DNA from: a virus
IMG/VR virus record: IMGVR_UViG_3300044647_002172
Coordinates: 1-21,074 of that record
DNA length: 21,074 bases
Direction: 5' to 3' (one strand)
Shown here: in pieces, positions 1-21,074 of the stretch
Layout: each line of letters opens with the position of its first letter
Numbering within the stretch: the stretch's first letter is position 1
Translations under genes and position numbers: made by a program
The notes under the pieces: generated by a model
The model's database searches: none
Seen by the model: the letters and a program-made list of their open reading frames with translations, nothing else
Told to the model about the DNA's origin: nothing

Positions 1-78
1 GGAGATCAACTGCCGTTGTACATACGGGTTACTAATTGCACCCGGCTGTAGGATATTTGAGGTTGGGATACCAGCCAT
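1..78 (-). CDS. Probable major capsid protein, N-terminal fragment (cut by window edge)
   Basis: An open frame starts at an ATG at 78-76 and runs out of the window after 26 codons without a stop (begins MAGIPTSNILQPGAISNPYV). It lies 30 bases behind the stop of the scaffold-like gene, in the same direction. In tailed phages the gene directly after the scaffold is normally the major capsid protein, and that position is the only basis for the name. The fragment is too short to recognise a fold. It could instead be another head protein. Confidence 0.5.
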   Translation of the reverse strand, partial: MAGIPTSNILQPGAISNPYVQRQLIS

Positions 79-108
79 GATTTTAAAATTTAATGATTAA
101 TAAATGGT

Positions 109-1263
109 TTATTTAGCAAACATTACCGCCGCCAATTTATCCATTTCGGATTGTTGATTATTGGGGCTAAATGTGCCGCTATTTGTGCTGCTTAAATTGA
201 TGTTGCTTTGCTTTTTTAGGTGCATTGCTAATCTCTTGTTTGCAGCATCGTTTACATACTTCTGAGCGATTTTGCCTTCGTTTTGAAGCAGAAAAAGATC
301 CTTCGTCATCTGCTTTGTGTTTAGAGTACCATCGTCATTTACCCATCTTTGGGCAAAAATTACATTGGCATCTAGATTGTTTTCGGCGAATTCACGCAGT
401 TGTTCTGTAACTATTTGTCTTTCTTCTTGGGAAGGTGTATAAGCAACATTAAAATCCACTCCTTCGTCTTTTACTGTTGCGCTAAACCCATCAAACGAAT
501 TGACAACTTCGTTGGCAGAAACGAAAAAGTCATTAATATATTTCTTTTGCGCCTCTATTTCTTCTTGTGTAAAGGTACTTTGTTTTGGAGAGATTTCAGG
601 CAAAACGAGTTGGCTTTTGATTTTCTCCAATTCGGGCTTTGCAAGTTTGGCTTCAATAACCAAACGCTTCTCTATCTCATTAACCTTGCTCTCCCAATTC
701 GCTACCCTTTGTTCGTATTCTGAATCAAGTTCATCGTAATTTTGTTCCGGTTTTTCGGGGATGTTGAACTTCTCCTTAAACAGGAACTCAATTTCGTCTT
801 GCTCTAATTCCTTGTTCTTTTGATACATACTCAGCTTGATAATCTCAGCGGCTGTATTTGCATCTTTGATGTCGGCATTTGCCAACTTCTCTATTTTCTT
901 TTTTTCTTGCAAGAAAGCCAACAAGTCATCCTCTTTCTGCTCTTTTGCGTATTCATAATACTTCCGGCTTTCTTCGTTTTCAAACTTTAATGAAGAACTT
1001 TCTTTAGACTTTTTAAGTTGCTCAATTTCCGATGCAGCCGTGTCCCAGTCATCAAATCCTAGTTTTTGCTTTAGGTATTCGTTAGCATCATAAATTTCTT
1101 CATCAGCCTCTTCTTGCTGTTGCTCTTGTTCTTGTTGGGGTTGGAATTGTTCGTTAGATCCGGTTTCTTTTACTTCCGGCTCTGCCCAATTTTGTTCTGA
1201 AAACGGATTGGATAGATTCGCTTGGTCTAGTGTGGCTTGTTCTGTTGTGGCTTGTTCCGACAT
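109..1263 (-). CDS. Scaffold-like head assembly protein
   Basis: This 384-residue protein is very rich in Glu, Gln and Lys. It has a Gln/Glu-rich low-complexity stretch at about residues 38-57, long charged helices with coiled-coil character at about 75-130 and 175-220, and a polar Asn/Ser/Gln-rich tail ending near KLAAVMFAK. No enzyme motif is visible. An acidic, helical, Gln-rich protein placed between the portal region and the presumed capsid gene is typical of phage scaffolding proteins, which template the procapsid and then leave it. The name rests on composition and gene order, not on a recognised domain. The region from the start codon to codon 5 (MSEQA) is nearly repeated in the leader at 11188-11256, so translation of this gene could be under antisense control. 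Confidence 0.6.
   Translation of the reverse strand: MSEQATTEQATLDQANLSNPFSEQNWAEPEVKETGSNEQFQPQQEQEQQQEEADEEIYDANEYLKQKLGFDDWDTAASEIEQLKKSKESSSLKFENEESRKYYEYAKEQKEDDLLAFLQEKKKIEKLANADIKDANTAAEIIKLSMYQKNKELEQDEIEFLFKEKFNIPEKPEQNYDELDSEYEQRVANWESKVNEIEKRLVIEAKLAKPELEKIKSQLVLPEISPKQSTFTQEEIEAQKKYINDFFVSANEVVNSFDGFSATVKDEGVDFNVAYTPSQEERQIVTEQLREFAENNLDANVIFAQRWVNDDGTLNTKQMTKDLFLLQNEGKIAQKYVNDAANKRLAMHLKKQSNINLSSTNSGTFSPNNQQSEMDKLAAVMFAK
1249..1263. repeat. Start region of scaffold-like gene, repeated at 11188-11202
   Basis: On the plus strand these 15 bases (GGCTTGTTCCGACAT) match 11188-11202 at 14 of 15 positions. On the minus strand they are the ATG and the next four codons of the scaffold-like gene. 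A plus-strand RNA carrying 11188-11202 would pair with this mRNA over 15 bases with one G-U and no mismatch. Confidence 0.6.
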
Positions 1264-1277
1264 ATATTTATTGGTTT

Positions 1278-1649
1278 TTAGCTAAGTGTAAGTAGATATT
1301 GCGTCTTGGCAAAAAGACCGCTTAGTTCTTGAGCAGTATTTGATATGTCGCAATAGTTTTTATCTTCTGCAAACTTCTCAAGTTCATAGGCAAATTTCAG
1401 TCCTTCTTTCACCATATCGGTTAGTGCATCTTGGCTATATGCAGGAATATCGCCAACCTTTACTTTACCAAGCCTTTTGCCATTCATATATCCCATCAAA
1501 AGTTCAGGAATGTCATCCCTAAACTCAAGCAAGCCTTCGTATAGCTTACCCAATGCACCATGTTCTGCAAAAGACCTTGTATCGTGGTGGAATACATGGG
1601 CGGCATCTGAAAAATAAAACAGCTTGCTTCTTATTTCTTCTGGAGTCAT
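1278..1649 (-). CDS. Ferritin/Dps-like helical protein, DUF5856-like
   Basis: A 123-residue, mostly helical protein. The stretch at about 17-60 (AHVFHHDTRSFAEHGALGKL, then YEGLLEFRDDIPELLMGYMNG) resembles DUF5856, a phage family related in fold to the ferritin/Dps four-helix bundle; this is my recognition of the pattern, not a search. Conserved-looking residues are H19 and the H21/H22 pair, then E29-H30 and a D/E-rich second helix, which are the kinds of positions that bind metal or occur at Dps interfaces. The gene lies in the head operon, 14 bases ahead of the scaffold-like gene and next to the preceding stop. Role unknown: a structural helper or a metal/DNA-related protein are both possible. 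Confidence 0.55.
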   Translation of the reverse strand: MTPEEIRSKLFYFSDAAHVFHHDTRSFAEHGALGKLYEGLLEFRDDIPELLMGYMNGKRLGKVKVGDIPAYSQDALTDMVKEGLKFAYELEKFAEDKNYCDISNTAQELSGLFAKTQYLLTLS

Positions 1650-1650
1650 T

Positions 1651-2004
1651 TTATGATATTTTAGTTAGCATTACCAATAACTTAGATACATCATCATCAC
1701 AAGTAATTTTTATGTATCTGCCCACAACATTGAATTTGATAATACCGCCATCTGCTACACCAGTATTAAGACTTGTTGAAGTTGCACCATTTGTTCTTAA
1801 TCCGTATGCATCTACAAAATTTGCCGCAGAAACTGCGCTCCCATCACTAACCCCTTGTATCGCTCCGCTATCTATTGTACTTTGAAAAGATGCCGCTGCC
1901 CCAATAGGCTGTACTAGGCAATAGTCATAATTACTTACATCAATTACTACTGTATTACTATTTGCATTTGCTTCTTCAGCTAAATCTAAATATTGTGCTA
2001 ACAT
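1651..2004 (-). CDS. Hypothetical small head-module protein
   Basis: A 117-residue protein rich in Ala, Ser, Val, Asp and Asn, with alternating hydrophobic stretches (NTVVIDVSNYDYCLVQPIG, IIKFNVVGRYIKITCDDDVS) that suggest a beta-sandwich or jelly-roll-like fold. No signal peptide, membrane segment or enzyme motif is visible. It stops one base before the next gene's start, so it is surely co-transcribed with its neighbours. The beta-rich character and the position among head genes make a minor capsid or decoration role plausible, but this is inference only. Confidence 0.7.
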   Translation of the reverse strand: MLAQYLDLAEEANANSNTVVIDVSNYDYCLVQPIGAAASFQSTIDSGAIQGVSDGSAVSAANFVDAYGLRTNGATSTSLNTGVADGGIIKFNVVGRYIKITCDDDVSKLLVMLTKIS

Positions 2005-2016
2005 TTTTTTATTATT

Positions 2017-2286
2017 TTATGGGTTATATGTTTCTACTGTTTCTCCTGATTCAAGATAGCCGGGGGCGGTTGCAAAAGTCAAATTGGGTTGAATGGGTGA
2101 CACCTTAAAAGAATTTCCATAAAAATCTATAGAATGGATTGTGCCAAGTGTAGTTCCCCCATCGCAGGTTACGGTTTCTCCTACGGTAAATTGTTGCATT
2201 GCTGCTATATCACTTGCGCCAACCGTTACAATTGCTGCTTGCCCCCTCAAGGCTTGGGAATCTTTTGTATTTGTTACTGTTGCCAT
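2017..2286 (-). CDS. Hypothetical small beta-rich head-module protein
   Basis: An 89-residue protein with many Thr, Val and Gly residues and a pattern of short beta strands (FTVGETVTCDGGTTLGTIHS, then NSFKVSPIQPN). The spacing of Gly and Thr resembles a small barrel, with a FTVGETVT...GTI...SF.V pattern. It starts 5 bases after the stop of the Lys-rich small gene and lies 12 bases ahead of the next gene. I do not recognise a family. A decoration or head-completion role would fit the neighbourhood but is not shown. Confidence 0.65.
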   Translation of the reverse strand: MATVTNTKDSQALRGQAAIVTVGASDIAAMQQFTVGETVTCDGGTTLGTIHSIDFYGNSFKVSPIQPNLTFATAPGYLESGETVETYNP

Positions 2287-2291
2287 AGTTT

Positions 2292-2444
2292 TTATTTTTT
2301 CTTTTTAACGGATAGTTTTACTTTTTTAGGCAGTTTCATGCCTTTGGACTCTTTGTTAAATTCATCCACATCTACTCCTTGCTTTTCTAATTTCTTTTTG
2401 TTGATGTTAAAATAAGCAGCCTGAGCTTTACTTTTGTATGGCAT
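2292..2444 (-). CDS. Small Lys-rich phage protein (50 aa)
   Basis: An unlisted short frame from ATG at 2444-2442 to TAA at 2294-2292 encodes 50 residues, about 30% Lys. It begins MPYKSKAQAAYFNINKKKLE, contains GVDVDEFNKESKGMKLPKK and ends in KKKK. The opening MPYKSKAQ..Y plus a later G-x-KLP-[KE]-[KR]-V block is a pattern I know from many very short phage proteins near portal and head genes, whose function is unknown. It fills the otherwise empty 170-base gap between the 89-residue gene and the portal, with 11 and 5 bases of spacing. The strongly basic tail could bind nucleic acid. The start is the only ATG that gives the familiar N-terminus. Confidence 0.7.
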   Translation of the reverse strand: MPYKSKAQAAYFNINKKKLEKQGVDVDEFNKESKGMKLPKKVKLSVKKKK

Positions 2445-2455
2445 ATATTTAATTT

Positions 2456-4867
2456 TTATTGTACTACTTGTTCTTCTTGGACTTGTTCTTCGGGCATTTG
2501 CTCTTCTTGCGGCATTTCTTCTTGCCCCTCTTCCATTCCCTCTTGTTGCTGCATTTGAGCCTCTTGCATACCCTGAGCCATAGCTGCCTCGTTGCCCATG
2601 TTTTCCGCAAATAAAGGTAACGCTATATTTTGTAATACCTCTTGCTCTAAGGCTTTCAATTCTTGTGGGACTTGCAGCCCCTTCTGATAAATCCCAAACA
2701 GCCCTGCAATCATCGTTTTTTTCAAGTCATTGGCAGTCTGCATATCGCTTATCTGCTTCTTGATTGCCAAGTCCATTTCCAAAGTCTTCCGCTTCTCTGC
2801 TTCTGCTGCTTGCGCTGCTGCTATCTGCCCTTGGATTGTCTGCTGTTGATTCATTTGAGCCTGAGCCTGTTGGGTTTCAAGCATCTTCTTCATCGAAATC
2901 CTGTAATATTCTTCCGCTAATTTAACATCTTCCTTTGCAATTCTCAAAATCTTGAATGTATCAATGTACATCGCAAATTGAGGGTTAGAAGCCAAGGCTT
3001 GGTTCATTTTAGCGTCAAGCATCATTATCTCCTGACCTGTTGGCAAAAGCCTTACATCGGTATTGAATATCCGTGTTTGTACATCCTCTTGCTTCAATAA
3101 GTGCCTATATGCCTTTGCCCCAAATGTCACCGATTTGTGAAGTAGGCAGGAGATTTTCCTTGCCGTTTGCTTCATGCACTCCACATAGGCATCGTACATA
3201 TAGTCCGTGGCATTGGCGGCTACTTGTTGGGCAGTTTCAATGTTACCTGTGGTTACCCTTGGCGTTGCTGCCTGTGCGCTCAAATTTGGATCTTCCCCTA
3301 ATTCGTCTTTTAAAACAGAATAGTGGAACTGATATAATTGAATAAGACCTTGCATTTGGGGAAGGAAGCCGGAGTTAGCCAACTCAGTAACAGGTACTGG
3401 AATTTGGTTTCCTTCGTCATCCTTGCCCCTATAATACAGCGAACCCGTCTGATCGTAGAGTTTCATAACATCTATCGTCTTATTGGCATCGCCTAACCCA
3501 TAGTCTATTGATTGCAGGGCATCCCAATTTATCAAAGCCCCGGTGGGTCGCATTTTAGCTACCAACTGCTGCATCTTCAACCTTGCCAAAATCATTTGAT
3601 CGGAAGGCTCTTCTATCTTCTCAGGGATAGCCATGTTTGTCAGGCTATAGTTCTGATACATATAGAAAGAGTAAGAAAACTCCGCATTGCCCGATTCCCT
3701 TGGGTCTTGTGGGCGAATCATATTAGTCTTCAATCCCCACTCCAAAAGAACGCCGATAGTCCTTACATATACGCCTCGGTAGATATTATATTTGGTATCC
3801 TCTATTAACTCTTCGTTATCGCCCATTTTGGGCTGTCTGCCCTTCTTAATTATCGTGCTTTTATTAGCCTTAGTAGTAACTACGGTGTATGGTTCGCTAT
3901 CAACTGACTTTATTTCAAAGTCAAGCACATCAATATTCCATTCATCGTAAGGACGGAACATGGTAACATTCCAATTCACATCCCACCGAAGTTTATCGTT
4001 GTATTGAAAGTCTTTTGCAGTTGCGGCTATATTCCAAATCTCTTCTTCGGTTAATTTGCCTCCGAACTCTTTGCCGTATTGTCTGCGGAGTTCGCTAATT
4101 TTTAATGCCTTTACTTGTCCTCTCCAAGATGTATCACGGAGGTCATTATGTTCTGAATAGCTATATATAGCATTTTCGGGCTTCACCCAATCAACATGAA
4201 TTACTCCCTCTTTGTCCATCCAAGTATAAGTGCCTACAAATCCACACTCAGCACTATCGTGAAGCATTTTATCTTTTAAAACATCGAACCACCCGTTGCT
4301 TTGCAGCACATCGTTGATTCCCATTTCATAAAGAATTTCTTCTGGAAGCCTTTGGAATTGTTTAACCCACAGGTCAAGCTCCTCCTTAGTTTCAGGGATT
4401 TCTTGCTGAGGCATAACCTGCTCACCGCTTATCTCTTGCAGCTTCTGTAAGTATTCACGATTGGCAATATAAAACTCCAATTCGTTGTACTCGTCAATCT
4501 TTTGTTTTTGGGAAAGGTTATCTACGGCTTGTATCTGTATCTTTTCGCTGCGTTGCATCCAACGACCTACCAAGCCTGATATAATTCTATTTACAATCCT
4601 AATTGATTGCCAGTTAATGTTAGCATAATTTGTTTTGCCATTGAAATCCAAAAGGTCTTGAAACTTAGCCATGTTCACCCTGCCATTTGCAGAGTTACGA
4701 TTAAGTTTGTACCTGTTGTTTCTTGTCCAATAGTAAGAACTTATGCCGCCGCCTATTGTTGAATCTATGTATTTGGAAACTTTGATACCGTACTCATCAG
4801 TTGATTTATCTTTTATTGACAAATCATTTAATTGAAATTCCTTCAATATAGTTCCGGTATTTTGCAT
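2456..4867 (-). CDS. Portal protein
   Basis: This 803-residue protein lies directly downstream of TerL, where the portal is usually found, and has the size of the large portals of Bacteroidetes podovirus-like phages. The N-terminal half contains the typical mix of helices around an Arg/Trp-rich region (VNRIISGLVGRWMQRSEKI near 93-111) and WV-P-E-x-I/Y repeats. The middle has long helices and the sequence TPRVTTGNIETAQQVAANAT, which resembles the portal stem/crown transition. The last ~120 residues are Gln/Glu-rich, with AQAQMNQQQ and a strongly acidic MPEEQVQEEQVVQ end, as in portal tunnel/barrel extensions. The portal forms the dodecameric vertex through which DNA is packaged. A TATATTTG promoter element lies just upstream. 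Confidence 0.8.
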   Translation of the reverse strand: MQNTGTILKEFQLNDLSIKDKSTDEYGIKVSKYIDSTIGGGISSYYWTRNNRYKLNRNSANGRVNMAKFQDLLDFNGKTNYANINWQSIRIVNRIISGLVGRWMQRSEKIQIQAVDNLSQKQKIDEYNELEFYIANREYLQKLQEISGEQVMPQQEIPETKEELDLWVKQFQRLPEEILYEMGINDVLQSNGWFDVLKDKMLHDSAECGFVGTYTWMDKEGVIHVDWVKPENAIYSYSEHNDLRDTSWRGQVKALKISELRRQYGKEFGGKLTEEEIWNIAATAKDFQYNDKLRWDVNWNVTMFRPYDEWNIDVLDFEIKSVDSEPYTVVTTKANKSTIIKKGRQPKMGDNEELIEDTKYNIYRGVYVRTIGVLLEWGLKTNMIRPQDPRESGNAEFSYSFYMYQNYSLTNMAIPEKIEEPSDQMILARLKMQQLVAKMRPTGALINWDALQSIDYGLGDANKTIDVMKLYDQTGSLYYRGKDDEGNQIPVPVTELANSGFLPQMQGLIQLYQFHYSVLKDELGEDPNLSAQAATPRVTTGNIETAQQVAANATDYMYDAYVECMKQTARKISCLLHKSVTFGAKAYRHLLKQEDVQTRIFNTDVRLLPTGQEIMMLDAKMNQALASNPQFAMYIDTFKILRIAKEDVKLAEEYYRISMKKMLETQQAQAQMNQQQTIQGQIAAAQAAEAEKRKTLEMDLAIKKQISDMQTANDLKKTMIAGLFGIYQKGLQVPQELKALEQEVLQNIALPLFAENMGNEAAMAQGMQEAQMQQQEGMEEGQEEMPQEEQMPEEQVQEEQVVQ

Positions 4868-4888
4868 AAATGGTACTTAAAATTACCC

Positions 4889-4896
4889 CAAATATA
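4889..4896 (-). promoter_or_regulatory. Bacteroidetes-type -7 promoter element before portal
   Basis: On the minus strand the bases read TATATTTG, a full match to TAnnTTTG, in the 61-base gap between TerL and portal. The predicted start of transcription is near 4882, about 15 bases before the portal ATG. The -33 region is T-rich but has no clear TTTG. This is the best intergenic promoter candidate found in the minus-strand head operon. Confidence 0.5.
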
Positions 4897-4928
4897 TTAT
4901 TTTTCAGTTAAAGAATTTTTTTTTTGAA

Positions 4929-7004
4929 TTAAGGAGCAACTGAATACCCTAACGGATATACTTTAACTAGAGGCACGGTAGGGCTTTTTTCTACAGGGAT
5001 TGGCTCTAAACTGCTCACCAAAGTAATCATTGCGCTTACCGTTCTGTCCGAAGGGGTACGCTTATATGGTCTAAATTTCAGCAAATCTTCTAGCAACTCC
5101 TCGTAATAGATTTTATCAGAATGGTGTTCAGTATAGGTAATCATTGCATCATTCTGTTTGGTCAGGGCAAACTCGGTGGTGGGGAAACCAAAGTGCCTAT
5201 CTACCCTGTCCTTCTTCAGTTTGACCGGGTCTATCGAGTTTTTCGGGAATCGCCCCAAATACCCCACCCTGCCCCTATTTTTGAAATAGGTATAGTAATC
5301 GTCTGACACAAATTCAAAGTAAACCGGGAAGCTCATATACTCGGCGCAAAGTAGAATCTGATTGTACATATCTTCCTTTTCGTTTGGTCTGCCGTATATG
5401 TGTCCTGCAAATATGCCCGTATTCTCAGGGTCATTTATATCAAATTTGATAAAATACCACCCAGATAACTTTGAGCCATACTCCTTGCCCCCTTGTGTAT
5501 TAGAATATCCATCCACTCCTATTACGCCAACCCCTGCCCTTGTAGGCATTCTCAGGTTATTGTTCATCTTGAACTTGTTGTCCTGATCCTTTGGGGGTAG
5601 CGTTAATACCTTCCAACAAAGGTCTGTTTTAGTCGGATCAATATCCCTCCACTTTACTTTCTGCGTATCTATATCCCTATAAAAATGCAAGTACCTGAAT
5701 CTGTTTATAGGGTTTTGCTTTAGGTAGGCTATTTGCTTGTTTATGTTCTGCGTATTAAATATACAGTCCTCCCCATCTACGCTAAAAGCCTCCTCAATAG
5801 TCCTTGCTTCTTTTTTTATACGCTTTGATAGGGATCGAAGGTTGTGCTTTACTGACTCCCTATCCGCTAATATTTCTTTTATTGTCTTTTCTATGTCCGG
5901 GAATCCATATAGATCAAAATTCTTTGCCCGGTCGGCAGACATAAAAAACCGATATAGCCCCGAAGGAGTCCTGCCGTTTTCCTGCCTATTTAATTGGTCG
6001 CTATCATTCCAAAGGCTTTTTGCAGCTTCCTGCACCCCTTCTTTTTCCGAATCCAATTTTTCTACCGTGCTACTGTAAAGAGCCTTGCCTATTATTCGCC
6101 CTTCGTCATCAAGCAAACAATATCGTATAACTTCGTGCCTGTCGTATATATTTACTTCTACCGTCTTCCCCCATTCGTCAGCGAAATATCTGTGCAGTTT
6201 TTGACCATCATAATGTATGGTATCGGCACTACCCCAGTCAATCATTGACCCCAACTCCTCTTTATCTAAGTTGTCCTCTGCCTTCTTCCCTCTTACGTTA
6301 GTTTTTTGAAATCTAATCTCTGACTTGGGCGTTACGCCAAGGCTCATGTCGTATTCTGGACGGAAAAATTTGGGTAGCTTTTTGAACGGAGAAATAACCG
6401 CCTTGGCAAATACTTTTTTAGCGTCATTACCCGTCTTACTTTGGATGCCACCATTAGTCATCCTAGTTCTAGTAATGTATTCGTAAAGGAACAGACCGCC
6501 ACGGAAAGTTTTACCGAAGCGGCGTTTTGTTACCTCAAGCATCCCCATACAGTTGGGGTCTTCGATAACATATTGCAGGAAGTAGAAGTATTCAAGGTCA
6601 GGTTGACGGAATCGGGGATAGCCAATGTCAATCTGAAACCATTGCATATACATATAATGGCTTCCGGTGATGTAGGTTGGCTTACCGTTGTTCATAAACC
6701 AATGCCCATTCAGCCGCCTGTCCCACTCTTGCCTTTTGTAGTCCTCTAATTGCTCATCGTAGAAATCTGGGTCATCTTCTTTTCTTGCCTTTTCGTATTT
6801 CTCTTCTTTTTTTACAACCTCCTTATACCAAGAAGGGAGAGGTACTCTCTCCCAATATTGTTCAGATATATTGCTAGACCTTGTGTATATGCCTCTGAAC
6901 TCAATCTTTTTTGTGGCAACATTATAGACATACCCTTCGGGTGGTATAGAGCAATCTAACCCTTGAATGTTGATGATTGTGCCTCCATCAATTTGATTAT
7001 ACAT
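4929..7004 (-). CDS. terL: Terminase large subunit (TerL)
   Basis: A 691-residue packaging motor with both expected domains. ATPase domain: a Walker A-like loop TKRRFGKTF at 159-167, hydrophobic Walker B RYFADEWGK at 272-280 with D276 and E277, and a coupling motif ALYSSTVEK near 308-315. Nuclease domain (RNase H fold): first Asp in GVIGVDGYSN (D498), an acidic YFEFVSDDYY stretch at about 562-571, and a late Asp in PSDRTVSAMI (D653), the usual three-site arrangement. It pumps DNA into the procapsid through the portal and cuts the concatemer. The N-terminal ~150 residues are Tyr/Trp-rich. The ATG overlaps the end of the preceding gene by 8 bases, indicating coupled translation. Confidence 0.9.
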   Translation of the reverse strand: MYNQIDGGTIINIQGLDCSIPPEGYVYNVATKKIEFRGIYTRSSNISEQYWERVPLPSWYKEVVKKEEKYEKARKEDDPDFYDEQLEDYKRQEWDRRLNGHWFMNNGKPTYITGSHYMYMQWFQIDIGYPRFRQPDLEYFYFLQYVIEDPNCMGMLEVTKRRFGKTFRGGLFLYEYITRTRMTNGGIQSKTGNDAKKVFAKAVISPFKKLPKFFRPEYDMSLGVTPKSEIRFQKTNVRGKKAEDNLDKEELGSMIDWGSADTIHYDGQKLHRYFADEWGKTVEVNIYDRHEVIRYCLLDDEGRIIGKALYSSTVEKLDSEKEGVQEAAKSLWNDSDQLNRQENGRTPSGLYRFFMSADRAKNFDLYGFPDIEKTIKEILADRESVKHNLRSLSKRIKKEARTIEEAFSVDGEDCIFNTQNINKQIAYLKQNPINRFRYLHFYRDIDTQKVKWRDIDPTKTDLCWKVLTLPPKDQDNKFKMNNNLRMPTRAGVGVIGVDGYSNTQGGKEYGSKLSGWYFIKFDINDPENTGIFAGHIYGRPNEKEDMYNQILLCAEYMSFPVYFEFVSDDYYTYFKNRGRVGYLGRFPKNSIDPVKLKKDRVDRHFGFPTTEFALTKQNDAMITYTEHHSDKIYYEELLEDLLKFRPYKRTPSDRTVSAMITLVSSLEPIPVEKSPTVPLVKVYPLGYSVAP

Positions 7005-7341
7005 CCTGTGCTTTGTTATCTCCTAATTGGTTGGCTATGCTTTCAGGTGTCGTAATATTCCGCTTTGTTTTTACATCTTTTTCTTCGTCCCCAGTAACAC
7101 CTCCTGCTATACCTAACGCAGATATGGCATTTGATATGTTTGAAGCATCGTTCCATACTATCTTCATCCTCTCAAATGTCTTGTCTTTTGGATCGTCAAG
7201 GGCTATGCTATTAAGATCAATTCTATTTAGCAAATCTGCCATTTCATTGGCTTTTCTATTAAGACTATAGTACAGCTTTGCAATACCGTTCTGTTCGTAA
7301 AGTTCAATTTTCTTTAAAAGCTGTTCGATGGATTCGGGCAT
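6997..7341 (-). CDS. Hypothetical protein before TerL; candidate small terminase subunit
   Basis: A 114-residue protein with a helical N-terminal half (MPESIEQLLKKIELYEQ and the KANEMADLLNRID region) and a charged C-terminal tail. It directly precedes TerL and overlaps its start by 8 bases, the usual place of the small terminase subunit, which recognises packaging sites on phage DNA. I see no clear helix-turn-helix and no family I can name, so TerS is a positional guess. Its helical core with Leu spacing would suit an oligomer. Confidence 0.6.
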   Translation of the reverse strand: MPESIEQLLKKIELYEQNGIAKLYYSLNRKANEMADLLNRIDLNSIALDDPKDKTFERMKIVWNDASNISNAISALGIAGGVTGDEEKDVKTKRNITTPESIANQLGDNKAQDV

Positions 7342-7347
7342 ATATAT

Positions 7348-8196
7348 TTATTTAGGCATTGGTCTTACATAAGGCTTTGCAACGCCTTGAGTAGCTTGTT
7401 TCAAATAGTCGTTTAACTTATTGGTATCTCCTTGTAGCAATTCCAAGTCGCCTTTATTTATACCTTTTATATAATCTCCAGATGCTTCGCTAAATTGTCC
7501 GTCCTTCAAAAATCCAATTAGACTGCCACTTGGTCCATATATCTCTAGCCCCAAGTCTTGTATTGCTTTTTGAACCATAGGCTGTCTTATTGCAGCAGTA
7601 GGAGGAATGGGCGGTGTTGGTTGTGTTTGCGTGGTTACTTTTGGATTCTTAACTGATAATTTGGCTTTATTTTTCTGTGTTGTCATTGCCTGATCAAAAG
7701 CCGCTTTTTGAGCGTTTTTTATTTCTTGCTTTAATGACGGATCTAAATTTTGAAAATTTTCATCTACTGTTACAAATCCAGTTTTTATAACTTCACCGCT
7801 AGGCAATTTAACCGCTCCTGTTGGGAACTTAAAACTTGTTGTCTTACTACCGGGTTTTTCATCTGCTGTAGATAGTCCCGGAAATATATCTTGTTTGGTT
7901 TCCATAGAAGCCCTGCCCTCACTAACATCTTTATTCATTCTACCTCTTAAATCTATAAACTCTTGCTGAATTATTTTTACGTTCTCAGGCTTAACTAGAG
8001 AATTAGGAAATAATTTAGCATATTCTTTAACCTTCTTCATACCCTCATTTGTTTCGGGCGTATCCCCAACATCTAATGTTTTGCTACCTTTTAACCCTTT
8101 GGATTCTAACCAATCAACATAAGTATTCCAATCTTGCCTTAACTTATTTTTGTCTATTTGTGGAGTTCTTGCTGCTAATATTGGGCTTACTGGCAT
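7348..8196 (-). CDS. Hypothetical phage structural-type protein
   Basis: A 282-residue protein. The first ~120 residues follow a pattern I associate with uncharacterised virion proteins of Bacteroidetes phages: W-x-x-Y-x-x-W-L-x-x-K-x-L-x-G-S (WNTYVDWLESKGLKGS), then helices and later GSKTTSFKFP. A Pro/Thr/Gln linker (about 185-205) separates a short C-terminal part that ends in KPYVRPMPK. No catalytic motif, signal peptide or membrane segment is visible. It overlaps the upstream gene by 10 bases and lies 6 bases before the next. Being in the packaging/head operon, it is likely virion-associated; function unknown. Confidence 0.6.
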   Translation of the reverse strand: MPVSPILAARTPQIDKNKLRQDWNTYVDWLESKGLKGSKTLDVGDTPETNEGMKKVKEYAKLFPNSLVKPENVKIIQQEFIDLRGRMNKDVSEGRASMETKQDIFPGLSTADEKPGSKTTSFKFPTGAVKLPSGEVIKTGFVTVDENFQNLDPSLKQEIKNAQKAAFDQAMTTQKNKAKLSVKNPKVTTQTQPTPPIPPTAAIRQPMVQKAIQDLGLEIYGPSGSLIGFLKDGQFSEASGDYIKGINKGDLELLQGDTNKLNDYLKQATQGVAKPYVRPMPK

Positions 8197-8993
8197 GGTA
8201 TTAATGTTTTAGATTTATCTTCTGATATTCCAATCAATAATTCTCCTTTGTTTACCTGTTCTGTTAAATATTCATCTACTCCTACTATTTCCTCTCTTTC
8301 GTTCCATTCATCTTCAAAGTGTCTGCACCTAATTACTCTTTCCTCAACTCCTTTTGCTCCCATAAATATTATCTCGTAATCACAAGACTTTAGAGTTTGA
8401 ACTACTTTACCCTTAAATTCTCCGGAAGTGATATACAGTACATTTTTAATTAAGTCGTTTGGTATCCCATCAATTATACCTTTGTAAGGAACGAAAACTC
8501 TAAGCCCGGTAGCATACCCTTTCAAAGGCATCCAATTCTCCCCATCTTTCCATAAATAACACTCCTGTTCAGGAATTGAATAATACCTCACATCACTCAG
8601 CTCGTCATCAAAATTAAAAATTTTATATGAATCTTGGGTAGAATTAGGATGAATCAGTATCTCCGATCCGGCAGGAATGTTCTCTGCATCTATAACAAAG
8701 GCATTCACAGGATGCGTTTCTCTCCTATTAAAGTTATTAAATTGCCGTCCTATAAATATCTTTTGCCCATTTTGGAAAGTGTGTGAGTTTTTGCTCTCCA
8801 TGTCCACGGAAATAATTACCCTCCCATGAGTATGCTTCAACCCTACTTTTTGCTTAATTTTTTCTGCGCTAAGTTTTTCTACTGATTCTGCTTGCTTTTT
8901 GAGTTCGCTTTGATGCCTAAATTCTATGTCTGCAATATCTTTTTTTGAAATTTTTGCTTTGCTCGGATTGATTACGAAGTGCTTGTTATTCAT
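8187..8993 (-). CDS. Hypothetical protein with weak GroES-like pattern
   Basis: A 268-residue, beta-rich protein. After a charged helical start (about 1-50), the region 55-110 (HTHGRVIISVDMESKNSHTF, then GQKI, NAFVIDAENIPAGSEILIH) loosely follows the co-chaperonin plan: a RV-[IV] opening strand, a mobile polar loop, and a G-x-x-[VI] strand. Late parts (ECYLWKDGENW, GYATGLRVFVPYKG) look like further strands, and the last third ends in NKGELLIGIS. I would not call it a chaperonin from this alone. It overlaps both neighbours by 8-10 bases in the minus-strand head operon, so a role in assembly is possible. Family not recognised with certainty. Confidence 0.5.
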   Translation of the reverse strand: MNNKHFVINPSKAKISKKDIADIEFRHQSELKKQAESVEKLSAEKIKQKVGLKHTHGRVIISVDMESKNSHTFQNGQKIFIGRQFNNFNRRETHPVNAFVIDAENIPAGSEILIHPNSTQDSYKIFNFDDELSDVRYYSIPEQECYLWKDGENWMPLKGYATGLRVFVPYKGIIDGIPNDLIKNVLYITSGEFKGKVVQTLKSCDYEIIFMGAKGVEERVIRCRHFEDEWNEREEIVGVDEYLTEQVNKGELLIGISEDKSKTLIPCQ

Positions 8994-9192
8994 TGGCTTG
9001 TTTTTTGATTTTGTAAGTTCCGTTGTGCCAGATCTTAATCTGCTCAGTAGTAAAATGTTTTATGCATCCATCCTTAAATAATACGCAAGTTACTTCATCG
9101 TTCTCCAAAAAACCATTTGTTTTTATGTAAAGAATATACGCATCTCCTAATGGAGTTACGCAGGGGATGGGATTTCTTGGTTCAAAGACCAT
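8986..9192 (-). CDS. Small conserved-type phage protein (68 aa)
   Basis: A 68-residue protein with the run VTPLGDAYILYIKTNGFLENDEVTCVLF and, later, H-F-T-T-E-Q-I-K-I-W-H-N. A core PLGDGYILY...NDE..CVL...HF.T.Q.KIWHN is a pattern I have seen in short phage genes of unknown function. It probably folds as a small beta barrel. It is the first gene of the minus-strand operon and is divergent from the FISUMP gene with only 31 bases between the start codons. I find no full TAnnTTTG element in front of it. Confidence 0.6.
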   Translation of the reverse strand: MVFEPRNPIPCVTPLGDAYILYIKTNGFLENDEVTCVLFKDGCIKHFTTEQIKIWHNGTYKIKKQANE

Positions 9193-9211
9193 TTTTTTTG
9201 TTAAAATTAAT

Positions 9212-9219
9212 TATTTTTG
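9212..9219 (+). promoter_or_regulatory. Possible -7 element very close to FISUMP gene start
   Basis: TATTTTTG fits TAnnTTTG but ends only 4 bases before the ATG at 9224, so transcription from it would begin at about the start codon and give a nearly leaderless mRNA. The 31-base divergent gap is AT-only and such a match is easy to get by chance. Low confidence. Confidence 0.25.
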
Positions 9220-9223
9220 AAGT

Positions 9224-10030
9224 ATGGCTAATATAATTAGTGCCACTATTTTTGGAGCAAATGGTAACGATTGGAATGACCCTTCCGGAGTAGAAATGGG
9301 ATTCCCTACTAAAAATGTAGTATTTAAGGGAATTAAGCCTACTCAATATTCAGGAATCATATGTAATTCTCAAATTCAAGTACTCCCAACTGCCCCAAGC
9401 CCAATTCAACAAATTTATTATACTGACGAAATAGTTTCTGATTTAATTACTGCATCTAATTCTTCTGGATTCCCTTCTGTAAATATTGGAAGCCAAATTT
9501 GGATGACAAAAAATTGGGATGGAACAACTTTCCAAAACGGCGATCCAATACCAGAAGTTCAAGATCAGGCAGCTTGGGATGCACTAAGTACTCCTGCGTG
9601 GTGTTATTATGACAACGACTCGGCAAATGGTGCTATTTATGGGAAATTGTACAATTGGTATGCCGTGAATGATATTCGTGGTTTTGCTCCAACAGGTTGG
9701 AAAGTTCCAACATTAAGCAATTTTACTGTTTTGGAAACTAGTCTTGGCGGTTTAATTGGAACAGGTGGGTCTTTAAAAGAAACTGGCTTAACTTATTGGA
9801 TTGCTCCAAATACTGGAGCAACAAATTCGACTGGGTTTTCAGGATATGGTGGAGGATATAGGCAAACTGGTGGTTTTACTGATTTGCAAATTTGGGGTGT
9901 ATGGTGGCTAAACACCGATACGGGAGGTGCAGGTGAAACTTTCAATTTTCGCTACGATTCAAATGACATATTTCAAACTAATTATCCAAAGGAATTTGGG
10001 TTTTCTGTTCGTTTATTAAAAGACATTTAA
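9224..10030 (+). CDS. FISUMP-domain protein with shared N-terminal module (probable virion adhesin)
   Basis: A 268-residue protein in two parts. Residues 1-78 are the same module as the whole of the 10085 gene (about 60% identical, including LPTAPSPIQ). Residues about 86-267 are a FISUMP domain: IGSQIWMTKNW at 88-98, GDPIPEV, WCYYDND, AIYGKLYNWYAVND, PTGWKVPT, then LKETGLTYWIAPNTGATNS and a C-terminal GFSVRL. FISUMP domains have a C-type-lectin-like fold and are often found in surface and phage proteins of Bacteroidetes. The most likely role is a virion decoration or receptor-binding protein, attached through the N-terminal module. The start is fixed by the match to the second copy (MANI.SATI.GAN). 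No reverse transcriptase gene or template repeat of a diversity-generating system is visible here. Confidence 0.8.
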   Translation: MANIISATIFGANGNDWNDPSGVEMGFPTKNVVFKGIKPTQYSGIICNSQIQVLPTAPSPIQQIYYTDEIVSDLITASNSSGFPSVNIGSQIWMTKNWDGTTFQNGDPIPEVQDQAAWDALSTPAWCYYDNDSANGAIYGKLYNWYAVNDIRGFAPTGWKVPTLSNFTVLETSLGGLIGTGGSLKETGLTYWIAPNTGATNSTGFSGYGGGYRQTGGFTDLQIWGVWWLNTDTGGAGETFNFRYDSNDIFQTNYPKEFGFSVRLLKDI

Positions 10031-10036
10031 TTTACC

Positions 10037-10044
10037 TATCTTTA
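10037..10044 (+). promoter_or_regulatory. Probable -7 element before the bare module gene
   Basis: TATCTTTA differs from TAnnTTTG only in the last base. It lies just after the FISUMP stop and leaves a leader of about 35 bases made of CAATC/AATCAAATCAAA-type sequence before ATG 10085, which is typical of well-expressed Bacteroidetes genes. It would give the bare module its own promoter, with a terminator right after the gene. Confidence 0.4.
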
Positions 10045-10084
10045 CAATCTAACAATCATTCTTTCACTCTAAAATCAAATCAAA

Positions 10085-10318
10085 ATGGCAAACATTTTTT
10101 CTGCTACCATTTATGGTGCAAACCAAAATGATTGGGGAAGTGGCGTAGTTATGGGCTTCCCTGCCAGTCAAGTTGTTTTGAGGACCATTCCACCCACCTC
10201 CTATTCGGGTGTGACTTGTGTTACTCAGATTCAACTGCTTCCGACTGCGCCAAGTCCGATTCAGCCTGTGTATTACACAAATGCTGCTATCGGTACTCTG
10301 ATCGCAAGCGGTGCTTAA
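10085..10318 (+). CDS. Stand-alone copy of the N-terminal module (77 aa, probable decoration protein)
   Basis: A 77-residue protein equal in extent to residues 1-78 of the preceding FISUMP protein. Shared blocks are MANI, SATI, GAN, NDW, SGV, MGFP, YSG, QIQ, LPTAPSPIQ and YYT, with one 2-residue gap. It is beta-rich, lacks a signal peptide and contains one Cys that is conserved between the copies. It has its own leader and a terminator directly behind it, which suggests high and separate expression. The natural reading is that the small module is an abundant capsid decoration or tail-tip unit, and the longer gene displays a lectin-like head on the same attachment site. Family not recognised. 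Confidence 0.75.
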   Translation: MANIFSATIYGANQNDWGSGVVMGFPASQVVLRTIPPTSYSGVTCVTQIQLLPTAPSPIQPVYYTNAAIGTLIASGA

Positions 10319-10331
10319 TTCCGACTGACAA

Positions 10332-10505
10332 TCATTTAAAAGCCTTCCTTGTGAGGGCTTTTATTTTTTGCATCTTATTAAAATCCAACTTCCACCTGTA
10401 AGGTATCGGATATATCAAAGTATGTCTTCTGACATAGAAGTATATCTTGTCCATATCATTGAACTGCGTTTGAACTACCGGATCTGGCTCTCTTTTCCGT
10501 TTCAA
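10332..10505 (-). CDS. Possible small protein with TTG start (57 aa)
   Basis: A minus-strand frame begins at TTG 10505-10503, whose bases overlap the TGA stop of the winged-helix gene (TTGA). It runs to TGA at 10334-10332. The 57-residue product looks protein-like (KRKREPDPVVQTQF near the start, then MDKIYFYVRRHTLIYPIPY and a Lys/Arg-rich end) and has no homopolymer bias. An internal ATG at codon 18 is an alternative start. Against it: the 3' end runs through the opposing terminator hairpin, and I know no relative. Without it the 180 bases from 10319 hold only the terminator. Confidence 0.35.
   Translation of the reverse strand: MKRKREPDPVVQTQFNDMDKIYFYVRRHTLIYPIPYRWKLDFNKMQKIKALTRKAFK
10338..10369 (+). 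terminator. Rho-independent terminator after the module genes
   Basis: The arms 10338-10346 (AAAAGCCTT) and 10354-10362 (AGGGCTTTT) pair over 9 bp with one G-U, around a 7-base loop. Position 10363 is A and 10364-10369 is T6. It ends the short plus-strand unit 9224-10318. Confidence 0.8.
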
Positions 10506-10828
10506 AACATTTCTATTTGCGTATAACTTCTTGGCTCAAATGGAGTAATAGTCTGCTTCTTTACTAACTCATATACATAGGCATTCCTGCCGTACTTGGT
10601 TTTTCTTTTCTCTCCCGGCTTATATACTATCTGCTCTCTCTCCAATTCGCTCATTCGCCTTGCGCTTCTGTTTTTGTCATCCCATCCAATATGTTCGGCT
10701 ATTTCTTCTGCCGTTGCTTTTTTAAGGATGGTCAATGCTTCAATAATCTTTTTGTGATGTTCGGACAGCAAATCATCCGTCATCATGTGATACGCTTCGA
10801 TGGAAGTGTCGGGAAGTTTGTTGCTCAT
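10502..10828 (-). CDS. Winged-helix DNA-binding protein
   Basis: A 108-residue protein whose residues about 22-75 follow a winged-helix pattern: helix KIIEALTILKKA, then T-A-E-E-I-A-E-H-I-G-W (recognition-type HTH), R-S-A-R-R-M-S-E-L-E-R-E-Q-I-V as the recognition/wing-approach helix, and Y-K-P-G-E-K-R-K-T-K-Y-G-R as a basic wing. This is the layout of small phage regulators that read ...[TA].EEIA..[LI]GW....R.R.[SN]EL...[GE].[IV]. It is divergent from the plus-strand Cro-like gene, with a 95-base shared control region, which suggests a two-regulator switch. The C-terminal tail (PFEPRSYTQIEMF) is unassigned. Target unknown. Confidence 0.7.
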   Translation of the reverse strand: MSNKLPDTSIEAYHMMTDDLLSEHHKKIIEALTILKKATAEEIAEHIGWDDKNRSARRMSELEREQIVYKPGEKRKTKYGRNAYVYELVKKQTITPFEPRSYTQIEMF

Positions 10829-10844
10829 GCTTTTAGGTTTTTTG

Positions 10845-10852
10845 CAAATCTA
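10845..10852 (-). promoter_or_regulatory. -7 element for the winged-helix gene
   Basis: The minus strand reads TAGATTTG, a TAnnTTTG match, 16 bases before the ATG. With the plus-strand element at 10899-10906 it makes a divergent promoter pair in the AT-rich region between the two regulator genes. Confidence 0.45.
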
Positions 10853-10898
10853 ATCACTAAAGTTTTTTAAAAAAATATTTTTTTTTATTTTACAGACC

Positions 10899-10906
10899 TA
10901 TATTTG
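10899..10906 (+). promoter_or_regulatory. -7 element for the early operon (Cro-like gene)
   Basis: TATATTTG is a full TAnnTTTG match, 17 bases before the ATG at 10924, in a long A/T tract. Its predicted transcript would have a leader of only about 10-12 bases. No clear -33 TTTG is visible. Confidence 0.5.
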
Positions 10907-10923
10907 CCGAACAAAAAACCATT

Positions 10924-11115
10924 ATGGCTAAGGTTAAAGCATCCATCACAGAACAAATAGAAGCCGCATTAGACGGGCGTACTAGGCGTTGGTTATCTTT
11001 TGAAGTTAAAATCCCTGAAACTGAATTAAGCATGAGAATGACAGGTAAAGTGCCTTTCAAAAACGAAGAATTACGGAGAATTGAAAAAAGATTGAAGTTT
11101 AAGTTGGAGTATTAA
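10924..11115 (+). CDS. Small helix-turn-helix (Cro/C1-like) protein
   Basis: A 63-residue basic protein. Residues about 20-60 fit a short helix-turn-helix: RTRRWLSFEVKIPETELSMRM, then TGKVPFKNEELRRIEKRL. The pattern W[LI]..[EK]..IP...LS....GK..F..EE...I...L is common in phage Cro/repressor-type proteins of the XRE kind. It is the first gene after the divergent promoter region, so it may control that region and the early operon. It ends 154 bases before the next gene, with the structured leader between them. Confidence 0.65.
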   Translation: MAKVKASITEQIEAALDGRTRRWLSFEVKIPETELSMRMTGKVPFKNEELRRIEKRLKFKLEY

Positions 11116-11124
11116 AAAACTTCC

Positions 11125-11132
11125 TATCTTTG
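11125..11132 (+). promoter_or_regulatory. Strong -7 promoter element driving the structured leader
   Basis: TATCTTTG is a full TAnnTTTG match. A TTG at 11104-11106, within AAGTTGGAG and about 18 bases upstream, could serve as the -33 element. Transcription would start near 11138-11140, that is within the first arm of the 19-bp inverted repeat. Confidence 0.6.
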
Positions 11133-11134
11133 GC

Positions 11135-11256
11135 TTGCTAAAGAATCTCAATAATGTTCAATTTTCAATATTTACCGATTTTTTAACGGCTTGTTCCGGC
11201 ATGGCGATTTCCTCTCCTCGTATTGGGATTCTTTAGCAACCATGTCGGAACAGGCT
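11135..11256 (+). ncRNA. Structured leader RNA, predicted pseudoknot (A-B-A'-B')
   Basis: Four arms form two helices that cross. A 11135-11153 (TTGCTAAAGAATCTCAATA) pairs with A' 11221-11239 over 19 bp with one G-U. B 11188-11204 (GGCTTGTTCCGGCATGG) pairs with B' 11240-11256 over 17 bp with three G-U and no mismatch. A' and B' abut with no gap, so the helices could stack; the loops are 34 and 16 bases. The G-U pairs keep RNA pairing but break DNA symmetry, which favours an RNA function. No U-tract follows, so it is not a terminator. Because the predicted transcript starts inside A, a short part of that helix may be lost. A structured 5' UTR, a separate small RNA, or a replication-origin element are the main alternatives. 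Confidence 0.6.
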
Positions 11257-11277
11257 CAATATATTGGCTATGTCTAA
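11242..11277 (+). CDS. Possible 11-codon leader peptide (MSEQAQYIGYV)
   Basis: An ATG inside arm B' opens an 11-codon frame that ends at TAA 11275-11277, overlapping the start of the replication gene (ATG 11270) by 8 bases. If the B:B' helix forms, this start would be sealed. Its first five codons (MSEQA) copy the scaffold-like gene's start. It may be a translated leader or only a by-product of the repeat. Confidence 0.2.
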   Translation: MSEQAQYIGYV

Positions 11278-11875
11278 AAATGCCTATTGGTTCAAGCACG
11301 ACTACAACGCCAAAAATGACGAAAAAATCCTTGAATTAAGATCGGAGTTTGGAGCAGAAGGCTACGGTATTTACTGGATGCTAATTGAATCTATGTCCGA
11401 AAATAATTGTGGGGGGCTTAAAGCCACCCTTATAGGGGGGCTATCGCTTGGCTTTGGGGTAGATAAGGGGAGGCTTACTGAAGTAGTTAAATTTTGTATA
11501 ACTGTTGGGTTATTTTTTGAGGAAAAAGGTGTCTATTATTCCCAGAGAGTTCTTGACCATAAGCAGGAGCGTAAGTATTTGTCAGAAATGGGCAAATTAG
11601 GCATGGAAAGGAAGAAATATTTGAAGACAATTTCGGGAGAAAAAAAAGTCCCCCTTAAGCCACCCTTGCAGCCCCCCTTAAGCAATAAGATGTATAGAGT
11701 ACTATTAGATAAAGAGAATACTCTATCTACAGAAAGTTCTATAGTTAGACCTATGGGAGAAAATTCTGAAAAAAACGAAAAATTTGAAAAAAATGGAAAA
11801 GTCAATCACAATTCGGGGGCGGGAGTATCCCTTGGAAAAACTGAAGGAGAAATCGACCCCCCTCTCCCCTTTTAA
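11270..11875 (+). CDS. DUF4373-type (Lin1244/Lin1753 N-terminal) replication protein
   Basis: The 201-residue protein starts MSKNAYWFKHDYNAKNDEKI, then LRSEFGAEGYGIYWMLIESM. This is the DUF4373/Lin1244-Lin1753-like N-terminal domain found in phage and plasmid replication initiators. The tail from about residue 115 is low in structure, with Lys/Pro repeats (PLKPPLQPPLS) and a Lys/Glu/Asn-rich stretch, and serves as a linker. I choose ATG 11270 over the upstream TTG at 11264 because the family begins near here. Long G- and C-runs (G6 near 11411 and 11436, C5-C6 near 11650 and 11677) lie in this gene. Its 3' end overlaps the next gene by 83 bases. It likely helps to load the helicase-primase encoded next. 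Confidence 0.75.
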   Translation: MSKNAYWFKHDYNAKNDEKILELRSEFGAEGYGIYWMLIESMSENNCGGLKATLIGGLSLGFGVDKGRLTEVVKFCITVGLFFEEKGVYYSQRVLDHKQERKYLSEMGKLGMERKKYLKTISGEKKVPLKPPLQPPLSNKMYRVLLDKENTLSTESSIVRPMGENSEKNEKFEKNGKVNHNSGAGVSLGKTEGEIDPPLPF

Positions 11876-12254
11876 CGAAAGGGTTTATTCAGCTTTGTCA
11901 GATGGAGTTTTAATCAGCGATGCCTCTGTGGATCAATTAGAGGCGATTCTAGACACGATCTCTGCCCTTTGTGGGTATCCTATCCAAAAAAATAAAATCG
12001 GGCTTTTAAATGCCTTAAAAACGCATCTTACGCAATTCGGGTTTGCCGAACTGACAGATAAGGAGATAACGCTCGCTTTCCACCTAAATTGTGAGATTGG
12101 GCTAAAATATCCTTCGGGCATGGAGCAGGAAATAATCTACAGCCACTCCCCTGAGCTGTCGGTTATGTACATCGCTAAGGTTTTGTCCATGTACATGAAC
12201 TACAGAAAAATCCTAATAAGAAAATTAGAAAACGATTTAAATGGGTACGAATAA
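11793..12254 (+). CDS. Hypothetical replication-linked protein (153 aa)
   Basis: A mostly helical protein with a Leu-rich middle (VDQLEAILDTISALCGYPIQ, LLNALKTHLTQFGFAELTDK) and a C-terminal pair of helices (SVMYIAKVLSMYMNYRKILI). It lies between the DUF4373 gene, which it overlaps by 83 bases, and the primase-helicase, which it overlaps by 14. That is the usual place of a helicase loader or initiator partner, but no P-loop is visible, so it is not a DnaC-type ATPase. I choose ATG 11793; a TTG 9 bases upstream also opens the frame. Family not recognised; helicase-loader role is positional inference. Confidence 0.65.
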   Translation: MEKSITIRGREYPLEKLKEKSTPLSPFNERVYSALSDGVLISDASVDQLEAILDTISALCGYPIQKNKIGLLNALKTHLTQFGFAELTDKEITLAFHLNCEIGLKYPSGMEQEIIYSHSPELSVMYIAKVLSMYMNYRKILIRKLENDLNGYE

Positions 12255-14292
12255 CTACGAAAATCTGAACGAATTAGAGGGACTCCAGTTTATCCCGGTA
12301 AACGAAAAGAAGATCCCTCAAGTCAAGAATTGGCAGACCGCCATAACCAAATACGACCTGTCTAATTGTTGGGGGGTAGGCTTGGTTTGCGGTACTCCTT
12401 CGGGTAATGTAGAGGTCATTGACATTGACCAAAAGTATTCCTTGGATGGCAAGTTGTTTGAGCAGTATAAGTTGGCGGTAAACGCAGTACAACCTAATCT
12501 CCTAAAGAAACTTGTCGTTCAAAAGACCAAGAACGGGGGGTATCATTTTATCTATCGTTGTGATAAGATTGAGGGGAATATCAAGCTAGCGAACAGACCG
12601 ACTACAGAAGCAGAAAGGACGGACACCTACAATAAGACCTACGAGGCGCAAGTAATTAGTGGGAAGGACGATGCAGAGGCTATTAGGGTGGCTAAAAAAG
12701 CCAAGGAGAACGACACAGTTAGGGTATTGCTGGAAACCCGTGGGTTCGGGGGACAGATAGTCATTGCCCCCTCGCCCGGCTACGAAGTTATATTCGGAGA
12801 TATATGCTCCATTACAGAAATTACTATTGAAGAAAGAGAAACCCTGCATTCTATAGCACGGGAGTTTAATTCAGTATTTGAAGAGATAGTAATTCCAAAG
12901 TCAAACAAAATAGAAAAGACAAAGGGGCTTTCTCCATTTGATGACTATAACGAGAGGGGGGATGTAGTCCAACTATTGCAGAGTTACGGGTGGAAAGTAG
13001 TTGGGAACAAGGGCAACAAGACGATGTTTCTTCGTCCCGGACAGACGAGCGCACAGACATCGGGCAATTACAACCACGAAAAGAATTGGTTTTCGGTGTT
13101 CACTACTTCATCAGAATTTGAGCCACAGAAGGCATACCTGCCATATGCTGTCTTCGCTAAGTTGGAATGCAATGACGATTTTGTTGAAGCATCAAGGCGA
13201 TTGCTTGATATGGGTTACGGAGAGAAGAAGGAAGCCGCTCCCAAAAAAGAATATCAAAGCACAAGGGTAATCCAATCCAGAATTAAGGTAGATGATAACG
13301 ATTTGAGTTTCTTAGCCACCCCCGAAGATTATGATGGCTATATCCAAAGTGTAATTGATGGAACTCTAAAGCAGGGATTGACCACAGGATCGCCAACATT
13401 AGACCAACACTTCAGGTTCAAAGAGGCATCTTTTTTGATGGTAAACGGGATTGATAACGTAGGTAAAACAAAGTTCTTGTGGTGGCTTGAATTGGTTGCC
13501 GCAATGTACCACGACTGGAAATTTCTTATCTTTTCATCCGAAAACAGCATTGGTAGCTGCATGAGAGCCTTGATTCAATACTATTGGGGGAAGCCATTAA
13601 CAGGTAAGGTAAGGTTGAACGACACGGAAATTGCGGAAGCCAAAAAGTTTATAGAATCTCATTTTAAGATTATCAAAGCTCAGGAAGATTTATTTAACTA
13701 CAAGGACATCATAAACATGACAAAGAAGGCAAGGGATAAATACCCCGACCTCAAGTGCTGCATGGTTGACCCATATAACTCGCTCAAAATAGACCTGAGC
13801 GGATTCAGTAAATTATCTACCCACGAATACCATTACGAAGCATTGAGCGAAATGAAGGCATACGGTCAGCAGACCAACTTTGGGTGGATAATTAATCACC
13901 ATGCAGTCACCGCAGCAGCAAGAGCCAAGGACGGGGAAAAGAAGTACCCACTTGCCCCGAATAAAGCCGATACAGAAGGAGGACAAAAAGTAGCAAACAA
14001 GGCAGACGATTTTCTGACCATTCACAGGGTGACTCAGCATCCAACCGATTGGATGGTAACTGAAGTCCATGTGCGTAAAATAAAGGATACCGAAACCGGA
14101 GGCAAGCCAACACCGCTAGAGCAACCCGTAAAGTTTGAAATGTATAGTCAAGGGTGCGGATTTATTGAGCGATTAGAGGATGCAGGACAGCCAATAGACC
14201 CTATTCATTCATGGCACAACAAAAGACAGCCAGTACAACAACAGCTTTCTGCACAGAGAACAGATATAGATTGGAATAAAGAATTTTTTTAA
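12241..14292 (+). CDS. Primase-polymerase / RecA-type helicase fusion
   Basis: A 683-residue fused replication enzyme. The N-terminal AEP primase-polymerase part has the metal-binding motif VIDID (D61, D63), then GGYHF (H102) and GFGGQIVIAPSPGY at about 168-181. A middle segment, 230-328 (SPFDDYNERGDVVQLLQSYG, RPGQ...NWFSVFTTSS), is of the type that links primase and helicase in phage and plasmid proteins. The C-terminal SF4/DnaB-RecA-type ATPase has Walker A GIDNVGKT (403-410), Walker B CCMVD (506-510) and NHH (552-554). It would make primers and unwind DNA at the fork. It overlaps the previous gene by 14 bases. The acidic FF end may bind a partner such as an SSB or polymerase; this last point is speculation. 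Confidence 0.85.
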   Translation: MGTNNYENLNELEGLQFIPVNEKKIPQVKNWQTAITKYDLSNCWGVGLVCGTPSGNVEVIDIDQKYSLDGKLFEQYKLAVNAVQPNLLKKLVVQKTKNGGYHFIYRCDKIEGNIKLANRPTTEAERTDTYNKTYEAQVISGKDDAEAIRVAKKAKENDTVRVLLETRGFGGQIVIAPSPGYEVIFGDICSITEITIEERETLHSIAREFNSVFEEIVIPKSNKIEKTKGLSPFDDYNERGDVVQLLQSYGWKVVGNKGNKTMFLRPGQTSAQTSGNYNHEKNWFSVFTTSSEFEPQKAYLPYAVFAKLECNDDFVEASRRLLDMGYGEKKEAAPKKEYQSTRVIQSRIKVDDNDLSFLATPEDYDGYIQSVIDGTLKQGLTTGSPTLDQHFRFKEASFLMVNGIDNVGKTKFLWWLELVAAMYHDWKFLIFSSENSIGSCMRALIQYYWGKPLTGKVRLNDTEIAEAKKFIESHFKIIKAQEDLFNYKDIINMTKKARDKYPDLKCCMVDPYNSLKIDLSGFSKLSTHEYHYEALSEMKAYGQQTNFGWIINHHAVTAAARAKDGEKKYPLAPNKADTEGGQKVANKADDFLTIHRVTQHPTDWMVTEVHVRKIKDTETGGKPTPLEQPVKFEMYSQGCGFIERLEDAGQPIDPIHSWHNKRQPVQQQLSAQRTDIDWNKEFF

Positions 14293-14308
14293 CCATAAAA
14301 TCAACCCA

Positions 14309-14512
14309 ATGGTCTGCCAAAGCTATCTTGAAATGTCGCCAAAGGAAAAGATCCTTTTTATTGGTCAATTGAACCATGCCTGTATGTCAAATGAAACCCT
14401 CTTTGAGATGGGCAAGGAAATAATTGAACTTGCCGGATTATTAAGAGTATTTGAAAAAGTAACAATTTTGCCGTCACCAAAAACAGAAGCACATGAACAA
14501 AATATTGATTAG
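14309..14512 (+). CDS. Hypothetical small protein (67 aa)
   Basis: A 67-residue helical protein: MSPKEKILFIGQLNHACMSN, then LFEMGKEIIELAGLLRVFEK. It contains two Cys and an amphipathic core, but no motif that I recognise. It starts 16 bases after the primase-helicase and its end overlaps the first glycosyltransferase by 20 bases, so it is part of the same operon. Confidence 0.6.
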   Translation: MVCQSYLEMSPKEKILFIGQLNHACMSNETLFEMGKEIIELAGLLRVFEKVTILPSPKTEAHEQNID

Positions 14513-15749
14513 TTCAGAGTACCTAACTCAAACAGGGTTTGCTACGGTATGTGAGAACATAGCTGATATGCTAAAGCACAACAACGAAGTAGCAATAGTT
14601 GATTACAGCCGTAAGCACAATCACTTTTTTAGGACAAATGGAGTGGTATTTATGGGCAACCCCAATCCGGAAGAAGATAGATGGGCAATCAATAAGATAT
14701 TAGAATTGATTGACAGCTTCGACACGTTGTTTATCATAAACGATATCTGGAATATTGACGAAATATTGGAATCAATAAAAAAGAGCAGAAAGAAGCTACC
14801 AAAAATAGTTATCTATTTCCCGGTAGATGCCAAAGGACACATGGGACATTGGTATAAGCACATGGACATTGTTTCAAGCATAGTAACCTACACTCAGTTT
14901 GCAAAGGATGTAGCAGCAGAAGCTATGCGTAGTGATTTTGCAGACAGAAAAATTGCAGATGAAATAATAGACCGAATCAGCATAATACCTCACGGCATAA
15001 ACAGGCAACATTATTATAAAATAGAAGACAAGAACTCAATACGCAGAGAAGCCTTTGGTACTGATAAATATGATGATGCTTTCATTGTATTAAATGCTAA
15101 TCGTAATCAGCCAAGAAAAAAATTAGACATAACTATAAGGGCTTTTGCTCATTATTTAAAAACAGCCAAGGTTGATTCCTATCTTTATATGCATTGCGCC
15201 ATATTGGATTGCTATATTGATGTTTACAACTACGCAAAAAGAGTAGGCATTCAGGATAACTTAATACTAAGTTGCCCATTAGAAAATCCTCATTACAGAC
15301 CTTCGCTATCAAACGAACAAATGAATTTGCTTTATAATGCCTGTGACGTAGGGATAAATACTTCTTTGGGAGAGGGATGGGGATTGTGTTCAGTAGAGCA
15401 GGCTTCATTGGGTGTGCCTCAAATTGTTCCCAATCATAGTGCTTGTGCTGAGATATTTACAAAGAGCGAAGCAAACTTTATTGAATGCCCTACTGAATTA
15501 GTTATGAATAACATTATGACCGTAGGTAAACTGGCAGATGTAAATTCAGCATCTTACCAAATTTACTTAATGTCTGATTACATTTACAGGTCTAAAAAAG
15601 CAGCCATATCATTTGAAAAGTTTAATGCAGATTGCTATTCTTGGGAAGAAGATATCGCTGACGCATGGATAACTATATTTGATAACTTAAAAGACACGAC
15701 AATCCATGAACAACTTGTGTCCAATCACCAAAAATCCACGATACTATAA
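14493..15749 (+). CDS. Glycosyltransferase, GT4-like (GT-B fold)
   Basis: A 418-residue protein with the two-domain GT-B plan. The N-terminal half starts MNKILISSEYLTQTGFATVC, a usual GT4 Gly-rich acceptor loop. The C-terminal half has IPHGIN (165-170), LNANRNQPRKKLD (200-212, with the phosphate-binding R/K), the donor site SLGEGWGLCSVEQASLG (E294-x7-E302) and PNHSACAE. Such enzymes transfer a sugar from a nucleotide donor, keeping its configuration. It is cytosolic: no signal peptide or membrane segment. It is followed with 1 base of spacing by a GT2-like gene and then by a methyltransferase, so the three probably build or finish one glycan. Substrate (virion protein, host surface polymer, or DNA base) cannot be read from sequence. 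Confidence 0.85.
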   Translation: MNKILISSEYLTQTGFATVCENIADMLKHNNEVAIVDYSRKHNHFFRTNGVVFMGNPNPEEDRWAINKILELIDSFDTLFIINDIWNIDEILESIKKSRKKLPKIVIYFPVDAKGHMGHWYKHMDIVSSIVTYTQFAKDVAAEAMRSDFADRKIADEIIDRISIIPHGINRQHYYKIEDKNSIRREAFGTDKYDDAFIVLNANRNQPRKKLDITIRAFAHYLKTAKVDSYLYMHCAILDCYIDVYNYAKRVGIQDNLILSCPLENPHYRPSLSNEQMNLLYNACDVGINTSLGEGWGLCSVEQASLGVPQIVPNHSACAEIFTKSEANFIECPTELVMNNIMTVGKLADVNSASYQIYLMSDYIYRSKKAAISFEKFNADCYSWEEDIADAWITIFDNLKDTTIHEQLVSNHQKSTIL

Positions 15750-15750
15750 A

Positions 15751-16434
15751 ATGAAAGTCACATTATTAGTACCAACTTTGTCAAGATTTGATTTGCTTAA
15801 AAGATTACTTAAATCAGAAGAAGATCAAACGAGAAGAGCAGACAATATAATAATTATAGATAACTCAAATGGCAAATTAGGTAAGCTAAGGGGGCAAATA
15901 GTTTCAGCTAATAACCTAGGCGTAGCCGGATCATGGAATTTAGGGTTAAATATGCTCAAAGACGAAAAAGACCACTTGCTTATTATTGGGAATGACGACA
16001 ATAAATTAACGCCTATTGCCATCGAAGAGTTTGTAAGATTAGCAGAAGAAAATCCTACTCACGGGTTCTTTGGCACTCACGGAGCTTTATTTTCCTTATT
16101 CGCAGTTCGTCCAGACATTGCCATAAAAACAGTAGGTTACTTTGATGATGGATTTTATCCTGCTTATTATGAGGATAACGATTACCATTATCGAATGAAA
16201 TTAGCTGGCTTGGATTTCATTTATACCAACAAAGAACTATTTGAACTAGGGGTTGATGGAGCAGGAAGTCAAACTATTAACTCGACTATCACTTCTGACG
16301 AAGACAGGGACATGATCTTCAAGGGTTTTCAAGCAAACAAATCAAGGTATAAAGCTAAGTGGGGAGGAGAACCACACAAAGAGAAATATTCATCACCATT
16401 TAATTTAAGATCATTATGCACGGTCAACAAGTAG
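15751..16434 (+). CDS. Glycosyltransferase, GT2-like (GT-A fold)
   Basis: A 227-residue protein, short for GT2 but complete in core motifs. The Rossmann-like start MKVTLLVPTLSRFDLLKRLL is followed by IIIIDNSNG (D37), NNLGVAGSWNLGL (53-65, the usual donor loop), NDDN (81-84, the DxD-like metal site) and ACCEPTOR-type YEDNDYHYRMKLAG (140-153, ED-x-D). I choose ATG 15751 because the GT2 N-terminus begins here; a frame from 15706 would add 15 residues overlapping the previous gene. It follows the GT4 gene with a single base between stop and start. A Rha-type or hexose transferase is plausible from the family; acceptor unknown. Confidence 0.8.
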   Translation: MKVTLLVPTLSRFDLLKRLLKSEEDQTRRADNIIIIDNSNGKLGKLRGQIVSANNLGVAGSWNLGLNMLKDEKDHLLIIGNDDNKLTPIAIEEFVRLAEENPTHGFFGTHGALFSLFAVRPDIAIKTVGYFDDGFYPAYYEDNDYHYRMKLAGLDFIYTNKELFELGVDGAGSQTINSTITSDEDRDMIFKGFQANKSRYKAKWGGEPHKEKYSSPFNLRSLCTVNK

Positions 16435-16934
16435 ATTTCATTAATGAAGCATTAAATACATTTCCGAATTTTAGGAGTAATGTAAAAGTATTAGATGTAG
16501 GTAGCGCAGATATAAACGGCAATAACAGACAGTTTTTTATAAATAATTACCAGTACACAGGAATAGACATAGCTCCAGCACCTAACGTAGATGTAATAAC
16601 TCCTATTCATTTGTACAAATCTGATTTTTTATATGATGTAGTATTGACGGGAGAAATGTTAGAGCATGATAAATATTGGAAAGATTCAATAAGAAAAATG
16701 ATTAGTTTAGTAAGAATTGGGGGAATATTTATTATGACTTGTGCCTCCACGGGTAGACCAGAACATGGAACTACGCAAGCACATAGCGGATCTAGTCCAC
16801 ATACTAATGATTATTATAGAAACATATCGGCAACAGATTTTGAAGCAATAGTTAATATACATGAGGAGTTTGGTCCATATAGTTTAAGGTATCAAAACTG
16901 CGATTTATTTTTTTATGGAATAAGAATTAAATGA
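16416..16934 (+). CDS. SAM-dependent methyltransferase (class I)
   Basis: A 172-residue Rossmann methyltransferase. Motif I is VLDVGSADING (25-35), D51 in YTGIDIA fits the ribose-binding acid, DVVLTGEMLEH (74-84) is the post-III motif of Methyltransf_11-type enzymes, and RIGGIFIMTCAS (100-111) is the late strand. It overlaps the GT2 gene by 19 bases and the NinG-like gene by 4 (ATGA). Being in the glycosyltransferase row, sugar O-methylation is the first guess; a capping step that ends a glycan chain would fit. DNA or protein methylation is not excluded: no target-recognition domain or DPPY/NPPY motif is seen, so a DNA base methylase is unlikely. Confidence 0.75.
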   Translation: MHGQQVDFINEALNTFPNFRSNVKVLDVGSADINGNNRQFFINNYQYTGIDIAPAPNVDVITPIHLYKSDFLYDVVLTGEMLEHDKYWKDSIRKMISLVRIGGIFIMTCASTGRPEHGTTQAHSGSSPHTNDYYRNISATDFEAIVNIHEEFGPYSLRYQNCDLFFYGIRIK

Positions 16935-17497
16935 TCCCCCGTACAAAGTTTGGCAATTGCTCTAATTGTGATGCTTCCAATACCGAATGCGTAAAGGTAG
17001 GCAAGTCATTGTATTGCCTCAAGTGCCGTAATTACGACAAAGCCAAGCAGCAGACCGAAAGAGCCAATAAACGGCTTCTGGACAGAGTAAAAGACAAGGA
17101 CAACGACCGAAGCTATATCATTCAGGATTTGGATGATGCCATGAGCCAATATATCCGTATTAAAAATGCTGATGCAAACGGCATAGTGCAATGCTACACT
17201 TGTTCGTGGAAAGGTCGCTGGCAAGATGCGGATTGTGGTCATTTCGTATCAAGAGGAACAATGTTACTAAGGTGGGATACAAGGAACTTAAAGGTTCAAT
17301 GCAAAAATTGCAATCAGATGAATTACGGGAACATAGAATGTTACGCAGCAAACTTAAATAAAGATACACCCGGCTTATCCGATCAGTTATTTGAAGAAGC
17401 CAAAGAGCCTCACAAGTGGACCAGAGATGATTTGAAAGAAATGCTCATAGACATTAGAGCAAAGCTGAAGTTGGTAAAAACAAAAATAAATGTGTAG
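16931..17497 (+). CDS. ninG: NinG/Rap-like recombination endonuclease
   Basis: A 188-residue Zn-binding nuclease like lambda NinG (Rap), which cuts recombination intermediates such as Holliday junctions. Two Cys pairs occur near the start (C10-x2-C13 and C29-x2-C32), a long Lys/Arg helix follows (35-60), then the NinG core: VQCYTC (C88, C91), DCGHFVSRG (C102, H104), RWDTRNLKVQCKNCN (R114, N119, C124, C127, N128) and a Gly-Asn-x5-Y region. It starts at ATGA overlapping the methyltransferase stop. In phages this gene usually lies in the recombination/early region, as here. N-terminal Zn ribbon plus HNH-like core makes the call quite safe. Confidence 0.85.
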   Translation: MIPRTKFGNCSNCDASNTECVKVGKSLYCLKCRNYDKAKQQTERANKRLLDRVKDKDNDRSYIIQDLDDAMSQYIRIKNADANGIVQCYTCSWKGRWQDADCGHFVSRGTMLLRWDTRNLKVQCKNCNQMNYGNIECYAANLNKDTPGLSDQLFEEAKEPHKWTRDDLKEMLIDIRAKLKLVKTKINV

Positions 17498-17816
17498 GTT
17501 TACTTCTGAAATGGAAGCAATAGCATTGTGTATAGACGATACCGGGAAGCCCAAAAATATCCCAAAAGATAGATGGCTAAGGAAGGGAAGCCTGTACACT
17601 ATTATCTACGCCACATTGGTAATGCCTCAAGACAGGATTGCATTTTATGTTGCCGAAATAGACCTAACCGAAGACCACCATCCATACCAATACTTTCTTT
17701 CTGATAGATTTGCCTTCTCTGAACAAGGGCTTATAGATGTAGGAGAGCTGATTGATTTTTGTCTTCAAACAAATCACATCGTTGAAAGTTTTCTTGCTGA
17801 AATCCAATCAGCGTAA
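17490..17816 (+). CDS. Hypothetical phage/Bacteroidetes protein (108 aa)
   Basis: A 108-residue protein. The core AIALCIDDTGKPKNIPKDRW, then RKGSLYTIIYATLVM...FYVAEIDL, HHPYQYFLSDRFAF, is a pattern I associate with small conserved proteins of unknown function in Bacteroidetes genomes and phages (CIDD..KP..IP...W...G..Y.I). A small beta-rich fold is likely. ATG 17490 overlaps NinG by 8 bases; ATG 17511 is an alternative start that would skip MCRFTSE. It is the last gene of the plus-strand operon; the terminator at 17973-17999 follows. Confidence 0.65.
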   Translation: MCRFTSEMEAIALCIDDTGKPKNIPKDRWLRKGSLYTIIYATLVMPQDRIAFYVAEIDLTEDHHPYQYFLSDRFAFSEQGLIDVGELIDFCLQTNHIVESFLAEIQSA

Positions 17817-17848
17817 CTTTTATCTTTCTGTCGTAAAATTACTATCCG

Positions 17849-17863
17849 TAATATTAAATATTA
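17849..17863. promoter_or_regulatory. 7-1-7 AT palindrome (possible operator)
   Basis: TAATATT-A-AATATTA is a perfect inverted repeat in the 180-base gap after the early operon, 31 bases ahead of a -7 element. It is AT-only, so chance is possible. A site for one of the phage HTH or winged-helix proteins is the functional reading. Confidence 0.3.
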
Positions 17864-17893
17864 GGGTTGGTGAATTCCAAATTTTATATAAAT

Positions 17894-17901
17894 TACCTTT
17901 G
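17894..17901 (+). promoter_or_regulatory. -7 promoter element for a short plus-strand RNA
   Basis: TACCTTTG is a full TAnnTTTG match and lies about 100 bases ahead of a strong terminator with no gene between. It would start RNA at about 17908. A GTTGG at 17866-17870 is too far for an ideal -33 element. Confidence 0.4.
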
Positions 17902-17907
17902 GTGTGA

Positions 17908-17999
17908 ATTTTGACATAAAGAGTGTGCAGCTCTGTTCAAAATATCGACACCTATGAACAAACCAACCACACGACCTTCCTTTCTAGGAGGGTCTTTTT
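17908..17999 (+). ncRNA. Candidate ~90-nt small RNA
   Basis: Promoter-like TACCTTTG at 17894-17901 is followed by a first hairpin (17908-17914 with 17937-17943, ATTTTGA/TCAAAAT, plus AGAG 17920-17923 with CTCT 17931-17934), an unpaired AC-rich part (17944-17972) and the terminator hairpin with T5. Promoter, structured head, single-stranded middle and intrinsic terminator is the usual build of a bacterial small RNA. The simpler view is that only the terminator matters, serving the operon ending at 17816. Confidence 0.35.
17973..17999 (+). terminator. Rho-independent terminator of the early operon
   Basis: Arms GACCTTCC (17973-17980) and GGAGGGTC (17987-17994) pair over 8 bp with one G-U around TTTCTA, followed by T5 at 17995-17999. 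It closes the plus-strand operon, just at the stop codon of the opposing gene. The minus direction lacks a T-tract after the hairpin. Confidence 0.8.
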
Positions 18000-18310
18000 C
18001 ATCCCCATTTTACTAAATATAAATGGGAGCTTTGTGGTGACAAGTTACGATTCAAATGCGTTCTAATAGTCGTTATGCTTACCCCTAATTCTTCGCTTGC
18101 TTGGTGAGGGCTATCGTATATATCCCCAGTTATTAGGTTAACGACTTTTCTTTCTTTAAATTTTGGCTTATCATTTTCTATTAAAACTTTACACTCATTA
18201 AATTTTTTTCCATACCTAGCTTTCCATTTATTTTTTATGGATTCCGTCTGATCGGAAACTTCCTGAGCGCAAACACCCAACTGGGGATGAACTAATTTAA
18301 CTATTCTCAT
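17999..18310 (-). CDS. NUMOD1-like DNA-binding protein
   Basis: The 103-residue protein from ATG 18310 has a basic first half (KNKWKARYGKKFNECKVLIE) and residues about 55-90 like NUMOD1: VVNLITGDIYDSPHQASEEL, then GVSITTIRTHLNR (V.N..TG..Y.S..EA...LGVS...I..HL). NUMOD1 is a helix-turn-helix module usually attached to HNH or GIY-YIG homing endonucleases; here no nuclease domain is present, so it stands alone or is a remnant. A longer frame from 18364 would add 18 residues, overlap the upstream gene by 52 bases and lose the natural start MRIVKLV. It is the last gene of the minus-strand accessory operon. Confidence 0.6.
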   Translation of the reverse strand: MRIVKLVHPQLGVCAQEVSDQTESIKNKWKARYGKKFNECKVLIENDKPKFKERKVVNLITGDIYDSPHQASEELGVSITTIRTHLNRNLSPQSSHLYLVKWG

Positions 18311-18312
18311 AA

Positions 18313-18576
18313 TTATAAAGTATCGGTACACCAAATAGGGGTTTGATCGCCAACCCAAGCGCATTTAACATTATATTCAAAATGCTCTATCGCATCCTCT
18401 TCGCTCATATCTTCTTGAATAAGAATGTCTATGCACTTGCTTACTGAATAGATAAGCCTCATAGAGGATTCGTCAAATCCAATAATAGCATCATCAAATC
18501 CATCAGCTTTTAAAAATTGGTCTTCTGGAAACCATTCCAAGATTTTGTCTAGCATATAGTTAGGTTTTAGTTCCAT
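18313..18576 (-). CDS. Small conserved-type phage protein (87 aa)
   Basis: An 87-residue acidic protein with FDDAIIGFDESSMRLIYSVS, then EEDAIEHFEYNVKCAWVGDQTPIW. A pattern of AI.G.D..S.RLIYS...C...L......EDA.E.F..N...A.VG..TPI is familiar from small proteins of many phages and has no known function. ATG 18576 overlaps the previous stop by 10 bases; ATG 18555 (MLDKILEWF) lies 11 bases after that stop and is equally good. Confidence 0.65.
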   Translation of the reverse strand: MELKPNYMLDKILEWFPEDQFLKADGFDDAIIGFDESSMRLIYSVSKCIDILIQEDMSEEDAIEHFEYNVKCAWVGDQTPIWCTDTL

Positions 18577-18953
18577 TGATATCCTACCCCTTTAATTGTT
18601 TTAATACAATCAAAATTTAGTGCCTGTCTTATTTTTCTGATATGGACATCTATTGTCCGGTCACTCACTATGACATCATCTCCCCACACTTGGCTCAATA
18701 TTTCATCTCTTTTTACTATTCTGCCCGGATTAGTAATCAAATAATAGGTCAGTTCGGTAACTTTTCTTGGGAAGGTACTGCACATCTCTTTGTAAGATAT
18801 AACATATTTCTCAAGATCGACAACTACGCCATTGTTTTCTACAATTTTTTCCTTCTTTGGAATCATTTTTTCGACCAAATTAATGATCTCGCCCTTGCTA
18901 TAATAGGGCTTTTCTGAATTCTGGAGTTGTTTTAAGAGTGCATTGAGTGTCAT
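18567..18953 (-). CDS. OmpR/PhoB-type winged-helix protein without receiver domain
   Basis: A 128-residue protein. Residues about 40-127 are a response-regulator DNA-binding domain (Trans_reg_C): a beta start (VVVDLEKYVISYKEM), FPRKVTELTYYLITNPGRIV, then KRDEILSQVWGDDVIVSDRT, DVHIRKIRQAL and the diagnostic IKTIKGVGYQW. The first ~38 residues are a helical, basic stretch, not a receiver, so there is no phosphorylation site. The protein would thus bind DNA without a two-component signal, perhaps gated by its N-terminal part. It lies in the accessory minus-strand operon, with 3 bases before it. It may switch phage or host promoters. Confidence 0.8.
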   Translation of the reverse strand: MTLNALLKQLQNSEKPYYSKGEIINLVEKMIPKKEKIVENNGVVVDLEKYVISYKEMCSTFPRKVTELTYYLITNPGRIVKRDEILSQVWGDDVIVSDRTIDVHIRKIRQALNFDCIKTIKGVGYQWN

Positions 18954-18956
18954 AAA

Positions 18957-19193
18957 TTATGAATTTTGAGGGTTAAAGTTCGTGTCATAATATTGATCAG
19001 CAGTCCTTTCAAATAGCCCAGAAGAATTAGCTTCATCTTCCCTGCCATCCAAATAGGCTTGCTTTATTTGGTATTCCTCCTGTTCCAAAAGAAGCTCCAA
19101 TAGAACCACCACAAAATCTATTTCAAGCACTTTCCCAAAGTTTTTATACCCTATTATCTCCTCTACTGCTTTTCTTATTGCTGTTTGTTGCAT
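18957..19193 (-). CDS. Small phage-type hypothetical protein (78 aa)
   Basis: A 78-residue helical, acidic protein. The stretch LEQEEYQIKQAYLDGREDEA and the end ADQYYDTNFNPQNS follow a pattern (E..QI..AY..G......AE.YY...F) common in short phage proteins of Bacteroidetes hosts. Function unknown. It is placed between the GT gene and the PhoB-like gene, 10 and 3 bases away. Confidence 0.65.
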   Translation of the reverse strand: MQQTAIRKAVEEIIGYKNFGKVLEIDFVVVLLELLLEQEEYQIKQAYLDGREDEANSSGLFERTADQYYDTNFNPQNS

Positions 19194-19203
19194 TGTCTTT
19201 GTT

Positions 19204-20271
19204 TTAATTGTTCTCTATATCTTTTATAAGTGCAAGAAATATGTCTTTGTTTTTTTGCAAATTGTGTTTTTTGGCAGCATAATCGCAGGCTCTTTTATAA
19301 TTCATTATTTGCTCTATGCTCATTGAATTTATTGTTTTTGCCATTGTTTTAGGGCTATAATCTGAACAAACCCTACCCACCCTAAACTTCTCAACAATAT
19401 TTTTCATTTCCGGATTCGGAGTTACAACCAAACAAAGCCGTGCTTGTATAAATTCAAATAGCTTGTTGGGGAGAGCATTTAAATGATTAAGGTTTCGTGG
19501 GCTTAATATGTATATGGCAATGTCGTAAATATTTGTATACTCAATTATTTTATCACTATTAACAGGGGGGATAAAATAAATGTTTTTGTTTTTAGAGGCA
19601 TATCTTTTCAATTGATTAATATAATTCTTATCCCCAGTTAGCATAAAATAAACCTCAAATCTTTTCTCAAGCATCATAGCCATGTCTATCATATCCTCCA
19701 ATCTTCTTGACCTTATGGCAGCACCATGATGAATTATCTTTATTTTCCTAATGGTTTGGTATGGTGACAGGTTAAAATATTGGGCTGCATTTGTGATAGT
19801 ATATACTTCTTTATTGTAAAGCCCCATGTACTTATTGGCAATAGTTTGGGAAACTGTGGTAAATAGGTCGCAATATTTTATGTATTTCTTGCATAAATAT
19901 TTCAGATATGGCTTATGAAATATCCTCCAAAATAAATTGTCATTGAATTCTTCTGGATGGTATTCGTGTGCATCAAAAATAATCAAAGAGTTATACGATA
20001 TTTTAATGGCAAATGGCAAAGACTCAATATTGTTGGCAATAACTATGTCGTATTTTTTATCCTTAAATTGATTCAATAAACACACTTTTTTTTCATCCCA
20101 ATAATATTTATCATAAAGTCGGGAAAAATAGAATAGCTTCTCTTTTGTTTTTGGACTTGATTTTAATACCACCGTTGTTACCGCATACTCATTTTCTATA
20201 AAACTTATTTGCCTTTTAACTCTTTGATTATTACTGATATCAAAGTCCGCTACAATAAGAGCCTTTTTCAT
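19204..20271 (-). CDS. Glycosyltransferase, GT4-like (GT-B fold), in opposite-strand operon
   Basis: A 355-residue GT-B enzyme. The start MKKALIVADFDISNNQRVKR is a typical N-terminal Rossmann loop (N..RV.RQ). The middle has IIFDAHEYHPE (97-107, common in capsular and LPS glycosyltransferases). The C-terminal half has KIIHHGAAIRSRRLEDMI (178-195), LTGDKN, FIPPV and NALPNKLFEFIQARLCLVVT (265-284), with the donor-binding E273. No signal or membrane part. It overlaps the previous gene by 4 bases (ATGA). It is not a duplicate of the 14493 enzyme; the motifs differ. A phage with three glycosyltransferases may alter its own or the host's surface; direction unknown. Confidence 0.8.
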   Translation of the reverse strand: MKKALIVADFDISNNQRVKRQISFIENEYAVTTVVLKSSPKTKEKLFYFSRLYDKYYWDEKKVCLLNQFKDKKYDIVIANNIESLPFAIKISYNSLIIFDAHEYHPEEFNDNLFWRIFHKPYLKYLCKKYIKYCDLFTTVSQTIANKYMGLYNKEVYTITNAAQYFNLSPYQTIRKIKIIHHGAAIRSRRLEDMIDMAMMLEKRFEVYFMLTGDKNYINQLKRYASKNKNIYFIPPVNSDKIIEYTNIYDIAIYILSPRNLNHLNALPNKLFEFIQARLCLVVTPNPEMKNIVEKFRVGRVCSDYSPKTMAKTINSMSIEQIMNYKRACDYAAKKHNLQKNKDIFLALIKDIENN

Positions 20272-20558
20272 GCATCCCCTTTTAATTGTTCACGATACCA
20301 GTAACATCCCCTTGCAAAAGAAGACATTGCCACCCCCCTATTCAAAAATGAATCCGAATGCTCTTCAGCAGCATCCAATATCTTTTCATCTGATATTTCT
20401 TGTTGGGGAATATACTTGCCCAACCATTGTAATAAAGGTTCTCCGCTACCTATAGCCTTATGGTCTATCCACCACTCTCCATTGTGGTTTTTTATTTCAT
20501 ATTCATTCCCATCCAATGGCTTTCCCAAAGAAGTCAAAAGTTTTTCTATTGATGTCAT
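20268..20558 (-). CDS. Hypothetical phage protein (96 aa)
   Basis: A 96-residue protein in two parts: a beta-like half (EYEIKNHNGEWWIDHKAI) and a helical C-terminal half ending DEKILDAAEEHSDSF, then SFARGCYWYREQLKGDA. The SF..G..WYREQLK end is common in phage orphans of Bacteroidetes. A second copy of this end (WYRKQLKQ) lies just upstream, at 20561-20599, without a start. Function unknown. Its stop overlaps the start of the glycosyltransferase. Confidence 0.65.
   Translation of the reverse strand: MTSIEKLLTSLGKPLDGNEYEIKNHNGEWWIDHKAIGSGEPLLQWLGKYIPQQEISDEKILDAAEEHSDSFLNRGVAMSSFARGCYWYREQLKGDA
20280..20300. repeat. 21-bp direct repeat, copy 1 (copy 2 at 20579-20599)
   Basis: The two copies match at 20 of 21 positions. 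Copy 1 encodes the WYREQLK end of the 96-residue gene on the minus strand; copy 2 encodes WYRKQLK in the remnant. The shared coding sense points to gene duplication, not to a regulatory site. Confidence 0.7.
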
Positions 20559-20560
20559 AA

Positions 20561-20599
20561 TTAATCTTTTTTAGGTTGTTTTAATTGTTTACGATACCA
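20561..20599 (-). pseudogene. Remnant 3' end of a paralogue of the 96-aa gene
   Basis: The minus strand encodes WYRKQLKQPKKD and a TAA, matching the C-terminus WYREQLK of the 96-residue gene. There is no start, and a TGA lies four codons upstream in the same frame. It appears to be what is left of a tandem copy after a deletion that joined the 3' end of the Zn-finger gene to the tail of the lost gene. Confidence 0.5.
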
Positions 20600-20601
20600 C
20601 T

Positions 20602-20841
20602 TTATTTTTCATATTGATTTTTCATTAGTTTGAACAGTTCAAGTTTCGTTAATTCTTTTTCAGGCTTTTGGGGTAATTCTTTTTGAAGCAATACCCCCGG
20701 TTTAACTTGCGGCTTTTTATTTTCCCTATTCCAGTACACCCTACACTTTGGCTGACAGAATCTTTTGTTCCTGTATTTAGAATCCATTTTTTGTTTGCAG
20801 TATTCGCAAGATTCCTTTTTATCAAACACTCCTTTCTCCAT
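20602..20841 (-). CDS. Small Zn-finger protein (79 aa)
   Basis: A 79-residue basic protein. Four Cys form a likely Zn site: C12-x2-C15 and C29-x3-C33 (SCEYCKQKM, FCQPKCRVYWNR). Residues 34-60 are Lys/Pro-rich, and the rest is a helical tail (LTKLELFKLMKNQYEK). The pattern C..C......(R/K)..FC...C....NR is shared by small Zn-ribbon/DUF2116-like proteins. It may bind nucleic acid; function unknown. It is the first visible gene of the accessory minus-strand operon. Confidence 0.65.
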   Translation of the reverse strand: MEKGVFDKKESCEYCKQKMDSKYRNKRFCQPKCRVYWNRENKKPQVKPGVLLQKELPQKPEKELTKLELFKLMKNQYEK

Positions 20842-21074
20842 GTTACATTTTGTTACTTATTGGAATTTGAGTCGGTTACGATTTGAGACCATTTGTTACA
20901 CAAAGGTCTTTTGCAATGTCCAAACAGCCAAATTTTTCTTGAATTTTTTTACGCATTTCTTTGAGTGTCAATATTACTCATTGATTTTAAGGCGATTTAA
21001 GCGCAAAATCCCCCCTCCCCTTCCCTACCCCTTACCTCATACTATATCCTCCAAGGAACAGCCTAAGAATAACC
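20842..21074. other. Mostly non-coding region with no clear gene
   Basis: This 233-base stretch lies ahead of the Zn-finger gene and ends with the window. I find no full TAnnTTTG element for the minus strand. The only minus-strand frames starting in it encode 10 and 26 residues (stops at 20954 and 20876), overlapping as ATGCGTAA; they look weak. A plus-strand frame opens at 20840 and runs past the window edge, but its Phe/Tyr-rich product looks like a shadow frame. Its notable feature is a C-run block (21010-21031). Confidence 0.4.
21010..21031 (-). other. G-quadruplex motif on the minus strand
   Basis: The plus strand reads C6-T-C4-TT-C3-TA-C4. On the minus strand this is GGGG-TA-GGG-AA-GGGG-A-GGGGGG, four G-tracts with loops of 1-2 bases, a textbook intramolecular G4 motif. 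In this AT-rich genome it stands out. It lies in the non-coding region ahead of the accessory operon. Confidence 0.6.

Follow-up and report, generated by a model that had tools for sequence, protein, structure and literature searches.

The window, by which we mean the whole stretch of 21,074 nt that was analyzed (virus record IMGVR_UViG_3300044647_002172, positions 1 to 21,074), carries a replication-initiation type gene (rep) that shares an operon with a primase-polymerase/helicase gene. The leader in front of rep contains four arms, A, B, A', and B', that can pair as two interleaved helices, and it is preceded by a Bacteroidota sigma-A-type promoter and a small repressor-like gene (Table 1). 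A putative coding leader ORF, MFNFQYLPIF, begins with its ATG directly at the end of arm A, fills the A-B spacer, and stops one base 5' of arm B; it is not coupled to rep. Another small ORF near the rep start codon is possibly a chance occurrence. Farther upstream, two ORFs (9224-10030 and 10085-10318, plus strand) begin alike, with MANI(I/F)SATI(F/Y)GAN, and a similar ORF (MAQIFAASIYGAN) is present in the phage that carries one of the related leaders described below (L025).

Table 1. Coordinates of the rep leader and its neighboring features in the window and of related leaders elsewhere
Location	Feature	Coordinates	Strand	Remarks
Window	63-aa repressor-like gene	10924..11115	+	phrog_4583, 4.8e-6; just upstream of promoter, not part of the RNA
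Window	Bacteroidota sigma-A-type promoter	11104..11132	+	TTG 11104-11106, 18-nt spacer, -7 box TATCTTTG 11125-11132
Window	Arm A (a1-like target copy)	11135..11153	+	5' end of predicted transcript, leader of small ORF
Window	Small leader ORF (putative coding)	11154..11186	+	33 nt; read from sequence
Window	Arm B	11188..11204	+	5' side of closing stem
Window	Arm A' (candidate antisense segment)	11221..11239	+	Pairs with arm A; complementary also to next start codon in relatives
Window	Arm B'	11240..11256	+	3' side of closing stem; ends 13 nt before rep start codon
Window	Second small ORF, possibly chance	11242..11277	+	ATG at 11242 within B'; overlaps rep start codon
Window	rep, replication-initiation type gene (Lin1244_N, PF14297; phrog_2562)	11270..11875	+	Gene behind leader
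Window	Primase-polymerase/helicase gene	12241..14292	+	Same operon as rep
Phage of L127 (L369)	Two leaders	17574-17703 and 5431-5586	-	
L498	Tandem leader copies	986-1124 and 1808-1948	-	Paralogous gene behind each copy
L030	Leader before Acb2/Tad1 hairpin-domain gene (anti-CBASS type)	2657-3053	+	Downstream of primase operon
L228, Ferruginibacter sp. HRS2-29	Leader before SymE-type toxin gene (PF08845)	552-920	+	A' complementary to its start codon

The two helices were just as an earlier note on this DNA had described them: A and A' form 19 consecutive pairs with one G-U, B and B' form 17 with three G-U, the order along the strand is A-B-A'-B', and A' and B' adjoin without a gap, leaving 16 nt between B and A' and a 35-nt loop in the B-B' stem. 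They are the two longest perfect Watson-Crick/G-U helices spanning at most 200 nt in the 21-kb window, the next longest having 15 pairs. The note had also judged a chance origin very unlikely, and shuffling bore this out. When a 700-nt region was shuffled with its dinucleotides preserved, a helix of at least 17 pairs arose in 3 of 300 shuffles and one of at least 19 pairs in 1 of 300, and among abutting interleaved pairs in 126 kb of shuffled whole-window sequence the highest sum was 21 pairs, compared to the 36 observed. The nested RNA fold was also unusually stable (z of -4.1; 0 of 200 shuffles). The promoter from which the note had transcription start at arm A was likewise found in place: its -7 box, TATCTTTG, lies 18 nt behind a TTG and ends 2 nt before arm A, and the same box lies 1 to 4 nt 5' of arm A in all 24 leaders (24/24). 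In Flavobacterium promoters this box covers -12 to -5 (PMC6847099), which puts the predicted transcript start within arm A, near 11137, and arm A would therefore constitute the 5' end of the message. On the minus strand of the A-B spacer, an AT-rich region, promoter-like T[AG]nnTTTG sequences are frequent by eye.

Related leaders were gathered in several ways. The only close copy, on a 49-kb viral contig, does not differ from the window in this region and is uninformative on covariation. With the primase-polymerase as bait, 29 further relatives of 57 to 72% identity were fetched; six of these have the A-B-A'-B' arrangement with other sequences (L020/L021, L024/L025, L022, and L030), and a covariance model found no such leader in the other 23. 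Blastn of the leaders against phage records returned no homologous leaders. Pattern searches recovered the arrangement in unrelated phages (L127, L283, L388, L495, L496, L498, L497, and L194) and in Ferruginibacter, Flavobacterium, and other genomes (L228, L204, L229, and L530). The yield of these searches varied: the first DNA patterns gave mostly chance hits among the matches listed, a class-wide scan of genomes gave nearly all chance matches, and a pattern that included the start-codon copy (see below) gave 8 true members in 8 matches. The arms are private to each copy, to the point that the phage of L127 (a 45.5-kb contig) has two different leaders with unrelated arms before two different genes. 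In most relatives an ORF, again of putative coding role, begins at most 12 nt after arm A.

These leaders allowed the check on compensatory change that had been set beforehand. Across 18 leaders (that of the window plus 17 taken from other phages and from bacterial genomes), with 11 A-A' and 8 B-B' pairs counted, 97.7% of positions were paired over both helices and 107 cells had changed on both sides. The covariation score was 0.849 compared to 0.172 ± 0.027 in shuffles, and pairing dropped to 38 to 48% in every slid register. Some of the 18 leaders came from a scan that itself required pairing, and the search patterns left several A pairs no room to vary. We also assessed nine leaders that had been picked only by promoter, A, A', and start-codon patterns, to avoid selection on B; in these, 95.8% of B-B' cells pair, with two-sided change at all 8 pairs. 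A covariance model built from nine leaders without the window and from the A-A' helix only (R1, for TTGC-type interleaved leaders of Bacteroidota phages) matched the window leader at 44.2 bits, with an E value of 4.7e-6 that is rough owing to short calibration; the next best match in the 21 kb had an E value of 6.9, and L194 was matched as well (3.1e-5 on the same rough scale). The window thus has the A-B-A'-B' order, both helices covarying, and the -7 box directly before A, as does the R1 family. The interleaved helices in the leader are real and are conserved as structure. The earlier note had taken the G-U pairs as a pointer to RNA, and the strong compensatory change in both helices of homologous leaders speaks in favor of RNA pairing.

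The genes behind the leaders vary: they include Lin1244-type and other replication genes, a GIY-YIG gene (a weak match), an Acb2/Tad1 hairpin-domain gene, AntA, P22_AR_N, and Bro-N antirepressor genes, and a SymE toxin gene. A particular tie between this layout and DUF4373-type genes thus found no support. SymE is under the control of another antisense RNA in other hosts. In one subgroup the leader reaches further, to the next gene. In seven leaders (L127, L283, L228, L388, L495, L496, and L498) A' can pair with the opening codons of the gene behind it in addition to A (P of 0/500), and the genes so targeted encode AntA, P22_AR_N, and Bro-N antirepressors and the SymE toxin. A match of 10 positions among A, A', and the start codon is seen in L127, L283, L228, L495, L498 (both copies), and L530; the search pattern had set part of its core, whereas the variable positions were free. 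In L388 and L496, it is the start codon, not A, that A' matches. The tandem copies of L498 differ identically in A, A', and the start codon (TGCGAAACAA versus TGCATAACAA). We read this three-way match as the mark of a predicted antisense segment whose two targets share its promoter. At the rep start of the window no second target was found (best pairing, P = 0.42), and none was detected at the next gene in L020, L025, L022, L030, or the L369 copy. In leaders of this window type, B' ends about 6 to 17 nt 5' of the next start codon, the distance in the window being 13 nt.

A layout of this kind has precedents, contrary to the earlier supposition that it was undescribed: the same order occurs in c4-2 and C4-type loci. 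At canonical c4-2 loci of Flavobacterium, the order is promoter, a1, leader-ORF ATG, stem, a', stem, T-rich spacer, a2, and gene ATG, and the c4-2 RNA (RF02944, clan CL00128) was present in 25 of 121 sampled Flavobacterium genomes, in up to 8 copies each. One of our leaders, L194, passes the Rfam c4-2 model (47.4 bits; gathering threshold, 41), its B-B' helix being the outer stem of that model, and L497 and L204 match just below the cutoff. The window family shares with c4-2 the promoter-a1-ATG-stem-a'-stem-gene order and the A-A' and B-B' pairing. However, c4-2 has a pair of inner hairpins, the loop of one containing a', where the outer stem of the window holds 16 nt between B and A', and c4-2 has an a2 before the gene, whereas the window lacks a2 and A' adjoins B'. 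The c4-2 model did not match the window leader at E values up to 10. No Rfam family matched the window at its gathering threshold, and at E values up to 10 only miRNA and lncRNA matches appeared, which we took as chance.

The likeness extends to the C4 RNA of phages P1 and P7 (RF01695), which holds back antirepressor synthesis and whose antisense segment and targets are produced from a single promoter (Citron and Schuster 1990, as described in PMC12197685 and PMC5320573). The window family resembles it in having a candidate antisense segment that is made from the promoter of its target and that in relatives can pair with a translation start, and in the putative regulation of a phage switch gene. 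In the window itself the predicted transcript opens with A, to which A' farther along it is complementary over 19 nt; the gene behind is of the Lin1244_N replication type and not an antirepressor, relatives having AntA, P22_AR_N, and Bro-N in that place. C4 differs in that it is gammaproteobacterial, has three stem-loops, undergoes RNase P processing, and targets ant mRNA, and there is no sequence match between it and the window. Because the window has no second target, no inner hairpins, and no T-run after B', we did not file it as C4 or c4-2. The antisense-regulated repY/repZ leaders of IncI/IncB plasmids also combine a leader peptide with a pseudoknot ahead of a gene for replication initiation; in that system, the antisense RNA is transcribed from the other strand, and the pseudoknot has an activating role.

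We consider it probable that the window leader is a divergent C4-type (c4-2-like) riboregulator of a Bacteroidota phage, in which A is the target copy, A' the antisense segment, and B-B' the closing stem. On this view the locus represents phage RNA control of an established kind, in variant form and in a setting that is new for it, the replication genes of a Bacteroidota phage. Transcription would start in arm A, so that A would be the whole 5' leader of the small ORF, and A' would be made as an antisense segment from the same promoter as A. B-B' would close the antisense domain, ending just 5' of the rep start. Pairing of A' with A, whether in cis or in trans by a copy released through termination or processing, may shut off initiation at the small ORF, and the balance between ribosome traffic through that ORF and formation of A-A' and B-B' would set expression of the replication operon, much as C4 RNA acts in P1/P7. 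The most likely action is that A-A' controls ribosome entry at the leader ORF and that B-B' acts as a closing stem beside the rep start. We infer from this arrangement that the leader regulates the rep operon; how rep output would change is likewise something we infer, because folding calculations gave no clear opening or closing of the rep start between states in which A and B are occupied or not.

The absence of a detectable second target in six leaders (the window, L020, L025, L022, L030, and the L369 copy) suggests a different possibility, namely, that A-A' and B-B' either combine into a single long pseudoknot within the 5' untranslated region or exclude each other, and are melted by translation of the leader ORF, with no antisense action in trans, such a switch having been derived after loss of the second target. 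The private arms, two different copies in one phage, and the small ORF, which begins where A ends and fills the A-B spacer, fit this purely cis mode as well. However, the calculated openness of the rep start was independent of state, and a mechanism common with the second-target leaders is simpler than a cis-only one because the promoter, the arms, and the conserved TTGCnAAA start are the same; we regard the cis-only mode as possible but doubtful. Put more broadly, and just as tentatively, the window-type leaders might be a distinct, self-contained RNA switch, a long A-B-A'-B' pseudoknot read by ribosomes on an ORF of 9 to 24 codons, with which Bacteroidota phages gate replication, anti-CBASS (Acb2), and other early genes and that arose from C4-type leaders by loss of the downstream target. 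Intrinsic termination at B-B', with A-A' modulating read-through as in attenuation and the short product serving as a regulatory RNA, would suit the T-rich sequence that follows B' in many relatives (for example, L022, L020, L388, and L496) and in canonical c4-2. In the window, however, we looked for a T-run after B' and it was absent (CAATATATTGGC), the 35-nt loop is long for a terminator, and a terminator scan found none at B-B'. For the window we therefore hold attenuation to be unlikely; in relatives, a terminator at this position is compatible with the C4-type explanation.

Two further readings fare much worse. Arm B has about 16 nt of complementarity, with 1 or 2 G-U pairs, to the start codon region of a late gene (1263-109, minus strand), which beats 60 of 60 shuffled elements when gene starts only are scored and could make arm B an antisense in trans linking early and late genes. 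Equal scores occur elsewhere in the 49-kb genome, though, the pairing was seen in none of the related phages, and the late gene start has repeated GAACAAGCC codons, all of which makes such a link highly improbable. That the inverted repeats act at the DNA level as part of a replication origin, as the earlier note had entertained and as the position of the element before a replication gene might suggest, is hardly credible: no supporting evidence was found, the element lies always directly behind a promoter, and its pairs are kept by G-U as well as Watson-Crick changes. We dropped the origin because the genes behind the element elsewhere are unrelated ones (antirepressor, SymE, Acb2, and GIY-YIG-like genes). 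The protein of the late gene begins MSEQATTEQ, and arm B' resembles the start of that gene (ATGTCGGAACA).

If the C4-type reading is right, antisense control of this type would reach beyond antirepressors and also cover replication initiators, an anti-CBASS gene, and a SymE toxin in Bacteroidota phages and genomes, in which phage RNA control has been little studied. Since the arms are private and interchangeable, as illustrated by the two copies in one phage and by the L498 tandem, specificity and immunity between related phages could be tested by arm swaps. The leaders also differ in the length of the ORF behind arm A. In L127, L283, L388, L496, and L498, an ORF of 52 to 72 codons runs from just after arm A through the whole structure and into the next gene in another frame, compared to only 9 to 24 codons in the window-type leaders; we take the longer ORF to be reminiscent of the icd ORF before ant in P1. 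The contig of L388 additionally carries an Rfam RT-17 RNA (RF03020; 5360-5446, minus strand).
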